NCBI GenBank assembly: GCA_014239955.1
Contig: JAAZXW010000004.1
Coordinates: 1 to 64,000, forward strand
DNA length: 64,000 nucleotides
DNA from: Methanobacteriota archaeon
GTDB lineage: Archaea; Thermoplasmatota; Poseidoniia; Poseidoniales; Thalassarchaeaceae
Reading direction: 5' to 3'
Part shown: positions 1 to 64,000 of the stretch, one piece after another
Layout of the letters: every line of letters begins with the position of its first letter
How positions within the stretch are numbered: position 1 is the first letter of the stretch
Made by a program: the position numbers and the translations under genes
Notes under the pieces: generated by a model
The model's input: the letters and a program-made list of their open reading frames with translations, nothing else
The model's database searches: none
Told to the model about the DNA's origin: nothing

Positions 1-12
1 CCAAACACCCAT

Positions 13-1200
13 TCACAATTGGCTTGCTCTCAGAGCCTGGTCGATGTCGGACCACAGGTCTTCGACGTCCTCTATCCCGACGCTCATCCTGACGAACCCC
101 GGGACGATTCCGGCCTCGAGCCTGACTTCCTCTGGGACAAAGGAGTGGCTGGTGTTGAAGGGGCACTCCACTAGGCTCTCGATTCCTCCGAGGCTTGTTG
201 CCTCGAAAACAATCTCAAGGGCTCGGATGAATCGCAATGCATTCTCATCACCCCCCTTCACGGCGAAGGACAGCATGCCCGTTCCCTTGGGTGCTATCCT
301 CTTAGCGACCTCGTAATCGGCGAAGCTCGGCAGGGAGGGGTGGTTTACGCTCGTGATGGCTGGATGCTCCTCCAGTCTGCGGGCTATCTCGGAAGAGTTG
401 GAGGCGTGAATTGGCATCCTAGCGTGCAGCGTTCTCATCCCCCTCTCCAATAGGTAGCACATATGTGGATCAGCGGCACCCCCGAATCTGGCTTTGGCTT
501 CGAAAACCCCCCTGATTAGATCCTCCTTGCCGACGACGATGCCGGCTGTGAGATCGGTGTGCCCATTCAGGAATTTTGTACCCGAGTGGATTACAAGGTC
601 GAAGCCCATTGGAATTGGGCGGCACGCCCAGGGTGTCGCGAAGGTGTTGTCAACGATTGAGACCAGTCCGTGCTTCTTGGCTATGGATGCCATCTCTTCC
701 AAGTCACAGACCTTGAGGACGGGGTTTGTGATGGTCTCGACATAGAGCACCTTTGTATTCTCATTAATCGCAGCCTCGAAGGAGGCGGGGTCTCTGATGT
801 CGGCCATCGTGACCTCGATGCCGTATCTCGGCAAATCGGAGGTCATAAGGCCGTATGTTCCCCCATAGATATCGGCGGAAGTCACCACGTGGTCCCCCTT
901 GGACAATAGAGAGAGCAATGTGGATGAGATTGCTGCCATTCCACTGCCGAATGCCTCACCATCCTCTGCACCCTCAAGAGCTGCGACCTTGGCGGCGACT
1001 GCCTCTGAGTTGACGCTGGAATATCGGCTGTAGAGAAGTGTGTGCTGACCGCCCGTCTCCATCCACTTCCGATACCTCTCATCGGTAAGCTTGTATGTAG
1101 AGGTGGTGAAAATCGGAGTGACTGCCGAACCCTCTATGTTATTGGTGCCCGACCAAACAACCTTGGTGGAAAACTCGCGTTTAGAGAACTTGTCATCCAT
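13..1200 (-). CDS. PLP-dependent trans-sulfuration enzyme (cystathionine gamma-synthase/lyase family)
   Basis: Cytoplasmic enzyme of the Cys/Met-metabolism PLP family, acting on cystathionine, O-acylhomoserine or methionine. Visible motifs: YSRYSSVN near the N-terminus (phosphate-binding Tyr/Arg), YGGTY (ring-stacking Tyr), VDNTFATP (Asp holding the pyridine nitrogen) and SGTKFLNGHTD (Schiff-base Lys). About 395 residues is normal for the family. The open frame extends upstream to a TTG at 1224, but the ATG at 1200 (MDDKFSKREF) gives the usual N-terminus. It lies directly downstream of threonine synthase on the same strand, so both probably belong to one homoserine/methionine/threonine transcription unit. 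Substrate preference (synthase, cystathionine lyase or methionine lyase) cannot be read from sequence alone. Confidence 0.93.
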   Translation of the reverse strand: MDDKFSKREFSTKVVWSGTNNIEGSAVTPIFTTSTYKLTDERYRKWMETGGQHTLLYSRYSSVNSEAVAAKVAALEGAEDGEAFGSGMAAISSTLLSLLSKGDHVVTSADIYGGTYGLMTSDLPRYGIEVTMADIRDPASFEAAINENTKVLYVETITNPVLKVCDLEEMASIAKKHGLVSIVDNTFATPWACRPIPMGFDLVIHSGTKFLNGHTDLTAGIVVGKEDLIRGVFEAKARFGGAADPHMCYLLERGMRTLHARMPIHASNSSEIARRLEEHPAITSVNHPSLPSFADYEVAKRIAPKGTGMLSFAVKGGDENALRFIRALEIVFEATSLGGIESLVECPFNTSHSFVPEEVRLEAGIVPGFVRMSVGIEDVEDLWSDIDQALRASQL

Positions 1201-1233
1201 GGCACGCGATTGACCGGTTAGCAATAACGATGC

Positions 1234-2295
1234 TCATTCCATTCCAATGGCATCAAGCACGGATTGGATGTTTGGTTCGACTACTACTGAGCTTGCCTTG
1301 GCATTCTCTATCGCTATTCCCGGGTCCTTCAGACCGTGCCCGGTAACTGTGACCACCACGGTAGATTCGGGAGGGATGCCCCCCCTTGCATAGCTTTTGA
1401 CGATGCCAGCAATACCAGCTGCTGAGGCTGGTTCGACAAAGATGCCCTCTGTCCTGGCAAGCATCCTGTGAGCATCGAGAATCTCGTCATCGGAGACGCA
1501 GTCTATTGCTCCCGACGACTCTTCCGAGGCTCTTACTGCTTGTTCCCAGCTTGCTGGGTTGCCTATCCTGATTGCCGTTGCTACGGTCTCTGGGGAGGTG
1601 ATCACGTGCCCCTTGACGATCGGTGCTGAGCCCTCTGCCTGCCAACCCATCATCATAGGCAGTGAAGTGGATTTGCCCGCGTCCCTGTACTCGTTATATC
1701 CCGTCCAGTAAGAAGTGATGTTCCCCGCGTTTCCAACCGGCAAGAAGTGCATGTCGGGGGCATCTCCGAGTTCGTCGCAGACTTCGAACGCAGCTGTCTT
1801 CTGACCCTGAATCCTGAAGGGATTGATGCTGTTGACGATCTCAATATCGTCCCTCGTTCCCAACTCCCTGACCAAATCCAATGCATCATCGAAGTTGCCT
1901 CTGACTTCTATCGTCTTGGCACCGTGAATCAGGGCTTGGGCCATCTTCCCATAGGATATCTTTCCCTCTGGGATCAGAACTACGCAGACCAAACCAGCAC
2001 GAGAAGCGTAGGCTGCTGCGGAAGCGCTGGTATTGCCGGTACTAGCACAGACAATTGCCCGGACCCCGTTCTCCACCGCTTTGGTCACTGCCATGGTCAT
2101 GCCACGATCCTTGAACGAGGCTGTGGGATTGAGTCCCTCGTATTTGACGAACAACCTGAAGCCCCCTCCTAGGGCTCGAACTAGGTTATGCGATTGGATG
2201 AGAGGCGTGTTGCCCTCGTTAAGTGAAATGATGCAGGTATCTTCTGAAACAGGCAGGAACTCTCGATATCGCTGAATGACTCCGTGCCCACCCAT
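1234..2295 (-). CDS. thrC: Threonine synthase
   Basis: Converts O-phosphohomoserine to threonine with PLP in the last step of threonine biosynthesis. The 353-residue length matches the short Bacillus-type form. Visible features are the N-terminal EGNTPLI segment, NPTASFKDRGM carrying the PLP lysine, the CASTGNTSAS phosphate-binding loop, and a C-terminal TVTGHGLKDP segment typical of threonine synthases rather than other fold-type II enzymes. It starts at ATG 2295. It is followed after about 30 bases by the PLP trans-sulfuration enzyme on the same strand, and both would draw on homoserine-derived substrates. Confidence 0.95.
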   Translation of the reverse strand: MGGHGVIQRYREFLPVSEDTCIISLNEGNTPLIQSHNLVRALGGGFRLFVKYEGLNPTASFKDRGMTMAVTKAVENGVRAIVCASTGNTSASAAAYASRAGLVCVVLIPEGKISYGKMAQALIHGAKTIEVRGNFDDALDLVRELGTRDDIEIVNSINPFRIQGQKTAAFEVCDELGDAPDMHFLPVGNAGNITSYWTGYNEYRDAGKSTSLPMMMGWQAEGSAPIVKGHVITSPETVATAIRIGNPASWEQAVRASEESSGAIDCVSDDEILDAHRMLARTEGIFVEPASAAGIAGIVKSYARGGIPPESTVVVTVTGHGLKDPGIAIENAKASSVVVEPNIQSVLDAIGME

Positions 2296-2363
2296 GGTAG
2301 CTGCTACCCGTAATTACTCCATGAACCTCCCTATAGGGGCCCCGATAATTACCCGAATGGGCA

Positions 2364-3029
2364 CTAAGTGGAGCCTACCCTACCGGCCACGGACAAGCAG
2401 GACGCAACTACTGGACCTATTGCGAATGCGAAGAGGACCGTGCCAAATCCAAAGGTACCGCCAAGGACAACCCCAACAAGCAGGACAGAGACCTCTATCG
2501 TGACCCTGACTCGCCCGATTGGAACCCCGGTCACCCTCTGCAATCCGGTCATCCAACCGTCTCTTGGTCCCGGCCCTAGGTTTGTCGTCAGGTACATCGC
2601 ACTGCCAATTCCAATCAGCAAAATCCCTAGCAATACTTGGAGCAAGGCTACCAAGTCACTTCCAGGGGGAGGGATGAGTGGGGTCATGACCTCTATCGTA
2701 GCCGCTATGATGATTGCATTGAGTACGGTACCTATTCCTGGGGTCTCCTTAATCGGTATCCAGAGAAACAGAACCGCAACGCTGACGATGAAGGTTGCCT
2801 GGCCAATGGACCCGCCGAACACATTGGCGAGCCCCTCTGCGAGGACCGTCCAAGGCGTGTTACCCTCATCCGCTGCAATCAGAATCGCGTCTCCCAAGCC
2901 GAAGAGGAACTCCCCGATAACGAGGATTGTGAGCGTTGAGAGTCGTGGTCGTGTGTTCATTGGGTCCTTCGAGCTCCACCAAGTGGAGGGGACCTTCTTT
3001 GCTGGGCGCAGGAAATCCACTAGGCCCAT
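2364..3029 (-). CDS. YczE/YitT-like integral membrane protein
   Basis: A protein of about 221 residues with five or so hydrophobic segments and the LGPGPRDGWMTGL motif (near residue 160) typical of the YczE/YyaS family, which contains the related motif in a loop between membrane helices. The function of that family is not established. The ATG at 3029 (MGLVDFL) is preferred over an in-frame GTG two codons upstream. It lies 15 bases downstream of cutA and upstream of thrC, all on the minus strand. The link to amino-acid synthesis is positional only. Confidence 0.75.
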   Translation of the reverse strand: MGLVDFLRPAKKVPSTWWSSKDPMNTRPRLSTLTILVIGEFLFGLGDAILIAADEGNTPWTVLAEGLANVFGGSIGQATFIVSVAVLFLWIPIKETPGIGTVLNAIIIAATIEVMTPLIPPPGSDLVALLQVLLGILLIGIGSAMYLTTNLGPGPRDGWMTGLQRVTGVPIGRVRVTIEVSVLLVGVVLGGTFGFGTVLFAFAIGPVVASCLSVAGRVGST

Positions 3030-3044
3030 GGTCACGAAGAGGGT

Positions 3045-3359
3045 TCACCCTTCAATCCAACTGGCATATTCCGATGTTGTTTCGGCATCCCAAGAGACGA
3101 TCTGGGGTGCATCATATGGGTGAGAAGCGAGGATTGCCTCGACCAGTCTTTCCTTGTTGTGTGTGGAAGTCTTTAGCTGGACTCTCCACTCCTCTGCACT
3201 CTCCAAGGATTCTTCCCATCTGAAGACAGAAGTAATTCTGGACCTCTGAACACATGCTGCAATTCCATCTTGGACTAAGGAAGAGGACCACTCTCCGACG
3301 ATGGGCTCTGTCCATTCTCCGGGCAAGGTCGTTTGAATGATGCAAATAGTATCTGCCAT
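3045..3359 (-). CDS. cutA: CutA-like divalent cation tolerance protein
   Basis: A 104-residue protein of the CutA1 fold, a small trimeric ferredoxin-like protein linked to copper tolerance and signalling. The N-terminus reads as a beta strand (DTICIIQTTLP), the central ACVQRS and YRWEE-like FRWEE segment is recognisable, and the C-terminal half holds SHPYDAPQIVSW, the characteristic CutA motif. The longer open frame to 3503 runs across the divergent promoter region into the neighbouring flavoprotein gene, so the ATG at 3359 is the sensible start. First gene of the minus-strand run leading to thrC. Confidence 0.88.
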   Translation of the reverse strand: MADTICIIQTTLPGEWTEPIVGEWSSSLVQDGIAACVQRSRITSVFRWEESLESAEEWRVQLKTSTHNKERLVEAILASHPYDAPQIVSWDAETTSEYASWIEG

Positions 3360-3435
3360 GTTTGTCGGAGGGACAATTGACGGATGAACCCGATGGCATA
3401 CTTTGAATGATGGTGCCTCCCCCATCCTAACTAGG

Positions 3436-4794
3436 ATGAAGACTTGGGAAGGGCCGATAGACACAGGAGACGTTCCCGGGGACGGGAGTTCCTTCGATGT
3501 CATCGTAGTTGGAGGTGGTCCGAGTGGCGCTGCCGCGGCCTCTTACAACGCATTGAATGGCTGCAAGGTGCTTCTGATCGAGAAGGAGTTGTGGCCTAGG
3601 GACAAGGTATGCGGAGATGCCGTTGGAGGCAAGTCGCTGTCTCACGTCAAAGAGCTCGGTGTGAAGGAGATGGTCGAGGCCACCCCTCACTTCATGGTAG
3701 ACTCGATCGTGTTCGGTTCAGCGAATGGCAGCACCGTCAAGGTGATGCTGCCCCAAGACGAGTTCGAGAAGAAGATGGCGGGCTACTCGCTGCCTAGGAT
3801 GCAATTCGACTACATGATGTTCAAGAGGGCTACCGAGATTGTCACCAGTTCTGGCGGTTCGGTAATCCAAGGCTTCAACGTGAAGGAGGTGCTTGAGGAA
3901 GGGGGGCAAATTACTGGAATCTCTGGTAGTTTCGGTGGTAGATCGGCTAAAAATCCAACTTTGAGTTTCTCAGCAGCGCTTACGATTGGCGCTGGTGGGT
4001 ACAGGTGCCCCGTAGCCACGAAGCTGGTCGAAGGGATACATGGAGAGCCTATGAGGGATGACGATCACTACTGTGGAGGTTACAGAGAGTACTGGGAGGG
4101 CGTTGGTGGCTTCGATGGAAGCCATGGCCCCATTGAGATTCACTTCATTGAAGGCGTCATTCCCGGGTACTTCTGGCTATTCCCGGTCCGAGAGGGAGTG
4201 GTTAACGTCGGAATAGGGATGGTCATTTCTGAGCAGAGGAAGCAGACTGGGGCCAGCAAGTCCCTGAAGAAGAAGCAGCGTTGGGTGATCGAGAATCATC
4301 CTGTTTTCAAAGAGCGCTTCAAGGATGCCAAGATAGTCGAGGGTTCCCAGAAGGGGTGGCAGCTTCCCTTCGGATCCCCCAGGAAGAACCCGTCCTCCTA
4401 CCAACCGAGAAGGACTGCAGGAGCGGGAGTGATGTGCGTCGGGGATGCAGCCAGCTTGGTCGACCCATTCAGTGGGGAGGGGATTGGCAACGGGCTTGTC
4501 TCTGCGAAGATGACTTCGAAGTACTTCGACAAGGAGTCCCATGCCGATGGTTTCCCCGAGGAACAGGCGATCGAGTACATGAATGATCTATGGGGGACCC
4601 TAGGCAAGGAATTGACCAACTCCCACAGGCTGCAGAAAGTAGTCAAGTGGAAGAGGCTGATGAATTGGTTCGTCGGCAAGGCATCCAGGAAGAAGGAAAT
4701 GGGCGACATGCTGACTGGGATGATTGCCGACAAAGAGGCCCAGAAGGCTCTGTGGAGTCCTTGGTTCCTATTCAAGACTATATTGTTGCCATGA
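3436..4794 (+). CDS. Geranylgeranyl reductase family FAD-dependent oxidoreductase
   Basis: Flavoprotein of the geranylgeranyl reductase family, which saturates isoprenoid chains of archaeal ether lipids at the membrane. The FAD-binding dinucleotide loop (VIVVGGGPSGAAAAS) lies near the N-terminus, followed by the PRDKVCGDAVGG segment diagnostic of the family and a C-terminal CVGDAASLVDPFSGEGIGNG FAD motif. About 452 residues from ATG 3436; an alternative TTG at 3403 would add 11 residues. It is transcribed divergently from cutA. A GGGP synthase gene lies at 45.1 kb in the same window. The exact substrate (lipid chain, quinone tail or other prenyl group) is inferred. Confidence 0.88.
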   Translation: MKTWEGPIDTGDVPGDGSSFDVIVVGGGPSGAAAASYNALNGCKVLLIEKELWPRDKVCGDAVGGKSLSHVKELGVKEMVEATPHFMVDSIVFGSANGSTVKVMLPQDEFEKKMAGYSLPRMQFDYMMFKRATEIVTSSGGSVIQGFNVKEVLEEGGQITGISGSFGGRSAKNPTLSFSAALTIGAGGYRCPVATKLVEGIHGEPMRDDDHYCGGYREYWEGVGGFDGSHGPIEIHFIEGVIPGYFWLFPVREGVVNVGIGMVISEQRKQTGASKSLKKKQRWVIENHPVFKERFKDAKIVEGSQKGWQLPFGSPRKNPSSYQPRRTAGAGVMCVGDAASLVDPFSGEGIGNGLVSAKMTSKYFDKESHADGFPEEQAIEYMNDLWGTLGKELTNSHRLQKVVKWKRLMNWFVGKASRKKEMGDMLTGMIADKEAQKALWSPWFLFKTILLP

Positions 4795-4806
4795 TGTGAT
4801 TGGAAC

Positions 4807-5592
4807 GTGGAAAGCGAGTTAGACGAGTCTCTCGATGGGGTCGCTGCCATCTTCTTGGATCTGGATGGCACCATATACCTGGGAGACAGCCTAATCGAGG
4901 GGGCCTCGGAGTTCCTGAACAGACTAGAACAGAGGGGCATCAGGAGGTTTTTCCTCTCTAATAACTCTAGCAAGTCAGTAGGGCAATACCTGGGAAAGCT
5001 CAGGGGCCTGGGTATCGGCGCCCATGAAGGGGAAGTGCTGCTTTCGACCCATGACCTAATTTCATGGCTAACCGACAAAGGAGTCGTCGACACGTTCCTA
5101 GTGGGAACCGAGGGGATGAGGAGGATGCTCGAGGAAAGTGGGGTTTCGACAACCTCAAGCGATCCTGAATTCGTGGTTCTGGGATATGACACGGAGATTA
5201 ATTACGAGAAATTGACCACTGCTTCCGTGCACCTCCACAGTGGGGTTCCAATGGTGGCGAGCCACCCCGACATGGTATGCCCGTCGCCCGATGGCGGGCT
5301 ACCTGACACCGGTGCCTACATGGCACTATTCGAAGCTACCACCGGAGTAAGGCCGAGCCATATTTGTGGTAAGCCAAACAAGGGGATGATCCTTCACAAA
5401 ATCGAGGAGCTGGGGCTGGATCCGTCCAATTGCGCAATGGTGGGTGACCGCTTGTATACCGATATGGAGATGGCTGATAGAGCAGGGGTTCAAGGCATAC
5501 TGGTACTATCTGGAGAAGCAACGAGAGAGGATTTGGAGGAAAGTGGTCTGAATCCCTCGCTAGTTGTTGATTCGGTGTCCTCCCTGGCTTGA
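4807..5592 (+). CDS. HAD-superfamily phosphatase, NagD-like
   Basis: A 261-residue HAD hydrolase of the NagD/4-nitrophenylphosphatase class (type IIA cap). Motif I is FLDLDGTIYLGD with the nucleophile and acid/base Asp pair, motif II is FFLSNNSS, the CGKPNKGM segment carries the conserved Lys, and MVGDRLYTDMEMA is motif IV with the metal-binding acidic residues. The start is GTG at 4807, 12 bases after the preceding reductase stop, so the two may be cotranscribed. The physiological substrate is unknown; family members act on sugar phosphates, nucleotides or phosphoglycolate. Confidence 0.88.
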   Translation: MESELDESLDGVAAIFLDLDGTIYLGDSLIEGASEFLNRLEQRGIRRFFLSNNSSKSVGQYLGKLRGLGIGAHEGEVLLSTHDLISWLTDKGVVDTFLVGTEGMRRMLEESGVSTTSSDPEFVVLGYDTEINYEKLTTASVHLHSGVPMVASHPDMVCPSPDGGLPDTGAYMALFEATTGVRPSHICGKPNKGMILHKIEELGLDPSNCAMVGDRLYTDMEMADRAGVQGILVLSGEATREDLEESGLNPSLVVDSVSSLA

Positions 5593-5598
5593 TTGGTT

Positions 5599-5615
5599 CG
5601 CTCTTTTCTAGAGCG
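5599..5615. terminator. Short stem-loop after HAD gene
   Basis: CGCTC and GAGCG arms of 5 bases surround a 7-base T-rich loop, starting 7 bases after the HAD stop codon. It is a possible transcript 3' end. It opens a gap of about 180 bases before the MMPL gene, which otherwise holds only an AT-rich TATA-like stretch around 5736-5748, some 25-35 bases upstream of the MMPL ATG. A weak call from base pairing alone. Confidence 0.3.
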
Positions 5616-5770
5616 AGGTAGCAGGATCTGGGGCAATCGGTTCGTCCTAGTCGTGGGTAAGCGTTACTCGAACGTAGTCGTTCGGGAAGTTAGTACTCCC
5701 CACAGGGTGTCTCCAACCATCAAAACTGCACCCAGAGAAATAGATAAACTCGAGTTCTGCGGCAGCGGGC

Positions 5771-7996
5771 ATGGAAGGGGTGCTATCGAGGGCCGGTAGG
5801 TCGATTCACAGAAGGAGATCCTTGATTATTGCCGCTTCGCTTGCTTCAATTTTGGTTTCTGTGATTCTGATATCTCAGGGGAACGAGTTCGATGACGGCA
5901 ATGCCCCACCGTCTTCCATAGAGTCGGGTAGGGCCCTGGAGCTGGTCAGTGAAGAACTACCTGTAGTGTCAACGAATAGCGTGAACTACATCTTCACTCA
6001 CGAAACGCTCGATTGGGATGACCCGTCTTTCGAGCTAGAGGTCAGAGAGAGTCTCAAGGGATTAGATGAGATCTCCCTAGGTGTTCTAGAGATTAGTCTG
6101 GCCTATGACAATCCCGAGGACCCGTTTCACCTGGCCCGTCATGTCTCCATCGACGGACATAGGGTCGCCGCATTCGTGAAATTCAATGGTACTGAGGAGG
6201 AGATCTCCAAGGAGGTTGTCGATATCAAGTCGGCCGTGGACAGCGATGAGTTGGAAGTTCTCGTTTCTGGCAGTCTCATAATCAATTCCGACTTCGATCG
6301 GATGCTCGAGGAAGATCAGATCAGAGCCGAGATAATTGGGATCCCCCTGTCCATGATCATCCTCCTCTTCGTCTTCAGGACGGTTGTTGCCTCACTTCTC
6401 CCCATGGCGGTAGCAATGTGCATGTTTCCCATGGCTACTGGTCTAGCATTCTATGTCTCTCGGTGGTTCTCGATGACCCAGTACTCGGTCTCGATGATTT
6501 CACTGATTGGTATTGCAGTCTCGATAGACTACAGTCTGTTCATGATTAGCAGATTCCGAGAGGAGCTTGGAAAGGGGCAGGACGTAGAGGGGGCTCTGGC
6601 AACGATGATGTCAACTGCGGGTCGAGCAATACTGTACTCTGGTGCGACCGTGGCAGTGGGCCTGTGCACTCTGTTTTACTTCACCGCGACGCACATGCCA
6701 TCCATGGGGATGGGCGCATTTCTAGCGGTCCTAGGGTCCTTGGTTTACTCACTTACTCTGCTTCCAGCATTACTTTCGCTGGTTGGGCATCGTATAGACA
6801 GCCTGCCAGTCCCTTTCCCATGGAGAGATGAGGAGGGTCGCTTCTGGGAGGAGTTCTCTACGAAGGTAATGAAGAATCCAGTGAGATGGCTTGTCCCTTC
6901 GATGGGCATCCTGCTACTGATGGGGGCACCTTTCCTCCACGTTGAGTTGACTGCGGGCGGACTAGATACCCTGCCTCCAGACCTGGAGTCCAGACAGGCC
7001 TACGAGATTCTGGAGGAGGAGTTCCCGGCCTTCACCGCCTCGGTCGTTCCCTTGGTGGTTGTCTTCGAGGACGGCCAAGACCCGTTCTCCAAGACTCTTT
7101 CCGTTGGGATCTCAGAAATGTGCCAGCAGGTGGAGGACGTGGAAGGAGTGGTGAGCGTGGATCACCCCCTCTGCGAACCTTCCCTCTTCGACACGGAAAT
7201 TGATCAGTGGCCCCAAGAGCAGAGAGTCACATGGTTGACTACCGTCTCGGACTCGATTGCGATGATCAACGTTCCAATCGAGTACCCCAGTGGGAGCGAG
7301 GAAGCGGAGCAGCTCATCAAGGATGTGCGGGTGTTCACCTCCACCAGCGAAGAGGAGGTCCTGGTTGGCAGTTGGACTTCTTACGAGGTTGATATGAAAG
7401 ACCACCTTAGGGAGCGGATTCCGGCTGCTCTAGCATTCGTGCTGCTGGTTACCATGGTTCTAGTATGGTTCCAAGTTCACTCTGTTCTGGTACCAATAAA
7501 GGCCGTATTGATGAACATACTCTCAATCTCGGCTTCATTCGGACTGATAGTGGTTGTTTTCCAGGATGGCCTCTTGGCAGGACCACTGAACTTCACCCCA
7601 CAACCACTGGACCTGATGGTTCCACCGCTCGTGTTCGGGATTGCGTTCGGACTTTCCATGGACTACGAAATTCTGATGCTCTCTAGGATTCACGAGACAT
7701 GGTTGGAGACGGAAGACAACACTCGTGCTGTTTCTGAGGGGCTTCAGGCCTCGGGGCGGCTGATTACAGGGGCGGCTGCGATCATGATCGCGGTCTTCTC
7801 CGGATTCATCTTCGCAGATGTGATGATAATCAAATCAATCGGGTTTGCTCTAGCGGTGGCGGTCTTCGTAGATGCTACCATCGTAAGGGCGATCGTCGTG
7901 CCTTCGGCAATGAGGCTCATGGGGCGTGCGAACTGGTGGTCCCCCAGTTTCTCCAGCTCCCGCAAAAACAAAGGTGACACGTCAAGCAACCAGTAA
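5771..7996 (+). CDS. MMPL/RND-superfamily membrane transporter
   Basis: A 741-residue protein with the RND layout: an N-terminal membrane helix (LIIAASLASILVSVILI), a large extracytoplasmic domain, a bundle of helices (residues about 190-340), a second extracytoplasmic domain and a second bundle (about 550-720). The two halves share the repeat hallmarks SVSMISLIGIAVSIDYSLFM and GIAFGLSMDYEILMLSR, the helix-4 segments with acidic residues used for proton coupling in MMPL/SSD proteins. Close relatives export lipids or hydrophobic compounds; the substrate here is not known. The stop is directly followed by an SDR epimerase gene, suggesting cotranscription. Confidence 0.9.
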   Translation: MEGVLSRAGRSIHRRRSLIIAASLASILVSVILISQGNEFDDGNAPPSSIESGRALELVSEELPVVSTNSVNYIFTHETLDWDDPSFELEVRESLKGLDEISLGVLEISLAYDNPEDPFHLARHVSIDGHRVAAFVKFNGTEEEISKEVVDIKSAVDSDELEVLVSGSLIINSDFDRMLEEDQIRAEIIGIPLSMIILLFVFRTVVASLLPMAVAMCMFPMATGLAFYVSRWFSMTQYSVSMISLIGIAVSIDYSLFMISRFREELGKGQDVEGALATMMSTAGRAILYSGATVAVGLCTLFYFTATHMPSMGMGAFLAVLGSLVYSLTLLPALLSLVGHRIDSLPVPFPWRDEEGRFWEEFSTKVMKNPVRWLVPSMGILLLMGAPFLHVELTAGGLDTLPPDLESRQAYEILEEEFPAFTASVVPLVVVFEDGQDPFSKTLSVGISEMCQQVEDVEGVVSVDHPLCEPSLFDTEIDQWPQEQRVTWLTTVSDSIAMINVPIEYPSGSEEAEQLIKDVRVFTSTSEEEVLVGSWTSYEVDMKDHLRERIPAALAFVLLVTMVLVWFQVHSVLVPIKAVLMNILSISASFGLIVVVFQDGLLAGPLNFTPQPLDLMVPPLVFGIAFGLSMDYEILMLSRIHETWLETEDNTRAVSEGLQASGRLITGAAAIMIAVFSGFIFADVMIIKSIGFALAVAVFVDATIVRAIVVPSAMRLMGRANWWSPSFSSSRKNKGDTSSNQ

Positions 7997-7997
7997 C

Positions 7998-9044
7998 ATG
8001 GTGGAACGCGGTAACGAAGACGGGTTGGTGCTAGTTACCGGTGCCAGTGGGTACATCGGCAGTCACATCGTAGCCAACCTCCTCTCCAAGGGGAGGGAAG
8101 TCAGGGCGACGGTGAGGGACGCTTCTGACCCGGAGAGGGTGGATCACCTCAAATCAATGGAAGTATCAGAGGGAGGGAGCCTGGAACTCGTCGAGATGGA
8201 CCTTCTCGATGGAGATTCGGTGAATAGAGCCGTTTCGGGATGCAGGTCGGTGATCCACACAGCAGCGGTTGTGGTTCTGAAATCCAAGAGGCCACAGGAG
8301 AAGATAGTGGACCCTAGCGTCATTGGAACAAAGAACGTCCTAGATGCGATTGACGCGTCGGGAACGGTGGAGCATCTGGTTCACACATCATCGACTGCAG
8401 CGATCAGGCCGCAGAAGTGGAAGGATGGTCAGACTCTGACTACGGAATCGTGGGCCGATGATGCCACCATAGAGAACAATCCGTACGGGCTGGCCAAGTT
8501 CAGCTCCGAGAGGATAGTCAGGGAATGGCATGAGAAGAAGGATGAGTCAGGCCCGAGGATGGTCACAATCAATCCCTGCGTTGTTCTCGGGCCACCTCTC
8601 TCCAAGAGGCACCTCGAAGGGAGCCCTTCGTTCGTGATGACCCTGTTGAATCGGGATATCCCTGCTGTGGTGCCGATGCACATCAGCATCGTTGACGTGA
8701 GGGATGTCGCTGAAGCACACGTGAGGGCTCTGACCAAGGGGGACAATGCGGGCAGATACCTAGTGGTATCCGGACAGATGTGGTTCAAGGACATCGCCAA
8801 GTCCCTGAAGGCAGCCAACCCAGACTTGAGGATTCCCACGAGGCAACTACCATACTCCCTCTCCCTGTTGGTATCCATCTTCCATCCCAAGATCAGCCTC
8901 TCATGGGCAAGGACCCATCTAGGCAGGAGGCTCTTCTGGGATGCCTCTCCAGCTGAGAGGGACCTGGGGATGGAATGGATGGGGGCAGAGCAGTCATTGC
9001 TCGAAACCGTCCCTCCAATTCTAGAAAACGAGTGGCTAGTGTGA
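7998..9044 (+). CDS. NAD(P)-dependent epimerase/dehydratase (extended SDR)
   Basis: An extended short-chain dehydrogenase of about 348 residues resembling dihydroflavonol reductase and 3-beta-HSD types. The N-terminal LVTGASGYIGSHIVANLL is the Rossmann GxxGxxG loop, and NPYGLAKFSSE provides the catalytic YxxxK. HTSSTAAIR supplies the upstream Ser. The longer frame from 7926 overlaps the MMPL gene, so ATG 7998, immediately after the MMPL stop, is chosen. The substrate could be a sugar nucleotide, sterol-like or isoprenoid compound. Its place after an MMPL lipid-type transporter and near a geranylgeranyl reductase hints at envelope lipid or glycan work, which is inference. Confidence 0.85.
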   Translation: MVERGNEDGLVLVTGASGYIGSHIVANLLSKGREVRATVRDASDPERVDHLKSMEVSEGGSLELVEMDLLDGDSVNRAVSGCRSVIHTAAVVVLKSKRPQEKIVDPSVIGTKNVLDAIDASGTVEHLVHTSSTAAIRPQKWKDGQTLTTESWADDATIENNPYGLAKFSSERIVREWHEKKDESGPRMVTINPCVVLGPPLSKRHLEGSPSFVMTLLNRDIPAVVPMHISIVDVRDVAEAHVRALTKGDNAGRYLVVSGQMWFKDIAKSLKAANPDLRIPTRQLPYSLSLLVSIFHPKISLSWARTHLGRRLFWDASPAERDLGMEWMGAEQSLLETVPPILENEWLV

Positions 9045-9048
9045 GATT

Positions 9049-10566
9049 ATGAGCAAGGTAGCGCAACTCCTCTGTTTCCTGGTAATCTGCTCTATTACAA
9101 CGGGTTGCACCTGGTGGGAAGAGGATCCAATGGAAGAGGTTGTCAATGGGACGTTCGAATTTGGGAGGGAGATTCCCGTCACCACCTGGTTCCACTTCCC
9201 CGGAACCCCCTCTGAGAGATGGGCAGTGGATGCCACCGACCCCGATGCGGTATCGGCATCGAACATTTCCGCTGACTTCTCAGGCAACAGCACACCGTTC
9301 TTCTCTAGCGCGACCTACTATGGGACAGGCTTCGACACGTTCGAGCCAACTCTCGGAGTAACTTCTTCGGGAGCCATTTTTTTCACCAACTACAATGGCC
9401 TGGGTGATGGAACGCACATAATCAGATCAACGGACAGGGGGCAGACATGGGAGGATGTCGGGCCTTTCGGCCAGATAGACGACGACTCCGGGCAGACTCC
9501 GAACTCGAACGACCCCTACATCTACGTGGACAAGTTTACCGATAGGATCATCAAATTCGACATGCATGTACTCGCGGCCATGTTCGTTGAGTACTCAGAC
9601 AATGACGGTAATTCCTGGGGTGCTCCCTTCCCAGTGGAAGGGTACTACGTCACGCAAGACCACCAGAGCATCGCCTCAATGCCGCCTCCTCCCGGTGTAA
9701 CTGCTTTCCATCCTGTAATCTACGTCTACTGCATCAACACCGGCTCCCCAGCTGCTGGTGCTCAGTGTTCAAGGTCCCTGAACGGAGGCTTGTCATGGGA
9801 TGTCCAGCGGATTGGTTTCCCGGTGGAGAGTTTTCCCCAGTGCTCGGGCCTTCATGGCCACCTAGCAGGTGGTTTGGATGGATCGATATACAGAGGCAAC
9901 CCCTCCTGCGAGGGTCCTGCAGTATACCGTTCCCTTGATGGTGGGTACAGTTGGACCGAACACACGATTACCACGGAAGTGGGGATGCAGGACGGATGGC
10001 ATGCCCACGAGGTGGCCACTGCAGTGGATGATGGTGGAAACGTACACGCAACTTGGATTGGAGATGACCTGAAGACGTGGTACGCAAACTCCCGGGACCA
10101 AGGGAATACTTGGAGCGAGCCGATGATGGTCACAGCGCCCGGCGTCGTAGAGACCGGCTTTCCCACGATATTCGCTGGAGCCGAGGGGAGAGTCGTGGTG
10201 GGCTACATCGGAGAATCCGAAGACTATGACGAGGAGAACGGTACTGGTGGGTGGTCGGGATACATGGCGATCATGACGGATGCTTTTGCTGAAAGGCCGC
10301 TGATTACCAGCGTAGCGGTGAACAACCCAGACGACCCATTGGATGTCACCCTTGACTGCGGGAACGTTAGGTGCGGTGGGTTCGGTGACTTCATTGACGT
10401 AGAGATAGATGACGAGGGGAGGCCTTGGATTGCTTTGGCTCACAACGCAGCCGGCTTCGAGGAGGCGATCATAGGCACTCTGATGGAAGGCCCTTCCCTA
10501 TACGGTGAGTTGTCGCATCTCGAGCCTCTTCCCTCTGGTGGAAACTCAACTCTGCTACTCGGGTGA
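9049..10566 (+). CDS. Exported lipoprotein with sialidase-like beta-propeller (BNR/Asp-box repeats)
   Basis: A 505-residue protein with a signal peptide ending in a lipobox (SITTGC), so the mature protein would be anchored by lipid at Cys20 outside the cell. Asp-box repeats (SxDxGxTW type) recur: RSTDRGQTW, SDNDGNSW, RSLNGGLSW, RSLDGGYSW and NSRDQGNTW, as in sialidase-fold propellers. The C-terminal part has a conserved RCGGFGDFIDVEIDDEGRPW block shared with its neighbour. No sialidase FRIP motif or catalytic set is evident, so binding or an unknown hydrolysis is more likely than sialidase activity. It starts four bases after the SDR stop. Paralogues are at 10656 and 36740. Confidence 0.85.
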   Translation: MSKVAQLLCFLVICSITTGCTWWEEDPMEEVVNGTFEFGREIPVTTWFHFPGTPSERWAVDATDPDAVSASNISADFSGNSTPFFSSATYYGTGFDTFEPTLGVTSSGAIFFTNYNGLGDGTHIIRSTDRGQTWEDVGPFGQIDDDSGQTPNSNDPYIYVDKFTDRIIKFDMHVLAAMFVEYSDNDGNSWGAPFPVEGYYVTQDHQSIASMPPPPGVTAFHPVIYVYCINTGSPAAGAQCSRSLNGGLSWDVQRIGFPVESFPQCSGLHGHLAGGLDGSIYRGNPSCEGPAVYRSLDGGYSWTEHTITTEVGMQDGWHAHEVATAVDDGGNVHATWIGDDLKTWYANSRDQGNTWSEPMMVTAPGVVETGFPTIFAGAEGRVVVGYIGESEDYDEENGTGGWSGYMAIMTDAFAERPLITSVAVNNPDDPLDVTLDCGNVRCGGFGDFIDVEIDDEGRPWIALAHNAAGFEEAIIGTLMEGPSLYGELSHLEPLPSGGNSTLLLG

Positions 10567-10655
10567 AATGACCAAGAGTTTGCGTTCTTTGGGGTTATGT
10601 GCTTCTGGGGCTATCAATCCGCTTAACTGATGTATGGATGCTCAGCCGCTGAGTC

Positions 10656-12101
10656 GTGAGAGTCGCCGCCCTGAGTATTGTCTCGCTCATGATTCTGGCT
10701 TCTCTTGGCGGATGCTTCGGCGAAGACAGTAAAGTCGTGGAGCCAGTTGGATTGTTCGATACCCTCTGCACAGATCAGGGTGGCTCGATCAGTAATACCA
10801 CATGGTACCACTTTGGTAACGCGACCGATGCAACCCTAACCCCAGAGACTGGGAATCTAACCGATGGAAACGCCCCAGTCTGTGCAATTGGGACATACTA
10901 CGGCATAGGTTTCTCGACGTTTGAGCCGACTATTGGGATCACCTCCCAGGATAACCTGTACATGAGCAGCTGGGGGAATGGGGTTGCGGGTTCGACGGCG
11001 ATTGTGCAATGCAGTGGCCTGATTGGGATGACCAGCATTTCCGAGTATACGTGTCAGGACGTGTATAGCGCCTTGTTGCCCGTGGCTAACAGCAATGACC
11101 CGTACGTGTACGTTGACCGTTGGACGGACCGCATCATGAAATTCGACATGCACGCCCTACTTGGGATGACCGTGGAATGGTCTGACAACGAGGGGGGGAC
11201 GTGGTTCGGCCCGACTCCTGCTACAGGTTGGTCGGTGCAGGACCACCAGACAATCGCCTCATCCCCTTACAACGCGCTGTTGCACGAAACGACGTGGGTG
11301 TTCTGCGTGAATGGAAACTACCCCTATCCCGTTTGCTCGACCAGCAACGACGGTGGTGTTACGTGGGGGCCGGAGGTTCCCGGAGCGCCGACTGACTGTA
11401 ACAGCGGGGGGCTGACCGGCCACATGATTGGGTCCAACAACGGAAACTTCTACCGGGGAAATCCAGGTTGCAGCGGAGAGGGATACTCGATTTTCAGGAG
11501 CACCAATGGGGGGCTCACTTGGACCGAGCATCCGCTTCCGACCGAAACAACCGGGACTGCCCAGACTTGGAACTTCGAGGAGGCACAGGTGTATCCCGAC
11601 GAGGATGACAACGTCCACGCCATGTGGATGGGTTCGGACAACATGCCGTACTACAGCTATTCCACGGACGAAGGTGGCAGTTGGAGCTCTCCGATGATGA
11701 TTGCGCCACCTGCCGGATTGAATGGAACGGGCTTCCCGGCCATTGCTGCTGGCGATGCGGGAATGGTGGCATTCGCGTATATTGGCGACTCCGGTGGGGA
11801 CAATTGGAATGGGTACATCGGCATGATTACCGATGCGTTCAGTCCCAACCCACTGATTACCACCGTCCAAGTCAACGGGGTAGGAGACCCATTGGACATC
11901 ACAGCAGATTGCGGATTCAACAGATGTGGAGGGTTCGGTGACTTCATCGACATCCTAGTCGATAACCATGGTCGCCCGTGGTTCGGCCTCTCTCACAACA
12001 TTGTCGACCAGGGGATTTACGGGACGATTGCAGTGGGGCCTTCACTCCGAGATGGCGTGGCGGTGCAGGAAATGCCGATAGGCGGTCCCAGCACACTGTG
12101 A
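10656..12101 (+). CDS. Exported lipoprotein with sialidase-like beta-propeller, paralogue 2
   Basis: A 481-residue paralogue of the upstream gene. The start is GTG at 10656, the signal peptide ends in the lipobox ASLGGC, and propeller repeats such as SDNEGGTW, STSNDGGVTW, RSTNGGLTW and STDEGGSW are visible. The block NRCGGFGDFIDILVDNHGRP aligns with the neighbour's C-terminal block, and both share FSTFEPTIGIT-like and NDPYVYVDRWTDRIMKFDMH segments, which points to tandem duplication. A small stem (CTCAG/CTGAG with a CCG loop, 10641-10653) sits just before the start. Likely anchored on the outer face of the membrane; ligand unknown. Confidence 0.85.
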   Translation: MRVAALSIVSLMILASLGGCFGEDSKVVEPVGLFDTLCTDQGGSISNTTWYHFGNATDATLTPETGNLTDGNAPVCAIGTYYGIGFSTFEPTIGITSQDNLYMSSWGNGVAGSTAIVQCSGLIGMTSISEYTCQDVYSALLPVANSNDPYVYVDRWTDRIMKFDMHALLGMTVEWSDNEGGTWFGPTPATGWSVQDHQTIASSPYNALLHETTWVFCVNGNYPYPVCSTSNDGGVTWGPEVPGAPTDCNSGGLTGHMIGSNNGNFYRGNPGCSGEGYSIFRSTNGGLTWTEHPLPTETTGTAQTWNFEEAQVYPDEDDNVHAMWMGSDNMPYYSYSTDEGGSWSSPMMIAPPAGLNGTGFPAIAAGDAGMVAFAYIGDSGGDNWNGYIGMITDAFSPNPLITTVQVNGVGDPLDITADCGFNRCGGFGDFIDILVDNHGRPWFGLSHNIVDQGIYGTIAVGPSLRDGVAVQEMPIGGPSTL

Positions 12102-12108
12102 GTCAGGC

Positions 12109-12747
12109 TCAGAATACCTCTGGGACGAGCCCGTATGCATGGTATGCGAAGCCGGCTGCGAACGCGAACATTCCCAAACCGCAGATCCCGAGTGCGATTC
12201 GATAAGCACGGGGTGAGAGTCTGCCTCTAGTACGATCGAAGAAGTATGCGATGGTGACCTTCACGATGATGATGGAGATTAGGAAGGAGAGCGCGTAGGC
12301 GACCGGAGCGAGTGGCTCCTCATCGGCGGCGGCGGCCATCAGTGGCCCTCCGATTAGGAACCAGAAGACGTACACGTTGGGGTTGAGCAGGTTGGTCATC
12401 ACACCTCTCCTGAAGGATCCTGTCACTTCCTCTTGGGCAATGTCTGGATCGGGCGGTTCGATCCTGAAGCAGTCTATTCCGAACCAAACCAAGAATCCGG
12501 CTCCAAGTAGTGAAATCACAAAGAGGATCGAGGGTTGTTCTGCGACCCAAGCTGACAGGAAGACGCTGACGATTATGAGCGGGCCATCGGTGAAAATCGG
12601 TGCGGAGGCCGCTCTGGCTCCAGCTGGCCAACCCCCCGTTAGCGTCTCGCGAATCACCATCGTAAGTAGCGGTCCGGGGCGAATACCCTCGAAGAGGCCG
12701 AGGGCGATCCCCGCCGCAGCGAGAGCCAGGATTAGGTCAGTTTGCAT
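12109..12747 (-). CDS. LysE-family translocator
   Basis: A 212-residue membrane protein with about six hydrophobic helices. The N-terminal part has the family hallmark: GLFEGIRPGPLLTMVIRETL followed by GGWPAGARAA, equivalent to the Gx3GPxxxxxxxxxLxxGxxxG pattern of LysE/RhtB amino-acid exporters. A loop rich in acidic residues separates the halves. It probably exports amino acids or related small metabolites. It lies downstream of a BI-1-like gene on the same strand with three bases between them, so they are probably cotranscribed. Confidence 0.85.
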   Translation of the reverse strand: MQTDLILALAAAGIALGLFEGIRPGPLLTMVIRETLTGGWPAGARAASAPIFTDGPLIIVSVFLSAWVAEQPSILFVISLLGAGFLVWFGIDCFRIEPPDPDIAQEEVTGSFRRGVMTNLLNPNVYVFWFLIGGPLMAAAADEEPLAPVAYALSFLISIIIVKVTIAYFFDRTRGRLSPRAYRIALGICGLGMFAFAAGFAYHAYGLVPEVF

Positions 12748-12750
12748 GTT

Positions 12751-13515
12751 CTAGCGCCTCGTTGCAATGGCGATCTTTGCCAGCAATTTCAGAATCTCTA
12801 GGTAGAGCCAGATCAGTGTGACCATTAGTCCGAAGGCAGCCCTCCACTCCATTTGCTTCGGGGCCCCCCTCTGAACGCCTCTCTCGATGAAGTCGAAGTC
12901 TGCCACTAAGCACAGGGCCCCGATACCGATGACGAACAGTGAGAATGCGATTCCCAATGGGCCGGCACCGTGAATGTATGGGACGTGAAACCAACCGGTT
13001 ATCGCTCCCACCGCTGAAACAATGTAGATCATCATGATTGCGAAGACAGATGAGGAGACCGCGATTGCTAGGTTCCTGTCCCAGCTAATTAGTCCGGCTC
13101 GGTATATTGCGATCATTCCGCCGAGGATCATGAAAGTCAGGATGGCAGCGACTAATCCGATACCTGTTAGCCCAAGCGGGACCTCGAAATACCAAGTAAA
13201 CCCCCCAATCATCAACCCCTCTAGTGCGGCATAGGTGCAGATTAGGATCGGATTCATTGACCCGGAGAAGATGACCATCATTGCCACTATGAAGCCGCCC
13301 AATGCACCCAGAATGATCAGTGGGGCGGACTCGGGCATGGAGAACGCAGTAGCCAATGCGGTGGTGGTAGTGATTAGGAGCAGGATTCCGGTCTTCTCCG
13401 ACACTCCCTCTATTGTCATCATGTTTGACTCGTAGCCTTCCCACCATGGTGCGTCCTTGTATGCAGACTTCTCGAAAGTCGAGTCGTTTAGTGCAGGGTT
13501 TCCTGAGCGGTACAT
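12751..13515 (-). CDS. Bax inhibitor-1/YccA-like membrane protein
   Basis: A 254-residue protein with seven predicted hydrophobic segments after a polar N-terminus of about 45 residues. FEKSAYKDAPWW precedes the first helix, a pattern seen in the YccA-type BI-1 group, and FDFIERGVQRGAPKQMEW followed by TLIWLYLEILKLLAKI is the typical C-terminal region of bacterial BI-1-like proteins. Members act as pH-sensitive calcium leak channels or modulate membrane proteases; which applies here is unknown. Upstream partner of the LysE-type gene. Confidence 0.85.
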   Translation of the reverse strand: MYRSGNPALNDSTFEKSAYKDAPWWEGYESNMMTIEGVSEKTGILLLITTTTALATAFSMPESAPLIILGALGGFIVAMMVIFSGSMNPILICTYAALEGLMIGGFTWYFEVPLGLTGIGLVAAILTFMILGGMIAIYRAGLISWDRNLAIAVSSSVFAIMMIYIVSAVGAITGWFHVPYIHGAGPLGIAFSLFVIGIGALCLVADFDFIERGVQRGAPKQMEWRAAFGLMVTLIWLYLEILKLLAKIAIATRR

Positions 13516-13562
13516 TGGAACTCGGTTAGCGTAGCCCTTGTCAAGTGTTGGCCTGAAATCTG

Positions 13563-16541
13563 TCAGAGCATCGCTATCAGGTGCTGCCCTGTGTAGCTGC
13601 CGGGCTCCCTGGCGACTTCGTCAGGGGTTCCCGTTGCCACGACGCCCCCGCCAAGCTCGCCCCCCTCTGGTCCTAGGTCGATTACCCAATCTGCGCACTT
13701 GATGACATCAAGATGATGCTCGATGACGATTACCGTGTGCCCATTGCGACGTAACCTGAGGAGGACCTCTATGAGTTGGTGGATATCCGACAGGGCGAGG
13801 CCAGTGGTCGGTTCGTCGAGGATGTAGAAGGTGTGCTTTCTAGGGGTCTTATGCAACTCAGTGGAGAGCTTGACCCTCTGGGCCTCACCTCCCGAGAGTG
13901 TCGTCGCAGGTTGTCCAAGGCGAATATAACCCAGACCGACGTCACGAATCGTCTCCACGATTTTGTGGATCCTGGGCTGGTTCTCGAAGAACTCGCAAGC
14001 CTCGTCCACGCTCATCTCCAGGATGTCGTGGATCGTCTTACCCCTCCACTTGACCTCCAGGGTCTCCCTCGTGTACCTCTTGCCCTTGCAGACATCGCAA
14101 GTCACCCATACGTCTGGGAGGAAGTTCATCTCCAGCTTTGTCGAACCGGCCCCGCTGCACGCCTCGCATCTGCCACCCCTCACGTTGAATGAGAACTGAC
14201 CGGGCTGATACCCCCTCTCCTTGGCCATCTTGGTTTGGGTGAAGAGCTCTCTGATCGGCCCAAATGCCCCTGTGTACGTCGCAGGGTTTGATCTCGGGGT
14301 TCGTCCTATGGGGGACTGGTTGATCACGATGGCCTTGTCCACCATTTCCAACCCCGTAATGGAATCTACCGCCCCGGGGGTGGATTCGGATCCATGCAGT
14401 TCCCTCAAGAGGGCGGGTGCGAGGGTCTCTGTGACCAAGGACGATTTGCCAGAGCCCGACACTCCGGTTACCGCTACCATGCAACCCAGTGGTATTCTGA
14501 CTTCGATGTCCTGGAGGTTGTTCTGCCTTGCCCCTGAAATTGTGACCCATCTGTCCTTGTCCGGTTCGACTCTGTCATCCGGAATTGGGATGCTTTGCCT
14601 TCCAGATAGGTATGCTGCAGTGATGCTCTCCTCGTTGGCTAGGAGTTCTTCGTATGTCCCGTTGACGATCAATCTCCCTCCGTCCTTCCCAGCTCCAGGA
14701 CCCAAGTCGACCAGCCAATCGGCCTGCTTCATGGTAGCCTCATCGTGTTCTACGACTAGTAGCGTATTGCCAAGGTCTGTGAGCTCTCTCAGGGTCTCGA
14801 GGAGTCTGTCGTTATCCCGTGGGTGAAGCCCGATACTGGGTTCGTCGAGGACGTACATCACCCCTGTGAGCCGGGTTCCTATCTGGGTTGCCAACCGAAT
14901 TCTCTGGCTCTCCCCACCGGACAGTGTGTTAGCCCTCCTATCCAATGTCAGATAGTCCAGACCGACCAGTGCTAGGAAACGGAGTCTGGATTCGATCTCC
15001 TTGATGATCTCCTTGCCGATGTACATGGTTCGTTCATCCAACTTCTCCGTTGCACTTACTGTCACGCTGGATGGTGGTTCCCGGTCTAACTTACCCCATG
15101 TGTCATCCAGGCCACCTAGTCTCCAATTCTGGACTACTGCTAGGGCTTCTAGAACACTGCACTTGGAGATTCCTGGTAGGTTTATCCCACCCACTGTAAC
15201 CTTGCAGACGGCATCATTGAGCTTGTCGCCGAGGCAGTTTGTGCATGGCTCATCTGTCATGAAGGATGTGAGTCGGGATCTAGTGCGTTCCGAGCTTGTG
15301 TCCTTGTATGTCCGGGAGAGTCGTGAGAACACGCCTTCCCATGGCCTGGACATGGTGTAGGACGAGCCCTTCTCGGAGTTGAATTCGAAGTTGATCGCTT
15401 CGCCACCGGACCCATTGAGCATTATGTCCCTGCTGTCGTCGTCTAGTTCCCCGAAGGGGATGTCAGTAGGGATTCCGAAGTGCTCGCATGTCTGGGTCAT
15501 CTGGCTGCGATACCATCCGGACATCATGGAACGCCGGAATGGCCTGATGCAGCCCTCTCCCACAGTTGCTGTTCTGTCGATGACGAGGTCGTGGGAAAAT
15601 GACCGTTCCACACCCAGGCCCTGGCAGGTCGGACAGGCACCCAAGGGATTGTTGAACGAGAATACCCTGGGGCTCATCTCCGGGAGGAACGCCCCGTGGG
15701 TTGGACAGGCGAACTCCTCCGAGTAGGCGATTACCTCTCCCTCCTCTGTTCTGAATCGCTGCTCTTCCGAGTTGTCTTCTCCTGGCTTGGGTGAGCTGAG
15801 GCTCTCCACCGCAACTGACCCTGCCCCCAGCCTCAAACCAGACTCTACTGCTTCGGTGAGTCTCTGCCTGTTGGTTGGCGTCAGGAGCATCCTATCGATT
15901 CGTACGTCGATATCGTGCCTCAGGTTCTTCTCCAGCCTAGGGGGGTCTTCGAAACTGGCTTCTCTTCCGTTGACTTTGCCAGCCAAGTATCCCTGATCGA
16001 CCAGGGCGGTGAACAGATCGGCGTGTGTTCCCTTCCTGTTCCTAATTGCAGGGCTCCAGATAGCTATCCCATGGCCCTCGAAGCGCCAGAGGACATCGTC
16101 TACTATCTCTTGCACGGTTCTCCTGCTCACCTCACGGTCGCATTCGGGGCAGTGAGGGAGTCCGACTCGTGCCCAAAGGAGTCTCATGTAATCCATCATC
16201 TCGGTTACTGTGGCGACCGTTGACCTCGGGTTGTGGCTTCCCTGCTTCTGATCTATGCTGATGGCTGGTGATAGGCCTTCTATCGAATCGCAATCCGGCT
16301 TCTTCATCTGTCCCAGGAACTGCCTCGCGTATGAGCTGAGGCTCTCCACGTACCGTCTCTGGCCCTCTGCGTAGAGGGTATCGAATGCCAGGCTTGACTT
16401 GCCGGATCCGGAAACGCCGGAGATCACAACGAACATCCCCCTCGGAATGCTGACGTCAATGTCTTTGAGATTGTGAGTCCGAGCCCCCTTTACCTCTATC
16501 CAACCATGCTTGGAGAATCCGTTCTTCTTCCTGTCAGACAT
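13563..16541 (-). CDS. uvrA: Excinuclease ABC subunit A
   Basis: DNA damage recognition ATPase of nucleotide excision repair. It has two ABC modules: Walker A VSGSGKSSLAFDTLYAEGQ near residue 35, LSGGESQRIRLA signature, then a second Walker A TGVSGSGKSSLV and signature LSGGEAQRVKLS. Zinc-binding segments CPECDREV, CPTHGAF...CPTCQGLG and GRCEACSGAG...CDVCKGKRY are present. The length, about 992 residues, is slightly above the bacterial norm. The frame is open to 16571, but ATG 16541 (MSDRKKNG) is preceded by AGGTGAT and preferred. UvrA in archaea is usually of bacterial origin. It neighbours an Nre repair gene upstream on the same strand. UvrB and UvrC are not in the window. Confidence 0.96.
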   Translation of the reverse strand: MSDRKKNGFSKHGWIEVKGARTHNLKDIDVSIPRGMFVVISGVSGSGKSSLAFDTLYAEGQRRYVESLSSYARQFLGQMKKPDCDSIEGLSPAISIDQKQGSHNPRSTVATVTEMMDYMRLLWARVGLPHCPECDREVSRRTVQEIVDDVLWRFEGHGIAIWSPAIRNRKGTHADLFTALVDQGYLAGKVNGREASFEDPPRLEKNLRHDIDVRIDRMLLTPTNRQRLTEAVESGLRLGAGSVAVESLSSPKPGEDNSEEQRFRTEEGEVIAYSEEFACPTHGAFLPEMSPRVFSFNNPLGACPTCQGLGVERSFSHDLVIDRTATVGEGCIRPFRRSMMSGWYRSQMTQTCEHFGIPTDIPFGELDDDSRDIMLNGSGGEAINFEFNSEKGSSYTMSRPWEGVFSRLSRTYKDTSSERTRSRLTSFMTDEPCTNCLGDKLNDAVCKVTVGGINLPGISKCSVLEALAVVQNWRLGGLDDTWGKLDREPPSSVTVSATEKLDERTMYIGKEIIKEIESRLRFLALVGLDYLTLDRRANTLSGGESQRIRLATQIGTRLTGVMYVLDEPSIGLHPRDNDRLLETLRELTDLGNTLLVVEHDEATMKQADWLVDLGPGAGKDGGRLIVNGTYEELLANEESITAAYLSGRQSIPIPDDRVEPDKDRWVTISGARQNNLQDIEVRIPLGCMVAVTGVSGSGKSSLVTETLAPALLRELHGSESTPGAVDSITGLEMVDKAIVINQSPIGRTPRSNPATYTGAFGPIRELFTQTKMAKERGYQPGQFSFNVRGGRCEACSGAGSTKLEMNFLPDVWVTCDVCKGKRYTRETLEVKWRGKTIHDILEMSVDEACEFFENQPRIHKIVETIRDVGLGYIRLGQPATTLSGGEAQRVKLSTELHKTPRKHTFYILDEPTTGLALSDIHQLIEVLLRLRRNGHTVIVIEHHLDVIKCADWVIDLGPEGGELGGGVVATGTPDEVAREPGSYTGQHLIAML

Positions 16542-16607
16542 CGCATCACCTCGGCCAGAGTAAGTAGTCACGGCGCGCTCCTTTCAATCCATGCCCGGGC
16601 AATCTTC

Positions 16608-17828
16608 TCAGAAGATGTCGAGAGTGGTTTGCCTCCCTCTGTTTGCGAACCAGGATCGCCTCGCCTCCAACGGGGACGAAACCCTTGGGGAGACATATGA
16701 GATGGCTTCAGACAATGTGTCGAAAACCGTTGGCTTTCGCTTCATCGCTTCTCTAACAGTCTCCCTGATTAGCCATACTCCGACCGGCGCCCAGTACCCG
16801 GGTCCGATATCTCGCCAGACCATGCATGCCCCTGATCTTCCGATGGCCTCCATGTGCTCTAGTACAGCTAGGCGGGCAGCATAGTAGGCACCTGTGATCG
16901 AGTTTGCGTATTCCGACCTCGGCTCCATCTCTTCCCAATCATCAAGGACATTTCCCGTGGACCCCCAGACCGAGCCCTTGCACCATGCTTCTAGCATCTG
17001 GAACGCCCATAGTCCCGGGGAGAGGATGACGTGGAATTTGTTGTCCAGGTAGCTGGCCTCGAAAACCATGGACTTGTCTAGTGATGGAAGATCCCGGACC
17101 CGCTCCCAGCACTGTCTAGAGAGTGCGTCGTCGGTTGCAGTGATCCCCCATCTGGTTGGGACCAGCTTCCTATTGTCCTCCTTTCCAAGGAGGCCAGAAG
17201 AGAGTATCCTAGAGATGTGTGCCTCTCCAATTCCAGAGGATGTTAGTTCTCCCATCGCTTCGTTTGCTAGGAGATCGGTCTCGTTTGCAACTGAGTCAAC
17301 CTTCCTGGAAATGCTGGCATGACTGACAACATCGGCACTGACCAAATCACCCGATGGGCCGAGGGGGGTGCTCATCGTGTCGAAGGTGGGTGAGCCGCCT
17401 ATCGGAACCGGGCGATGGAAGTCAAGCTCGACGTCCACTGCTCCGGAGGACATTGCGATTATCTGGGTGGCCTCGAGGACCTCGTCGGGTTCTCTCGGGC
17501 TAGTTGTTGCCATTTTTCTACCACCTGTTACGAGATTAGCGTGTCTAGCTGCCACTTCCTCCAGTGGGTCCCCGAAGAGATCGGCCGGGTCGCCGCTGGA
17601 TGGCATTTGACAATCTGACCCTTGCATCCAAGACACGCTCGGTCCGACTCTGACATTTGGATAGCCGAACCTCCCTACGAAAAGAGAAGGGGGGCTGGGT
17701 CCTGACAAGTCGGCTAGGGCAGTGACCTCGTTCTGGGGGAGTCTGCGCTTGACCTCAGTCAGGAGCGGACATGGAGAAATCCCGCACATGCCCTTCGTAC
17801 CCCTGCACTCGATGCACTCTGGGAACAC
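16608..17828 (-). CDS. Nre family archaeal DNA repair protein with PCNA-binding tail
   Basis: A 406-residue protein of the archaeal Nre family (DUF650/DUF651). The N-terminus has a zinc-finger-like CIECRGTKGMCGISPCPLL as in NreA. FVGRFGYPNVRVGPS is the conserved family motif. The extreme C-terminus ends QTTLDIF, a PIP-box-like PCNA-binding peptide known in the family. It starts at GTG 17828. Nre proteins of haloarchaea protect against DNA damage in concert with UvrABC (established knowledge), and here the gene sits just upstream of uvrA on the same strand, which supports a shared repair role. Confidence 0.88.
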   Translation of the reverse strand: MFPECIECRGTKGMCGISPCPLLTEVKRRLPQNEVTALADLSGPSPPSLFVGRFGYPNVRVGPSVSWMQGSDCQMPSSGDPADLFGDPLEEVAARHANLVTGGRKMATTSPREPDEVLEATQIIAMSSGAVDVELDFHRPVPIGGSPTFDTMSTPLGPSGDLVSADVVSHASISRKVDSVANETDLLANEAMGELTSSGIGEAHISRILSSGLLGKEDNRKLVPTRWGITATDDALSRQCWERVRDLPSLDKSMVFEASYLDNKFHVILSPGLWAFQMLEAWCKGSVWGSTGNVLDDWEEMEPRSEYANSITGAYYAARLAVLEHMEAIGRSGACMVWRDIGPGYWAPVGVWLIRETVREAMKRKPTVFDTLSEAISYVSPRVSSPLEARRSWFANRGRQTTLDIF

Positions 17829-17867
17829 AGGGGGAAATCGGAATCGGGCGCTCTTAGGGTTAATGGC

Positions 17868-19076
17868 TCAGCATAGCCATAGGGCGTCGATAGTCTCGCC
17901 CTTGTCGCAATCGGTATCCGGGGGGAGCAGGGAAAGTGCATTGTGCGCTACCATGCTGTGAATGTTGCCGCTTCCCTGGTGGGTTCTCGTGGAGCCGACC
18001 ATGACATCTCCCTCTTGTCTGATTGAGATTCTCCTCATGCATAATTTGCCGGGAGCCCCCTTGAGTGGCTCCTCCATCAGGACTCTGACTCTGTTTGCCA
18101 GTCTGGGACCAGAAGCTTCGTCGGATCCCATGCTCTTGGACATCCAAGGGGCGACCAAGACCGTGAAGACAACATGGCTGCTTACTGGGTTGCCGGGCAG
18201 GCCGAATATCGGCTTTCCGTTCCAAGAGCCGAAGATGGGGGGGGCCCCTGGCCTCATCATAATCCTCCAGAATCGGACATCTCCTTCTTCCTCCATTATT
18301 CGTCTGACGATGTCCCACTTGCCCATGCTAACCCCTCCGCTGGTGATGATGGCATCGCAGGATTCCGAGGCTTCGTTGAGCGCGTCTCTTAGGTTGTCAA
18401 TGCTATCGCGGATTATGTCAAATCTCTGCGGAAAGCCGCCCATCTTCTCGACGAGCGAGGAGATTCCGAACGTATTGGACTCGTATATCGCGCCCTCGGA
18501 CAGCGGCTCCCCGGGAGGTGTCAACTCATCCCCGACCCCTATCACGGCTATCCTAGGTTTCCTTACCACACTCACATCACCGTGACCCATTGTTGCCGCG
18601 AGGGATATCGCCGCTGGAGTGAGTAGGTCACCGGAATTCAGGGCCACGTTTCCCTCGAGGAGGTTCTCCCCCCTCCTGCGAATGTACCCTGGCCTGGCTG
18701 GACCGTTGATTGCAACGCTGCCATTCTTGGTCGTTGAGTCCTCAACCATCACGATCGCATCGGAACCCTCTGGGAGTGGAGCACCAGTCATGATGCTGCA
18801 GGCCTCGCCCTCGCCCACGGTTGGAACCTCTTCAGAGCCGGCCTGACTAGTTCCGACTATTCTCAATATGGCACCCGTTTCTTGGCAGTCTGCCTCCCTG
18901 ACTGCCCAGCCATCCATTGCAGAGTTGTCGAATCTGGGGTCATCCACCTTGGATGCGAGATCGTTGAACAGTATCCTCCCGGCTGCGCCCCCCAGTGGCA
19001 CCACCTCTGAGGTTGTCTCTATTGTGAGTTGGGTCGCTATCTCCAAAGCCCGATCCAGAGAGACACCCACCTCCAT
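17868..19076 (-). CDS. moeA: Molybdopterin molybdenumtransferase MoeA
   Basis: Inserts molybdate (or tungstate) into adenylylated molybdopterin. Visible motifs: FDNSAMDGWAV (domain III active site), EACSIMTGAPLPEGSDAIVM, GGAAGRIL near the N-terminus, ESNTFGISSLVEKMGG, ITSGGVSMGKWD and FGLPGNPVSSHVVF, all standard for MoeA. About 402 residues from ATG 19076 (MEVGVSLDRA); the longer frame to 19136 would overlap the divergent TauE gene. The C-terminal domain IV ends normally. It implies a molybdo- or tungsto-enzyme in this organism, though none is encoded in the window. Confidence 0.93.
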   Translation of the reverse strand: MEVGVSLDRALEIATQLTIETTSEVVPLGGAAGRILFNDLASKVDDPRFDNSAMDGWAVREADCQETGAILRIVGTSQAGSEEVPTVGEGEACSIMTGAPLPEGSDAIVMVEDSTTKNGSVAINGPARPGYIRRRGENLLEGNVALNSGDLLTPAAISLAATMGHGDVSVVRKPRIAVIGVGDELTPPGEPLSEGAIYESNTFGISSLVEKMGGFPQRFDIIRDSIDNLRDALNEASESCDAIITSGGVSMGKWDIVRRIMEEEGDVRFWRIMMRPGAPPIFGSWNGKPIFGLPGNPVSSHVVFTVLVAPWMSKSMGSDEASGPRLANRVRVLMEEPLKGAPGKLCMRRISIRQEGDVMVGSTRTHQGSGNIHSMVAHNALSLLPPDTDCDKGETIDALWLC

Positions 19077-19125
19077 GCATCCCGAGAAACGGTGGAGTTG
19101 AAGTGTCCTTCCCAAAGCGGTCCTC

Positions 19126-19884
19126 GTGGTTTCCACTGAGTTGGTGTTGGTCCTATTGGCCCTCTTCGCTGTGGCTGCCCTCTACTCCTCGGTTGGTCTG
19201 GGTGGGGCTTCGGGATACCTAGCAGTGCTGTCGATGACGACATTTGCGGCATCGGAGGCGATATGGCTCAAGCAGTATGCATGGTCACTGAATCTGATTG
19301 TAGCGGGGATCGCCTTCTGGCACTACCACAAATCTGGGCACCATGTCAGGGATCTCTCGATCCCGTTCATCTCCGCAAGCGTGCCCATGGCTGCCCTTGG
19401 CGGATTCATGCTAGTGGAGGGTAACGTGTACGATGTGCTGCTCTCAATCGCATTGATTGTGGCGGCTTGGAGGCTGGTTTCGAGTGATGCGGGGGTCAGT
19501 GAAGCGATTCGGCCCAGTGCACCCAAGGCCGCGGCAGTGGGTGGGGGGATTGGCTTGGCCAGTGGTGTGATAGGTTTGGGAGGGGGCATCTTCCTTCTTC
19601 CGGCTCTCATGCTGGGAAGGTGGGCTACAGCGAAGGAAGCTGCTGCCACCACTTCCCTTTTCGTCTGGTTAAACTCCCTCGCAGGGTTGGCTGGAGCGGG
19701 CCTTGCTGGTAGGCTTGAATTGGACCTAGGGCTCCTGCTTCCATTCTCATCCGTAGTCCTAGTGGGAGGTCTTCTTGGTTCGAGGTACGGGTCGCGGGTA
19801 TCCTCCCAGGCTGGTATCAGAGGGTTGCTCGTAGTGGTTCTGATATTGGCTACCGCGAAGAGAGTCCTCGAGGTACTGGGTTAG
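19126..19884 (+). CDS. TauE/SafE family membrane exporter
   Basis: A 252-residue protein with about eight hydrophobic helices arranged as two similar halves, each with the family's glycine-rich start: AALYSSVGLGGASGYLAVL in the first half and GGGIGLASGVIGLGGGIFLLPALML in the second. The family exports sulfite, sulfoacetate or other anions. It starts with GTG at 19126 and diverges from moeA. Its stop overlaps the convergent purQ stop by four bases. Sulfur-anion export fits the sulfur genes at 47.8-49.5 kb, but that is inference. Confidence 0.86.
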   Translation: MVSTELVLVLLALFAVAALYSSVGLGGASGYLAVLSMTTFAASEAIWLKQYAWSLNLIVAGIAFWHYHKSGHHVRDLSIPFISASVPMAALGGFMLVEGNVYDVLLSIALIVAAWRLVSSDAGVSEAIRPSAPKAAAVGGGIGLASGVIGLGGGIFLLPALMLGRWATAKEAAATTSLFVWLNSLAGLAGAGLAGRLELDLGLLLPFSSVVLVGGLLGSRYGSRVSSQAGIRGLLVVVLILATAKRVLEVLG

Positions 19885-20690
19885 GCTCGCAGAACGTGCT
19901 TGACTGCATTGTGGAATATCGCCATGCCCTCGCCTTCGCCGTGATCGTCATCCTCCCTGGTCCACGTCGCACCTAGCCATGTGGAGTGGTTGGCCTCTGG
20001 ATGCGGCATCAAACCGAATACCATACCGGAGGGGTCGCAAACGCCGGCAACGTTCCTCCAGCTCTGGTTGGGAGATATTGGGTAGGGGAGAGTCTCGTCA
20101 CCTGCGCTTGGATATTCGTCGGAAGGGTTTACGTATCGAGCGACCAACTGTCCGGACTCGGCCCACTTGTCCATCAATCTGGGGTCGTCTGTGACGAACT
20201 TGCCCTCCCCGTGGCGGACGGGGACTCTGATTCTCTCGAGGCCATTGGTCCAGATGCACGGACTGGCTTGGTCGAACTCGAGAGTTGCCCATCTGTTCTC
20301 ATAGTGTCCACTGTCGTTGAGGGCGAGCGATGCCGACTGTGTCAGGCTGACTTCGTCGTCACCCGGCAGGAGACCCATCTTGACTAGGACCTGGAATCCA
20401 TTGCAGATGCCGATGACTGGTTTTCCGCCGGTCACGAACTCCCTGACCTGTTCCCTGAGACCGAATCTGAGGCGATTCCCCAGCAGCCTTCCGCTGCCTA
20501 GGTGGTCTCCGAAGGAGAACCCTCCGGGGATGGCCATGATCTGGTAGTCGGAGAGTTGTGCATCCCCCATTACGAGTCGATTGACGTGAATCCTGTCAGC
20601 GGTGGCCCCTGCCATCTCGAATACGGCCATCGTCTCAATCTCGCAGTTGATTCCGAACCCTGAGAGGACGGCTACATTGGGTTTCATCAT
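19881..20690 (-). CDS. purQ: Phosphoribosylformylglycinamidine synthase subunit PurQ
   Basis: Glutamine amidotransferase subunit supplying ammonia to PurL in the fourth step of purine synthesis. Class I triad: VIGICNGFQVL carries the nucleophile Cys, and LMPHPEANH carries the His and Glu. ALPGGFSFGDHLGSG-like segment (MAIPGGFSFGDHLG) forms the oxyanion region. The start chosen at 20690 gives an ATGA overlap with the purL stop, a strong sign of translational coupling; a second ATG follows immediately at 20687. About 269 residues, somewhat longer than bacterial PurQ. Confidence 0.94.
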   Translation of the reverse strand: MMKPNVAVLSGFGINCEIETMAVFEMAGATADRIHVNRLVMGDAQLSDYQIMAIPGGFSFGDHLGSGRLLGNRLRFGLREQVREFVTGGKPVIGICNGFQVLVKMGLLPGDDEVSLTQSASLALNDSGHYENRWATLEFDQASPCIWTNGLERIRVPVRHGEGKFVTDDPRLMDKWAESGQLVARYVNPSDEYPSAGDETLPYPISPNQSWRNVAGVCDPSGMVFGLMPHPEANHSTWLGATWTREDDDHGEGEGMAIFHNAVKHVLRA

Positions 20691-23600
20691 GTCCCGCCCC
20701 CATGCAGCGTGCCCTTCCATGAGTCCCTCATCTCCGACATGGATGCAGCCAGTACGACCTCTCCGTCCCTGTTGACTGAGATCCCGTCTCCCTCTGATAC
20801 ATCTCCGATGTAGTGGCAGCTCACCCCTTCCATGGAAGCCTCGAAGGCTTCCCTGTCATCCGGACTGATGCTCACCAGTATCCTACCAAGGCTCTCGCCG
20901 AACAAGGCCCCCCATAGGTCTAGGTGATCGCAGTCCGACCATAGTGGGGTTATGTCCACCGTTGCTCCCGAGTCTGATCCGAAGCAGCACTCCGCCAGTG
21001 CCACGGCTAGTCCTCCGTCACTGCAGTCGTGGGCGCTTGCCACGAGTTCTTCCCTCATCGCGGCGGTCAGAGCCCTGTAGGCGGACATGTTCCTCACCGG
21101 GTCTATCTCCGGTACGGCTCCGCCGATTCCTCCGACCCCCTCATCGCGGAGCATGAACGAGAGTTCACTGGCACCGAGTTCCTGATGAGTCTGGCCGACT
21201 AGGAATATCACGTCCCCTGGCCTCTTGAAGTCGGAGGAGACCGCCTTGCGAACGTCATGGTGATTCCCGAGGAGGCTGAAAAGAAGAGTGGGTGGGACGC
21301 TGATCTTCTCCCCGCCTAGCATAGCGTCGTTCTTCATCGAGTCCTTCCCGCTGATGCATGGGAGCTGATATGCCCTGCATACGTCATCCAGAGCCCGATT
21401 GGCCCTCACAAGTTGGGCGAGCTTGTACCTCCCGTCGGGGGTCTTCGAGGACTCTATCGGATCGGGCCAGCAGAAGTTATCCAGCCCTGAGATGAGATCC
21501 AGGTCCACACCAACGCAGACCGCGTTGCGCAGTGCCTCGTCGACCGAGGCGGCGGCCATCGCGTAAGCGTCGATGTCGGAGTACCTGGGGGCGATGCCGT
21601 TCGAAACCACGAGTCCCTGGGTGCCTCCCTGCAGTGGTGCGATGACTGCTGCATCCCCCGGGGCGTCGTGGTTGACTCCTCCGAATGGCTTGATCACGCT
21701 CTGGGCCATGACCTCGTGATCGTAGGAACGGACCCACCACTCCTTGCTCGCGACGTTCGGTCTGGCTAGCAGCCTGCCGAGGACGGCTCCCCTACCGGCC
21801 TCGTCTAGGTCGGGCGTCTCGACAGGCATATGCACCGGGGGTTGCCACTCCGACTCGAGATTGAGTTGCGGGCATCCATCGAAGAGGAAATGGATCGGGA
21901 GGTTGGCGACTGGGGTCTCACCGTGCCGAACCACGAAGGCCCCGGAGTCGGTGAATGAGCCCACTGCTGTCGCCTCCACCTCATGGAGCATGGCTAGGGC
22001 TTCGAAGTCCGAGCAGTCTTCTGGCCTGACTCCCACGGTCATCCTCTCTTGGGACTCGGAAACCAGAATCTCCCATGAAGACAGCCCCGCCTGCTTGAGG
22101 GGGACGGTGCCGAGGTCAAGGTCTGCGCCGCCAGTGAGTTCGGCCATCTCGCCCACGCTGCTGGAGAGACCCCCTGCCCCGTTGTCTGTGATGACCTGAA
22201 TCAAGCCCGCATCCCTGGCCTCGAGGATCATGTCGAGCATCTTCTTCTGGGTGATTGGGTCGCCGATCTGTACTGCGGAGCTTGGGCTCTCCTCTGTCAG
22301 CTCCAGACTGGAGAAGGTAGCACCGTGGATCCCATCGCTGCCGACCCTGCCACCGACCATGTAGACCACGTCACCGGGCGCAGGAGTTTTCACGTGGCTC
22401 TCCCTTCCATCCGCCAGCAAACGTGGCATGATCCCAACAGTGCCACAGAACACCAGGGGCTTGCCGATATATCGCTCATCGAACACAATTGACCCGTTCA
22501 CCGTCGGTATCCCAGACTCGTTACCACCTGACCTGACTCCGGAATGAACCCCCCTGAACACTCTCGAGGGATGGAATAGCCCGGGAGGGATGCTGCCCGA
22601 GTAGTCCGGGGGTCCGAAGCAGAATACGTCGGTGTTGGCGATTGGCCTGGCGCCGAGCCCCGTGCCGAGAATGTCGCGATTCACTCCGACTATCCCGGTT
22701 ATGGCCCCCCCGAATGGATCTAGTGCACTTGGGCTGTTGTGAGTCTCCGCCTTGATGCAGACGCTCCACTCGTCGTTCCAAGAGATGACTCCGGAGTTAT
22801 CGTGGAAGATGCTGAGGAGCCAGTCGACATCTGTCTGGATGTCGAGAGTGGGTTGCATGATGTGGGTCTTGAACAGGGAGTCGATTGTCGAGTCCTCGCC
22901 GGTCACCTTGTCCACGTGTCTTATTCTGGCTGCGAATATCTTGTGGGAGCAGTGCTCTGACCATGTCTGTGCAAGGCACTCCAGCTCTGCGTCTGTGGGC
23001 CGGTCTGGGGGGAGTCCCGTCTCCTCTCTGTCGGTTCTGACGATGGGGTCGCGATAGTGATCTTGGATCGCCCTCATCTCATTGAGGTTCAGTGCAAGGA
23101 GTCCCTTCTCGCTAATTTCGATCAACTCGTCATCACTGACCTCCAGATCCACGGTTGCTGGCTCCTGGAAGATTGCGGGAGGTATCTCAGGGAACTCAAG
23201 AAGGGGCCAGTCCCCCTTAGCACAGTCGTCTATGTCTGCCACTGCCGCCCTCTCAATCATCGGATTGTGCAGTGTTGATGCTAGCTCGGAAGGCGAAATT
23301 CCCTCTGGGACGCCCCAGAAGGCATAGGTCGTGAATGTGGCCACTTTCGCTGAGGATTGATTTGGAAACAGGGTCGTCAGGCCATCTAGTCCGGCCTGAC
23401 CCGAGTTATCTGTAACTCCTGGTTTGAACCCCACTTGTATTGCTGCCTCTGGTAGGATTGGGAAACCATCTAACATCCTCGAGCCGGTGGAGCCAATCTC
23501 AATAACTGGATCAGCGAACAAGTCGTAGATCAGGGTCTCCGCATCGGAGTCGGAAATATCAGATTTGACTTGATATCCCATGATGACACGGACCGAGTTT

Positions 23601-23719
23601 ACCTCAATCCCGTGGTCTGCTTTGAGCATAGACCGTACGCTCTTTCCGCGCGAGTCGGGTAGGCCGTCTAGATCCTTGGTTGTGACTTCGAATAGTCTGA
23701 TCTGCATTTCAGAAGACAT
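20687..23719 (-). CDS. purL: Phosphoribosylformylglycinamidine synthase subunit PurL with PurS-like N-terminal domain
   Basis: ATP-dependent FGAM synthase of purine biosynthesis. The 1010-residue protein has the catalytic core (LECLAQTWSEHCSHKIF, CIKAETHNSPSALDPFGGA, GVGVNRDILG-like and DCSDGGLAVALAEC motifs). It is far longer than stand-alone PurL (about 720), because the first 200 residues look like two PurS-like units: MQIRLFEVTTKDLDGLPDSR and later IQVGFKPGVTDNSGQAGLDG. This resembles large single-chain PurL, but the glutaminase domain is missing and supplied by the overlapping purQ. GGTGAC lies just upstream of ATG 23719. No separate purS is seen. Confidence 0.95.
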   Translation of the reverse strand: MSSEMQIRLFEVTTKDLDGLPDSRGKSVRSMLKADHGIEVNSVRVIMGYQVKSDISDSDAETLIYDLFADPVIEIGSTGSRMLDGFPILPEAAIQVGFKPGVTDNSGQAGLDGLTTLFPNQSSAKVATFTTYAFWGVPEGISPSELASTLHNPMIERAAVADIDDCAKGDWPLLEFPEIPPAIFQEPATVDLEVSDDELIEISEKGLLALNLNEMRAIQDHYRDPIVRTDREETGLPPDRPTDAELECLAQTWSEHCSHKIFAARIRHVDKVTGEDSTIDSLFKTHIMQPTLDIQTDVDWLLSIFHDNSGVISWNDEWSVCIKAETHNSPSALDPFGGAITGIVGVNRDILGTGLGARPIANTDVFCFGPPDYSGSIPPGLFHPSRVFRGVHSGVRSGGNESGIPTVNGSIVFDERYIGKPLVFCGTVGIMPRLLADGRESHVKTPAPGDVVYMVGGRVGSDGIHGATFSSLELTEESPSSAVQIGDPITQKKMLDMILEARDAGLIQVITDNGAGGLSSSVGEMAELTGGADLDLGTVPLKQAGLSSWEILVSESQERMTVGVRPEDCSDFEALAMLHEVEATAVGSFTDSGAFVVRHGETPVANLPIHFLFDGCPQLNLESEWQPPVHMPVETPDLDEAGRGAVLGRLLARPNVASKEWWVRSYDHEVMAQSVIKPFGGVNHDAPGDAAVIAPLQGGTQGLVVSNGIAPRYSDIDAYAMAAASVDEALRNAVCVGVDLDLISGLDNFCWPDPIESSKTPDGRYKLAQLVRANRALDDVCRAYQLPCISGKDSMKNDAMLGGEKISVPPTLLFSLLGNHHDVRKAVSSDFKRPGDVIFLVGQTHQELGASELSFMLRDEGVGGIGGAVPEIDPVRNMSAYRALTAAMREELVASAHDCSDGGLAVALAECCFGSDSGATVDITPLWSDCDHLDLWGALFGESLGRILVSISPDDREAFEASMEGVSCHYIGDVSEGDGISVNRDGEVVLAASMSEMRDSWKGTLHGGGT

Positions 23720-23728
23720 GCTGTCACC

Positions 23729-24091
23729 CTATGCCAGAAAGGCCTCGCTCAATTGCCACCCGAGCCATGCTGCAAGTGGTGCCAAGAGATTCAGAAAAAC
23801 GTATACTGCTGCTGCGGTGTTGCTATCGGCCTGGAGAAGTCTGACTGTCTCGAAACCGAATGTGGACATGGTAGTGAACCCACCCAACAATCCGGTTCCG
23901 AGGAAGATCAGGGTCTCGGTCTGCAGTGAGGCGGCCATCAGTGCGCCTAGGAGGAGGGCCCCTAGGAGGTTCACTGCGATTGTGGCCCAAGGCACTTCTG
24001 TGCCTGTTCCGGGGGGCATCGCCTCCGAAACTCCCCAGCGTGCTATCGACCCGATTGCGCCTCCCAGACCGACCAACGCCGCGGGATGCAT
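23729..24091 (-). CDS. crcB: Fluoride ion channel CrcB/Fluc
   Basis: A 120-residue protein with four hydrophobic helices. GLGGAIGSIARWGVS at the N-terminus and LLGGFTTMSTFGFETVRLL in the third helix match the Fluc hallmarks (the GGxxGAxxRY-like and GFCGGxTTFSTF-like segments with the conserved Phe/Thr track). It exports fluoride as a dual-topology dimer. The frame is open to 24232, but the ATG at 24091 (MHPAALVGLGG) gives the family's usual start. It lies 10 bases upstream of purL on the same strand. I saw no clear fluoride riboswitch in the short upstream region shared with pyrF. Confidence 0.9.
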   Translation of the reverse strand: MHPAALVGLGGAIGSIARWGVSEAMPPGTGTEVPWATIAVNLLGALLLGALMAASLQTETLIFLGTGLLGGFTTMSTFGFETVRLLQADSNTAAAVYVFLNLLAPLAAWLGWQLSEAFLA

Positions 24092-24172
24092 AGTGCTGGC
24101 GGGAACTGGCGGGGCTTCATATTTCTGAGATAGGGGGAAGACTTGACAAAGAGGCGAGTATAGGGCTGTAGG

Positions 24173-24967
24173 ATGAAAGCCGAGGATGCTTGGGGGGCCA
24201 GATGGGCCAACTGCGCGCATCCTCTGTCGCATGAGTTCATGCGAATTGCATGCGATAAGGAATCTTTGGTTGTCCTTGCAGCAGACTTGCCGACCATCGG
24301 TGGGATTATGCAGCTAATCGAGGATGTGGGGGATCACGTTTGTGCACTAAAGACGCATGTAGACATGGTTGAGGAATTCAACATGGAAGATTGGGGAAGA
24401 GTGGTGGAGTCCGCTCGTGCCAAGGGAATGTTGCTGTTTGAAGATCGAAAGTTCGCAGACATTGGAAGGGTGGCTCAGACCCAGATGGGTGGTTTGTACG
24501 ACATTCGATCTTGGGCTGACTTGGTCACGTCCCACAGTGTGAGTGGCCCTGACGTCGTCGACGGGCTTGCCGCGGCTTGGGAAGATGTCGAAAGAGTCGG
24601 TGGAGTTCTACTTCTAGCACAGATGTCCAGCTCGGGGAACCTACTAGAGGAGCCATACACGGAAAGCACCTTGGAGATTGGAAGGGCCTCCCCCCACGTG
24701 ATGGGATATATCGGAAACGGGAGTTCTGGATCTGAGTTGAAGATGCTGCGTTCCAAGGTTGGAGAGGGGCGAATGATTTGGACCCCGGGTGTAAATCTCA
24801 GTGCAGAGGAGGGTGTCCTCGGACAGAGGTATGGGCATCCCGCTGAAGCTGTTCTATCTGGTTCTGACGCAATCATAGTCGGCTCTGGGATCCACAAGTC
24901 AGAGGATCCGATCTCAGCAGCACGGGAGTACGCTTCATCCTCATGGGGAGCCCTGCTGGAGAGATAG
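24173..24967 (+). CDS. pyrF: Orotidine 5'-phosphate decarboxylase, eukaryote-like type
   Basis: Decarboxylates OMP to UMP in pyrimidine synthesis. At 264 residues it is longer than usual archaeal PyrF (about 210-220). The motifs resemble the eukaryotic URA3/UMPS type: LKTHVD with the substrate Lys, and LFEDRKFADIGRVAQTQ with the catalytic Asp-Lys-x-x-Asp set. MIWTPGVNL and DAIIVGSGIHKSEDP form the phosphate site. The N-terminal NCAHPLSHEF segment also matches the eukaryotic-type N-terminus, supporting ATG 24173. It diverges from crcB and is followed one base later by a small membrane gene. Confidence 0.92.
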   Translation: MKAEDAWGARWANCAHPLSHEFMRIACDKESLVVLAADLPTIGGIMQLIEDVGDHVCALKTHVDMVEEFNMEDWGRVVESARAKGMLLFEDRKFADIGRVAQTQMGGLYDIRSWADLVTSHSVSGPDVVDGLAAAWEDVERVGGVLLLAQMSSSGNLLEEPYTESTLEIGRASPHVMGYIGNGSSGSELKMLRSKVGEGRMIWTPGVNLSAEEGVLGQRYGHPAEAVLSGSDAIIVGSGIHKSEDPISAAREYASSSWGALLER

Positions 24968-24968
24968 G

Positions 24969-25205
24969 ATGGCCGCTGCAGGCATGATAGCGTGGGGTTG
25001 CTCGGCGGTGGTGCTTTTCGGGGTCGCTTCGTACGTGGTTTTCGAGGGGCTAAAGAGATGGAGAGTGGGGCTTAGGCTATCTACATTGGATGAGAGCCTG
25101 TTGTCCGATGATGGCGTGTCTGTGGAGGTCATTACGGACGCGCCAACTGGCAGTAGCATGGTTGGTGGGGTGGTGGCTGAGTTCGTGGAAGGGCCTAGGA
25201 ACTAG
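24969..25205 (+). CDS. Small single-span membrane protein, unknown function
   Basis: A 78-residue protein with one hydrophobic helix at residues 4-25 followed by RWRVGLRLSTL and an acidic tail. The ATG at 24969 follows the pyrF stop by one base, which suggests cotranscription. No family is recognised. Codon use looks like its neighbours and the tight spacing supports a real gene. Confidence 0.55.
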   Translation: MAAAGMIAWGCSAVVLFGVASYVVFEGLKRWRVGLRLSTLDESLLSDDGVSVEVITDAPTGSSMVGGVVAEFVEGPRN

Positions 25206-25229
25206 GACTTAGTTATCTTAGGGTTCAAG

Positions 25230-26009
25230 TCAGGGTCTGTTGATCCTGTGGACCTCTTCGACCTTACCTGACTGAAGGTCATATGCAGATAACCTAGGCC
25301 GGTGAACCGGATCGCTGAGGACGATTCCTGTGTCGATTAGGACTGCGGAAGAACGACCGTCGTCCATGAGAACCCGACTCCTCCAAACACCCTCTTCAGG
25401 TGGTTCTACATCGAAGTTTGAGAGCATCTGGACGGGAGTGTGTCCCGCGATAATCTGTCTCTTCGGATCCAAGGGGGATGTTGCTCGGAAGACCTCTCGG
25501 GATTTGAGTCGGTCCTCGTCTGATTGCTCCTCCAGAGGCATGTCTGCCCTGTACCCCGAGTGAGCGAGTCGGAAGCGGTCCAGGATTACCTCGGTGGGGA
25601 GGCTGTCCGTGAAGTCTAGCCATCTTTTCGCTTGCTCCCTCTTCTCCGATTCGCTGATGCCCATGGAATCTAGAGTCGCCCTACCTCCCACCCTGCCGAT
25701 CCAGAATTTCTCCCTGTGTCCGTCCTCTCCGAGTGCCTCGGACATCAATAGCTCGTGGTTTCCCTTTATCGAATAGATACGGTTGCTCTCGCTAACAATC
25801 GAGAGGACCCCGTGGCTGTCCGGGCCCCTGTCGATCAGGTCCCCCACACAGATCACCATGTCCCCCTCGACGAGTCGGAGCCTTCCCAGGAGAACCTCGA
25901 ACTCTTCCCTGTAGCCATGGATGTCCCCCACCGCCCAAACTGATGACCCCTCATCTAGTGCTTCTTGGAGTGCCCCCTCCAAGTTCGTGTCTCGGTGCGG
26001 AGGATGCAT
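25230..26009 (-). CDS. Metallophosphoesterase (PPP-type, PrpA/ApaH-like)
   Basis: A 259-residue calcineurin-like phosphoesterase with the PPP family signature: GDIHGYREEFEVLL, CVGDLIDRGPDSHGVL, and IKGNHELLMSEAL, then later IIAGHTPVQ with a metal-ligand His. The order and spacing match bacterial PrpA-type serine/threonine phosphatases and ApaH-like hydrolases of dinucleoside polyphosphates. Two metal ions are expected. It lies one base downstream of a small membrane gene on the same strand. Substrate (phosphoprotein or nucleotide) is not determined. Confidence 0.88.
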   Translation of the reverse strand: MHPPHRDTNLEGALQEALDEGSSVWAVGDIHGYREEFEVLLGRLRLVEGDMVICVGDLIDRGPDSHGVLSIVSESNRIYSIKGNHELLMSEALGEDGHREKFWIGRVGGRATLDSMGISESEKREQAKRWLDFTDSLPTEVILDRFRLAHSGYRADMPLEEQSDEDRLKSREVFRATSPLDPKRQIIAGHTPVQMLSNFDVEPPEEGVWRSRVLMDDGRSSAVLIDTGIVLSDPVHRPRLSAYDLQSGKVEEVHRINRP

Positions 26010-26010
26010 C

Positions 26011-26430
26011 CTACTCCTCTTCGTCCGATCGGCTCGGAATCATTGGTAGCAGCATAGCGGCGATTAGCAATATCGGGATCAGCATGAAGATGGCTCCGAA
26101 GGCATCTCCCGGGGGGCCTTCTGGTTTGGGTATTGCAGGCTCTATCAGCATCCCAATGACGAACATAGCCGCCATCAGAGCGGCTATTCGAAGGTGGTCT
26201 GCCGTGATTTCGATGGGCCCGCTTCGAATCTGCGTCAGCATCAGGACAATCAGAGCTGCCATTAGCACCATCATCGGGGGGGTTGCGGGCAGAATCCCTC
26301 CCGGTGGCCCTCTGCCCTCCTCTAGAGAGGTCTCCATGGACATGAGGACATGCAGAGAAATTGCTAGGATTACTACTGCTAAGGCAGCAATTATTGCCAT
26401 CCGCGTATTGCTATTGTTATTTGGTGACAT
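26011..26430 (-). CDS. Small polytopic membrane protein, unknown function
   Basis: A 139-residue protein with four hydrophobic segments (IAALAVVILAISLHVLM, a proline-rich MMVLMAALIVLML, LRIAALMAAMFVIGML and AIFMLIPILLIAAMLL) and an acidic C-terminus. No family is recognised. Its ATG shares a base with the stop of the upstream HTH-membrane gene (TGATG), so translation is probably coupled and the two products may work together. Confidence 0.65.
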   Translation of the reverse strand: MSPNNNSNTRMAIIAALAVVILAISLHVLMSMETSLEEGRGPPGGILPATPPMMVLMAALIVLMLTQIRSGPIEITADHLRIAALMAAMFVIGMLIEPAIPKPEGPPGDAFGAIFMLIPILLIAAMLLPMIPSRSDEEE

Positions 26431-26900
26431 CAGCTTTCATCCTCCACTAGCTCTACGCGCTTGCTCATTCCGTCCCTGATTCTCCTAATGTGGCCTTCTG
26501 ACTCCATGCGGGACAGGAGCCGACTTGCCTTGGAGTCGGTGAACCCGGTCTCTCGTACTAGTTCGGACTGCCACATCGAACCGTTTCTCTCCGAAAGGAT
26601 TCCGACTACAGATTGCTGATCGCCCGAAAGCATGCGAGTGGGCTTACCCGGCTCCTGCCTTGCGGAAGTCTGCCCTCTGCGTGGATCGTTTAGCCACATC
26701 AGCGAGACGCCGATGATGATGCCGACGCTAGTAAGGAAAAGCGAGTAAATCACGTACGAAGCGAAGTAACCAGATGTGTCGGATTCAAAGGTGAATGGGA
26801 CTGCGATGAGAAGCAACAACATGAACCCGCCCAATAACAGCGTAATCCTAGCAACTCTGTCCATGGGAGCTTCCTGTGCACCCCCCGAGGTTCCATCCAT
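26430..26900 (-). CDS. Membrane-anchored winged-helix (MarR-like) protein
   Basis: About 156 residues: two hydrophobic helices (ITLLLGGFMLLLLIAVPF and YVIYSLFLTSVGIIIGVSL) followed by a C-terminal winged-helix domain: SVVGILSERNGSMWQSELVRETGF, DSKASRLLSRMESEGHI and RRIRDGMSKRVEL (recognition helix and wing). This layout, membrane segment plus winged helix, is common in archaeal regulators of unknown signals. Start uncertain: ATG 26900 (MDGTSG) or ATG 26864 (MDRVAR, preceded by AGGA). The stop overlaps the start of the next membrane gene, suggesting a sensor pair. Confidence 0.72.
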   Translation of the reverse strand: MDGTSGGAQEAPMDRVARITLLLGGFMLLLLIAVPFTFESDTSGYFASYVIYSLFLTSVGIIIGVSLMWLNDPRRGQTSARQEPGKPTRMLSGDQQSVVGILSERNGSMWQSELVRETGFTDSKASRLLSRMESEGHIRRIRDGMSKRVELVEDES

Positions 26901-26981
26901 GGACTTCCCGCCACTAGCGAAGATGTGAATGTTGGGCGGCTCGGTGCGTTGAGCACACCGAGTCGCCATTATTGCCTGGGA

Positions 26982-28094
26982 TTACTCGGTGCGGCACTCT
27001 TGCCTGTCCTCATACCATGTTCCGCCGGTGGCCTCGCACTCCTCTTGGTTGTCAGGGGATTCTTCCTCATCCCCTCTGTCGTCTTCCTCTGAGTTGTCCT
27101 CTCTTTCTGGCTCTTCATCCAGTTCGCTCCAATCGCAGTAGAATACGCCTTCACCACGGTCTGCGGCCTCTGTCCAGACTCCCATCCTGGACTCGCACAT
27201 CTCCTGGGTGATCTCTATGGAAGGGGGGCCATCGTGCATTTCACCGTCCTCGCACCTGTCCACCATCTTGCAGAGTGCGCCACCCATTCTGCCTCGGAAT
27301 CCCTTCCTCATGTCATGGTCGCGATCGCATCTTCGATCGTCTGCGCACCCCCTGTGATGCTCTGCCCGAGAGAGCGTTTGCCCCAGGACAGTCTCTATTG
27401 TCTCTGAGTCAGCCGAGCAATCCTCGCTCTCGATGCAGAATGCAATTGCTTCCTGGGCGGCCCTGAGCTGGGTGGACTTTTCCTCTGCGAACTCCATCCT
27501 CTCGGTCTCGTCCCAGTGCTTTCTCTCGTCCCAGTCCTTGTAGTCCTTGGAGGAAGCGCAGTACTCGCCCTTTCGATCATCGGTGGCCCATGTACCGCCT
27601 GCTTCTTCGCAAGCGTCCTGGCTACTATCTTCGTCATCTACGGAGTCGGTCCCATCTAGCTTGGCCTGCATGCCATCCACGGCCCATGTTAGCTTCTCGA
27701 TCATGCCTGAGAGTGACTCGGCATCGGCTGTGCACTCGGCACTATCAAGGCAGAATTGGAAGGCAGTGATTAGATTAGTGTCTATCTCGATCCTATTCTC
27801 AAGGTGGTCGGTCCTATCCTCCATTCTGTCGTTCATACGACTCTTCATTGCCGTCCTGATGTGCTTGCCCATTGGCTTCTCGTCGGTGTCCTTCGCATCC
27901 CAGGTGTCCTCTCCCGTCATATCATCCACTGCGCCCTCGAAGGGGTCGGCCTCTGCGTACTTCGGTGCTGCGTACTCCTCAAGGGTCGCTGCTACCGATG
28001 CCCCGGCCAGCAGTGATACTACGGCGAGTGCGATAACACCCATTGTGACATTCTTCCTGTTTTGCTCCGTAATCTTGCTATTTGTTGGCTCCAT
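26982..28094 (-). CDS. Exported acidic protein with repeated Cys/Gly-Gly-Thr-Trp motifs
   Basis: A 370-residue protein with an N-terminal hydrophobic segment (VTMGVIALAVVSLLAGASVA) acting as signal or anchor. The rest is highly charged and very rich in Asp/Glu. Three similar motifs recur: CEEAGGTWATDDRKGEYC, CESRMGVWTEAADRGEGVFYC and, at the C-terminus, CEATGGTWYEDRQEC. Two internal FCLDSAECTADAESL and FCIESEDCSADSETIE segments are also repeats. The paired cysteines suggest small disulfide-linked modules outside the cell, perhaps binding metal or calcium. No known family was recognised beyond the general CExxGGxW motif found in many secreted proteins. Confidence 0.7.
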   Translation of the reverse strand: MEPTNSKITEQNRKNVTMGVIALAVVSLLAGASVAATLEEYAAPKYAEADPFEGAVDDMTGEDTWDAKDTDEKPMGKHIRTAMKSRMNDRMEDRTDHLENRIEIDTNLITAFQFCLDSAECTADAESLSGMIEKLTWAVDGMQAKLDGTDSVDDEDSSQDACEEAGGTWATDDRKGEYCASSKDYKDWDERKHWDETERMEFAEEKSTQLRAAQEAIAFCIESEDCSADSETIETVLGQTLSRAEHHRGCADDRRCDRDHDMRKGFRGRMGGALCKMVDRCEDGEMHDGPPSIEITQEMCESRMGVWTEAADRGEGVFYCDWSELDEEPEREDNSEEDDRGDEEESPDNQEECEATGGTWYEDRQECRTE

Positions 28095-28201
28095 TCCTGC
28101 TCACCTTGCAATGCCAGAGGGTGCAAAACCATATCATAATCTGGCCCAAATGCTCGGTATTCGGCACAAAAAGTCGCAAAAGGTGTTCTTGCGGGTTCTG
28201 A

Positions 28202-28660
28202 CTATTCCAACGTGTTAGTGGGGACTGGGCCATACGCGTTGTCGTGGGCCTGTCCGTCCTCGACCATCCAGACGATCCAAAGAATAAGTCCGATGCATGG
28301 GATCAATATGATGAGAAACATCCAGCCGCTCTTCCCAGTGTCGTGCAATCTTCTGACAGTGACGGCTATGCAGGGGATGAGCATTCCAAGAGCGCCCACC
28401 AGGGCAATCAAACTAGGCAGGGCTGCGATTTGTCCGAAGTCTAAAAGGGCAATCGTCCCAACAAGCCAGAAGATCTGTAAGACGGCGCCAGTGACGGCAA
28501 GTCCCAAGTATCCCCACCAGTATTCCGACCGTGATGCCCTTCCGGAGAAAGTGGCGTACTTGTTCCTGAACACTGTCGTTATGGCTTCCATGAATCCCAT
28601 CATCTGCTGTGGGCGGGGGCTGAATGCGGGTGCTGCAAATTGCTGTCCTTCTTGTACCAT
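28202..28660 (-). CDS. DUF805 family membrane protein
   Basis: A 152-residue protein with four hydrophobic helices. FRNKYATFSGRASRSEYWW is the N-terminal DUF805 hallmark, and VTVRRLHDTGKSGWMFLIIL with the following short loop is the second conserved block. The tail DNAYGPVPTN is also typical. The family is widespread in bacteria and its function is unknown. ATG at 28660. The gene stands alone, facing away from the hydrolase gene at 28.9 kb. Confidence 0.87.
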   Translation of the reverse strand: MVQEGQQFAAPAFSPRPQQMMGFMEAITTVFRNKYATFSGRASRSEYWWGYLGLAVTGAVLQIFWLVGTIALLDFGQIAALPSLIALVGALGMLIPCIAVTVRRLHDTGKSGWMFLIILIPCIGLILWIVWMVEDGQAHDNAYGPVPTNTLE

Positions 28661-28875
28661 GAGCGAATCCTCACTTATCCCATGAATAAGTGTTGTTGCG
28701 TCAAATGCCGGTTTCTGGCTTCCAGGAGTGCTGCTAGTTTTCCTATCGGGAAGCCTCTCTGCGGATATTCTACCCCCATGGGCCGTCCATAATGGGATGG
28801 GTCAGGGATTACCGGAATCAGGAAACCTGGTTCCGTTCTCCTAATCGTTATGAACGGATATGCCCGGGGGTGGGC

Positions 28876-29667
28876 GTGCCGGGAACCTTCGACCGAACCA
28901 GAGGGCGTGCTCTGACTCGAGAGGTCTCGCCGGAATACGCAGACGCCGTATCCAACTACTTCACCACAAGAGCGCCTGACTACGAGGCGGCAAGAGGTTC
29001 GCAGGAGTCGTATTTCGCGGCTCTCAGGGCCCATGGCTCCGAGGTGATCGTTCTACCTCCGCTGGAGGGCTTCCCAGACTGCAGCTTCACCGAAGATACA
29101 GCTGTGATACTCGATGACTCGGTGGTGATTCCCAATCTGGGACACCCTAGCAGGGACGGGGAGCAGGACTCGGTTGCTGAGTTCCTAGCTGACGATTTCG
29201 AGATTCACAGAATGCCCATCGGGGCGACTCTGGATGGGGGGGACGTCGTCTTCTACGACGATCGGTTCCTAGTGGGGATCTCCACCAGGACAAACAGAGA
29301 GGGTGCGGAGTTCCTAGCTGGTCACGCCAGCGAGGTTGGCATGGACGTCCAGCTATTCGACGTCCCGGAGAGCACCCTCCACCTAACCACGGTGTGCTCG
29401 AGCCCGAGGCCTGGCACGATGGTAGCCGCCGAGGGCCATCTCACCGAGAAGGACCTGCCGTTCGCCGAGGAAGTGATCTGGATCCCGGAGGAGGAGGGCT
29501 ATGCAGCCAACACGATTGCCTACGGTGACCGGATAATCATGGCTGGGGGATACAAGAAGTCCAGGCAGTTGATGATGGATGCGGGCTTCTCCATAACGAC
29601 CATCGACATGACGGAGTTCAGAGAGGTGGATGCGAGTCTGACCTGCCTTTCCGTGTTCATCGGATAA
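28876..29667 (+). CDS. Dimethylarginine dimethylaminohydrolase-like amidinotransferase-fold enzyme
   Basis: About 263 residues of the pentein fold (arginine-modifying superfamily). DCSFTEDTAVIL supplies the substrate-binding acidic cluster, LDGGDVVFYDDRFLVGIS is the family's GGD motif, and STLHLTTVCS carries the catalytic His; the C-terminal DASLTCLSVFI carries the catalytic Cys. This matches DDAH, which hydrolyses dimethylarginine to citrulline. The frame is open to ATG 28792, but by comparison with the family the N-terminus should be close to RALTREVSPEYAD, so a GTG at 28876 (or 28870) is preferred, preceded by GGGGGTG. Start confidence is low. Confidence 0.85.
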   Translation: MPGTFDRTRGRALTREVSPEYADAVSNYFTTRAPDYEAARGSQESYFAALRAHGSEVIVLPPLEGFPDCSFTEDTAVILDDSVVIPNLGHPSRDGEQDSVAEFLADDFEIHRMPIGATLDGGDVVFYDDRFLVGISTRTNREGAEFLAGHASEVGMDVQLFDVPESTLHLTTVCSSPRPGTMVAAEGHLTEKDLPFAEEVIWIPEEEGYAANTIAYGDRIIMAGGYKKSRQLMMDAGFSITTIDMTEFREVDASLTCLSVFIG

Positions 29668-29715
29668 TAATCCGGTAAAGACAGAGTTCAAGTGCGGTTT
29701 GGGTCTGGTTGGAGT

Positions 29716-30462
29716 ATGCATGCGGTAGCCAAAATTACCCTAGGGGTTGGAGCGGTCATATTGCTTGCTGGAATATTGCTGACGGTTCTGGCCGGCTCCA
29801 AGTTTGAAACTATTGCGACCGCAAGTTGGGATGCAGAGGAGAGCACGGGAGCCACGCTCTACGTACTCGACGAGGACCGTGGGGGGGACATCGGCTTCGT
29901 CTTCTTCGTTGAGGGGGAATACACAGATGATGATGATGACGGGGTGTGGGACCACTGCTCTGGAGTAGAGATCACAGTCACGCAGAAGCCTGATGTCAAC
30001 ACAGAGTGGTCCGAAGAGGATGGGGATTTCTACTTCCAGGCATCGGAGGACAAGGGGAAGTCCTGCGATGTGAGAGAAGGGAAGGACACGGACAGAGAAG
30101 GTTTCGTCAAGCTCGGCATGGCCTGCGTTGGCTGCTACGAGGGGGACTTTGAGTTCGAGTCCAACCAGCCCGTGTGGGTCCTCTACGTCGATCCAGCCCT
30201 TGGGAGAGTGCTTGCAAGTTGGGGTTCTGGGATAGGGGCAGGCAGCTGCCTGTGCTGCGGCGTAGTCACCCTAGTTTTGGGTGGGATACTCGCATTGACC
30301 ATGAAGGAGGAAACCCCCACCACTTACCAGATCGACCAGGAGGGGCGGGTGATCCTGAACCAAGGAGGGGAGGGGCCAAGCCCAATGGCCCCCGTATCTG
30401 GAGGCCCCGAGGAAGGGGTTGCGAACACTACTGAAGAGTGGTACAAGCAGACAAGTGAATAA
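29716..30462 (+). CDS. Membrane protein with acidic exported loop, unknown function
   Basis: About 248 residues. An N-terminal hydrophobic helix (ITLGVGAVILLAGILLTVLA) is followed by an acidic extracytoplasmic domain with cysteine pairs (DDGVWDHCSG, GKSCDVREG, MACVGCYEG), then a second helix (GSCLCCGVVTLVLGGILALTM) and a cytoplasmic tail rich in Pro, Gly and Glu. The ATG at 29716 is preferred to an in-frame GTG at 29692. No family recognised. The topology, two helices around an acidic domain, recurs in small surface proteins of this window. Confidence 0.68.
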   Translation: MHAVAKITLGVGAVILLAGILLTVLAGSKFETIATASWDAEESTGATLYVLDEDRGGDIGFVFFVEGEYTDDDDDGVWDHCSGVEITVTQKPDVNTEWSEEDGDFYFQASEDKGKSCDVREGKDTDREGFVKLGMACVGCYEGDFEFESNQPVWVLYVDPALGRVLASWGSGIGAGSCLCCGVVTLVLGGILALTMKEETPTTYQIDQEGRVILNQGGEGPSPMAPVSGGPEEGVANTTEEWYKQTSE

Positions 30463-30506
30463 GCGGGTTCTCGTCGGATTCTGATACCCCTCACCGAATC
30501 CATTAA

Positions 30507-30527
30507 CAATGACTCTCAGAGTCATTG
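30507..30527. promoter_or_regulatory. Perfect 21-base palindrome just before a start codon
   Basis: Two 10-base arms, CAATGACTCT and AGAGTCATTG, are exactly complementary around a single central C. The palindrome ends 4 bases before the ATG at 30532, so it covers the place where a promoter-proximal operator or ribosome-binding site would lie. A dimeric regulator could bind it as DNA, or the RNA could fold and hide the start. A role as terminator of the upstream gene (ending 30462) is less likely, as no T tract follows. Confidence 0.55.
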
Positions 30528-30531
30528 CGCT

Positions 30532-33500
30532 ATGGCTGAGCGGCACGCTAAGACTCACTCAGAATACGAGTGGAGGAGATCGGCGATTATTCTATCCGTC
30601 CTCTTCATGGTCCAAGCATTCGCACCAGCCGCGGTTTCCGACGCTGGTTTCGATGAAATGACGATCTGTCAGGACTCCCCATCTACGTTGGGTGGTGTTT
30701 GCGACGACAGGACCGATGGCCACGATGGGACCACAGACGTCACCGACTGGGTCGAGGGGATGTTCCACTTCAACATGACAAGCCCCACTGAGATCCAGTT
30801 CCAAGCATCATGGGCAATCAGGGAGTGGAACAAGGGGGGCTTGGGCCTGTTCAACTCTGCGTCGATGACGACCGCCCTGCAGTCGGACAACATCATGTCG
30901 AACGATGGGCTGCCCGCCGATGTCCTGAGATCTGCCTTCGACGAGAACACAGACCCAGATGACTTGGGTTCGCCGACGGTCCAGGAGTCTCTTCTAGCTG
31001 AGATTGACGGCACGATTACCAATTTCCTATCGAACTGGGGAGGTTCTTCCACACCCGAAACGACATGGTCGGACAAGATATTCGTTCCCGATGGCTCAGG
31101 GGTCGTATCAGCTGTGGACTGCGAGCTTGACCCCTTGCTAGACTCTGACGGTAACGCCTTCGAGCCCCCGATCTGCATTTCGACCAACGTCAACATCACC
31201 CTTGGCGTCTCCAGCACCTACGGACTCAATGGGGTGAGCGCCTCAAACCTCGACACCGCGCTAGAGGGGCTTCTGGTGATGGGCTCGCAGATCACGACGA
31301 ATTTCGATGTGCGGGTGGAACCCGGGCACAAGGGGGTATATGCCATCCAACCACCATCTTACGCCACGGTTGTAAATGCGGGCGGATGGGCTTTCGGCGA
31401 GGAGGTGTCCGAAGCAGGGGGCGCCTACCACTCCGGGCTGTGGTTCGTGGACAATCTCAACGATCCCAATGATGGGGTTCTCCCGGCAGATCTGGACATG
31501 CGCATAGGTTACAGGCAGAGCGGAACCACCGGAGTGGTGGATGTGAGTCCCCTGGACAAGAGTCTGGATGTGAGGGTCTCGGTGGATCTTTCCGATGAGG
31601 AAAACTCATTCATCGAGGTCATCGTGGGGATTTACCAAATCCAATCCAGCTCCTTGAATAGCTGGGGCGTCCCACCGCTGATGCCAGCGAACAAGGCCAC
31701 CATACCAGTGATCACATCGGACGGGATCAGGATGGCGTACCACACCGGTCTGTTGGATCTGAGCGACCTGTCTAGCAACATGCCGGTTTCGGGAATCGGT
31801 CAGGCCCTTACTAGCTCCAAGGAGGGCCTGAACGTCGCGATGGGCGAGTTCGCCTGGACTCATGTGTCTCAAGCACCGCAGGACCCTGGTGGCCTGAACT
31901 ACACTCACGTCTTCGATTGCATCAGGGGGCAGTATTACTGCATGGAGGGGTCGGTGGCAATGGATGACTCGTACCCCGTCTACATGAGGTCTGTCAGTCA
32001 CACTTTCCCCCTGAGTCTCGCTGATCTTCTAGGTGGCAACCTCGGAGACTCCGGCTTCCTGAACTCCGTTTCTGGTGACGATCTCGGGAAACTTCTGAAT
32101 ACCGGGGTGGAGTTCTCGACCGTACTTAGCGATTCAACGATGGAGTCCTTCATCGGGGAACTCCTCCCTAGCGACGTCAATGCAGACCTAACGATGTCGA
32201 TTGTCCTGCCCACATGGGCTTCGACGATTGGGGGTGGCAACACCATCGATCTGTCTTACCGGGCATCTGGGAACCATGATGGCGCAATCAGCCTAACGGG
32301 CTCTGATGCTTTCTCATGGGATCATGCGATTTGCAGGGACACAGCGAACGCGGGCTGCTTTGACAATACCCCCGATGTGGTGTGCGCATCCACTTCGAGG
32401 AGCTGCGGGTACATTGATGTCGATTGGGATCTGGAGGAAGCGTCCTTTGCCAGCCTACCACTCACCAAGGGTGGTACGGTGGAATTCGCTCTAAAGGTGG
32501 AGCTCACGATCCACAGGATTGGCGTTCCTGACTCCATGTTCGATTCGATGACCACGGACTCGACCTCCTTGGAACTCGATGTGCTGCCGGCTGACCTTTT
32601 CCGGACCTTGCTAGATATCGGCTCCAGGGGCGACCCTCTCGAAATGGAGTTCGACCTTTGTGGCCCCTTACCAACATCCCTCAAACTAGATGGGAGGCCA
32701 TTCTGTGATCAGATTATCCCATTTACCAACACGGGCCTACCGGCCTACGCGGACAGCCTTGAGAGGGACATCGGGTCTCTGATTAGTCATGCTTCTGCAG
32801 AACTGATGGAGGACGAGAGCAACGGCATAGGGAACGTAGACATGTCTGCTTTCTCGGTAGATATCGAACTCCCCTACGACATGCTCATCGATGATGATGA
32901 TGCTGTTGGGGACGAGCGAGGGATAGTGCTCAGCGTGGAAATCCCAAGAGTGAGGATCACAACTGGCATCGACAACTCATGGTTCGAACTCATCAAGATG
33001 CTCCAGAGCGGGTCCGGCCCACCGGAGATAGGCATAGTGGCAACCGATCCGACTGGTGCCCTTCTGGCACCCTTCCTGAATCCGATGGTCGCCGCAATGG
33101 ATGGCCTGACTGGTGCCCTCTCTGCTAGTATGGTCAGTGCTGATGGGGTGAGGACGCCCGAAGCGATCTCGATCGACTTCCCCGGCCCAAGACTACTGGC
33201 CAGCGTAGGTCCCGAAGAAATGGGTCTGGACCTCTTCGGGTTCGTGACCTTCACATTGCCATTGGGCATCGAACTAGAGGATTTGACGTCCTCGATGGGG
33301 AGGGTGACAACCGAAATGGACAACTCTTCGCGACAAGTCATCACCTACGAAATCGCACCTGGCATGACTGATGATAAATTGGAGTTCAACGTCCTCCTGA
33401 CCCCAATGTGGGTTCTCTCCCAGGTTCAGTATTACCTGTTTGGGCTGATTCTTTTTGCCCTCTGGAGAGCGAGGAGGAGGATGACAAGGAGGACGAGGAC

Positions 33501-33639
33501 GAGGAGGGCTGCGCAACTAGAGGCTCTAGAGGAGTCTGTCGCTTCGCCTACGGGTTACATCCCCCCCCAACCGACGGTCGAGGTGCTGCAGGTATCAGAC
33601 AATGGCATAGTGGTCAAGAGAAGGCTGGTAGCCGGGTAG
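30532..33639 (+). CDS. Very large exported surface protein with C-terminal membrane anchor
   Basis: A 1035-residue protein. The N-terminus carries a signal segment (SAIILSVLFMVQAFAPAAVS). A long extracytoplasmic region with many Asp, Ser and Gly follows, containing several Cys pairs such as TICQDSPSTLGGVCDD, DCELDPL...PPICIS and CRDTANAGCFDN. Near the C-terminus a hydrophobic helix (VQYYLFGLILFALW) is followed by an Arg-rich stop-transfer (RARRRMTRRTRTRRAAQ) and a short cytoplasmic tail. This means outside domain, one membrane span, inside tail. No domain family is recognised. It lies 10 bases upstream of an M28 peptidase lipoprotein, so they are probably cotranscribed. Confidence 0.8.
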   Translation: MAERHAKTHSEYEWRRSAIILSVLFMVQAFAPAAVSDAGFDEMTICQDSPSTLGGVCDDRTDGHDGTTDVTDWVEGMFHFNMTSPTEIQFQASWAIREWNKGGLGLFNSASMTTALQSDNIMSNDGLPADVLRSAFDENTDPDDLGSPTVQESLLAEIDGTITNFLSNWGGSSTPETTWSDKIFVPDGSGVVSAVDCELDPLLDSDGNAFEPPICISTNVNITLGVSSTYGLNGVSASNLDTALEGLLVMGSQITTNFDVRVEPGHKGVYAIQPPSYATVVNAGGWAFGEEVSEAGGAYHSGLWFVDNLNDPNDGVLPADLDMRIGYRQSGTTGVVDVSPLDKSLDVRVSVDLSDEENSFIEVIVGIYQIQSSSLNSWGVPPLMPANKATIPVITSDGIRMAYHTGLLDLSDLSSNMPVSGIGQALTSSKEGLNVAMGEFAWTHVSQAPQDPGGLNYTHVFDCIRGQYYCMEGSVAMDDSYPVYMRSVSHTFPLSLADLLGGNLGDSGFLNSVSGDDLGKLLNTGVEFSTVLSDSTMESFIGELLPSDVNADLTMSIVLPTWASTIGGGNTIDLSYRASGNHDGAISLTGSDAFSWDHAICRDTANAGCFDNTPDVVCASTSRSCGYIDVDWDLEEASFASLPLTKGGTVEFALKVELTIHRIGVPDSMFDSMTTDSTSLELDVLPADLFRTLLDIGSRGDPLEMEFDLCGPLPTSLKLDGRPFCDQIIPFTNTGLPAYADSLERDIGSLISHASAELMEDESNGIGNVDMSAFSVDIELPYDMLIDDDDAVGDERGIVLSVEIPRVRITTGIDNSWFELIKMLQSGSGPPEIGIVATDPTGALLAPFLNPMVAAMDGLTGALSASMVSADGVRTPEAISIDFPGPRLLASVGPEEMGLDLFGFVTFTLPLGIELEDLTSSMGRVTTEMDNSSRQVITYEIAPGMTDDKLEFNVLLTPMWVLSQVQYYLFGLILFALWRARRRMTRRTRTRRAAQLEALEESVASPTGYIPPQPTVEVLQVSDNGIVVKRRLVAG

Positions 33640-33649
33640 TGAGGGTCCC

Positions 33650-35353
33650 ATGCGAGCCCTGCTGATGGTTTTCGTAATTCTGACTGCCCCGTTAAGTGGG
33701 TGCTTCGGCGAGAGTCAGGGAGAGGTCACTTCGGATGATCTCGAGGTTGCTCCGGGAACCCTGGTCTCGGGGGTTTTCCAAGAGGTCTCCCTGAAAGCGG
33801 GGCAGAGCATGTCAGTCTTCGTACCATACCTGGTTAGAGACCCGGTAACCGGTTTCGTTCAGAACTCAACCGTTGTCGACATCGTCAAGGGGGCATCAAT
33901 ATCCCTCGATCTGCTCTCCCCACCCAGGGTCTCCCTCCTCGTCATGCTAGTCGGTGAGGAGGGTCGGGACAATTGGCCAGTCAGGGCCGCTAGCGAATCA
34001 TGGGGTTCGTGGTTTGAGAGAGGGGGTGCAGTGGGCGAGGATGGCTTCGGGGTGACCAGAGTCCGTGCCAATTCCTCCCTTGACACCCTGAATAACAGCG
34101 AAGACTCGGGGGGTGCCGTATCGGTTAAGACCGTGCTTTCAGAAAGAGTTTCTACTGTCGCTGAGGGCGAAGGTGGGGCACACTCATCGGGAGTGGTGCA
34201 CGGGAGGGTAGTCTACGAGAGGCTGCACGAAATCACAGATCCTGCGAACGCACTGGATCCGGTAGATGGCAAGGCAGGGTACTGGGACAGGTGGGCCGGG
34301 CAGGGCAACCCTGCATACGAGGACGCAGCCCAGTACCTGATATCCGAGCTATCCTCCTTCGGACTCGAGGTAATGACGCACCGGTTCGAGTTCACTGACA
34401 TCTTCGGAATCCAGAATCCCGAAGCGTACAACGTATGTGCCTACAAGTGGGGTAGCGTCTTCACGAACGAATGGCTGGTTTTCGGGGCACACTTCGATAT
34501 TGCTCCCCCTGCGAACCTGGTCGTGCTGGATCCTCACGTAACTGGATCAAGGACATACGGGACCAGGGTCGGGGCGTACGACAATTCCGCGGGAACCTCG
34601 ATGGTGCTGGAGACCGCTCGGGCACTAGCAGACTTCGAGAGCCGTCGTACGATGGTTTTCTGCCTGTGGTCGGGGGAAGAGGGAGGGAAGAGGGGGTCAG
34701 ACTACTGGACCGACTACTACGTCAAAGAGGACAACCCGGATGTCACAGTTACCAACTACATCAATCTCGACATGGCTGGGGTGAATTGGCCGGGAGGGGG
34801 GGGAGCCCCCCATGGTGATCCCGATCCGCAGATCGACGAGGACGGATATCCCAAGGACACGGAGGTCTGGCCCATGAGGGTCTACATCGGGCCCGGTCCG
34901 AACCACGACATCCTCGATCAGCCGGGGATGGTCGGTTTGTCCAACTGGATCGGCTCAGATGCCCTAGGGCTCGAGGAGCAGATGGGTACCTTGGTGGGTT
35001 CCAACTTCTCAGCCGATACCTGGAAAACGGATGTCTGGCTGGACATGGACAGGCCGGAGATCATCGTCTATGAGGATACCACGGCTCGCAGCGACCACGC
35101 CAGCTTCCAGGACAACCTCGGTACCGTGACCGTGGGCTTCGGTGGCCTGGTTGATGGATACTGGTGCTACCACCAGACATGCGACACGCTCGAGGAGATG
35201 GAGCAGTGGATGGACACCACCGGCAAGGACTACGGTGAGGAGAACACGGGGGTGTCTAATCTCGTCAACAGCCTCGATATGATCACATGGTGGGCGCTCA
35301 TGACCTTCTTCCACTGTGACGAGAAGCCTGTTCTGAACGCGATTCAGGGCTAG
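33650..35353 (+). CDS. Exported M28-family metallopeptidase lipoprotein
   Basis: A 567-residue lipoprotein: signal peptide with lipobox APLSGC at residues 14-19. The second half is an M28 aminopeptidase domain with two-zinc ligands: FGAHFDIAPP (His), VGAYDNSAGTSMVLETARAL (bridging Asp), FCLWSGEEGGKRGSDYW (catalytic Glu and Glu ligand), NYINLDMAG (Asp) and RSDHASF (final His). It would degrade peptides at the cell surface. The N-terminal 200 residues do not resemble a known domain. The stop overlaps the convergent S2P-like gene by four bases. Confidence 0.88.
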   Translation: MRALLMVFVILTAPLSGCFGESQGEVTSDDLEVAPGTLVSGVFQEVSLKAGQSMSVFVPYLVRDPVTGFVQNSTVVDIVKGASISLDLLSPPRVSLLVMLVGEEGRDNWPVRAASESWGSWFERGGAVGEDGFGVTRVRANSSLDTLNNSEDSGGAVSVKTVLSERVSTVAEGEGGAHSSGVVHGRVVYERLHEITDPANALDPVDGKAGYWDRWAGQGNPAYEDAAQYLISELSSFGLEVMTHRFEFTDIFGIQNPEAYNVCAYKWGSVFTNEWLVFGAHFDIAPPANLVVLDPHVTGSRTYGTRVGAYDNSAGTSMVLETARALADFESRRTMVFCLWSGEEGGKRGSDYWTDYYVKEDNPDVTVTNYINLDMAGVNWPGGGGAPHGDPDPQIDEDGYPKDTEVWPMRVYIGPGPNHDILDQPGMVGLSNWIGSDALGLEEQMGTLVGSNFSADTWKTDVWLDMDRPEIIVYEDTTARSDHASFQDNLGTVTVGFGGLVDGYWCYHQTCDTLEEMEQWMDTTGKDYGEENTGVSNLVNSLDMITWWALMTFFHCDEKPVLNAIQG

Positions 35354-36165
35354 ACGGAGACGCTAGTTATCGTAACGTATACCATTGCCAGTGCGATGCT
35401 AAGACAGGTGTAGAAAATCGGCTCCGACCAAGTCCGGATCTTCTTGCCGTCCAATGGTCCGAATGGAAGCATGTTGAATGCACAGAGAATCGAGTTGCCC
35501 CAGAGCCAAAACATGATTACGCTGTTTATCCCACCGACCTCTCCGAGAACTATCCACGCTCCGTAGCCCAACACCCAGAGTGCCATGTTTGTGACTGGTC
35601 CGGCCACGGCAATCTTGCCGAACTGGTTCCTAGTTGCGTTTCCGGCGACCATGACCGCCCCTGGTGCCATGAATACGATCCCAAGTATCGCGGCTAGAAT
35701 TAGGCCAAAGCGCAATCCGGCTGGGTCTGCTCTGAACTCTGCCCAACATCCGTAGAACTTGGCGACGAACTTATGGGCGAACTCGTGAAGGAGGAATGCA
35801 GGAGTGAAGGATATCAAAGAAATGACGCAGTAGTACGGGAATCGCGAAGACAGGTTCAGGACTCCTCCCTCGAACATCAGTGCTAGTGCCAGAGTGAAGG
35901 CTCCTGTAGCTAGAGCGAGGTGACGGATCTCTGTTCTGGAGAAGTGCCAAATGGAGCCCTTGTGTAGATGGATTGGCCCCATGGTTCGAGGGTCTCCGAA
36001 GAAGCTGGAGTTCATCCTGCCTCCTTGGTCCATTTGGACCACCCGGATTCTCGGTTGTCGCCACGTGCCGTCGTCCCTAGCAGATGAGTGGCTGCTTGCC
36101 CTCTGCCGGGCTTCTAGGGGATCGTCGTCAACCCTCCATGCCCGGGGGTCCCTCTCCGCTGCCAT
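35350..36165 (-). CDS. Site-2-protease-like membrane metallopeptidase (M50)
   Basis: About 271 residues with six hydrophobic helices. The zinc motif HEFAHKF (HExxH) is in the second helix region and the third ligand is in NMLPFGPLDGKKI near the C-terminus, the Asn-x-x-P-x-x-P/G-L-D-G motif of S2P proteins. VAGPVTNMALW is also typical. It should cut membrane-embedded substrates. A polar N-terminus of about 75 residues precedes the helices. ATG 36165 is preferred to TTG 36195. It is convergent with the M28 gene and downstream of a small zinc-ribbon gene on its own strand. Confidence 0.86.
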   Translation of the reverse strand: MAAERDPRAWRVDDDPLEARQRASSHSSARDDGTWRQPRIRVVQMDQGGRMNSSFFGDPRTMGPIHLHKGSIWHFSRTEIRHLALATGAFTLALALMFEGGVLNLSSRFPYYCVISLISFTPAFLLHEFAHKFVAKFYGCWAEFRADPAGLRFGLILAAILGIVFMAPGAVMVAGNATRNQFGKIAVAGPVTNMALWVLGYGAWIVLGEVGGINSVIMFWLWGNSILCAFNMLPFGPLDGKKIRTWSEPIFYTCLSIALAMVYVTITSVSV

Positions 36166-36207
36166 AGAATACTGGTCTCTATCGTCTGATATCAATGCTA
36201 TTCGGGT

Positions 36208-36708
36208 TCAATCTTCCAGCATGTCCTCTATCTCTGCAATGAGATCGTCCCACGTCATTGGTGGTTTCGCGTCCCCGTCTCGGAGTATCTCCCGCATCTC
36301 CTCCATCTGAGTTTCATCTGGTGGGTTCTCTACCCACTTGTTCTTATTAGCCACATCTCGAATCAAGGAGGTCTTTCGGGACAGCCTCTGGCTTCTCGAA
36401 CGCCTCTCGCCCCCCGCCTTCTCGGGTTCGTGCTGATGCTCACGTACCATTTCCGAGTAGGTTTGCATCCATTTCCCATGGGTGTCGTCATCGATGTAGC
36501 TGAAGGGGTCTGCCAGCATCGTGACGAGCTCTCTCGCGAGCCTGTGCGCCTTCGTCCTAGCCTTCCCTGAAGTTAGCCTGTCCCTTGCCCTTGTGTGTCC
36601 CTTGATGCATTCCTTGCACCTGTTGGAGCCGGCTACGTCAGGTGCATCGCACAGTAGGCAGCATACCGAGAATCCCATCTGCTCCATGGCCCTTCTGGGA
36701 AGCGACAT
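36208..36708 (-). CDS. Small Cys-rich, basic zinc-binding-like protein
   Basis: About 166 residues. The N-terminus has clustered cysteines (FSVCCLLCDAPDVAGSNRCKECIKGH), spaced as a zinc-binding CxxC...CxxC unit. A helical region rich in charged residues follows, with a basic ERRSRSQRLSRKTSL stretch and an acidic C-terminus (IAEIEDMLED). No family recognised; a DNA- or RNA-binding or adaptor role is conceivable. The frame is open to 36918, but ATG 36708 (MSLPRRAMEQ) avoids overlap with the lipoprotein gene and is preferred. Confidence 0.6.
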   Translation of the reverse strand: MSLPRRAMEQMGFSVCCLLCDAPDVAGSNRCKECIKGHTRARDRLTSGKARTKAHRLARELVTMLADPFSYIDDDTHGKWMQTYSEMVREHQHEPEKAGGERRSRSQRLSRKTSLIRDVANKNKWVENPPDETQMEEMREILRDGDAKPPMTWDDLIAEIEDMLED

Positions 36709-36739
36709 GGTGGACGCTATTCGAATCGGGTTATGAGAG

Positions 36740-38221
36740 TCACTCGGATTCGAAGGCAGATAGTACCCCGAATCCCTCCAGTAGACTAGGCCCGCTGCCA
36801 AGGTAGCAGAGGACCCCTCGCCTGCTCCTGGAGTCCTCCGGGGTGGAGTTGCTATCGGTGGCGCACGCGCCCGTGCATCCATCGGCGAAGGCGATGTACA
36901 CCCGGCCCTCCCTGTCAATGTGGAGGTCGTTGAAGTCTAGGAGGTTCCTATTGGAGCCCCCCACGTCTCGACAGTCCCCGCTGTTCAGGCATATGCTCCC
37001 GATCTGAACCGGATCGGCGGAAGCGCGAACCGTGTGGAACACCGGATTCGGGTCGAGCGCGTTCAGGCTGTATGTGACATACAGATAGTAGCTGATGTTG
37101 GCGTTGGCATAGTGCGCGTTGCCATCCCACGGGTCTCCATCGATGTTTGATTGGTTCAACTCGCTGCCATTCTCGCTTCCCAGGTAAGTTATCGCGATAC
37201 GCCCGGGGTCGCCAGCATCGACTTGAGGGAAGGCTGTCGAGATCACCTGGCTCGGACTGATTCGTATGCTGGTCTGACTCCATGATTCGCCGGAGTCGGT
37301 GCTGATGGCCATGTATACACCCTCGTCTGAACCCGTCCAGATGTGATACGCATTCGACTGCGTGTCGGTGGCTACCTCCGAATTCTTCCTTGGGTATGGG
37401 GTGCCCTTGTCCTCGCCCATTGTCCGTTCGAACCACGTCAATCCGTTGTCCTTGGAAACGATGACAGTGGGAGTCTCGACCCTAGGTGTGACGAATACCG
37501 TGCCATCGGGTGCAGAGGTGATGGCCCCGTGGAGACCGCCGTTGGTGGTTGCCAGGCCGATGAGTTGCCCTCCGGCCTCGAACGTTGCCCCTCCGTCGAA
37601 GCTAGTGAAGCAGAAGATGCCGGCTAGTTTGTTGTAGCAGTAGTACACGGCTTGATCGTAGAAATTCTGGGATACCAGCCCTCCAATACCATACCCACTG
37701 CTGGTCCAAGGACCAGATGCGAGTTTGATGTGGTCGTTTATCGGAGTCGATCCGGAGTCATGCGGATTACCGACCCATGTGTCGCCGTCGTCGTCGCTCC
37801 AGCAGATCCAGGATGTCTCTAGGCCTTGCATCTGCACGTTGAATATCCGGTCAGTCACTGGGTCCACCCACCCATATGGGTCATTGGTCTGGAATGCACA
37901 CAACGGGCCAGCCACGTCCTCCCATGATTCTCCGTGATCACATGAGCGCATGACCTTCTCGAAGGCGATGAAGAAGATGCAGCCGCTGGATGTCACGCCT
38001 ATGCTGGGTTCGGCTCCGTCTTCGCCCACATCACTGAAGTTGAATACGAGTGGCAGAGGGATTTCGTCTACTGGTTGGCCATCTGGTCCTGTTACGAATA
38101 CCCCAGAAGGCGGTTTTTCCTCCTCGGTTTCATTCACCAGTGCGTCGCCCTGCAGGCACCCAGAGAACGGCATCAGCATCAGCATCAGCGCGGTAGCCAG
38201 TGCCACTCTAGGGCGTTTCAT
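36740..38221 (-). CDS. Exported lipoprotein with sialidase-like beta-propeller, paralogue 3
   Basis: A 493-residue lipoprotein with lipobox MPFSGC at residues 17-22 and Asp-box repeats (SCDHGESW, SDDDGDTW, TSFDGGATF, SKDNGLTW and STDSGESW). It shares segments with the two paralogues at 9.0-12.1 kb: the EPSIGVTSSGCIFF opening, NDPYGWVDPVTDRIFNVQM block and the C-terminal LDFNDLHIDREGRVYIAF. It is therefore a third and more distant member of the same surface family. No catalytic residues assignable. ATG 38221, divergent from the MFS gene. Confidence 0.83.
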   Translation of the reverse strand: MKRPRVALATALMLMLMPFSGCLQGDALVNETEEEKPPSGVFVTGPDGQPVDEIPLPLVFNFSDVGEDGAEPSIGVTSSGCIFFIAFEKVMRSCDHGESWEDVAGPLCAFQTNDPYGWVDPVTDRIFNVQMQGLETSWICWSDDDGDTWVGNPHDSGSTPINDHIKLASGPWTSSGYGIGGLVSQNFYDQAVYYCYNKLAGIFCFTSFDGGATFEAGGQLIGLATTNGGLHGAITSAPDGTVFVTPRVETPTVIVSKDNGLTWFERTMGEDKGTPYPRKNSEVATDTQSNAYHIWTGSDEGVYMAISTDSGESWSQTSIRISPSQVISTAFPQVDAGDPGRIAITYLGSENGSELNQSNIDGDPWDGNAHYANANISYYLYVTYSLNALDPNPVFHTVRASADPVQIGSICLNSGDCRDVGGSNRNLLDFNDLHIDREGRVYIAFADGCTGACATDSNSTPEDSRSRRGVLCYLGSGPSLLEGFGVLSAFESE

Positions 38222-38289
38222 AGACCCCTCCCCAAAGGTAGGTGACTTGAAGCCTGCTGATTATTAGCCCCTCTCCATTGGGGCGTTTC

Positions 38290-39792
38290 ATGGATCCGGA
38301 AACCATCCACCGGAGGCGGTGGATAATTCTCGGAATAATGAGTTTGAGCCTAGTGATCACGCTTCTCAATAACGTCACTGTTAACGTCGCCTTGCCTGAA
38401 CTTTCCAAGGATTTGGGCGCTGACAACACCGAATTGCAATGGATAATGGATGCATACGTAGTGGTGTTTGGTGGTTTGCTCCTTGTGATGGGTGCCGTTG
38501 GTGATAGGTTCGGGAGGAGGCATGCGTTGCTTGCCGGTCTTGCAATCGTCGGCTTGGTCTCAGCGCTTACAGCCCAGTATGCGAGTACCTCGGAGCAAGT
38601 CATCGGTGCTAGGGCCATGATGGGTTTTGGTGCAGCTCTAGTCATGCCAGCAACCCTGTCAGTCATTGTCGTCGTTTTTCCTCCTGAAGAGAGAGGTAAA
38701 GCCGTCGGCGTATGGGTAGGAATGGCAGGGATTGGGGCCCCCATCGGACTTCTGGTGGGGGGCTGGGCGGTGGAGAGTTTCGATTGGCGGGCTGTCTTCT
38801 GGATCAATCCGCCCATTATCGCACTGGCGATGGTCCTCAGCGTCCTACTGGTGCCGAACTCGAAGGACGAGCGAGAGGCTCCCATGGACCCAATTGGAGC
38901 AGTTCTGTCGGTAGGGGCGCTAGGATCGATTCTCTATGCGATTATCGAGGGCCCTAGTGTGGGTTGGACCAGTCCCGAAGTCTTGGGGTTGGGGGGCATG
39001 GGGCTAATCCTGGCCTTTGTTTTCGTGAGATGGGAGATGCGTGCGGAACACCCCATGTTGCCAATCGGGTTCTTCGAAAACAAGGGTTTCACCCTAGGCC
39101 TGGTTGCAATCAGTCTAGCTTTCTTCGTGATGTTCTCATTCATGTTTACCCAAATGCTCCACTTCCAATTGGTTCGAGGGCTTAGCGCATTTGATGCGGC
39201 GTTGAAATTCCTCTGGCTGCCACTCGGCCTGATGCCTAGTGCAGCGAACAGCGACAGATTATGCGAGAAGTTCGGGAGCAACAATGTTGTCTCGTTCGGA
39301 CTAGTCCTGATCGCTACAGCAATGCTAATTTTTACAACTGTCGATGGAGAAACGGAGTATTCAATCCTAGCAGTCATATTCTTCCTGATTGGTGTGGGTA
39401 TGGGTCTGACCATGGCTCCCTCGACCACGATGGTGATGGATTCAATTCCCGACGACAAAGCAGGGGTTGGGAGCGCGACGAACGATGCAAGCAGAGAGGT
39501 TGGGGGCGCCTTCGGTATTGCAATTGTGGGAAGTGCTGTGAACGAAATATACCAGAGGGAGATGGTTGTCCCCAATGGTCTGGAGTCGCATTCAGGGGTG
39601 GTCTCCGAGTCCTTTCCAGCTGCGATTCGAATCGGGAATGAGTTGGTCGCGCAGGGCAACGTACTGGGCATGGAGTTGATCGACAATGCGCAACTCGCCT
39701 TTGTTGAGGGAATGACTGGCGCTGCAACAATCTCTGCCCTAGTGGCCATAGTCAATGCAGTACTGGTAAAATTGTACATGCCAAAGAGATAG
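38290..39792 (+). CDS. MFS multidrug exporter, DHA2 (14-helix) type
   Basis: About 500 residues with 14 predicted helices. LQWIMDAYVVVFGGLLLVMG and the GDRFGRRHALLAGL loop (motif A between helices 2 and 3) and IGAPIGLLVGGWAVESFDWR (motif C, antiporter signature) mark the DHA2 EmrB/QacA family of proton-coupled exporters. The C-terminal half has NDASREVGGAFGIAIVGS, the second family signature. The ATG at 38290 is preferred to a TTG four codons upstream. Substrates are drugs, dyes or lipids in the family; unknown here. Confidence 0.9.
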   Translation: MDPETIHRRRWIILGIMSLSLVITLLNNVTVNVALPELSKDLGADNTELQWIMDAYVVVFGGLLLVMGAVGDRFGRRHALLAGLAIVGLVSALTAQYASTSEQVIGARAMMGFGAALVMPATLSVIVVVFPPEERGKAVGVWVGMAGIGAPIGLLVGGWAVESFDWRAVFWINPPIIALAMVLSVLLVPNSKDEREAPMDPIGAVLSVGALGSILYAIIEGPSVGWTSPEVLGLGGMGLILAFVFVRWEMRAEHPMLPIGFFENKGFTLGLVAISLAFFVMFSFMFTQMLHFQLVRGLSAFDAALKFLWLPLGLMPSAANSDRLCEKFGSNNVVSFGLVLIATAMLIFTTVDGETEYSILAVIFFLIGVGMGLTMAPSTTMVMDSIPDDKAGVGSATNDASREVGGAFGIAIVGSAVNEIYQREMVVPNGLESHSGVVSESFPAAIRIGNELVAQGNVLGMELIDNAQLAFVEGMTGAATISALVAIVNAVLVKLYMPKR

Positions 39793-39840
39793 GCCTCGGG
39801 AAGGGATTCTATGCCTCTGCCATGGTGGATGGACAAGTAG

Positions 39841-40419
39841 TCAGAAGCCTATCTGGTCTTCGTGACCGCATTCTGGGTGTGCGCATATGACCTTGTACCT
39901 CTCCCTCTTTGGTCTCGGGATCTCCATCCTGCTACCACACATTGAGCAGTGGTGGGTGTGGGTCTCTGGCTCCTTCTTCTCCGTTTCCTCGATGTCCTTC
40001 AGATCGCTTAGGACGATCTCGGCCCCGGATGTTGTCCATCCTATCTGGTCGGTGTATTCGTCAGTCTCCTCTGACATCTTCTTTGCCCTCAGGCCGAGTT
40101 TGATCTTGATGCGGCCGCCCCTCTTCTTCCCTATCGGGGGCTGCCCTGGCTTGCCCTTCTTCGGTGCCGGTCTCCTCCTCTTGCCCTGTGGCCTGCCCTT
40201 CGGTGCCGGTCTCCTCCTCTTGCCCTGTGGCCTGCTCTTAGGAGGGACGCCCTTTGGGGGCCTGTTCGGTGGTGGTTGAGTTGGAGATGGTGTTGGAGCG
40301 GGTGCGGCCGGTGGCGGAGGTTTCGCTGCTGGTGCTGGCTTGGGGGGCGTTGTTGGAGCGGGTGCGGCCGGTGGTGGAGGGGGTGGAGGAGGAGATGGTT
40401 TGCTACCCTCGTCAGCCAT
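39841..40419 (-). CDS. Pro/Ala/Lys-rich protein with C-terminal zinc ribbon
   Basis: A 192-residue protein in three parts. The N-terminal 70 residues are low-complexity Pro/Ala (PPPPPPPAAPAPTTPP). A basic linker with a 13-residue repeat RPQGKRRRPAPKG follows. The C-terminal domain ends in a zinc ribbon (HHCSMCGSRMEIPRPKRER then ICAHPECGHEDQIGF). The ribbon and basic tract suggest binding of nucleic acid or ribosomal partners, but no family is recognised. It lies downstream of apt on the minus strand. The repeat tracts are scored as separate features. Confidence 0.7.
   Translation of the reverse strand: MADEGSKPSPPPPPPPPAAPAPTTPPKPAPAAKPPPPAAPAPTPSPTQPPPNRPPKGVPPKSRPQGKRRRPAPKGRPQGKRRRPAPKKGKPGQPPIGKKRGGRIKIKLGLRAKKMSEETDEYTDQIGWTTSGAEIVLSDLKDIEETEKKEPETHTHHCSMCGSRMEIPRPKRERYKVICAHPECGHEDQIGF
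40160..40237. repeat. 39-base tandem duplication, two copies
   Basis: Two adjacent units (40160-40198 and 40199-40237) differ at one base and encode a 13-residue Lys/Arg/Pro repeat in the zinc-ribbon protein. The unit keeps the reading frame, which indicates expansion by slippage or unequal recombination under selection for frame. Confidence 0.85.
40291..40380. repeat. 30-base direct repeat in the Pro/Ala tract
   Basis: Copies at 40291-40320 and 40351-40380 are identical except for one base and are 60 bases apart, in frame within the Pro/Ala-rich N-terminal region of the same gene. Confidence 0.75.
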
Positions 40420-40475
40420 GATATCGAGTGTAGGAGAGGCGGGTTCCCTTTGAAAGAATCGGGGAGTGGTGCGTC

Positions 40476-41018
40476 TCAGGCGGGATAGGTCACCAAAGAG
40501 TGTGCTTGCACTGGGGCTATTGCCTCCCTGGCACCAAGTCCATCCAGTTCAATCAGAAATAGAGCCCCTAGGACGATGGCCCCTGATTCTTCACAGAGCC
40601 TTGCGCATGCTGAGATTGTCCCTCCGGTTGCTAGCAGATCGTCGATGATGAGCGCTTTCTGGCCGGGCTCGATAGCGTCTTCATGCATCTCAAGGGCATT
40701 CGAGCCGTACTCGAGCGAGTACTCGACCCTTCGCGAGGGGGCTGGTAGCTTCCCTGGCTTCCTGACCGGAACGAAGCCGCAACCGAGGCGATCCGCCAGA
40801 AGCGGGCCGAAGATGAAGCCTCGGGCCTCGGGGCCCACGACTACATCCGGTCGCCAACCCAATTTATTGAGGTCCTCGGCAAACTGATCGGTAATGGAAG
40901 AAACCAGACCAGGTTCACCGAGGACCGGTGTGATGTCCCGGAACATGACCCCTTCTATGGGGAAGTCCGGGACGGTCCTAATTGCATTCTCGAGTCTGCG
41001 CGTCAAGTCGTTGGACAT
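40476..41018 (-). CDS. apt: Adenine phosphoribosyltransferase
   Basis: Salvages adenine with PRPP to AMP. About 180 residues. VVVGPEARGFIFGPLLADRL is the conserved N-terminal block, RKPGKLPAPSRRVEYSLEYG is the flexible-loop region, and ALIIDDLLATGGTISACARL is the PRPP-binding motif. The start ATG 41018 (MSNDLTRRLENA) is preferred to GTG 41024. It lies 62 bases downstream of the AzgA-type permease on the same strand, so uptake and conversion of the base are encoded together. Confidence 0.95.
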   Translation of the reverse strand: MSNDLTRRLENAIRTVPDFPIEGVMFRDITPVLGEPGLVSSITDQFAEDLNKLGWRPDVVVGPEARGFIFGPLLADRLGCGFVPVRKPGKLPAPSRRVEYSLEYGSNALEMHEDAIEPGQKALIIDDLLATGGTISACARLCEESGAIVLGALFLIELDGLGAREAIAPVQAHSLVTYPA

Positions 41019-41080
41019 GCTCACAGCTCCTATGGGTTCGAAACCGCCCGGTTTCCCGGGCTGGGCTTCGGTTCTAGTCC

Positions 41081-42493
41081 TCAGTCAATGGTTACAGTTC
41101 CGTAGAACAGGATCATCGCCACTGCGAGACCCCACATCACGATGCTGATATCCTTGTGCTTCCCTGAAGCAGCGTTAATCAGCACGTAGGTGATGATCCC
41201 CCATGCGATTCCAGCTGCAATTGAGTAGGTGAACGGCATCATTACCATCGTCACGAAGGCTGGGATCGACTTGCCCATATCTGACCAGTCGATGTCGGCT
41301 GCCTGCCTCATCATCATCGCACCGATGATGACTAGAGCGGGTGCTGCAGCGAAGGTTGGAATCTGCTTGAACAGACCTGCGAGGAGTAGTCCGGAGAGCA
41401 TCAGAACACCGACCGTGACGGCTGTTAACCCGGTCTTTCCTCCTTCCTCGACCCCGGCTGCGGACTCGATGTAGGTGGTCGTGGTGCTGGTTCCGAAGGC
41501 GGCGCCGATTATGGTTGCTCCAGCGTCCGACATGAAAGCCTCGTCAGAGTTGTGAAGCTCGTCGTTCTCATCGACGTAGCCAGCCTGGCGACCGACGGAG
41601 TACAGCGTCCCTGCGGTGTCAAAGATATCGACGAAGAGGAATGCTACCATCACCATGAAGAAATCGGCGTACGAGACCCCGTCTCCAAGGTCTCCTAGAC
41701 CCGCGCTTCCGAATGCGGCCAAGAAGGACTCCTCCGGGAAGTTTGCTACATCTAACAGCTTGCCGGCGTCGAACGTGACTGATTCGACTGAATTGTATGG
41801 ATCCGAAGCTCCTAGTATCCACCCTCCGACGATTGTGGTTCCGAGGATTCCGTAGACTATTGCCCCCTTTATTCCTCTTGCCATCATTGCAGTAATCGCA
41901 ATTAGGCATATCATTGCCCAAACCTCGCCGTTGAGGTGGTTAGCACCGTCCAACTCGTGCGTGAGTTGTACTAGCGTAGCGCCGTCGTCTATGATCCAAC
42001 CCATCTCCCTGAGGCCGATGATGGCTAGGAACATCCCTATTCCAGCACCAGTAGCAATCTTGAGGTCGGTCGGAATCGAGTTGATCATCGCGGTCCTAGC
42101 TCCAACCTGAGGCAGGGAAAGGATGAGGAATAGAATTCCCTCAATGAAGACGGCGAATAGTGCCATCTCCCATCCTATACCATTGTCTCCCAGGACAATG
42201 GTGAACGCGAAGTACGCGTTCAGGCCCATGCCCGGTGCCAAGGCAAACGGTAGGTTCGCCCACAATCCCATGATGACGCAGCCCACGAATGCGGCAATAG
42301 CCGTCGCAAACAGCGCATCATCGAAAGGTATTCCCGTTCCGTCGGGCATGAAGCCCAACGAAAGCATGTCGGGGTTGACGAACAGGATGTACGCCATTGT
42401 GAGGAACGTGGTTAGGCCCGCCCTCAGCTCTCCCTCGAAGGAACTACCTTTCTCTGTATATCCAAAGTAGTCATCCAATTGTTTTACTTCCAT
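41081..42493 (-). CDS. AzgA-type purine/adenine permease (NCS2)
   Basis: A 470-residue membrane protein with the AzgA hallmarks: an N-terminal LDDYFGYTEKGSSFEGELRA then GLTTFLTMAYILFVNPD, the LPFALAPGMGLNAYFAF motif that is diagnostic for the AzgA branch of NCS2 carriers, and GTSTTTTYIESAAGVEEGGK in the second half. About 12-14 helices. It imports adenine, guanine or hypoxanthine with protons. Coupled with apt downstream. A palindromic site precedes the start (see 42520-42575). Confidence 0.93.
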   Translation of the reverse strand: MEVKQLDDYFGYTEKGSSFEGELRAGLTTFLTMAYILFVNPDMLSLGFMPDGTGIPFDDALFATAIAAFVGCVIMGLWANLPFALAPGMGLNAYFAFTIVLGDNGIGWEMALFAVFIEGILFLILSLPQVGARTAMINSIPTDLKIATGAGIGMFLAIIGLREMGWIIDDGATLVQLTHELDGANHLNGEVWAMICLIAITAMMARGIKGAIVYGILGTTIVGGWILGASDPYNSVESVTFDAGKLLDVANFPEESFLAAFGSAGLGDLGDGVSYADFFMVMVAFLFVDIFDTAGTLYSVGRQAGYVDENDELHNSDEAFMSDAGATIIGAAFGTSTTTTYIESAAGVEEGGKTGLTAVTVGVLMLSGLLLAGLFKQIPTFAAAPALVIIGAMMMRQAADIDWSDMGKSIPAFVTMVMMPFTYSIAAGIAWGIITYVLINAASGKHKDISIVMWGLAVAMILFYGTVTID

Positions 42494-42519
42494 TTTTACA
42501 CCTTATTTTCTTTTGTAGT

Positions 42520-42575
42520 GGTGAGTAATCACTCACCTAGTTGGTCGAGTGACACCACGGCTTATGTATAATACG
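42520..42575 (-). promoter_or_regulatory. Promoter and palindromic operator upstream of the purine permease
   Basis: In the 116-base gap before the permease gene, a 7-base inverted repeat (GGTGAGT, AATC loop, ACTCACC; 42520-42537) lies 27-44 bases before the ATG. A TATA-like AT tract (TATTATACATAAG on the minus strand, about 42563-42575) lies some 25 bases further upstream, so transcription would start close to the palindrome. The layout fits a repressor site at the start of transcription for purine uptake and salvage. Inferred from sequence only. Confidence 0.5.
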
Positions 42576-42609
42576 CGAAAATATCCAATATCTGTGGTTG
42601 GGTTGAGAT

Positions 42610-43914
42610 TTAGGAAATCTCCAGAGTATCGTTGTTGGATGGGATATGGACCTTTGTTTCCTCTCCAATATCTTCTGCTAAGGCTTTGGCTGCTGATTCG
42701 TCAGCATGGAATATTACCACGTGTGAGGGGCCGCAGTCGCTAGCGAATTTGCAGAGGGAGGGGTGGTCGGCGTGGTTGGAGAGATCGAACTTGTCTATCT
42801 CTAGTGGGATCCGGGTCTGCTTTCCGAAAATGGGCAGGGAACCGAGCTCTAGCAGCCTCCTTCCTCCGGACCCCTCTGCCTGGTAACCAGTCAGCAGGAT
42901 AGCATTGGAACCATCATGCCTCAGCCTGTTCAGGTACCACAAGGCAGGCCCCCCATCCAGCATCCCGCTTGTCGTGACAATCACATCCGCCCCCAGTGCC
43001 TTCTTCCTGTCCGACTTCCCTGTGACCCTCCTGGACCATCGGTAAGCTGCCTCCATCGCTCGGGAGTCCTGGATGAACTCCGGGCATCCAAGCCATTCCC
43101 TGGTAACCCTCGTACCCATCCCATCGTAGTGGACATCAAGGGTCGGTGCCTCTCTATGGAGAATCCGGAGGATGTCCTGCCCCCTCCCTGAAGCGAACGC
43201 CGGAACCAGAGCTACGCCCCCCCTGGAGACGACTTCCAGAACCCTGGAGACGAACCTCGCCTCCTCCTCCGCTCTATCCGGGTGCGTCCTCCCCCCGTAT
43301 GTTCCCTCGAGGCAGAGTATATCGCAATCCACTGGGGTTGCCTTGGGTGCGTTCGGGCTATCCCTTGTGTCAATGTCCCCCGTCCACAGGATTGTTGCGT
43401 CTGGGGTCTGGATCTCGATCATGGCAGCACCGGGAATGTGTCCAGCGGGATGGAGCCTGCATTTCCACTCGCCCACATCGAACCACGTGTCGAACTGATG
43501 GGGGATCCACGAGTCGAGTGCGACCTCCATGTCCCTCTTGTCCCAGGCGAGTGGGTATCCTTCGATATCGGAGACTTTGTAGGTGTCAGCCCACATTATT
43601 TCCGAAACCGCTGCAGTAAGGTCAGTGCCATGGAGCATAGTCCCATGGGATGTGAGCCATGGAGCCATCCCAATGTGATCTATGTGAGCATGGGTCATTA
43701 TGGCGTGTTTCACCGGGGGGGCTTCAGAGGGGTATTTCGGGGGCCTCGTTGGGGCTAGGCCATAGTCGATGAGAAGCCTGGTGCCAGCGCTGTCCTCTAT
43801 GACACAACCTACGTTCCCCACCTCCCTTGCTCCTCCTAGGAAATGTAGCCTTATTCCTTCGTTGGGGGGGTTTTTCGGATACGGTGAGGATGACCCTGCC
43901 GTGTAGAGCACCAC
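42610..43914 (-). CDS. Beta-CASP metallo-beta-lactamase nuclease (RNA exonuclease-like)
   Basis: About 434 residues. The metallo-beta-lactamase core has HAIMTHAHIDHIGMAPWL (HxHxDH), followed by WTGDIDTRDSPNA and CLEGTYGGRTHP. The beta-CASP insert and C-terminal part contain ALVPAFASGRGQDIL, VTTSGMLDGGPALWYL and FDLSNHADHPSL and a final VIFHADES. The family processes RNA (RNase J, CPSF-like). The open frame runs to 43959 through an origin-like G-string, so the start is probably a GTG at 43914 or 43911. The start is uncertain, as no good SD is seen. Confidence 0.85.
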   Translation of the reverse strand: MVLYTAGSSSPYPKNPPNEGIRLHFLGGAREVGNVGCVIEDSAGTRLLIDYGLAPTRPPKYPSEAPPVKHAIMTHAHIDHIGMAPWLTSHGTMLHGTDLTAAVSEIMWADTYKVSDIEGYPLAWDKRDMEVALDSWIPHQFDTWFDVGEWKCRLHPAGHIPGAAMIEIQTPDATILWTGDIDTRDSPNAPKATPVDCDILCLEGTYGGRTHPDRAEEEARFVSRVLEVVSRGGVALVPAFASGRGQDILRILHREAPTLDVHYDGMGTRVTREWLGCPEFIQDSRAMEAAYRWSRRVTGKSDRKKALGADVIVTTSGMLDGGPALWYLNRLRHDGSNAILLTGYQAEGSGGRRLLELGSLPIFGKQTRIPLEIDKFDLSNHADHPSLCKFASDCGPSHVVIFHADESAAKALAEDIGEETKVHIPSNNDTLEIS

Positions 43915-43948
43915 GAAATTTGTTCGGGGGCAGGAGGGATATGAATGG

Positions 43949-43983
43949 CACCCCCCCAACCCCCCTATTTCCTATGGAAAGGA
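43949..43983 (-). other. Left Origin Recognition Box-like element (inverted)
   Basis: Read on the minus strand this has CCATAGGAAA, 8 bases, then TTGGGGGG. Aligned to the right element it keeps the GGAAA-N8-TTGGGGGG frame. The archaeal ORB consensus combines a short dyad (TTCCAGTGGAAAC) with a downstream G-string, which is what is seen. The pair faces inward/outward symmetrically around an AT-rich core. Confidence 0.7.
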
Positions 43984-44060
43984 TATAGAACTCAAACGGG
44001 ATCTTTCAGGAGTCTTGTGTAACCATTATAGAACGCAAACCGAAGACCTTCAAATGGCTG

Positions 44061-44100
44061 TTTTCACCATAATAAAATAAGATAATAATCCTTTATTTCA
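44061..44100. other. AT-rich tract, candidate DNA-unwinding element
   Basis: A stretch of about 40 bases in which G and C are rare, in an otherwise moderately GC-rich window, lying between the two ORB-like elements and closer to the right one. This is the expected site of initial melting by Orc1/Cdc6 and MCM loading. Confidence 0.6.
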
Positions 44101-44114
44101 CCGGAAGACTTTGT

Positions 44115-44143
44115 GTATAGTGGAAACATAGGGGTTGGGGGGT
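44115..44143 (+). other. Right Origin Recognition Box-like element
   Basis: The core AGTGGAAACATAGGGG followed by TTGGGGGG closely matches the ORB consensus (AGTGGAAAC plus G-string). It overlaps a spurious TTG-started extension of the ferredoxin frame, which itself supports moving that gene's start downstream to 44165. Confidence 0.72.
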
Positions 44144-44164
44144 AAGTTTGAGGTGGGACTCTAC

Positions 44165-44404
44165 ATGCCCAGCATCATGGCCAGGCAAATCGACACAGTT
44201 TTCGTGGTCGATGAAGATCGTTGCTTCGGTTGTGCGGCCTGTGTCGGCCTGTGCCCGGTGGACGCCCTCTCTCTCGAAGGCCTCTTGGTGTTCGTAGACG
44301 AGTCAAGTTGCACTCACTGCGAACACTGCATCCCAGCTTGCCCGGTACACGCACTCTCCCTTTCCGTCGAGAAAACAAACCCTGTCCACGGTGTGCTTGC
44401 ATGA
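44165..44404 (+). CDS. Ferredoxin-like protein with two [4Fe-4S] clusters
   Basis: A 79-residue protein with two ferredoxin cluster motifs, CFGCAACVGLCP and CTHCEHCIPACP (CxxCxxCxxxCP twice). It carries electrons in the cytoplasm. The start is ATG 44165, preceded by GAGGTGGG at suitable distance; another ATG (MARQIDTVFV) lies at 44177. The stop overlaps the start of the next gene as ATGA, so translation is coupled with the small Rossmann protein. The pair may form a two-subunit electron-transfer unit. Confidence 0.88.
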   Translation: MPSIMARQIDTVFVVDEDRCFGCAACVGLCPVDALSLEGLLVFVDESSCTHCEHCIPACPVHALSLSVEKTNPVHGVLA

Positions 44405-45051
44405 CCCGAATTACCATTTTAGGAGACTCCCTTGCTGCCCTTAGCGCTGCTCACCACATGCTCGATAAAATTTCAGAAGCAGATATCCACATCATCACAG
44501 AGAGAGCTGAGGTCGGGCTGATCGGAGAGGTACCAGGCCTAACCCCTTCATGGCCCCCATGCTCCTCGCACTGGATTTCGGAAATGGCTTCCCAGACCCC
44601 AAACGAAGAATCTACAGCCGTGAGGGGGGCGTGGTTCCTCAAAGCACTGGGAATACAACTTTCGAAAAGAGGTTGTACATTTCACCTTAGAACCCGGGTC
44701 ACAGCAACTTCGGAAGCCGAGGTACGTTTCGTGGGGGCAGGCCCAATGGGAAGCAGTACGATACCGTTTGACCATCTCTTGGACCTCCGGCCGACCGGAC
44801 AAGAACTGGGACAATGGCACGGGCTCGTCTGCCGCACAGAGGATGCGCCCGAAGCCAAGCTGTCAGGAAGCAGATCCGACGGAACAACAGAGGTCTGGAC
44901 CAAGGACGCCCCCGAACGCAACAAGACCACCTTGCAGGAGATGACATGGATGGGGGAGGACCCAACATCTTTCATTTCCAATGAAGTAGAAGTAGGAATG
45001 CAACTAGCGCAGACGATTGTTGATACAATAATACACCCCGTTGAACAGTAG
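44401..45051 (+). CDS. Small Rossmann-type (FAD/NAD-binding-like) protein, partner of ferredoxin
   Basis: A 216-residue protein. The N-terminus ITILGDSLAALSAAHHML reads as a modified FAD/NAD dinucleotide loop (GxSxAA), followed by IHIITERAEVGLIGEVPGL, like the second strand of flavoprotein reductases. The rest lacks clear motifs and it is much shorter than most flavoprotein reductases, so cofactor binding is inferred. ATG 44401 overlaps the ferredoxin stop. The next gene, GGGP synthase, begins 9 bases after the stop; a role in isoprenoid lipid reduction is possible but unproven. Confidence 0.68.
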   Translation: MTRITILGDSLAALSAAHHMLDKISEADIHIITERAEVGLIGEVPGLTPSWPPCSSHWISEMASQTPNEESTAVRGAWFLKALGIQLSKRGCTFHLRTRVTATSEAEVRFVGAGPMGSSTIPFDHLLDLRPTGQELGQWHGLVCRTEDAPEAKLSGSRSDGTTEVWTKDAPERNKTTLQEMTWMGEDPTSFISNEVEVGMQLAQTIVDTIIHPVEQ

Positions 45052-45060
45052 GCGAGTAGA

Positions 45061-45858
45061 ATGGGCATAGTCAGTGAATACATGTGCGACAGGACCCACG
45101 GCACCAGGCACGCGATCGTTATAGACCCAGCCGACCAGACTCCTGACATCGCAGCTAACCGCGCCCTGGCCGCGGCTCACGCAGGCTCCAGCATGATACT
45201 GGTGGGTGGGTCCACAGACACAGACATGGAGAATGTACATGCCACCATTGTTGCGATCAAGGAGGCGCTGGAACTCGTGTCCTGGGCAGCAAGTCAGGAC
45301 TCAGACGCGGATGCTGGCTCGGGAGAAATCCCAGTCGTCCTATTCCCCCAAGGTGCAACGGCATTGTCCCCTGCAGCGGACGGAATCACGTTTATGGTGC
45401 TCATGAACTCGATGGACCAACGCTTCCTCATCGGAGAGCAGGTGAAGGGGGCCCCCTTCGTCAAGGAGGCAGGCATCGAACCAGTTTCAATGGGGTATCT
45501 GATATGCGAGCCTGGAGGCAAGGCCGGGCAGGTTGGCAAGGCAGACCTCATTGGACCCCAACAAACAGAGAGGGTGGCAGCATATGCCATGGCAGCGCAG
45601 TTCCTGGGCTTCAGGCTCTTCTACCTCGAGGCGGGAAGCGGCGCGGAGTACCCCGTTAACCCAGCTTTGGTCAAGATTGCACGAGAGTCATGCGACCTCC
45701 CGATAATTGTCGGAGGTGGCATCAGGGACTCACACGCTGCAAGGGCCGCTTCAGAGGCCGGTGCCGATTGGATCATCACAGGCAATATCACAGAGGAGTA
45801 CGATGACGCCAGTGAGCTCCAGACGGTTCTGACAGACCTGATCAGCGGTATCGCCTGA
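45061..45858 (+). CDS. Geranylgeranylglyceryl phosphate synthase family protein
   Basis: Archaeal lipid enzyme joining geranylgeranyl diphosphate to glycerol-1-phosphate. TIM-barrel motifs: HAIVIDPADQTPD near the N-terminus, AGSSMILVGGSTDTD, VVLFPQGATALSP, YLEAGSGAEYPV and IIVGGGIRDSHAARAASEAG then WIITGNITEEY. 265 residues. The sequence resembles group II GGGPS. With the reductase-like flavoprotein at 3.4 kb it shows that archaeal ether lipids are made here. Upstream genes ferredoxin and Rossmann protein are tightly linked. Confidence 0.93.
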   Translation: MGIVSEYMCDRTHGTRHAIVIDPADQTPDIAANRALAAAHAGSSMILVGGSTDTDMENVHATIVAIKEALELVSWAASQDSDADAGSGEIPVVLFPQGATALSPAADGITFMVLMNSMDQRFLIGEQVKGAPFVKEAGIEPVSMGYLICEPGGKAGQVGKADLIGPQQTERVAAYAMAAQFLGFRLFYLEAGSGAEYPVNPALVKIARESCDLPIIVGGGIRDSHAARAASEAGADWIITGNITEEYDDASELQTVLTDLISGIA

Positions 45859-45906
45859 CGAGCAAGACGCAGGCACCCTCATACCGCACCCCCTTGGTGC
45901 GTTATC

Positions 45907-46386
45907 GTGACCGAGGCCATATGCCCCTGCTGCAACTCCGGGATGGGCGTCCAGGGGGATGTCGTGGACGGGCACATGCACTACTGTGGTTCCTGCAGAG
46001 GAATCCTAGCTAGCGATCGGTGGATGAATTCAAACATGAGGCAGACCAACCTGAGGAATCTGCGGAAGGGGGTTTTCGACGGCCAATCAGCGGGATACCG
46101 TTGCCCTGCATGCCAGGGGGAGATGGTGAAGGGACCGGTCACGACCAACCAAGGAGCCACAATAGAAGTGGACGGATGTCTGAAGTGCGGCTCTCTATGG
46201 TTCGACAACAGGGAGATTGAGCCGTTCATCCCCGATATTAGGGAGAAAGCAAACCTCCCTGACGATTCAAACCCCATCCTCCCGGTTATTTCGGGCGGGG
46301 TGCATGTCGCGAAGGAGATGATTGCGAACCTCTTCGGTGCGGTTGGCTCGTTCACCGCTCGAAAAAGGGATGACTCGGAAGAGTGA
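45907..46386 (+). CDS. Double zinc-ribbon (zf-TFIIB-like) protein
   Basis: A 159-residue protein with two zinc-ribbon units: CPCCNSGMGVQ...YCGSCRGI in the N-terminus and CPACQGEMVKG...CLKCGSLWFDNREIE, the latter typical of zf-TFIIB domain proteins. GTG start at 45907. Zinc-ribbon proteins of this type may serve in transcription or as small regulators; function unknown. Unlinked to a recognised partner. Confidence 0.75.
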   Translation: MTEAICPCCNSGMGVQGDVVDGHMHYCGSCRGILASDRWMNSNMRQTNLRNLRKGVFDGQSAGYRCPACQGEMVKGPVTTNQGATIEVDGCLKCGSLWFDNREIEPFIPDIREKANLPDDSNPILPVISGGVHVAKEMIANLFGAVGSFTARKRDDSEE

Positions 46387-46394
46387 CACCCACG

Positions 46395-46820
46395 TCACGA
46401 GTCCGAAACGAGCCGGTCAATCTGCGCTTCCATATCCAGGACCAGAAGCAGGAGCTCCTCCTCGTTCCTTAGGAGCCTTGCATTCTCCTCTTGAAGCTCA
46501 GCTAGTCTGCCAGACTCGGCCTCGGCGCCTTTTCTACGCGCCTTCTCATTCTGCACCAGCCCCTCTAGCTGCCTGACCCTTGAGTCGGCAATGCGGAGCT
46601 TCTCCTCGAGGTCGCCCAACAAGGCCCCATCGATACCTCCGCTCTGGGAGGTCAATTTCGACTCCCTCACCCTCCGTCTGAGGTTGGCGGCATCCCCCTC
46701 CAGCCGGATCATGTCATCCCATCTGGAGACTACCTCATCCACCAGCCTGGAACGAGGAATGTCTGCCAAACGCTCTCGCAGACCCCTCACCTCGTCCTCC
46801 GTTGGGGTGTTCACTGTCAT
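46395..46820 (-). CDS. Coiled-coil protein, unknown function
   Basis: A 141-residue protein made almost wholly of heptad-rich helix: EVRGLRERLADI, DMIRLEGDAANLRRRVRE, LEEKLRIADSRVRQLEGLV and ELQEENARLLRNEEELLLLV. No enzymatic motif. A leucine-zipper-like dimer or scaffold is likely. It faces the plus-strand run and converges with the zinc-ribbon gene. Confidence 0.65.
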   Translation of the reverse strand: MTVNTPTEDEVRGLRERLADIPRSRLVDEVVSRWDDMIRLEGDAANLRRRVRESKLTSQSGGIDGALLGDLEEKLRIADSRVRQLEGLVQNEKARRKGAEAESGRLAELQEENARLLRNEEELLLLVLDMEAQIDRLVSDS

Positions 46821-46913
46821 ACGAACTCGGAATGAACCAAACCGGCGCTCACTTGAACCTTGAGGAACTAGTCACCCGCTTCGGTTAAATCAGGACCCTA
46901 TCTCGGCCGCGCC

Positions 46914-47177
46914 ATGAAGGCATTCAGGGCGCACGGGGCATACAGGGCAGGCAAGAGGGACCAACCATTCTCAGTGGACCTTGTAGCGAGCGATGAAGAC
47001 GATGCCATGGAGAGGGTCCTCTCAACCTTCGGCAGCAGGCACAGGGTCACTAGGAGATTCATCATGGTAGACGGCATCGCCGAGATCGATCCTGCAGATT
47101 CGACCGCACCCACAGTTGTAGCCCACTTCGGGCCAACGGAAAGGTCAGCGCCTGCTTCCAAAACAGAGGAAGAGTGA
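46914..47177 (+). CDS. rpl18a: Large-subunit ribosomal protein LX (L18a/eL20)
   Basis: An 87-residue archaeal ribosomal protein. The N-terminal MKAFRAHGAYRAG and the SRHRVTRRFIMVDGI segment match the LX/L18a family, in which GSRHRVxR is strongly conserved. Acidic C-terminal tail. In archaea this gene commonly neighbours prefoldin alpha and ftsY (established), which occur 2.7-4.5 kb downstream here with sulfur-metabolism genes inserted between. Confidence 0.9.
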   Translation: MKAFRAHGAYRAGKRDQPFSVDLVASDEDDAMERVLSTFGSRHRVTRRFIMVDGIAEIDPADSTAPTVVAHFGPTERSAPASKTEEE

Positions 47178-47246
47178 CCCAGACCACGCAAAACCTCCCA
47201 TGATACTGGGCAATTCTGAAAGGTGACGCGTCTGGAGGACATTCAC

Positions 47247-47798
47247 ATGAAGAAGTGGCTGATGAGGCAATATTGGCGCATTCAGCAGAGCCAGGCAATA
47301 ATCGGGCTGGGCTTCTGGACGGCCACCATAACCCTCCTGGTGTGGCCCTACGTATCGTGGAGATTCGCCTCAAACGAGACGCTCCTGCTCATCCCGATGA
47401 CATATGTCGGCCTCATTGGAATCGCAACCGCGGTCCTCACCATCGTTCTTCTGGCCGGTTTCTTCTACGACGTGACCTTCGGTCTGTGGAGGGACCACAT
47501 CACAGTCAACCAGGAGAGGAACCCATTCACCACATACAAGCTGAACCCGACTTGGGGGATCGTGATCGCACAAACCAACGCAATACTGAGGCGAGTAGCC
47601 CCTGAGGACGAGGAAATACAGAGGTACTGCAAGTTCGTCGATAGGATGCTGGTGTGGAACTCCAAGGAGGAGATTTGGGCCAGGGCCATGTCCTCATGGA
47701 AGGAAATCATGGGTGACGAGGACCCCTTCCTCTTCTACCTAGACGAGGAAGCCAGAAGGAACCTGGAAGAAGCAGCGGATAAACTCGAGGACTTCTAG
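47247..47798 (+). CDS. Two-span membrane protein, unknown function
   Basis: About 183 residues. Two hydrophobic segments (AIIGLGFWTATITLLVWPYV and YVGLIGIATAVLTIVLLAGFF) are followed by a soluble C-terminal region with charged helices (EEARRNLEEAADKLEDF). ATG 47247 has an ideal GGAGG 5-9 bases upstream, so it is preferred to the GTG at 47223. No family recognised. Its stop lies 9 bases before the CysQ start, so it may belong to that operon. Confidence 0.72.
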   Translation: MKKWLMRQYWRIQQSQAIIGLGFWTATITLLVWPYVSWRFASNETLLLIPMTYVGLIGIATAVLTIVLLAGFFYDVTFGLWRDHITVNQERNPFTTYKLNPTWGIVIAQTNAILRRVAPEDEEIQRYCKFVDRMLVWNSKEEIWARAMSSWKEIMGDEDPFLFYLDEEARRNLEEAADKLEDF

Positions 47799-47807
47799 AG
47801 GTCTCCG

Positions 47808-48608
47808 ATGTCGTTCGACCCCCACGAGATAGTCAACATCGCCATTGATGCCGGACAAGCGATAATGGGGGTCTACGACTCTTCGGGGAGCATCGAGGTA
47901 GAGACAAAGAACGACGACACCCCACTGACCAAAGCCGATCTGGCCGCACACGACGTAATCATCCAAGGCCTCGCTTTGGCTGATCCCGGTGCGCCGGTCG
48001 TCTCAGAGGAGGGTAGAGTCGGCAACCCCCTTGATAGCGAACTCGCATGGCTGGTCGACCCACTTGATGGTACGAAGGAGTTCATCAAGAGGAACGGGAT
48101 GTTCACGGTGAACATCGCACTCATGAGGAGGGAGGGGGACAGGTGGAATCCCATTTTCGGGGTCGTGCATGCCCCAGTGGCACGAACCACTTGGTTCGGC
48201 GGGAAGGCAATACCAGCCACGAGGACCACCGATGCTGCATCGGGGCCCATCTCTGTGAATGCCAATACCTCCACACCGGTGAGGCTTGTCGCAAGTGGAA
48301 GCCACCGCGCGGAAAGAGACGAAAGATTTGCAGACCAAATTGGCAGATACGACCTAGTGAGAATGGGGTCTTCTCTCAAGGCATGCGTCGTTGCAGACGG
48401 ATCCGCCGACCTGTATCCGAGATTTGGACCCACTTCCTGCTGGGACATAGCAGCAGCCCACGCAGTGGTCGAGTCCGCTGGGGGTTTCGTCCTGGGTCCA
48501 GACTGTCAAACATTGGACTACGACTTAGTTGATGACGTGTTAAATCCATACTTCTTGGTTACCTGCAGTGCCGAGTGGAATGAGATTTGGTATCAGAATC
48601 AGGATTAA
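47808..48608 (+). CDS. cysQ: CysQ/inositol monophosphatase family phosphatase
   Basis: A 266-residue phosphatase of the FIG family. DDTPLTKADLAAHDV contains the first ligand set, PVVSEEG the Glu, WLVDPLDGTKEFIKRNG the DPxDGT metal/substrate core, and GSSLKACVVADGSADLYPR...CWDIAAAHAVV the C-terminal WDxAA motif. The EFIKRNG extension is characteristic of 3'(2'),5'-bisphosphate nucleotidase (CysQ), which recycles PAP from sulfur activation. The neighbouring CysC-like gene supports this reading over inositol phosphatase. Confidence 0.88.
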   Translation: MSFDPHEIVNIAIDAGQAIMGVYDSSGSIEVETKNDDTPLTKADLAAHDVIIQGLALADPGAPVVSEEGRVGNPLDSELAWLVDPLDGTKEFIKRNGMFTVNIALMRREGDRWNPIFGVVHAPVARTTWFGGKAIPATRTTDAASGPISVNANTSTPVRLVASGSHRAERDERFADQIGRYDLVRMGSSLKACVVADGSADLYPRFGPTSCWDIAAAHAVVESAGGFVLGPDCQTLDYDLVDDVLNPYFLVTCSAEWNEIWYQNQD

Positions 48609-48618
48609 ATGAGTATCT

Positions 48619-48633
48619 CGGCTCGGCGAGCCG
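48619..48633. promoter_or_regulatory. Stem-loop between cysQ and cysC
   Basis: CGGCTC and GAGCCG arms with a GGC loop lie in the 38-base gap between the cysQ stop and the ATG at 48647. It could modulate expression of the downstream gene or mark processing. Found by base pairing only. Confidence 0.3.
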
Positions 48634-48646
48634 TTCAGGTGTGGCC

Positions 48647-49531
48647 ATGGGTAACAAGGTAGTTTGGCTGATTGGGCTCTCAGGAGCGGGAAAGACGACG
48701 ATTGCAGAAGCTGCTGCAAAGAGATTCGGCGCAGAGCTCCTAGATGGGGACACAATTCGCGATTTCTTCTCCAACAACGACTTCTCGAGGGAAGGAAGGA
48801 TGAGGCACCTTCTAGGAATCGCAAAGATGGCTACGCTAATGGCCAAGCATACCCCTGTGATATGCTCGTTCATCACCCCATACGAGGACGTGCGTGAGAG
48901 GATACTGGAAATCCTCCCCCAGAATTCCACTATGGTGCACGTGGCAACTTCGCTTGAAGTATGCGAGGACAGGGACGTCAAGGGCCTCTATGCCAAGGCA
49001 CGATCGGGAGAGATTTCCAATTTCACTGGAATTTCAGACCCATTCGACGAGCCAAAGTGCGCACATATCACCCTAGATTCAAGCGGCGTTCCGGGCCACA
49101 CAGTAGACGACATGGTCGAGATGCTCTCACACCTCTTCGAGAAGCCCAAGGCTGTTTTGCTTCCAGGTCGGTGGCAGCCACTGCACGTGGGCCACGAGTG
49201 GCTAATTCAGCAGGAACTCGACAAGGGAAAGAGAGTTGTCGTCGGCATTCGAGACACCCCTGTCACCGAATCGGACCCATACCCGGCCCATCTCCGTAAG
49301 CGCATGATCGAGCACAGGTACGCGGACGAGGATGTCGAAGCGTGGATAATGCCAGACATCGAGGCCGTGTCTTACGGGCGCAAGGTCGGATACGAGGTAA
49401 GGGAGGCCCAGGACATCCCTGCAGAGGTTTTCGCAGTATCCGCCACAGGAGTCCGAGGCGGCAATCGGGCAAACGTCACAGAACGAGTCATGGAGTTCAT
49501 GATAGCAGAAGGTATCTGGGACGGAGAGTAG
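48647..49531 (+). CDS. cysC: Adenylylsulfate kinase fused to an NMNAT-like nucleotidyltransferase
   Basis: A 294-residue two-domain enzyme. Residues 1-165 form an APS kinase: GLSGAGKTT (P-loop), LLDGDTIRDFF, FSREGRMRHLLGIAKMATLM, VICSFITPYEDVRER and KGLYAKARSGEISNFTGI with the usual order. Residues about 168-294 form a nucleotidyltransferase with GRWQPLHVGHEWL (HxGH) and a late VSATGVRGG, like archaeal NMNAT (NadM). ATG 48647 is chosen over 48587, which overlaps cysQ. The kinase makes PAPS from APS; the second domain's substrate is unknown. The pairing with CysQ suggests sulfation or sulfur assimilation. Confidence 0.88.
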   Translation: MGNKVVWLIGLSGAGKTTIAEAAAKRFGAELLDGDTIRDFFSNNDFSREGRMRHLLGIAKMATLMAKHTPVICSFITPYEDVRERILEILPQNSTMVHVATSLEVCEDRDVKGLYAKARSGEISNFTGISDPFDEPKCAHITLDSSGVPGHTVDDMVEMLSHLFEKPKAVLLPGRWQPLHVGHEWLIQQELDKGKRVVVGIRDTPVTESDPYPAHLRKRMIEHRYADEDVEAWIMPDIEAVSYGRKVGYEVREAQDIPAEVFAVSATGVRGGNRANVTERVMEFMIAEGIWDGE

Positions 49532-49532
49532 T

Positions 49533-49826
49533 TTGCCCTCAGACATTGTCAAGGGATTCGCACTAGTCCTCTGTTCTATTTTGCTCCTGCCATTATCATT
49601 GGACTTGATGCAGGATCACGATGACGTTGAGACGGAATATGAGAGGGAGTGCGACCTCCAGTACCGCGCATTAACCGGCAATGCCAGCTCACCCGACTGG
49701 GGTCTTTGCAGCGAATTGAACGAGGACCGGTCTAGGAAGGCAACCTTGTTCATGGCTTCATTGGGATTATTCGTACTAACCGGGCTCGTGGGAACGGTCA
49801 TGGTGCTTCCAAGTAACGAGAACTAG
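49533..49826 (+). CDS. Small two-span membrane protein, unknown function
   Basis: A 97-residue protein with hydrophobic helices at about residues 8-22 (GFALVLCSILLLPLSL) and 74-91 (TLFMASLGLFVLTGLVGTV) around an acidic loop with two Cys (YERECDLQYR and DWGLCSELNE). TTG start at 49533, one base after the cysC stop. No family recognised; a real gene is likely because of spacing and a clean membrane topology. Confidence 0.55.
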   Translation: MPSDIVKGFALVLCSILLLPLSLDLMQDHDDVETEYERECDLQYRALTGNASSPDWGLCSELNEDRSRKATLFMASLGLFVLTGLVGTVMVLPSNEN

Positions 49827-49877
49827 AGATAACAGCGTCAGCGACGCCTTCATTGCACCCCTTGCATCCCGTGGCGT

Positions 49878-50399
49878 ATGACTGAGCCTGACAGGGAAGA
49901 GCTTCAGCGTTTGGCCAAACTAGTCGAGGCCAACAGAGAGAGGCTCCAGGCACTCGAACAGCAGATTCGAAACCTAGAGGGGATCAAAATTGAACAGGAG
50001 CATGCGATGGAAGCACTCGGATCCATCTCTGAGGATGGAGCCAAGGGTGCGATGGTGCCTCTCGGTGCCGGTGTCCAAATAGTCGCAGACATCCCTGCAG
50101 AAGCAGGAGCAGTGGTAGACATTGGAAGCAGAGTCCAAGCCGAGAAGACGAGACCAGAGGCAATTGAGATACTCAGAAAGAGGAACGAGGAACTGAACGG
50201 AATAATCACATCAGTCAGGAAGGAACACGAAGAACTTGAAAACCACGTGGTTGCACTTGCAAACAGGTTCAATGAGATAGCCAATGGAACCCAAGCCCCT
50301 GAGGATGAAACCCCGCAGGAGACCAAGCAGAGCCAGGCAAATCAGCCAAAGCGCAGACCAAGGAGAAAGAGAGGCACAGAACTCACCCTGGATGATTGA
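49878..50399 (+). CDS. pfdA: Prefoldin subunit alpha
   Basis: Subunit of the prefoldin chaperone hexamer that feeds unfolded proteins to the thermosome. Two long coiled-coil helices (DREELQRLAKLVEANRERL at the N-terminus and EAIEILRKRNEELNGIITSV at the C-terminal half) flank a beta-hairpin region with MVPLGAGVQIVADIP and VVDIGSRVQAEKT, the standard alpha class hallmark. 173 residues, slightly longer than usual, with a basic tail. Overlaps the usual archaeal neighbour ftsY, 9 bases downstream. Confidence 0.92.
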   Translation: MTEPDREELQRLAKLVEANRERLQALEQQIRNLEGIKIEQEHAMEALGSISEDGAKGAMVPLGAGVQIVADIPAEAGAVVDIGSRVQAEKTRPEAIEILRKRNEELNGIITSVRKEHEELENHVVALANRFNEIANGTQAPEDETPQETKQSQANQPKRRPRRKRGTELTLDD

Positions 50400-50408
50400 G
50401 GATTTTCT

Positions 50409-51659
50409 ATGGGGCTTTTCGATCGCTTTCGCAAGAAGGTCAAACAGGCCGATGACGATACGAGCATAATGGCGGAAGACGGTTCCGAGGAGGCCGATCA
50501 AGCAATTGCCGATAGAGAGGCAGCTCTCAGAAGATTGAACCAAGTAGTGGACCAACCCGAGGGGCCGTCAGAAACCGCAAGCGAGTGGGACGACTTCGAC
50601 GATGAAGTATCAGACCCATTCTCTGGCCCAACCAACTCCAAGGAGAGGAAGCGTGTCGCTCGTGACCAAGCTACCAGGGAATCCCAGAAACCCACCGATC
50701 CGCCGTCGAAAAGAGGACTCATGGACTCCACCACGGGAAGGAGGCTGGTGGAGTCGGATTTGAAATTCGAAATTGACCTATCCGAATACCATACTAGCAT
50801 AGGGGGGATGGTGATTAGCGGAGGCCCCGTATTGGATCTGATTCTCGAGGAGTTGGAGGACGAGCTACTGTCGTCCGACATGGGACATGATGCCGCATCG
50901 GAACTGCTAATCAGCCTACGTTCACACCTAATCGGCTCCAGAGTCAGCCGGAAGACACCACTTAGCGAAGTAGTGGAAAGAGCACTAAGGGGAGCTCTCC
51001 TGTCCCTCCTCAGAGCCGGCTACTGGGATTTTGACAGGACAATCAGGGATTTCGTAGCAGAGGGGAAACCCGTCGTCATCATGATGGTCGGCGTCAACGG
51101 GACAGGCAAGACAACCACTTCCGCAAAGATAGCCAAGAGGTTGGACGACCAAGGATTCGGTGTGGTGCTAGCCGCTGCAGACACCTTCAGGGCAGGAGCG
51201 ATAGATCAGCTGGCGATCCACGCCGACCGATTGGGAATCAGATGCATCAAGAGCCAGCGTGGAGGGGATTCCGCAGCAGTCGCTAGGGACGCCATCGAAA
51301 GCGCCAGGGCCAAGGGTGACGATGTCGTTATCATAGATACATCAGGTAGAATGCAGAACAAGTCAAACCTGATGGAGGAACTACAGAAGGTGCATAGGGT
51401 GACCCAACCCCATCTCGTGATTTTCGTTGCAGACGCACTTGCTGGGAACGACGCAGTCACCCAAGCAACGGAGTTCCAGCGAAGACTGGCATTCGATGGA
51501 GCCGCACTTTGCAAACTCGACACAGATGCAAGGGGGGGGGCAGCGCTATCGATATCGCATGCCACCGGCCGGCCAATCATTCTAGCCGGAACAGGCCAGG
51601 GCTACGACGACATGGAGCCGTTCGATCCAAACTGGCTTGTAGAACAGATCCTTTCGTGA
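50409..51659 (+). CDS. ftsY: Signal recognition particle receptor FtsY
   Basis: GTPase receptor for SRP at the membrane. G1 GVNGTGKTTTSAKIA, AAADTFRAGAIDQL (I-box/G2), DTSGRMQNKSNLMEEL (G3) and CKLDTDARGGAALS (G4/G5 region) are present. The N-terminal 140 residues are acidic (EEADQAIADREAALRRLN and other stretches), as in FtsY membrane-targeting regions; the first 10 residues are amphipathic (GLFDRFRKK). 416 residues. Prefoldin alpha immediately upstream is the typical archaeal partner gene. Confidence 0.95.
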   Translation: MGLFDRFRKKVKQADDDTSIMAEDGSEEADQAIADREAALRRLNQVVDQPEGPSETASEWDDFDDEVSDPFSGPTNSKERKRVARDQATRESQKPTDPPSKRGLMDSTTGRRLVESDLKFEIDLSEYHTSIGGMVISGGPVLDLILEELEDELLSSDMGHDAASELLISLRSHLIGSRVSRKTPLSEVVERALRGALLSLLRAGYWDFDRTIRDFVAEGKPVVIMMVGVNGTGKTTTSAKIAKRLDDQGFGVVLAAADTFRAGAIDQLAIHADRLGIRCIKSQRGGDSAAVARDAIESARAKGDDVVIIDTSGRMQNKSNLMEELQKVHRVTQPHLVIFVADALAGNDAVTQATEFQRRLAFDGAALCKLDTDARGGAALSISHATGRPIILAGTGQGYDDMEPFDPNWLVEQILS

Positions 51660-51707
51660 GCCAACAACCACCTCCTTCTTGAGCCTCATCCTCTGTGGCA
51701 GTACTAG

Positions 51708-52331
51708 ATGACGTCTGAATCCAAGCCGACTGCCCTCATCGTCCACGAGAACCGAATCACTGCAAGTAGGCTGAAGTCGATTATGAGCCAGAGGGGCTGG
51801 GATTCCCGGATTTGCGACGATGGGGACAAGGCAGTCGACGAGTACGTCAAGATGAAGCCAGACATGGTTTTCATGGGCCTCAACCTACCGACGATGGATG
51901 GGCACGTCGCAGCCCTGGAGATACGCGAGAGTGACTCAGTCGCTCGTATAGTCTTCGTAGTTAGCAAGTCTCGATTAAACAAGGCAAACGACGCAGCCTA
52001 CTCGGCGGGGGCCGTCTCCGTGCTGGTGACTCCCCTAACGAGAGCAGACGTAGATCAGAAGTGGGTCCTGATGAATGGCCCAATTCCCGATGCCCCCGGC
52101 CTAGCCGACCTGGACGACCTCTACCCTGATCTCGAAGAGGAGCCCCCCGCTCTCCCGCCCCTCCCCGACCTAGAAGCACCCGGGGGGTTCGAGGCACCCT
52201 CGTCTCCGATGATGCCCCCAGAACCCCCCAAACCAAGGAGGACGGGGCGGCTCCTCCCACTGCTGGCGCTGCTGATTGTTGTATCGATCGGCGTCGGTGC
52301 GGCATTCTACCTGGGGGTAATCGAACTCTAG
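51708..52331 (+). CDS. Membrane-tethered degenerate receiver-domain protein
   Basis: A 207-residue protein. Residues 8-120 follow a CheY-like receiver fold (ALIVHENRITASRLKSIM, DMVFMGLNLPTMDGH, IVFVVSKSRL, AGAVSVLVTPLT). The phosphorylation Asp position is Gly57 (MGLNLPTMDG instead of the usual DLNLP), only one acidic residue stays at the metal site (VHEN), and the conserved Lys before Pro is Thr108 (VTPL). The domain therefore cannot work by ordinary phosphorylation. A Pro/Glu-rich linker of about 60 residues leads to one C-terminal membrane helix (LLPLLALLIVVSIGVGAAFY). Downstream of ftsY; partner unknown. Confidence 0.8.
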   Translation: MTSESKPTALIVHENRITASRLKSIMSQRGWDSRICDDGDKAVDEYVKMKPDMVFMGLNLPTMDGHVAALEIRESDSVARIVFVVSKSRLNKANDAAYSAGAVSVLVTPLTRADVDQKWVLMNGPIPDAPGLADLDDLYPDLEEEPPALPPLPDLEAPGGFEAPSSPMMPPEPPKPRRTGRLLPLLALLIVVSIGVGAAFYLGVIEL

Positions 52332-52364
52332 CCCATGGAAAGGGCCCATTTCAAATTCTGTTTC

Positions 52365-52745
52365 CTAATCATTCAGAACCCCAACCAACTCAGAAGCACC
52401 GCCATCGAGGTCACACTCCCAGATTGTATGGACCTTCCATCCCATCTCCATGAGAGCCTCTTCCTTCCTACTGTCTCGTTCGACGTTCTTGTCAAACTTC
52501 TGGCCCCAATAGTCGGAGTTCGACTTGGGAAGCCCAAGATTGCACCGTGGGCACCGGTGCCAGAAGCAGCCGTGAACGAACACAGCCAACTTCCTCCCTG
52601 GAAACGTTATGTCAGGCCTGCAGACGTAACGCCCCCCCTCCCCATCTATTCTCCAATGGAGTCGATAGCCAGGAAAACCAGCAGTTCGAAGAGCTCTTCT
52701 GACGAATATCTCAGGCTTCGTATTGGTGGACTTGTTCGCTATCAT
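52365..52745 (-). CDS. vsr: Very short patch repair endonuclease (Vsr)
   Basis: A 126-residue nuclease of the Vsr family, which nicks T:G mismatches arising from deamination of 5-methylcytosine. TKPEIFVRRALRTAGF, CRPDITFPGRKLAVFVHGC (with the catalytic Asp) and FWHRCPRCNLGLPKSNSDYW are family hallmarks, and WKVHTIWECDL is the C-terminal block. The frame is open to 52787; ATG 52745 gives the typical start. No DNA methyltransferase is in the window, so it is an orphan here. Confidence 0.92.
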   Translation of the reverse strand: MIANKSTNTKPEIFVRRALRTAGFPGYRLHWRIDGEGGRYVCRPDITFPGRKLAVFVHGCFWHRCPRCNLGLPKSNSDYWGQKFDKNVERDSRKEEALMEMGWKVHTIWECDLDGGASELVGVLND

Positions 52746-52811
52746 CACATTGTGAACGGCGGGAGAAGATGCGCTCGGGACCTCCATGGACGACCTCTCT
52801 AATCCTATTTC

Positions 52812-54521
52812 TTAGGGCAGAGGTCCTGCCCCGCTGACTTCCCTCAGCCAATCCATTGACGAGCGGTAGTCAGCATCAGCCGATAGATCGTCTTCGAGCA
52901 GTAGCGCATGGGCAGCATCCCATAGGGCCCTTAGTGCCGGGACCCAGTCACCACCCTTGTCACGGCTCTCTTCATCGAACCTCCACGCGTCTGACTCGGT
53001 TCTGTCATGCACAACGAGCCATGCCCAGCCCATTGCCGATTCTAGGCCTCTTCCTTTCCTTGTCATAGAAACGGTGGACGCAACTCCATCGTCCGTTGCC
53101 TTCCTGACTAGCCTGTCAGCAAATGACAGGGGGTCTGGCAGATCAGCGCTCGCCCAGGGGAGCCTATCCAGCCTCATTGCCGTGCTAAGTGAGTCGTTCA
53201 ATTCACGCAGGAAAGCCCCGAACCCCTGTTTTCTCTTCGCCTGGCGAGAGTGGATGCTCCCAGCCTCATCTCCACTCAGGTTGTACATCGTCTCCAGGAT
53301 AGCCATGCCGTGTTCTTCCCATAGGGAAACGAGCACCGGGTGGCAAGAGGACTCCTCGAGCCTGATCACCTTGTCCTCGAGGTTCAGGACCACTCCGTCC
53401 GACCTCACATGTACTCCTCCCTCGATGGAGTCGAGGATGCAAGACAGTGCTCTCCGCTCATCCTCGGTACCTCCCATGTGGTTTAGGAAACCGGTTCTGT
53501 CTTCCTCTGAGAACCAGTTGTTTCCGACTACGAATCCGTCGGAGATCGAGTTCAGTATGCTGGCCCTACATGTACGTGAAACCACACCGTCCTCGAGGGA
53601 CATCTTGAGCCACGTGCTCAGGACCTCTCCCAATCTCTCCATGCCCTCTTCTGGTAATGGCCTGTCCTCCGGCCATCCCTCTGGCTTCCACATCCAGGAA
53701 GCCTCGCAGACCTCCCCCAGTTTGTTTGGTGGCATCATCGAGACTGCTATGCTGCGAGCCAGGGGCTCATCGGTCTTCGCCAGAGCCGCTTGGGAGAGCC
53801 CGACCGTGGTCCCGTCCGAGAAATCCAGTTTGAGCCACCCCTCAGTGGTTTTAGAACCGGTGTTGACGATGTCCTCACTCAGGCCAGTAGACCACTTGCA
53901 AGTCCCTCCTTCCAGATCCACGGACGTGTTGCCGAGGGTCCAACTCACCCATTCGGGAGGAGGGGTTGGGTCGAAGCCGGTGAAGACGAACCCCCCGTCC
54001 CACGAGAAGAAGTACTGCCCGGCCTTGGCATGGTCATCCCACACTAGTAGCCTAAGTCTAGGGTGTTTGAAGTTCTGGATGCCGACCAGGTGCCCCGGCC
54101 GACCACTCCCCCTCTTCAGGTAGCTAGCGTTTCCATAGACGTCGCTCTTGAACACGGATACGGTGCTCAGGTCCTCTTCAGACGCCGCCAATAGGCTTCC
54201 AGCCAGCGAACGCGCGACGTCTCCGCCGCTCCTCTTTCCCATTCTCTTCTTGAGCCATCTGATGTCGTTCCTCTTCGAGGAGACAATTTCTAACTCTTTC
54301 AGAGTCAGGGCCATCGGGTCCTTCGAACCGAAGAGTGAGATCTTACCTAACTCCCCCACTATCTCAGGAAGAAACCCCTCTGGGTTATCGATAAGGGCCT
54401 CCAAACTCTTCTCCAGTCTTCTCTGGATCTCTTTCGATGCCTGTTTGATCCCCCTGACTCTCAACCTCTGCCTGCGGTTCTTGTCTCCGGGGAAACGGAC
54501 TTCTGCAGGTGGCTTGGCCAT
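52812..54521 (-). CDS. Conserved-looking 569-residue protein of unknown function
   Basis: A long soluble protein without signal peptide or membrane helix. The N-terminus is basic (KNRRQRLRVRGIKQASKEIQ), the middle has many Trp/Gly (WSTGLSEDIV, ASWMWKPEGWPEDRPLP), and the C-terminus is acidic (LLLEDDLSADADYRSS). A fragment, FSWDGGFVFTGFDP, suggests beta strands. No catalytic motif recognised. Codon use resembles neighbouring genes. It precedes vsr on the same strand with about 65 bases between them. A role in nucleic-acid handling is speculation. Confidence 0.7.
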   Translation of the reverse strand: MAKPPAEVRFPGDKNRRQRLRVRGIKQASKEIQRRLEKSLEALIDNPEGFLPEIVGELGKISLFGSKDPMALTLKELEIVSSKRNDIRWLKKRMGKRSGGDVARSLAGSLLAASEEDLSTVSVFKSDVYGNASYLKRGSGRPGHLVGIQNFKHPRLRLLVWDDHAKAGQYFFSWDGGFVFTGFDPTPPPEWVSWTLGNTSVDLEGGTCKWSTGLSEDIVNTGSKTTEGWLKLDFSDGTTVGLSQAALAKTDEPLARSIAVSMMPPNKLGEVCEASWMWKPEGWPEDRPLPEEGMERLGEVLSTWLKMSLEDGVVSRTCRASILNSISDGFVVGNNWFSEEDRTGFLNHMGGTEDERRALSCILDSIEGGVHVRSDGVVLNLEDKVIRLEESSCHPVLVSLWEEHGMAILETMYNLSGDEAGSIHSRQAKRKQGFGAFLRELNDSLSTAMRLDRLPWASADLPDPLSFADRLVRKATDDGVASTVSMTRKGRGLESAMGWAWLVVHDRTESDAWRFDEESRDKGGDWVPALRALWDAAHALLLEDDLSADADYRSSMDWLREVSGAGPLP

Positions 54522-54571
54522 GCTATCGAAACTCCCGAAACGAGACTCAGACTTGAGTTCGTCGGGCCACC

Positions 54572-55393
54572 CTATGACAAGTTCCTTCGACGGAAGGCAT
54601 CCTTCTCGTTATCGCTCATATTTGATGGGATAATCAGAGTGTGCACATAACCACCCTCGATATTAGAGACATCATCTAGGCTCCCGGACGACACCCTCTG
54701 GTTGCCCGTGCCAACGTCGCTCAACAGTATCCCATCCCACTTTCTCACTTCAACAGGGTCTCCTTTGGACGCACCTCCCTCTTCGTGCGCCCTTTCCGCC
54801 ATCCTATCTAGGATGGACACGGCTTGATCCGGCCTCATTGGTGTAGGCAAATCGAAACCCATGCCCGTCGGATCTAAGTCCAGGAGAACGAGAGTATGCA
54901 AACCATTACTACGATTCGACTCAATCATCTCGAGGGGGGAGGTAGCCAGATACTCGCCATAGGGGTAAGGTAGTGTGACTTGTCTCCCGAACTTGTACGA
55001 CTGCAACCCTGACAGGGAAACTGCTAGTGCCGTGGCGGACATCCCTGGGACCACTTCGAAACCCACTCCCTCCTCCATGCACCTCGCCTCCAGATCGATG
55101 TGAGTGGTTGCCTGCATCGGGTCCCCTACAATCAGAAGTGCCACGGCCTCTTCACGAGCCTCGTCCAACAGTCTCTCCGGGCTCTCGACAGATGGCCTCA
55201 TCAGCCTCTCCCAAGTCCCCAACACCTCCTCTAGCCGTTCCTCCTGATCAGATGGGAGAACCGCAGTGTAACCCTCCAGGTACCTCTTGCTGCAACCTCT
55301 TGCGATACTCTTGGCTCTCTCCGTAATGTGACCTAGGTCACCTGGGCCAATACCGATCAGCCACAGACCGGGAGACACGTCCTTGGATGCCAT
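54572..55393 (-). CDS. dph5: Diphthine synthase
   Basis: SAM-dependent methyltransferase of diphthamide synthesis on elongation factor 2. LWLIGIGPGDLGHITERA is the tetrapyrrole-methylase-like N-terminus, RYLEGYTAVLP and LLIVGDPMQATTHIDLEARC (GDP loop and ATTH) are the Dph5 hallmarks, and SYKFGRQVTLPYPYGEY is a second conserved block. 273 residues, as in other archaea. The ATG at 55393 follows a TTG codon. It implies a diphthamide-modified EF-2. Confidence 0.94.
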   Translation of the reverse strand: MASKDVSPGLWLIGIGPGDLGHITERAKSIARGCSKRYLEGYTAVLPSDQEERLEEVLGTWERLMRPSVESPERLLDEAREEAVALLIVGDPMQATTHIDLEARCMEEGVGFEVVPGMSATALAVSLSGLQSYKFGRQVTLPYPYGEYLATSPLEMIESNRSNGLHTLVLLDLDPTGMGFDLPTPMRPDQAVSILDRMAERAHEEGGASKGDPVEVRKWDGILLSDVGTGNQRVSSGSLDDVSNIEGGYVHTLIIPSNMSDNEKDAFRRRNLS

Positions 55394-55420
55394 CAAAACC
55401 CTCTCGTACTCTAACGCACA

Positions 55421-55954
55421 TCAATCTGATTGTGCGTAGAACTTCAGGCGAAACGATCCTTTCTGGCCCAACTTGATCCCAGAGTAGTACTCGTCCTTCC
55501 TTGAATCGAATGGGTCCATGGAGTAAACCAGGTCCTTGCTGTAAGTTTTGTACAGGTACTTCACCCACAGAAGCCCCCTATTACCTCCAGCAGAGAGGAA
55601 GTCTCCTCCCGAGACTCTCCCGATTTGTCCGAGAACTGCCTCCACATCTTTGGAGAACCCAAGCACTCCGGTTTCCATCACCACGAAAGAACCGTCCTCG
55701 AAGCGTTCCCAAGCCACCATGTCGTTGATGTCCATCCTAGTGCAGTCCTCACATCCGTTCAGATCAACCGTCACTTCGCCATGCTCACAGTTTGGGAACA
55801 TGCTAGACATGAATTGGAAGTAGTTTCCACTGCACGGGTCTCCGATTACCATCAGACTCTTCCCCTTCGCCCGAGCCATCTCTTTCGCAGCTCTGAACAG
55901 CCTCTTTGTTCGGAAGTAACGCCTAATCGGGGAAATCAGAACGCTCCGTATCAC
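55421..55954 (-). CDS. Unknown protein with possible Rossmann-like core
   Basis: About 177 residues. KSLMVIGDPCSGNYFQ followed by VTVDLNGCEDC looks like the start of a Rossmann fold (strand-loop-helix, then acidic end of strand 2), as in methyltransferases, but no complete SAM motif is present. Cysteines cluster (FPNCEHGEVTVDLNGCEDC). A GTG at 55954 with GGAGG at good spacing is preferred; the longer frame to 56005 begins with TTG and abuts the divergent gene. Function not assignable. Confidence 0.6.
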   Translation of the reverse strand: MIRSVLISPIRRYFRTKRLFRAAKEMARAKGKSLMVIGDPCSGNYFQFMSSMFPNCEHGEVTVDLNGCEDCTRMDINDMVAWERFEDGSFVVMETGVLGFSKDVEAVLGQIGRVSGGDFLSAGGNRGLLWVKYLYKTYSKDLVYSMDPFDSRKDEYYSGIKLGQKGSFRLKFYAQSD

Positions 55955-56009
55955 TGCCCTCTTGCCTCCGTCATTGTGAAGCGATGATGCCCACCGGCAC
56001 TTCAACGTG

Positions 56010-57182
56010 ATGCGCCATCTGAGGGTCCCGAATCGCGCTGTCGAGGAGAATTTGACCCTGCTAAGAGACAGGGGATGGCTAGCACCGGGGATGAGGGTGC
56101 TCTCTCACGAAGATGGCGAGCACAGGCTGGTCCCCCTGGATCCAGGCGCTCCGATTGAAATGCCCGCCCCATTCGATATCCACGAGACAGTCCTCCTCGA
56201 GGGATCGTTGGACAGCAGGGTGGACCCCAATTGGCGGAATCACCTCGCTTTGCTGGTAGGTGAGGAAGAGGTAGCGGCATTCGGGGAGGATTGGCCTTCT
56301 TCACACGAGTTCATTTCAGACATGATGATTGTCAGAATCGAGAACAATCTAGAGAAATACACTCCACAGATAGCCGAGGCGAAACTCCTCGCCCACCCCC
56401 ATATCAGGCTCGTGCTCAACGACGAAGGCGTCCAAGGAGAACTCAGGATTCGCGAGCTCACACCCATAGGTGCTAGGGTGGGAGGCGAGATTGTCACAGA
56501 CAACATCCCAGACTCGGTAGGCAGCACGCGGGTACTTGTTAGGGAGTCCGGCAGGGCCATTGCCTGCGATCCAAACAAGGCTTACTTCTCCACCAAGCTC
56601 CAGTCAGAGAGGCTAGAGACACTATCGCTCGCCAAGGAGTTACGACAACTACTCGACCGACCAATCAGCGTCTGCGATCCATTTTGTGGGGTGGGGCCGG
56701 CTCTTGCCACCCTTCTCGCTGAGCCGGATTTGATCGGGCACGCTCTGGCTTCTGACCTCAATCCAGAGGCAGTGAGGCTCCTCCTAGACAACCTTAGGAG
56801 GTGGGATCGCAGGAACTATCCATCAGAGCCTTTCCCAATTTCTAGAGTCTTTGAAGACAGAGTCATCGGAATTGCAGATGCTACCCAACTCTGTGAAGAC
56901 CACTCACTTGTTGGGTATTGGGATTTGGTCATAGTCAACCTCCCACATCGAACAATCGAACTCCTCCCCTCATTGGTGCCCCTCCTCAATCGCTCTAACC
57001 CTTCAATGATCAGGGGGCGGGTGATAGTTTCCGAGAGCGAGATTGGGGATGCCAATGAAGAGATTAAGCGTGCATTGCCAAACCTCATTCAGGGGCTCCC
57101 CGAACCTTCGCTCAGAATCAAGAGGGACTACAGCAGCACTCTCAGGTTATGCTCCTTCGAAGCTTGGATTTCTCCTGAATGA
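56010..57182 (+). CDS. trm5: tRNA (guanine37-N1)-methyltransferase Trm5-like
   Basis: About 390 residues. The C-terminal half is a class I SAM methyltransferase with VCDPFCGVGPALATLL (SAM loop), ASDLNPEAVRLLLDNLRR (acidic strand-2 end) and LVIVNLPHRTIELLP, the NLP motif of Trm5 and related enzymes. ACDPNKAYFSTKLQSER matches the conserved Trm5 segment. The N-terminal part has RIRELTPIGARVGGEI, also Trm5-like. m1G37 protects reading frame on the ribosome. ATG 56010 is preferred to the GTG at 56007. Could also be a related wyosine-pathway methyltransferase. Confidence 0.85.
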   Translation: MRHLRVPNRAVEENLTLLRDRGWLAPGMRVLSHEDGEHRLVPLDPGAPIEMPAPFDIHETVLLEGSLDSRVDPNWRNHLALLVGEEEVAAFGEDWPSSHEFISDMMIVRIENNLEKYTPQIAEAKLLAHPHIRLVLNDEGVQGELRIRELTPIGARVGGEIVTDNIPDSVGSTRVLVRESGRAIACDPNKAYFSTKLQSERLETLSLAKELRQLLDRPISVCDPFCGVGPALATLLAEPDLIGHALASDLNPEAVRLLLDNLRRWDRRNYPSEPFPISRVFEDRVIGIADATQLCEDHSLVGYWDLVIVNLPHRTIELLPSLVPLLNRSNPSMIRGRVIVSESEIGDANEEIKRALPNLIQGLPEPSLRIKRDYSSTLRLCSFEAWISPE

Positions 57183-57243
57183 TTTCGCACCATTCCTAGT
57201 AGCAGAATAAGTGAGGAAAAAGCCCTCTAGATGGGGGACTGAG

Positions 57244-57319
57244 TGGCGCCCCGACCGGGATTTGAACCCGGGTCGCAGCCTCGACAGGGCTGCATGATAG
57301 GCCACTACACTATCGGGGC
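57244..57319 (-). tRNA. tRNA-Asp (GTC), CCA encoded
   Basis: On the minus strand a complete cloverleaf: acceptor GCCCCGA pairs with TCGGGGC, anticodon stem CAGCC/GGCTG with loop CTGTCGA giving anticodon GTC, and T-arm CCGGG-TTCAAAT-CCCGG. The discriminator is G73, as expected for Asp, followed by an encoded CCA (57244-57246). The body is 57247-57319. It lies in a 216-base gap between Trm5 and the GMP synthase subunit; the remainder of that gap holds nothing I can assign. Confidence 0.96.
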
Positions 57320-57398
57320 CGGCCCTCTGTCGAGTTTGCCTCCCTTTTTCAAGGTTTGAGGGGGCATTATTGATGGCCCAGCCGCACACAGGCGCTGC

Positions 57399-57989
57399 AT
57401 GGGAGACGCTCGAGCCGTCATCGACGTCATCGATAATGGGGGCCAGTGGACACATAGAGAGTGGAGGATGCTACGTTACCTGGGCGTGGATACGCAGATT
57501 CTTCCAAACAATACTCCAATCAATGAGATTCGTGATCTCGATGGACTAATCTTGTCTGGGGGGGCGGCCCGGGTCGGCCTTACAGGGGAGTTGGGAAATT
57601 GTGCTGAATACCTCTCCTTGGAGGTGCCGATTCTCGGAATCTGCGCCGGACACCAGTTCATGGCCCGGCACTACGGGGGAGATGCGGGAGAGGCACCCAA
57701 GCCCGAATTCGGCGCTGCAACCATTTCCCTAGTGGACGGCGGGGGCCCCCTCTTCCAAGGAACTCCTCCCGAGCAGACCGTCTGGGAGAGTCATAACGAC
57801 GAGGTTACCGTGACTCCACCGGGCTTCATCGTGGTGGCCCAAAGCGAGTCCTGCGAGGTTCAAGCTATGCAGAACTCAGATCTGAACAGATTTGGACTTC
57901 AGTTCCATCCAGAGGTCAACGACACCGAGTTTGGATCAAACATCTTTGAGAACTTCGTTAGGATATGCAAATCTTCCGAATCCGCATAG
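57399..57989 (+). CDS. guaAA: GMP synthase glutamine amidotransferase subunit
   Basis: The separate amidotransferase subunit used by archaea, supplying ammonia for XMP to GMP. 196 residues. VIDVIDNGGQWTHRE is the N-terminal strand, VPILGICAGHQFMARHYGG contains the nucleophile Cys, and FGLQFHPEVNDT holds the His and Glu of the class I triad. The ATP-pyrophosphatase subunit is not in the window. Adds to the purine genes purL, purQ, apt and azgA. Confidence 0.93.
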   Translation: MGDARAVIDVIDNGGQWTHREWRMLRYLGVDTQILPNNTPINEIRDLDGLILSGGAARVGLTGELGNCAEYLSLEVPILGICAGHQFMARHYGGDAGEAPKPEFGAATISLVDGGGPLFQGTPPEQTVWESHNDEVTVTPPGFIVVAQSESCEVQAMQNSDLNRFGLQFHPEVNDTEFGSNIFENFVRICKSSESA

Positions 57990-57995
57990 GACAGG

Positions 57996-58295
57996 TTGAA
58001 GAAGGCCCGGCAGGTCGCCGGCTCGGTAGCAATGAAGGGCGATCAGAACATCCTACACAAGTGCAGGAACTGCAACAGAACCGATAAGAGGTCATACAAC
58101 CCTACCTCGGATGAGCAATGCAGCCATTGCAATTCCCCAATGGATCCACTCGAAATTCGCTATAAGTGCGTAAATTGCGGCCACATGGCTTGGGCGGAGG
58201 CCGGCTCAACGGGCAAGTCCTGCCACAAGTGCGGGTTTCGCATATTTGTCAAGCCCCGAAAGGACGGCATGGCCAAGGTCCTGAAGGCCGAGTGA
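57996..58295 (+). CDS. rpoP: RNA polymerase subunit P (Rpb12) with an extra N-terminal zinc ribbon
   Basis: A protein of 99 residues from TTG 57996, or 87 from ATG 58032. The C-terminal half (YKCVNCGHMAWAEAG then CHKCGFRIFVKPRKDGMAKV) has the RpoP/Rpb12 pattern KCxxCG...CxxCGxRIxxKPR. Archaeal RpoP is usually only about 45-50 residues; the additional upstream part has a second CRNCNRTDKRSY...CSHCNSPM ribbon. This makes a two-ribbon version. It lies 6 bases after guaAA and 40 bases before the clamp-loader gene. Confidence 0.8.
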   Translation: MKKARQVAGSVAMKGDQNILHKCRNCNRTDKRSYNPTSDEQCSHCNSPMDPLEIRYKCVNCGHMAWAEAGSTGKSCHKCGFRIFVKPRKDGMAKVLKAE

Positions 58296-58299
58296 CAAT

Positions 58300-58328
58300 C
58301 GCGGAGTTCAAGTCCCGCCTCTCCCCCA
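58300..58328 (+). other. Possible tRNA 3'-end remnant
   Basis: GTTCAAGTCCCGC followed by CTCTCCC and CCA resembles a tRNA T-arm with acceptor 3' strand and CCA end. No matching 5' half is found within the preceding coding sequence, and the T-stem has mismatches. It could be a fragment left by recombination or an attachment site, or chance. Low confidence. Confidence 0.25.
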
Positions 58329-58335
58329 TCAATCT

Positions 58336-59472
58336 ATGGCGAGTTGGCTCGAGACAGAGGCACCCACTAGGTTCGAAGAACTGGCGGTGCCGGAGGCGGT
58401 TCATCAGGCCCTCCTATCCACCAGCACTTCTGCTGACCCACCACACCTACTAATCACCGGTCCAGCCGGTGTCGGCAAGTCAGCATGCTGGAGGCTGTTC
58501 GCGAGACAGATACTCGGTCCGGGATGGAAGTCCACCACGCACATCCTCCAGGCTCGTGACCTAGTCAGGCAGAGGGGTGCCATGGCTACTTTCGAGGAGT
58601 TCCTCAGGCCAAGCGGCTCCGAAAAGGACACACTTGCAGGGAGGACCAGCCTAGATGCCTTCGACAGAGGCATTTCCACATCCCACTCCGAAGAGGTAGC
58701 TCCAGCAGGCTCAGAAGTGGAAGTCAAGGCCGGCGACATCCCGATTAGTCGTTTGATAGTCATAGAGGACGCCGACTACTTGGGGCACATTCGTCAGGCA
58801 TACCTCAGAAGGATGATGGAAACCGTGGGCGCAGCCTCTAGGTTCGTACTGATTGCCCGTGCCCCATCAAGAATCATCGATGCCCTCCGATCTCGTAGCC
58901 AGATGATCAGAATCCCCTCTACAAAAAGGGAAACCATCACTTCAACCCTATCTGATATTGCCAAGAGGAATAACTGCGAACCCGCCGATGGAGTCTTAGA
59001 AGATATCGCATACATCTCAGATGGAAACCTGAAGAAGGCCATTTTCACTCTCGAGCTACTTGACATCAGAGGACTTGCTTCGGACAGGTCATCGGTTCAC
59101 AAGATGGTTCAGGCATCAACTCTCCAAGCAGGTAGGAGGCTGGTGGAGTTGGCCATCAGGGGCAAGGTTGTGGAATGGAGGTGGGAAAACCGCGGAGGCC
59201 GGAACAAGAAAGTACTGTCGGGTGCAATGGCAGGGGTTGATGATCTCATGAACAACCATGGTCTTGATGCCACAGATCTCATCTCACAGATTCATGGTGT
59301 GATAGTGGGTAGGAGAATGAGTGTCCCGCAATCTCTCAGAGAGGAGATGCTCGATGCGTTATCGGAGTGCGATGTAGGGCTGCAAAGATCCACCTACCCC
59401 CGAATCCACTTTGAGAGGTTCCTACACCGAACTGCAATCGCAGGCAAGCACCACGGCTTGTCAATGTCATGA
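58336..59472 (+). CDS. Degenerate clamp-loader (RFC small-subunit-like) AAA+ protein
   Basis: A 378-residue RFC-type AAA+ protein. Walker A GPAGVGKS at residues 42-49, a Walker B-like LIVIEDAD at about 140-146 (order E-D-A-D rather than D-E-A-D), and SRIIDALRSRS at 178-188, where the normal SRC arginine-finger motif has Ser in place of Cys. GNLKKAIFTLELL corresponds to the sensor 2 region and the C-terminal collar is present. A stretch of about 50 residues (85-135) between Walker A and B is unusual. It may be a second clamp-loader subunit with reduced ATPase activity. The stop abuts the tRNA-Arg. Confidence 0.82.
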   Translation: MASWLETEAPTRFEELAVPEAVHQALLSTSTSADPPHLLITGPAGVGKSACWRLFARQILGPGWKSTTHILQARDLVRQRGAMATFEEFLRPSGSEKDTLAGRTSLDAFDRGISTSHSEEVAPAGSEVEVKAGDIPISRLIVIEDADYLGHIRQAYLRRMMETVGAASRFVLIARAPSRIIDALRSRSQMIRIPSTKRETITSTLSDIAKRNNCEPADGVLEDIAYISDGNLKKAIFTLELLDIRGLASDRSSVHKMVQASTLQAGRRLVELAIRGKVVEWRWENRGGRNKKVLSGAMAGVDDLMNNHGLDATDLISQIHGVIVGRRMSVPQSLREEMLDALSECDVGLQRSTYPRIHFERFLHRTAIAGKHHGLSMS

Positions 59473-59550
59473 TGGCGGGCGCGGCAGGATTCGAACCCGC
59501 GGTCCCCGGCTTAGGAGGCCGGTGCATTATCCAGGCTATGCTACACGCCC
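59473..59550 (-). tRNA. tRNA-Arg (CCT), CCA encoded
   Basis: Minus-strand cloverleaf: acceptor GGGCGTG pairs with CGCGCCC (one G-T pair), anticodon stem CCGGC/GCCGG with loop CTCCTAA giving anticodon CCT, T-arm GCGGG-TTCGAAT-CCTGC. Discriminator G73 followed by an encoded CCA (59473-59475). The body is 59476-59550. Its 3' end directly abuts the stop codon of the clamp-loader gene on the other strand. The gap to the next gene, about 100 bases, holds nothing else I can assign. Confidence 0.95.
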
Positions 59551-59653
59551 GCTCCCGCGAGCACGCCCGCTTGAAGAAATGTGCCCCGAAAAAACACACC
59601 ACAAACATCCTGTTATCCGATGCCATCAAGCGCAGAAAGCACCCCGAGAGAAC

Positions 59654-61120
59654 GTGGCGAGTAACACCTCAGACCTCCCCAATCCGTATGGAGAAGACGC
59701 TTCCTTTGGGCAGACAACCGAAACCGCCCTCACTCGAAGAGTCAGAATTAGGGATTCACAACGAGTTCTGTGGACTAGAATTACCTCCATAAGATGGAGT
59801 GGGTGGACTAGAACGACAATCTCGGCAGCAGCAATACTTGCCACCGCTCTATTTGCCTCGGGGTGGGGTGAAGAATACCTCTTGGTGGGCGTCTCACTCT
59901 TCGCGATTCAAACTATCCTTTTCTTCCCTGCTTTGCTGGCCTCGTCCTTCGCTAAGATGTCTGCTAGGGACAGGCTTCAGTTGAAAATTGGTAACAACCG
60001 CTCAATGGAAGCGTACCCTGGAGTAGAACGAATCCTCAATACCCTTCATGAGAGGACTCTGAGGGAGAGGACAAGGACTCTATGCGCCGCTCTTGCAGCG
60101 GGGGCTCTCAATTCGGTTGACAACTTCGAGACTGGTACCGTTTTGACATCGATACTTTACGGACTGGCCCTTTTCCTGGGCGCTATCTCGTTGATCAACA
60201 CGCTTCAGTTGGAGCGCAGAATTCCAATGATCGACACGGACTTCCCTCTACTTTCCATGCATGCTCCCACACTCCATGAGAGCACCCTGGATCGGGTGCT
60301 ATCCGATTTGGTCGTAGCCCATTTGGATCCAGAGACCGCTGGAGCATGGGATGATTGGGTAATGGGTTTGGAGAACAAGGTCCGCTCCAACCAGACCCCA
60401 GAATCTGCAGTTGAACACCTACTGCGCGTCCTTCACCTCAACCATCTAGGTCTTTTGGATAATGAAAGACTGATTTCCGAGTCCAAGAGGGTGTTTCGAG
60501 TAGCTGCAATCGACGATCTGAATAATGAAGAGTCGAAGTTCTGCTACAGAACCCTCCGAAGGCTAATGGCGCACACAAGGGCATGGCAACCTGGTCTTTT
60601 CAGGCTGATAGACCGACTCGAAGATGCAGCACTCAGAGGACACTCATCGCTAATTGAGAACTCATGGAGACTAGATCTCGATCTCCCTCCAAGATGCTCC
60701 CAAGGGCAGGGTGATTTGTTCGTAATGGTTCACAATCATTCTGGAAAGCCATCACAGGTTGAGGTCGACATTATTGCTGCCGATGGGGAACCCCATCATC
60801 AGACTCTCAGACTAAACCCACCAGTTTCCAGACAACCCAAGAAACCTGCGAAGATAGGGGAGGAGGGGAATGATATTGTCGATGTTCTAGGTAGGCTAAT
60901 CGACAACTGCCTGGTCTTGTGGATTGGCTTGGCATGGCCACAGGGGTCAACAGGTTCCAAACCAGTACAAGTCAACCTAAGAGAACAAAATGGGGGGACT
61001 CTCTCATCTTTCGTAGTTCAGACCACCCTCTCCTCGGGCTTCAACCCAGAAGGAGCGACTGAGAAGATGCTGGATGCCGCGGCAGCAGTCAGACGGATCG
61101 CTATTTCAGTAGCGGAGTGA
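59654..61120 (+). CDS. Membrane protein of unknown function with large cytoplasmic domain
   Basis: About 488 residues. Two pairs of hydrophobic helices (ILATALFASGWGEEYLLVG, LFAIQTILFFPALLASSFA, then TLCAALAAGALNS and ILYGLALFLGAISLINTL) precede a long soluble helical region with conserved-looking ERRIPMIDTDFPLL and a C-terminal beta-rich part (DLFVMVHNHSGKPSQVEVDI). No family recognised. The open frame extends upstream through tRNA-Arg to 59411, so the start must be later: GTG 59654 or ATG 59579. The first 45 residues are polar and may be cytoplasmic. Confidence 0.65.
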   Translation: MASNTSDLPNPYGEDASFGQTTETALTRRVRIRDSQRVLWTRITSIRWSGWTRTTISAAAILATALFASGWGEEYLLVGVSLFAIQTILFFPALLASSFAKMSARDRLQLKIGNNRSMEAYPGVERILNTLHERTLRERTRTLCAALAAGALNSVDNFETGTVLTSILYGLALFLGAISLINTLQLERRIPMIDTDFPLLSMHAPTLHESTLDRVLSDLVVAHLDPETAGAWDDWVMGLENKVRSNQTPESAVEHLLRVLHLNHLGLLDNERLISESKRVFRVAAIDDLNNEESKFCYRTLRRLMAHTRAWQPGLFRLIDRLEDAALRGHSSLIENSWRLDLDLPPRCSQGQGDLFVMVHNHSGKPSQVEVDIIAADGEPHHQTLRLNPPVSRQPKKPAKIGEEGNDIVDVLGRLIDNCLVLWIGLAWPQGSTGSKPVQVNLREQNGGTLSSFVVQTTLSSGFNPEGATEKMLDAAAAVRRIAISVAE

Positions 61121-61186
61121 TAATCCGGAAGGACCCCCATAAAGCGTCACGTTCTTGTGATTGGGACCTCTGGCACATAGAGAAAG

Positions 61187-62626
61187 ATGGAGTCCAGAGA
61201 AGTAGTCATCATCGGTTCGGGTCCCTCGGCGCTTCGCGCAGCGATAGCCTGCGCAGACGGGGGGGTTGCCCCCTTGATGATAGATGAACTAGGCATCGGC
61301 TCCGCCTCGGGTTCTCCACCAGTAGCCGGACTCGCAGCCTCGATTGACGAATTGAACTCGGCGGCTCACACGGAGGATACTCTCGCAGCAGGTGGCGAGT
61401 TGTGCAACGAGTCTACCGTTTCTAGGACTTGCAATGAGGGTGTTCCAACACTTGCTGAGTTGGAGAGGTGGGGGCTGGCTCTTAGGCGTAGGCAGGGGGG
61501 TCTGCCACATGCCGCCCCTGCTCCCGGGCACCAAGTACCCCGGCTAACAGGCTGTGGGGACTCAACTGTCAGGGAAGTTACCAGAGTACTAGAAGAGCAG
61601 ACGATCAAGCGAGGGATACAGAGGAACGCCGACTACTTGCCCCTCTCCATAGTATCAGACAACAATCAGGTTAGAGGCATAGTCACTCTGAATATATCTA
61701 CGGGACGAATCGAACCATTCCAGACAAAGGCTGTAATTCTGGCGACTGAGGGTCATCAAGGCCTGTGGTCAAGCCCAAGCGAGGGACCGGGAACCGGCTC
61801 AGCTCTTGCAATATCCGCTGGAATAGAAATGAGGGGGATGGAAACCACTCCCAGACACCCACTAACTATCAGGGACTGTGGAATCCACATTCCCATGGAT
61901 GTTCTCGGCTCGGGTGGCAGAATAAGGAGGGAAAACGGGGACGACATCGGTCCAGAGGAAGCACTCGGGGGGGAGCCCTGTGTGCTCGATTTGAGAGCCA
62001 TTGATTCCGATGCTAAAATTTGGTTCTCCCAGACATCACAACGGATCAGGGACAGAATAGACCTTGACATCACAAGGGACGTAATCCCATTATCTCCAGG
62101 TGTAGCGTATACTACAGGAGGAGCACCCTGTGATCATGAGGGAAGAGTAATTTTCGAGGAACAAAACACAGAGGGCTCATCAGCGGGGCTATGGCACACT
62201 GGGCTATATGCTGCTGGGAGGAGTGCCCATACCGGAATGCACGGGAACTCTCCACTCCCCGGAAACCTGCTACTGGATGACTTAGTTTCTGGAAAGGCCG
62301 CTGGTACCCACGCCGCTGGATGGGCTCCAAGCACCCAATTCGGGGGGTCTACCCAAATCGATCAAGCCGTCCAGGAAGCATCGAACAGGATCTCTTCAAT
62401 CAGAGAAGGAGAGGGTGCCACCGTTGGGAATTTCGCCTCTAAATTATCTGCCGCGATCTCGGCCAAGGCTTCCTCCAAGGAGGCAGCATTGGTTGAAATC
62501 AGAGGCATGAAAGACTCCGGGTTCAGACTCGTCGACACCTCGGCAGTCATGAACACCGAGATGGTGGAGGCCCTCCGATTGCATGGGTTGGCCTCAGTTG
62601 CTGAGTCAATCCTAACCTCTGGGTGA
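61187..62626 (+). CDS. FAD-dependent SdhA/FrdA/NadB-like flavoprotein
   Basis: A 479-residue flavoprotein of the fumarate reductase/succinate dehydrogenase/L-aspartate oxidase superfamily. The FAD loop is VVIIGSGPSALRAAIACADG; HTEDTLAAGGELCNES, TTGGAPCDHEGRV and GLYAAGRSAHTGMHGNSPL with LPGNLLLDDLVSGKAAG follow the SdhA order. The histidine that attaches FAD covalently in SdhA (RSHTVAAQGG) is absent (SPPVAGLAAS here), so FAD would be bound non-covalently as in soluble fumarate reductases and NadB. No iron-sulfur or membrane subunit is adjacent. The C-terminal domain is shorter than SdhA. Reaction not assigned. Confidence 0.8.
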   Translation: MESREVVIIGSGPSALRAAIACADGGVAPLMIDELGIGSASGSPPVAGLAASIDELNSAAHTEDTLAAGGELCNESTVSRTCNEGVPTLAELERWGLALRRRQGGLPHAAPAPGHQVPRLTGCGDSTVREVTRVLEEQTIKRGIQRNADYLPLSIVSDNNQVRGIVTLNISTGRIEPFQTKAVILATEGHQGLWSSPSEGPGTGSALAISAGIEMRGMETTPRHPLTIRDCGIHIPMDVLGSGGRIRRENGDDIGPEEALGGEPCVLDLRAIDSDAKIWFSQTSQRIRDRIDLDITRDVIPLSPGVAYTTGGAPCDHEGRVIFEEQNTEGSSAGLWHTGLYAAGRSAHTGMHGNSPLPGNLLLDDLVSGKAAGTHAAGWAPSTQFGGSTQIDQAVQEASNRISSIREGEGATVGNFASKLSAAISAKASSKEAALVEIRGMKDSGFRLVDTSAVMNTEMVEALRLHGLASVAESILTSG

Positions 62627-62627
62627 T

Positions 62628-63053
62628 ATGGTGGAAGAAGATCCCAGCATCTTCACGATGATAATCGAAGGGGAGATTCCTTGTCACAAGATCTACGAGG
62701 ACGACTTGGTTTTCGCATTCCTAGACATCAATCCATTCAGTCCGGGTCACACACTAGTTGTTCCCAAGGAAGCGACTAGAACGCTGGACAAGTTGAGCGA
62801 TGAATCGGCAGGGGCGCTGGGCAGGGTCCTCCCTAGAATTTCAAGGGCAATAATGAGAGCCACCGGGGCTGAAGAGTTCAACGTGATTCAGAACAACGGC
62901 CCAAACGCATTCCAGAGCGTTTTCCACGTGCACTTCCATATCATTCCCAAGATGGAGGATGGCAGAGGGCTTTCCTTCCCATTCAAGTCCACACCAATAG
63001 ATCACGAGGAAGCAGCAATTATGGCCTCGTCAATTAGAGAATTATTGGATTAA
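62628..63053 (+). CDS. HIT-family nucleotide-binding protein
   Basis: A 141-residue histidine-triad protein. IIEGEIPCHKIYEDDLVFAF, DINPFSPGHTLVVPK and NNGPNAFQSVFHVHFHIIPK with the HxHxH triad are typical of the HinT/Fhit-like branch acting on nucleotide phosphoramidates or adenylylated compounds. ATG 62628, immediately after the flavoprotein stop, so the two genes are probably cotranscribed. Confidence 0.94.
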   Translation: MVEEDPSIFTMIIEGEIPCHKIYEDDLVFAFLDINPFSPGHTLVVPKEATRTLDKLSDESAGALGRVLPRISRAIMRATGAEEFNVIQNNGPNAFQSVFHVHFHIIPKMEDGRGLSFPFKSTPIDHEEAAIMASSIRELLD

Positions 63054-63103
63054 CCACTCTCAATAATCAAGACCTCAAACCTTCTCGGAACACCGTGCCG
63101 GAT

Positions 63104-64000
63104 ATGCAGGATGCACCCAATATCGAACCAGAGCTATCCAGTGGAGCAATGAAACTCAGAAGAAAAAAACTTGACCGACTGCCTTGGGATCACACCGGTA
63201 GACACCCGGGGAGCCCATTCTTCTGGCAGATAATCCTCCTAGTGATGGGAGTCGGCCTACGGTATATTTTCAGGAGAAGCCAGTATGACAAGATCCCCGA
63301 ATTCGAGGGCGGCAGGGTCCTCTCAGCCATCCATCTAAACGGTCTGGTTGACCCCTCAACAATGGTCCATTCCCAGGATAGAAGAGTCATTTCCATGGGC
63401 AGACATGACTTGATGACTATGCCGTTGATTGGGTGGGTCTCTAGGAGAATGGGATCCCAACCAGTAATCAGGAAGTCAGAGATCGATAACGGGGTTTCGG
63501 ATGAAGAGTATGCAAGAAAAATCAACGACAGGACCCTGTTGACCATGACGAACTGCATCGCATCGGGACACAATGCGCTAGTAATGCCGGAGGGAAAATC
63601 CCATCAGGACTCAAGACTGCACAGATTCAAGACAGGGCCAATGAGATTCGCTCTAAATGCAGCCTCGATTGCACAATACAAGGGACTCCCATCTCCAGCA
63701 CTACAGCCCGTAGGCCTCCACTTCAGATGTCACTATTGGTTCAGGACCGACGTTTTCGTGGAGTTCCAAGAGCCTATTCCAGTCAAGGCTCCAGAGGTTC
63801 CGGGTGCCCCAGAGAGATTGTCATCAGGAGCATGGGAGGAACCCCCACCAGAACAAGTCAAATCTCTGCGTGACAGGCTATTCTCGTCTCTTTCAGAGAT
63901 TACTCCAGATGCACCGGATTGGGAAACATACCGAGCTTGGCACCTGATAGGGCATGTCAGAGCAAACGTAGCCAACAGTTCGCTCCAGTCATTCAAGGAT
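63104..64000 (+). CDS. PlsC-like 1-acylglycerol-3-phosphate acyltransferase (partial, cut by window end)
   Basis: An open frame of 299 codons from ATG 63104 to the last base, without a stop; the 3' end is missing. A membrane-like segment (FWQIILLVMGVGLRYIF) near residue 45 is followed by the acyltransferase block: SAIHLNGLVDPSTMV (HxNxxxDP), then ALVMPEGKSHQDSRLHRFK and TGPMRFALN, matching the FPEGxSH...KTG pattern of the Gat/PlsC-type glycerolipid acyltransferases. It lies 50 bases after the HIT gene. Acyltransferases of this type are unusual in archaea but reported in Marine Group II. Confidence 0.85.
   Translation, partial: MQDAPNIEPELSSGAMKLRRKKLDRLPWDHTGRHPGSPFFWQIILLVMGVGLRYIFRRSQYDKIPEFEGGRVLSAIHLNGLVDPSTMVHSQDRRVISMGRHDLMTMPLIGWVSRRMGSQPVIRKSEIDNGVSDEEYARKINDRTLLTMTNCIASGHNALVMPEGKSHQDSRLHRFKTGPMRFALNAASIAQYKGLPSPALQPVGLHFRCHYWFRTDVFVEFQEPIPVKAPEVPGAPERLSSGAWEEPPPEQVKSLRDRLFSSLSEITPDAPDWETYRAWHLIGHVRANVANSSLQSFKD

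Follow-up and report, generated by a model that had tools for sequence, protein, structure and literature searches.

A probable ORB-type chromosomal replication origin, remote from its predicted initiator gene, in Poseidoniales archaea

We propose that the gap between a beta-CASP gene and a ferredoxin gene in a 64-kb stretch of DNA (hereafter the window, 64,000 nucleotides of one contig) from a Thalassarchaeaceae (MGIIb Poseidoniales) archaeon is very probably an origin of chromosome replication of the oriC1 (ORB) type. The proposal builds on an inverted ORB pair that is conserved at a fixed place in the order, an AT-rich spacer between the two elements, an ORC1-type initiator, and a switch in strand asymmetry at the pair. 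Poseidoniales are among the most abundant archaea of the surface ocean and, to our knowledge, have no cultured member; in the open-licence literature that we searched, we found no description of a Poseidoniales replication origin. A located origin would allow ocean growth rates to be derived from peak-to-trough coverage in existing metagenomes. The preliminary description of this DNA had already called the site a probable replication origin, and the conserved pair and the strand-asymmetry switch found there support that assignment.

Architecture and conservation of the ORB pair

The gap contains the two inverted G-string elements of the preliminary description, both fitting GGAAA-N8-TTGGGGGG at the place where they had been reported (Table 1). 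Both also have the ORB form TTCCAGTGGAAAC-N3-4-GGGGT, and the consensus of the relatives is TTCCAGTGGAAATAAGGGGG. The left element had been described as the more degenerate at the dyad, and this must be reversed: in the left ORB the TTCC..GGAA dyad is complete and the matrix score is the higher of the two, and it is the right ORB (GTATAGTGGAAACATAGGGGTTGGGGGG) that is without the TTCC arm. The 40-base AT-rich tract reported between the elements is indeed there, since positions 44061-44100 of the 135-bp spacer form the most AT-rich 40-mer in the whole window (82.5%). The flanking genes point outward as described, beta-CASP to the left and ferredoxin, then GGGPS, to the right. As judged by alignment of relatives, a gene-free interval of ~260 bp lies between the start codons at about 43914 (a GTG aligned with the ATG of relatives) and 44177. 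By sequence inspection, both flanking genes seem to have their TATA-like elements outside the ORB pair, that of the beta-CASP gene possibly about 27 bp upstream of its start, and the spacer is therefore dispensable as a core promoter.

Table 1. Coordinates of the ORB pair and neighbouring features (positions in the window)
Feature	Position	Strand	Description
Left ORB	43949..43979	-	TTCCATAGGAAATAGGGGGGTTGGGGGG read on minus strand; full dyad, double G-string; matrix score 26.1; kept in relatives
AT-rich spacer, presumed DNA unwinding element	43980..44114	.	64% AT overall; best 40-mer 82.5% AT
Right ORB	44115..44143	+	GTATAGTGGAAACATAGGGGTTGGGGGGT; TTCC arm lost; double G-string; matrix score 19.4; kept in relatives
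Beta-CASP metallo-beta-lactamase (RNase type) gene	42610..43914	-	Pfam Beta-Casp, Lactamase_B, RMMBL; start by alignment
Ferredoxin (2 x 4Fe-4S) gene	44177..44404	+	Pfam Fer4; start is the ATG kept in relatives (alignment)
GGGPS (PcrB family) gene, conserved neighbour	45061..45858	+	Pfam PcrB; synteny
Possible TATA element of beta-CASP gene, outside ORB pair	43937..43945	-	suggested by inspection of aligned TTCATATCC

We scored sites with an ORB matrix built from relatives and trained on the beta-CASP/ferredoxin locus, so that elsewhere it gives other ORB types conservative scores. Sites scoring 17 or more are rare: counting the true ORBs, both strands of 904 kb contain only five. The loose pattern GGAAA..GGGG..TTGGGG has three matches in the window's own genome (a draft of 22 contigs and 1.28 Mb), two of which are the ORB elements; the third, at C17:49410, lies inside an unrelated reading frame and was rejected as an ORB.

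A GGGPS search returned 19 loci, in records of MGII/Poseidoniales or marine Euryarchaeota, and a beta-CASP search reached a second family, presumably MGIIa, beyond the Thalassarchaeaceae (families 2 and 1, respectively). In the relatives the beta-CASP–ferredoxin block is kept and both ORBs align in the gap, with most of the spacer varying. Among 37 loci collected regardless of ORBs and with enough upstream DNA, 36, drawn from both families, have an inverted ORB pair at this same gene junction, with spacers of 124-154 bp; in the one exception (G030) the pair is on another contig, on the ferredoxin side of the break. Conservation beside the same genes, which the preliminary description had proposed as a check, is therefore found. 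The exact pair pattern occurs in 53 of the 293 genomes of the order, and a reversed control in one. Sequence was fetched for 28 loci with matches on both strands, and every one of them is at the beta-CASP gene; two further matches on one strand (G053 and G295) look like chance. We also considered whether the elements themselves are chance G-rich repeats in an intergenic region. Although G-rich runs are found elsewhere in these genomes, the scarcity of high-scoring sites and the conservation across the order both count against this, and it is excluded for practical purposes because the pair is kept at nearly every locus with a spacer of nearly constant length.

A motif sampler run on the spacers found nothing common to the order; its one result was an element of family 2 around GACGCGA, with fixed spacing. 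In one genus of family 2 (L114-L128) the spacer contains the fixed GACGCGA together with recurring words similar to TTACTTCGT, close to the ferredoxin side. All genomes except that of G037 are drafts, and many assemblies (L006, L007, L009, L010, L012, L014) break no more than a few kb from the presumed origin, mostly on the beta-CASP side, which perhaps reflects a variable region on that side.

Strand asymmetry at the pair

Cumulative GC skew reaches its maximum and cumulative AT skew its minimum at the site, within bin size, both in the window's own genome, where the analysis covers one contig, and in the closed relative G037 (2,064,136 bp). Because genes also diverge at the site, skew was recomputed at fourfold-degenerate sites per gene strand. 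On the own contig the strand component of GC skew falls from +0.118 left of the site to -0.157 right of it, and that of AT skew rises from -0.159 to +0.096. When fourfold-degenerate sites were scanned for changepoints with a correction for gene orientation and no knowledge of the ORB position, the best changepoint of this contig fell at 44,082, 36 bp from the ORB centre at 44,046, with a log-likelihood ratio (LLR) of 175.5 as compared to a maximum of 55.1 in 100 gene shuffles, a null that ignores local autocorrelation. The resolution of the scan is one gene boundary, and the chosen boundary is thus the ORB gap itself or its neighbour. The changepoint is strong in G048 (184 bp from the pair; LLR 194 versus a shuffled maximum of 42), modest in G042 (214 bp; 68.5 versus 56) and marginal in G037 (206 bp; 38.8 versus 39.6). 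The coincidence is not exact in G036: the changepoint is 33 kb off, although it comes to lie about 1 kb from the pair when only the right-hand part is scanned. The skew test suggested by the preliminary description, run in part, hence places a gene-orientation-corrected switch at the pair.

The strand switch is the strongest evidence for a replication origin over an operator only. If the ORBs were operators, Orc1 or another protein would regulate the divergent beta-CASP and ferredoxin genes through them, and no replication would start here. The G-string of each ORB does point at a gene, beside a TATA-like element, and a single ORB before mcm (see below) has the same geometry although mcm is not known to be an origin. 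Regulation would, however, leave unexplained (i) the corrected strand switch in several genomes, (ii) the AT-rich spacer of fixed length and (iii) an ORB pair that, in a sister group, sits between the 3' ends of two genes. We therefore consider an operator-only role highly unlikely.

The sister group is a third family of the same class, presumably MGIII. In its genus g23 two inverted ORBs, separated by about 70 bp, enclose a very AT-rich spacer (L248:1400-1530, L249-L251, L253) and lie between two convergent genes, which, read by eye, appear to encode glycyl-tRNA synthetase and phosphopantothenate synthetase; an operator role makes little sense in such a position. In G299 the pair is on contig C7 and orc1 on C3. 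A scan of one 80-kb stretch gave no significant switch at the sister-group pair. Compared with Poseidoniales, the architecture recurs in this group at another locus, and there too orc1 lies elsewhere.

Our assignment of the site as an origin makes no claim that it is the only one, and is compatible with the site being one of two or more origins, perhaps not dominant in every species. We regard such a multiplicity as possible but rather improbable. It would account for a second switch of the same AT polarity in the closed G037 chromosome, at about 1,224,700 (~1.225 Mb; L175, L297), almost opposite the pair; against it, no ORBs or ORB pair were found at that switch, and the neighbour glyS has no significant counterpart switch near it in G047, G048 or G042. 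A second conserved origin near glyS was rejected on the latter result. A second origin, an inversion or an effect of the terminus could each explain the second switch in G037.

A predicted initiator encoded in trans and an ORB before mcm

The own genome encodes two Orc1/Cdc6 proteins, one on contig C20 and one on C22, and the window is on C14, in agreement with the earlier remark that no orc1/cdc6 gene is nearby. The protein encoded on C20 (P0001) combines an AAA+ domain with a Cdc6_C winged helix, and its nearest matches are ORB-binding Orc1-1 proteins: it aligns nearly full length, across AAA+ and winged helix, with Aeropyrum ORC1 (2v1u; E 8.6e-95) and with Sulfolobus Orc1-1 (2qby chain A; E 2e-90). 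On the basis of these similarities, we infer that P0001, whose orthologues are present across the order, is an ORC1-type initiator and the predicted binder of the ORB pair.

An orc1/cdc6 gene beside an ORB-type origin is typical, not universal, and an origin that does not adjoin its initiator gene is unusual. The window's genome lacks this adjacency; in the closed G037 chromosome about 438 kb separates orc1 from the ORB pair, and no genuine ORB or ORB pair beside orc1 was found in the Poseidoniales checked, so the notion of an origin unlinked to its initiator gene holds for all of them. An ORB-like site 4-5 kb downstream of orc1 in several genomes was rejected, being coding and following the conserved protein motif S-x-G-N-x-G. 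Upstream of orc1 in the own genome (L001:200-615) the DNA is AT-rich and has a weak core, CTGTGGAAACCTCAAGAG, without a G-string.

In the mechanism that we propose, Orc1/Cdc6-1, encoded in trans on another contig, would bind both inverted ORBs, its winged helix contacting the ORB dyad and its AAA+ domain the G-string. Facing one another from either side of the AT-rich spacer, the two complexes would melt this DNA and load two MCM helicases, and forks would depart both ways along the outward-facing genes. The position, the architecture and the strand switch are observed features of the site; binding of the initiator, melting of the spacer and firing are predicted by analogy with Haloarcula hispanica oriC1 (see below).

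A single non-coding ORB is also located before mcm, the helicase gene, in the own genome (G000:C2:18153-18172; L242:6152-6171). This ORB is conserved in at least 14 of the 16 Poseidoniales genomes scanned for ORBs, in both families, and lies 65-110 bp before the gene with its G-string towards mcm; in most family-1 loci a partial core, TGCAGTGGAAG or similar, is found about 50 bp further upstream. In the four genomes that have both on one contig, mcm and the presumed origin are 92-102 kb apart (by subtraction). A targeted search of the open-licence literature returned no report of an ORB in an mcm promoter. Orc1 is predicted to bind the mcm ORB as well, as a regulator or at a titration site. 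Whether Poseidoniales Orc1 acts in trans on two targets, an origin detached from the initiator gene and the ORB in the mcm promoter region, is in our judgement evenly balanced. If it does, the amount of initiator would govern the firing of the origin as well as the supply of helicase; alternatively, the mcm ORB would serve to titrate the initiator, in parallel to the titration of DnaA by datA. The ORB at mcm points to an initiator-helicase link that can be tested.

Comparison with known ORB-type origins

One of the closest known parallels is found in the haloarchaea. In Haloarcula hispanica oriC1, two inverted ORBs together with AT-rich DNA constitute the minimal replicator. Autonomous replication there requires each of the ORBs and each of the G-strings, and it is the AAA+ domain of Orc1/Cdc6 that recognises the G-string (PMC3936714). 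The Poseidoniales site has in common with haloarchaeal oriC1 the two inverted ORBs, the extended G-strings and the AT-rich region between them, but haloarchaeal oriC1 adjoins cdc6 (PMC3936714) and the Poseidoniales site does not. The extended G-string has been called halophile-specific (PMC3936714), yet it is present in the marine Poseidoniales lineage.

The Methanomassiliicoccales belong to the same phylum-level branch as Poseidoniales, and their ORB, GTTCCAGTGGAAATGG-AGGGGTA, sometimes extended by GGGGGT, likewise occurs in pairs (PMC4153887). These pairs are located up- or downstream of orc1/cdc6.1 (PMC4153887), whereas orc1 is on another contig in the window's genome. In G316 (L240), another member of the phylum, ORBs are again directly beside orc1. 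Since ORBs adjoin orc1 both there and in Methanomassiliicoccales, initiator and origin appear to have been separated on the way to Poseidoniales.

Follow-up and report, generated by a model that had tools for sequence, protein, structure and literature searches.

An open reading frame in the genome of a Thalassarchaeaceae (Marine Group IIb) archaeon, whose assembly is 79% complete, encodes an APS kinase (CysC) fused to a nucleotidyltransferase (NT) domain of the HxGH superfamily. The host is placed in Marine Group IIb by its nearest named relatives, Candidatus Thalassarchaeum and other Poseidoniales. We propose, with a probability of roughly 0.8, that this single polypeptide acts as a PAPS synthase in which the NT domain is an ATP sulfurylase of NadM/NMNAT lineage, being neither Sat nor CysDN. 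This proposal is made because the fusion exchanges with CysD and CysNC at a single genomic slot, is not found together with them in uncontaminated Poseidoniales genomes and is accompanied by CysQ and by users of PAPS, and because relatives of the NT domain pair with kinases elsewhere, occur mostly in genomes without Sat or CysD and form a clade of their own. The first step of sulfate activation is known to be catalysed by either of two ATP sulfurylases, Sat and CysDN, which are unrelated to each other. The NT domain probably represents a third independent class that arose from the NMN adenylyltransferase lineage. Together with APS kinase it would form a compact, mobile unit for making PAPS, one that takes the place of CysDN in archaea. 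Many viruses, haloarchaeal plasmids and bacteria with reduced genomes, in which no known sulfate-activating enzyme is otherwise present, would carry this unit along with sulfotransferases. Neither an NMNAT-like ATP sulfurylase nor a CysC-NT fusion was found described in a literature search that left out most subscription journals and preprints.

The window, which is the whole 64,000-nucleotide stretch of DNA analysed, contains the fusion gene as a single frame of 294 codons, running from an ATG at 48647 to a TAG at 49529-49531 (Table 1). An in-frame TTG at 48587, upstream of this ATG, is unlikely to be the start codon. A sequence-only reading of this DNA had described a CysC-type kinase and an HxGH domain on one open reading frame next to CysQ, and this arrangement is borne out by the frame itself and by matches to PF01583, CTP_transf_like and TIGR01331, the last above its equivalog cut-off (234.4 versus 228.8 bits). 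The PF01583 (APS_kinase) match covers residues 4-143 (5e-38; 130.9 bits, with the Pfam gathering threshold at 21.1), and the equivalog cut-off of TIGR00455 is narrowly missed (129.5 versus 138.7 bits). The GLSGAGKTT, DGD and KGLYAKARSGEISNFTGI (FTGI lid) motifs are all intact. Judged by its sequence, the N-terminal domain is certainly a full member of the APS kinase family (PF01583). The DGD motif is described as essential for APS kinase (PMC11697783).

The NT domain is matched by CTP_transf_like over residues 171-236 (23.9 bits against a cut-off of 21), and AlphaFold2 models reach a mean pLDDT of 92.8 for this domain and 91.9 for the full-length fusion. Among 76 NT sequences, G174, R175, Q177, P178, H180 and H183 are invariant. 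The position of R202 is occupied by arginine in 97% of the family, and G244, R245 and G248 of GRKVGY (GRxVGY in the family), a motif absent from NadM, are invariant. The joining of the two domains does not stem from faulty assembly, because the fusion is carried by 46 of 244 Poseidoniales genomes and by haloarchaea. Full-length Poseidoniales copies are 77-96% identical, and haloarchaeal copies are ~43% identical in the NT domain. The protein has no match in a library of defence systems.

Table 1. Positions in the window of the fusion gene, its domains and motifs, and its neighbours
Feature	Position	Strand	Remarks
Ribosomal protein L18Ae	46914..47177	+	PF01775; syntenic marker
Conserved ORF (orf47223) upstream of CysQ	47223..47798	+	left border of swapped slot; no Pfam match
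CysQ, 3'(2'),5'-bisphosphate nucleotidase (PAP removal)	47808..48608	+	TIGR01331; directly upstream of fusion
APS kinase (CysC)-NT fusion, P0001	48647..49531	+	putative bifunctional PAPS synthase of 294 aa
APS kinase domain, residues 1-161	48647..49129	+	PF01583; PDB APS kinases from 1e-29
P-loop GLSGAGKTT, residues 10-18	48674..48700	+	sequence
DGD motif, residues 33-35	48743..48751	+	sequence
APS kinase lid KGLYAKARSGEISNFTGISDPF, residues 112-133	48980..49045	+	sequence; aligned to solved APS kinases
HxGH NT domain, residues 162-294 (~127 aa)	49130..49528	+	proposed ATP sulfurylase
GRWQPLHVGH, residues 174-183	49166..49195	+	HxGH nucleotide-binding motif
R202-D203	49250..49255	+	Gly-Ser of NadM at same place
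GRKVGY, residues 244-249	49376..49393	+	NT family signature; putative acceptor-site motif
SATGVR, residues 265-270	49439..49456	+	superfamily SxTxxR motif; S265 and R270 invariant
Small ORF 3' of fusion	49533..49826	+	no family; not conserved in slot
Prefoldin alpha	49878..50399	+	TIGR00293; right border of swapped slot
FtsY	50409..51659	+	TIGR00064; right border marker

In sister genomes, two alternative contents, CysD plus CysNC or the CysC-NT fusion, are found at the slot bounded by CysQ and prefoldin/FtsY, and L18Ae, preceding orf47223, is a shared syntenic marker to the left of the slot in both states. The order orf47223-CysQ-CysD-CysNC-prefoldin-FtsY is found in G005, G027, G032, G036 and G052 (in the last case over two contigs), and G124 has the order CysQ-sulfotransferase-CysD-CysNC-prefoldin-FtsY. 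The CysD and CysNC proteins of the slot score above curated cut-offs. The order orf47223-CysQ-CysC-NT-(prefoldin)-FtsY is found in the window and in G022, G034, G039 and G042; at some fusion loci a sulfotransferase on the opposite strand lies between CysQ and CysC-NT. FtsY is in place in G022, G042 and G034, where the prefoldin ORF is overlapped by a longer frame, and the prefoldin frame was confirmed for G022. Both states occur within single genera: G022 and G042 (fusion) versus G032 and G052 (CysD plus CysNC) in genus g11, and G034 and others (fusion) versus G124 (CysD plus CysNC) in genus g4. In the latter genus, the sulfotransferases adjoining CysQ in G034 and G124 are orthologous, with 74% identity.

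Because CysQ and sulfotransferase track both states, with an orthologous sulfotransferase in each, both slot contents presumably serve the same users. CysC is common to the two states, and therefore the NT domain appears to stand in for CysD and CysN, that is, for ATP sulfurylase. CysD and CysN(C) thus share with the fusion a genomic slot and the partners CysC, CysQ and sulfotransferase, but they are unrelated proteins, a PP-loop CysD and an EF-Tu-like GTPase CysN. The fusion has no GTPase, and neither the CysD PP-loop domain nor the CysN GTPase domain is present in P0001. The fusion kinase, although a member of the CysC family (PF01583), branches apart from the kinases of Poseidoniales CysNC, in a tree that is weak at depth. 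Since the two are not close, the gene was probably exchanged whole, as judged from these sequences. Descent of the fusion kinase from a Poseidoniales CysNC kinase, with the sulfurylase part alone swapped, is unsupported by the separate clades, again with the proviso that the tree is weak at depth.

The NT domain might instead adenylylate some other small acid or metabolite, with the kinase acting on the 3'-OH of the adduct to give a 3'-phosphoadenylyl-activated group other than PAPS. The ancestry of the domain in NadM, not in Sat, would suit such a chemistry. However, the fusion replaces CysD and CysNC in situ in Poseidoniales, CysQ and an orthologous PAPS-type sulfotransferase are kept, and the fusion kinase retains canonical APS kinase motifs, so we consider activation of another metabolite unlikely. 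The sequence-only reading had left the choice between a new route to APS and the activation of another metabolite. The sequence evidence now strongly favours the new route, given the slot exchange, the lack of Sat and CysD, the sulfotransferase and CysQ partners and the pairing of kinase and NT elsewhere.

The distribution of the fusion was surveyed in 60 genomes of the family Thalassarchaeaceae and in 244 Poseidoniales genomes. Most of the genomes are metagenome-assembled, with a completeness of 60-97%, so that single absences are weak evidence. In the family, 23 genomes carry the fusion (some copies being incomplete at contig ends) and 8 others have a CysNC-type kinase match. A strong CysD match (PF01507, ~1e-57) is present in exactly these 8 genomes and in no fusion genome. 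Far from always being present, a canonical sat gene was found neither in any of the 60 family genomes nor in the assembly, 79% complete, from which the window comes. Genomes in which no canonical ATP sulfurylase was found do carry the fusion, a point on which the sequence-only reading had proposed a check. Across the 244 genomes, the fusion occurs in 46 and CysNC in 32, with an overlap of one (G120) where 6 are expected (P = 0.007, relatedness ignored). G120 is not accepted as a genome with both routes. Its fusion contig (L261, C43; 4.7 kb) is a contaminant, being 98.5-99.8% identical to G022 of the Thalassarchaeaceae, and the G120 bin belongs to the other Poseidoniales family. Within this set, fusion and CysNC never occur together in an uncontaminated genome.

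The presence of PAPS-related genes follows that of the two routes. CysQ is found in 18 of the 23 fusion genomes, in all 8 genomes with CysD and CysNC, and in 1 of the 29 family genomes with neither; the corresponding fractions for sulfotransferase (PF00685) are 21/23, 6/8 and 7/29. Fisher tests of fusion genomes versus those with neither give 1e-8 for CysQ and 1e-6 for sulfotransferase, values that overstate independence because the genomes are related. The 7 genomes with a sulfotransferase in which neither route was detected probably reflect gaps. Assimilatory sulfate reduction was considered as a sink for PAPS and rejected: fusion genomes yield no strong PAPS-reductase-type match, only weak matches to PP-loop proteins of ~320 aa. 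PAPS in these genomes is therefore probably used for sulfation, not for reduction. In a study published in 2019, CysD, CysN and CysC of MGIIb, within Marine Group II, were assigned to the supply of PAPS for sulfotransferases, and the passages of that study consulted make no mention of a CysC-NT fusion (PMC6864105). One 9-kb contig in a Poseidoniales bin (G113) carries a short kinase-NT fusion of bacterial or viral type adjoining a sulfotransferase-like ORF (L264:4910-5677), which reflects either lateral transfer or contamination.

The NT domain is related by ancestry to NadM, on the evidence of profile comparison and structural modelling. It shares the fold and the N-terminal half of NadM; its best profile match is MJ0541 (2.4e-14), and its model aligns to NadM (1ej2) with a Foldseek TMq of 0.70. 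The TIGR01527 (NadM) model gives the fusion only 21.6 bits against an equivalog cut-off of 181.2, a cut-off that the NadM homologues of Poseidoniales themselves also fail to reach. In phylogenetic analysis, the NT sequences form their own clade of 77 rows (support 100/92), apart from archaeal, bacterial and Poseidoniales NadM. A separate NadM homologue is kept in 6 genus mates, whereas the window's source assembly, with its completeness of 79%, yielded none. In NadM, a Trp in the NMN-binding stretch stacks on the nicotinamide. When the NT profile is aligned to NadM of M. thermautotrophicus (MtNMNAT), 16 + 8 residues of the latter (~24) are gapped. The MtNMNAT sequence used agrees with the segments of it in a separate profile alignment; the same gap is seen in the alignment to MJ0541. 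What is missing, between the third strand and SxTxxR, is the NMN-binding stretch with the nicotinamide-stacking Trp. Compared with NadM, the NT family thus has R202 in place of Gly, has gained GRxVGY and has lost the Trp stretch.

These data bear on whether the NT domain could be a working NMN adenylyltransferase for NAD synthesis that was fused to CysC by chance, with APS coming from elsewhere. We regard this as very improbable, because the NMN-binding residues are missing, the clade is separate even from the NadM of Poseidoniales, genus mates with the fusion keep a NadM of their own, and no other source of APS was found in fusion genomes. In its favour are the best sequence and fold matches, which are to NadM, and the failure to find NadM in the window's own incomplete genome. 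The description of the second domain as NadM-like in the sequence-only reading therefore holds for ancestry and fold, but not for the likely function. The phylogenies it had called for place the NT domain apart from NadM and the kinase apart from that of Poseidoniales CysNC, and the expectation against which it set its proposal, tight clustering with NMN adenylyltransferases and a conserved NMN site, is contradicted by the clade and the deletion.

Sat (PF01747), including Sat-CysC and PAPSS proteins, resembles the NT domain in belonging to the HxGH superfamily, in having SxTxxR and an intervening GR motif, and in sometimes being fused to APS kinase; the two are proposed to catalyze the same reaction. 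Sat, however, is ~390 aa long and has an N-terminal domain that the ~127-aa NT domain lacks. There is no PF01747 match to the fusion, and hhalign finds no significant match between NT and Sat (probability 7%). Direct homology of the two was considered but goes undetected, and Foldseek gives NadM and not Sat among the matches listed. The Sat of L236 reads HxxH, GRDHAGVG and ISGTRIR where the NT family reads HxGH, GRxVGY and ISATxIR, a parallel in motif order that is suggestive only. Human ATP sulfurylase (PAPSS1) depends on the histidines of its HxGH motif (PMC11697783), and both of these are invariant among the 76 NT sequences, the motif of the fusion being H180-V-G-H183. The NF004040 model (bifunctional Sat/APS kinase) runs past the kinase into the NT domain in L126:5989-6954 (residues 46-309) and L062:5983-6882 (residues 50-289), which may be a faint hint of Sat-like similarity.

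In the proposed reaction, the NT domain would bind ATP through its GRWQPLHVGH (HxGH) and SATGVR (SxTxxR) motifs and sulfate near R202 and R245, and would transfer AMP to the sulfate to yield APS and PPi. APS would then be handed to the N-terminal kinase domain, where phosphorylation of its 3'-OH would produce PAPS and pull the unfavourable first step forward. PAPS would be used by sulfotransferases, and the leftover PAP would be removed by CysQ. We infer sulfate as the acceptor, APS as the product, the channelling of APS and an acceptor-site role for R202 and GRKVGY; an ATP sulfurylase activity (EC 2.7.7.4) of the NT domain is suggested by the locus exchange and the distribution. Alternatively, the NT domain could be an inert domain or a regulatory nucleotide sensor attached to CysC, with APS either taken up from outside or supplied by an enzyme that has escaped recognition. 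Some PAPS synthases do have inactive or regulatory domains, and catalysis by the NT domain is a prediction. This alternative is nevertheless highly unlikely: the catalytic residues of the HxGH fold, in GRxQPxHxxH and SxTxxR, show little or no variation across 76 divergent sequences, stand-alone NT genes also accompany kinases in viruses and bacteria, and we know of no case of APS import.

A search with an NT-domain profile revealed cellular relatives of the putative ATP sulfurylase in haloarchaea, Omnitrophota, Scalindua, several CPR groups, Marinimicrobia, Flavobacteriales, Pelagibacteraceae (SAR11), SAR86 and alphaproteobacteria. An APS-kinase-like protein is fused or close to NT at all 46 cellular and all 80 sampled viral loci, and at none of 34 NadM-type loci. 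The order CysC-NT is found in Poseidoniales, haloarchaea and some bacteria, and the order NT-CysC in Omnitrophota, Scalindua and the virus L126; elsewhere the NT and kinase genes are separate, lying adjacent or nearby. The same two domain orders are on record for Sat-CysC and PAPSS. Sulfotransferase genes are present no more than 6 kb from NT at 41 of 80 viral and 9 of 33 cellular loci, versus 0 of 32 NadM control loci. Among 32 carrier genomes outside Poseidoniales, Sat was found in 1 and true CysD (E < 1e-50) in 7, with both in G065. The 25 carriers with neither include the isolates Haladaptatus halobius and Halocatena pleomorpha. If the proposal is correct, a third ATP sulfurylase would explain PAPS in archaea, CPR, Omnitrophota and viruses that are seemingly unable to activate sulfate. 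Annotations such as "CysC only", "cytidylyltransferase-like" and "NadM" would need to be corrected, and pathway calls for abundant ocean microbes would change.

Viral contigs gave no match when searched with the fusion protein alone, but hundreds of matches when searched with an NT-domain alignment. In many of the viral contigs L126-L205, genes for the APS-kinase-like protein and NT lie side by side, often with a sulfotransferase directly upstream. These sets of kinase, NT and sulfotransferase are apparent viral sulfation cassettes; if the proposed function is right, viruses carry such cassettes in self-contained form. Most of the viral kinases are ~130-150 aa long and lack the canonical FTGI lid, and several bacterial ones are likewise short and lidless. 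The substrate of these short kinases may be different, and in those branches a drift in substrate is possible, which lends something to the idea that another metabolite is activated.

Haloarchaeal plasmids (L037-L045) have a repeated operon of sulfotransferase, small ORF and CysC-NT, usually followed by YqcI/YcgG; in L041, YqcI/YcgG is instead located upstream on the other strand. A phage family annotated as "kinase" (phrog_10255), from Stenotrophomonas-type phages, resembles the fusion in joining a kinase to NT and in matching both domains. It differs in its low identity to the window's fusion (27-29%), its lidless kinase and its phage-gene neighbours, including NADAR, with no sulfotransferase seen. 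In one case (L033 2995-3735) such a fusion lies beside a NADAR-domain gene, and in another (L034 3995-4726) beside genes for a phosphatase and an Fe(II) oxygenase, with no sulfotransferase annotated near either. The role of these two phage fusions may be different. In two other viral contigs (L128:5039-5983 and L130:5039-5983), the APS kinase continues in frame into a HAD-like domain (TIAIDFDGVIH) and adjoins an NT gene.
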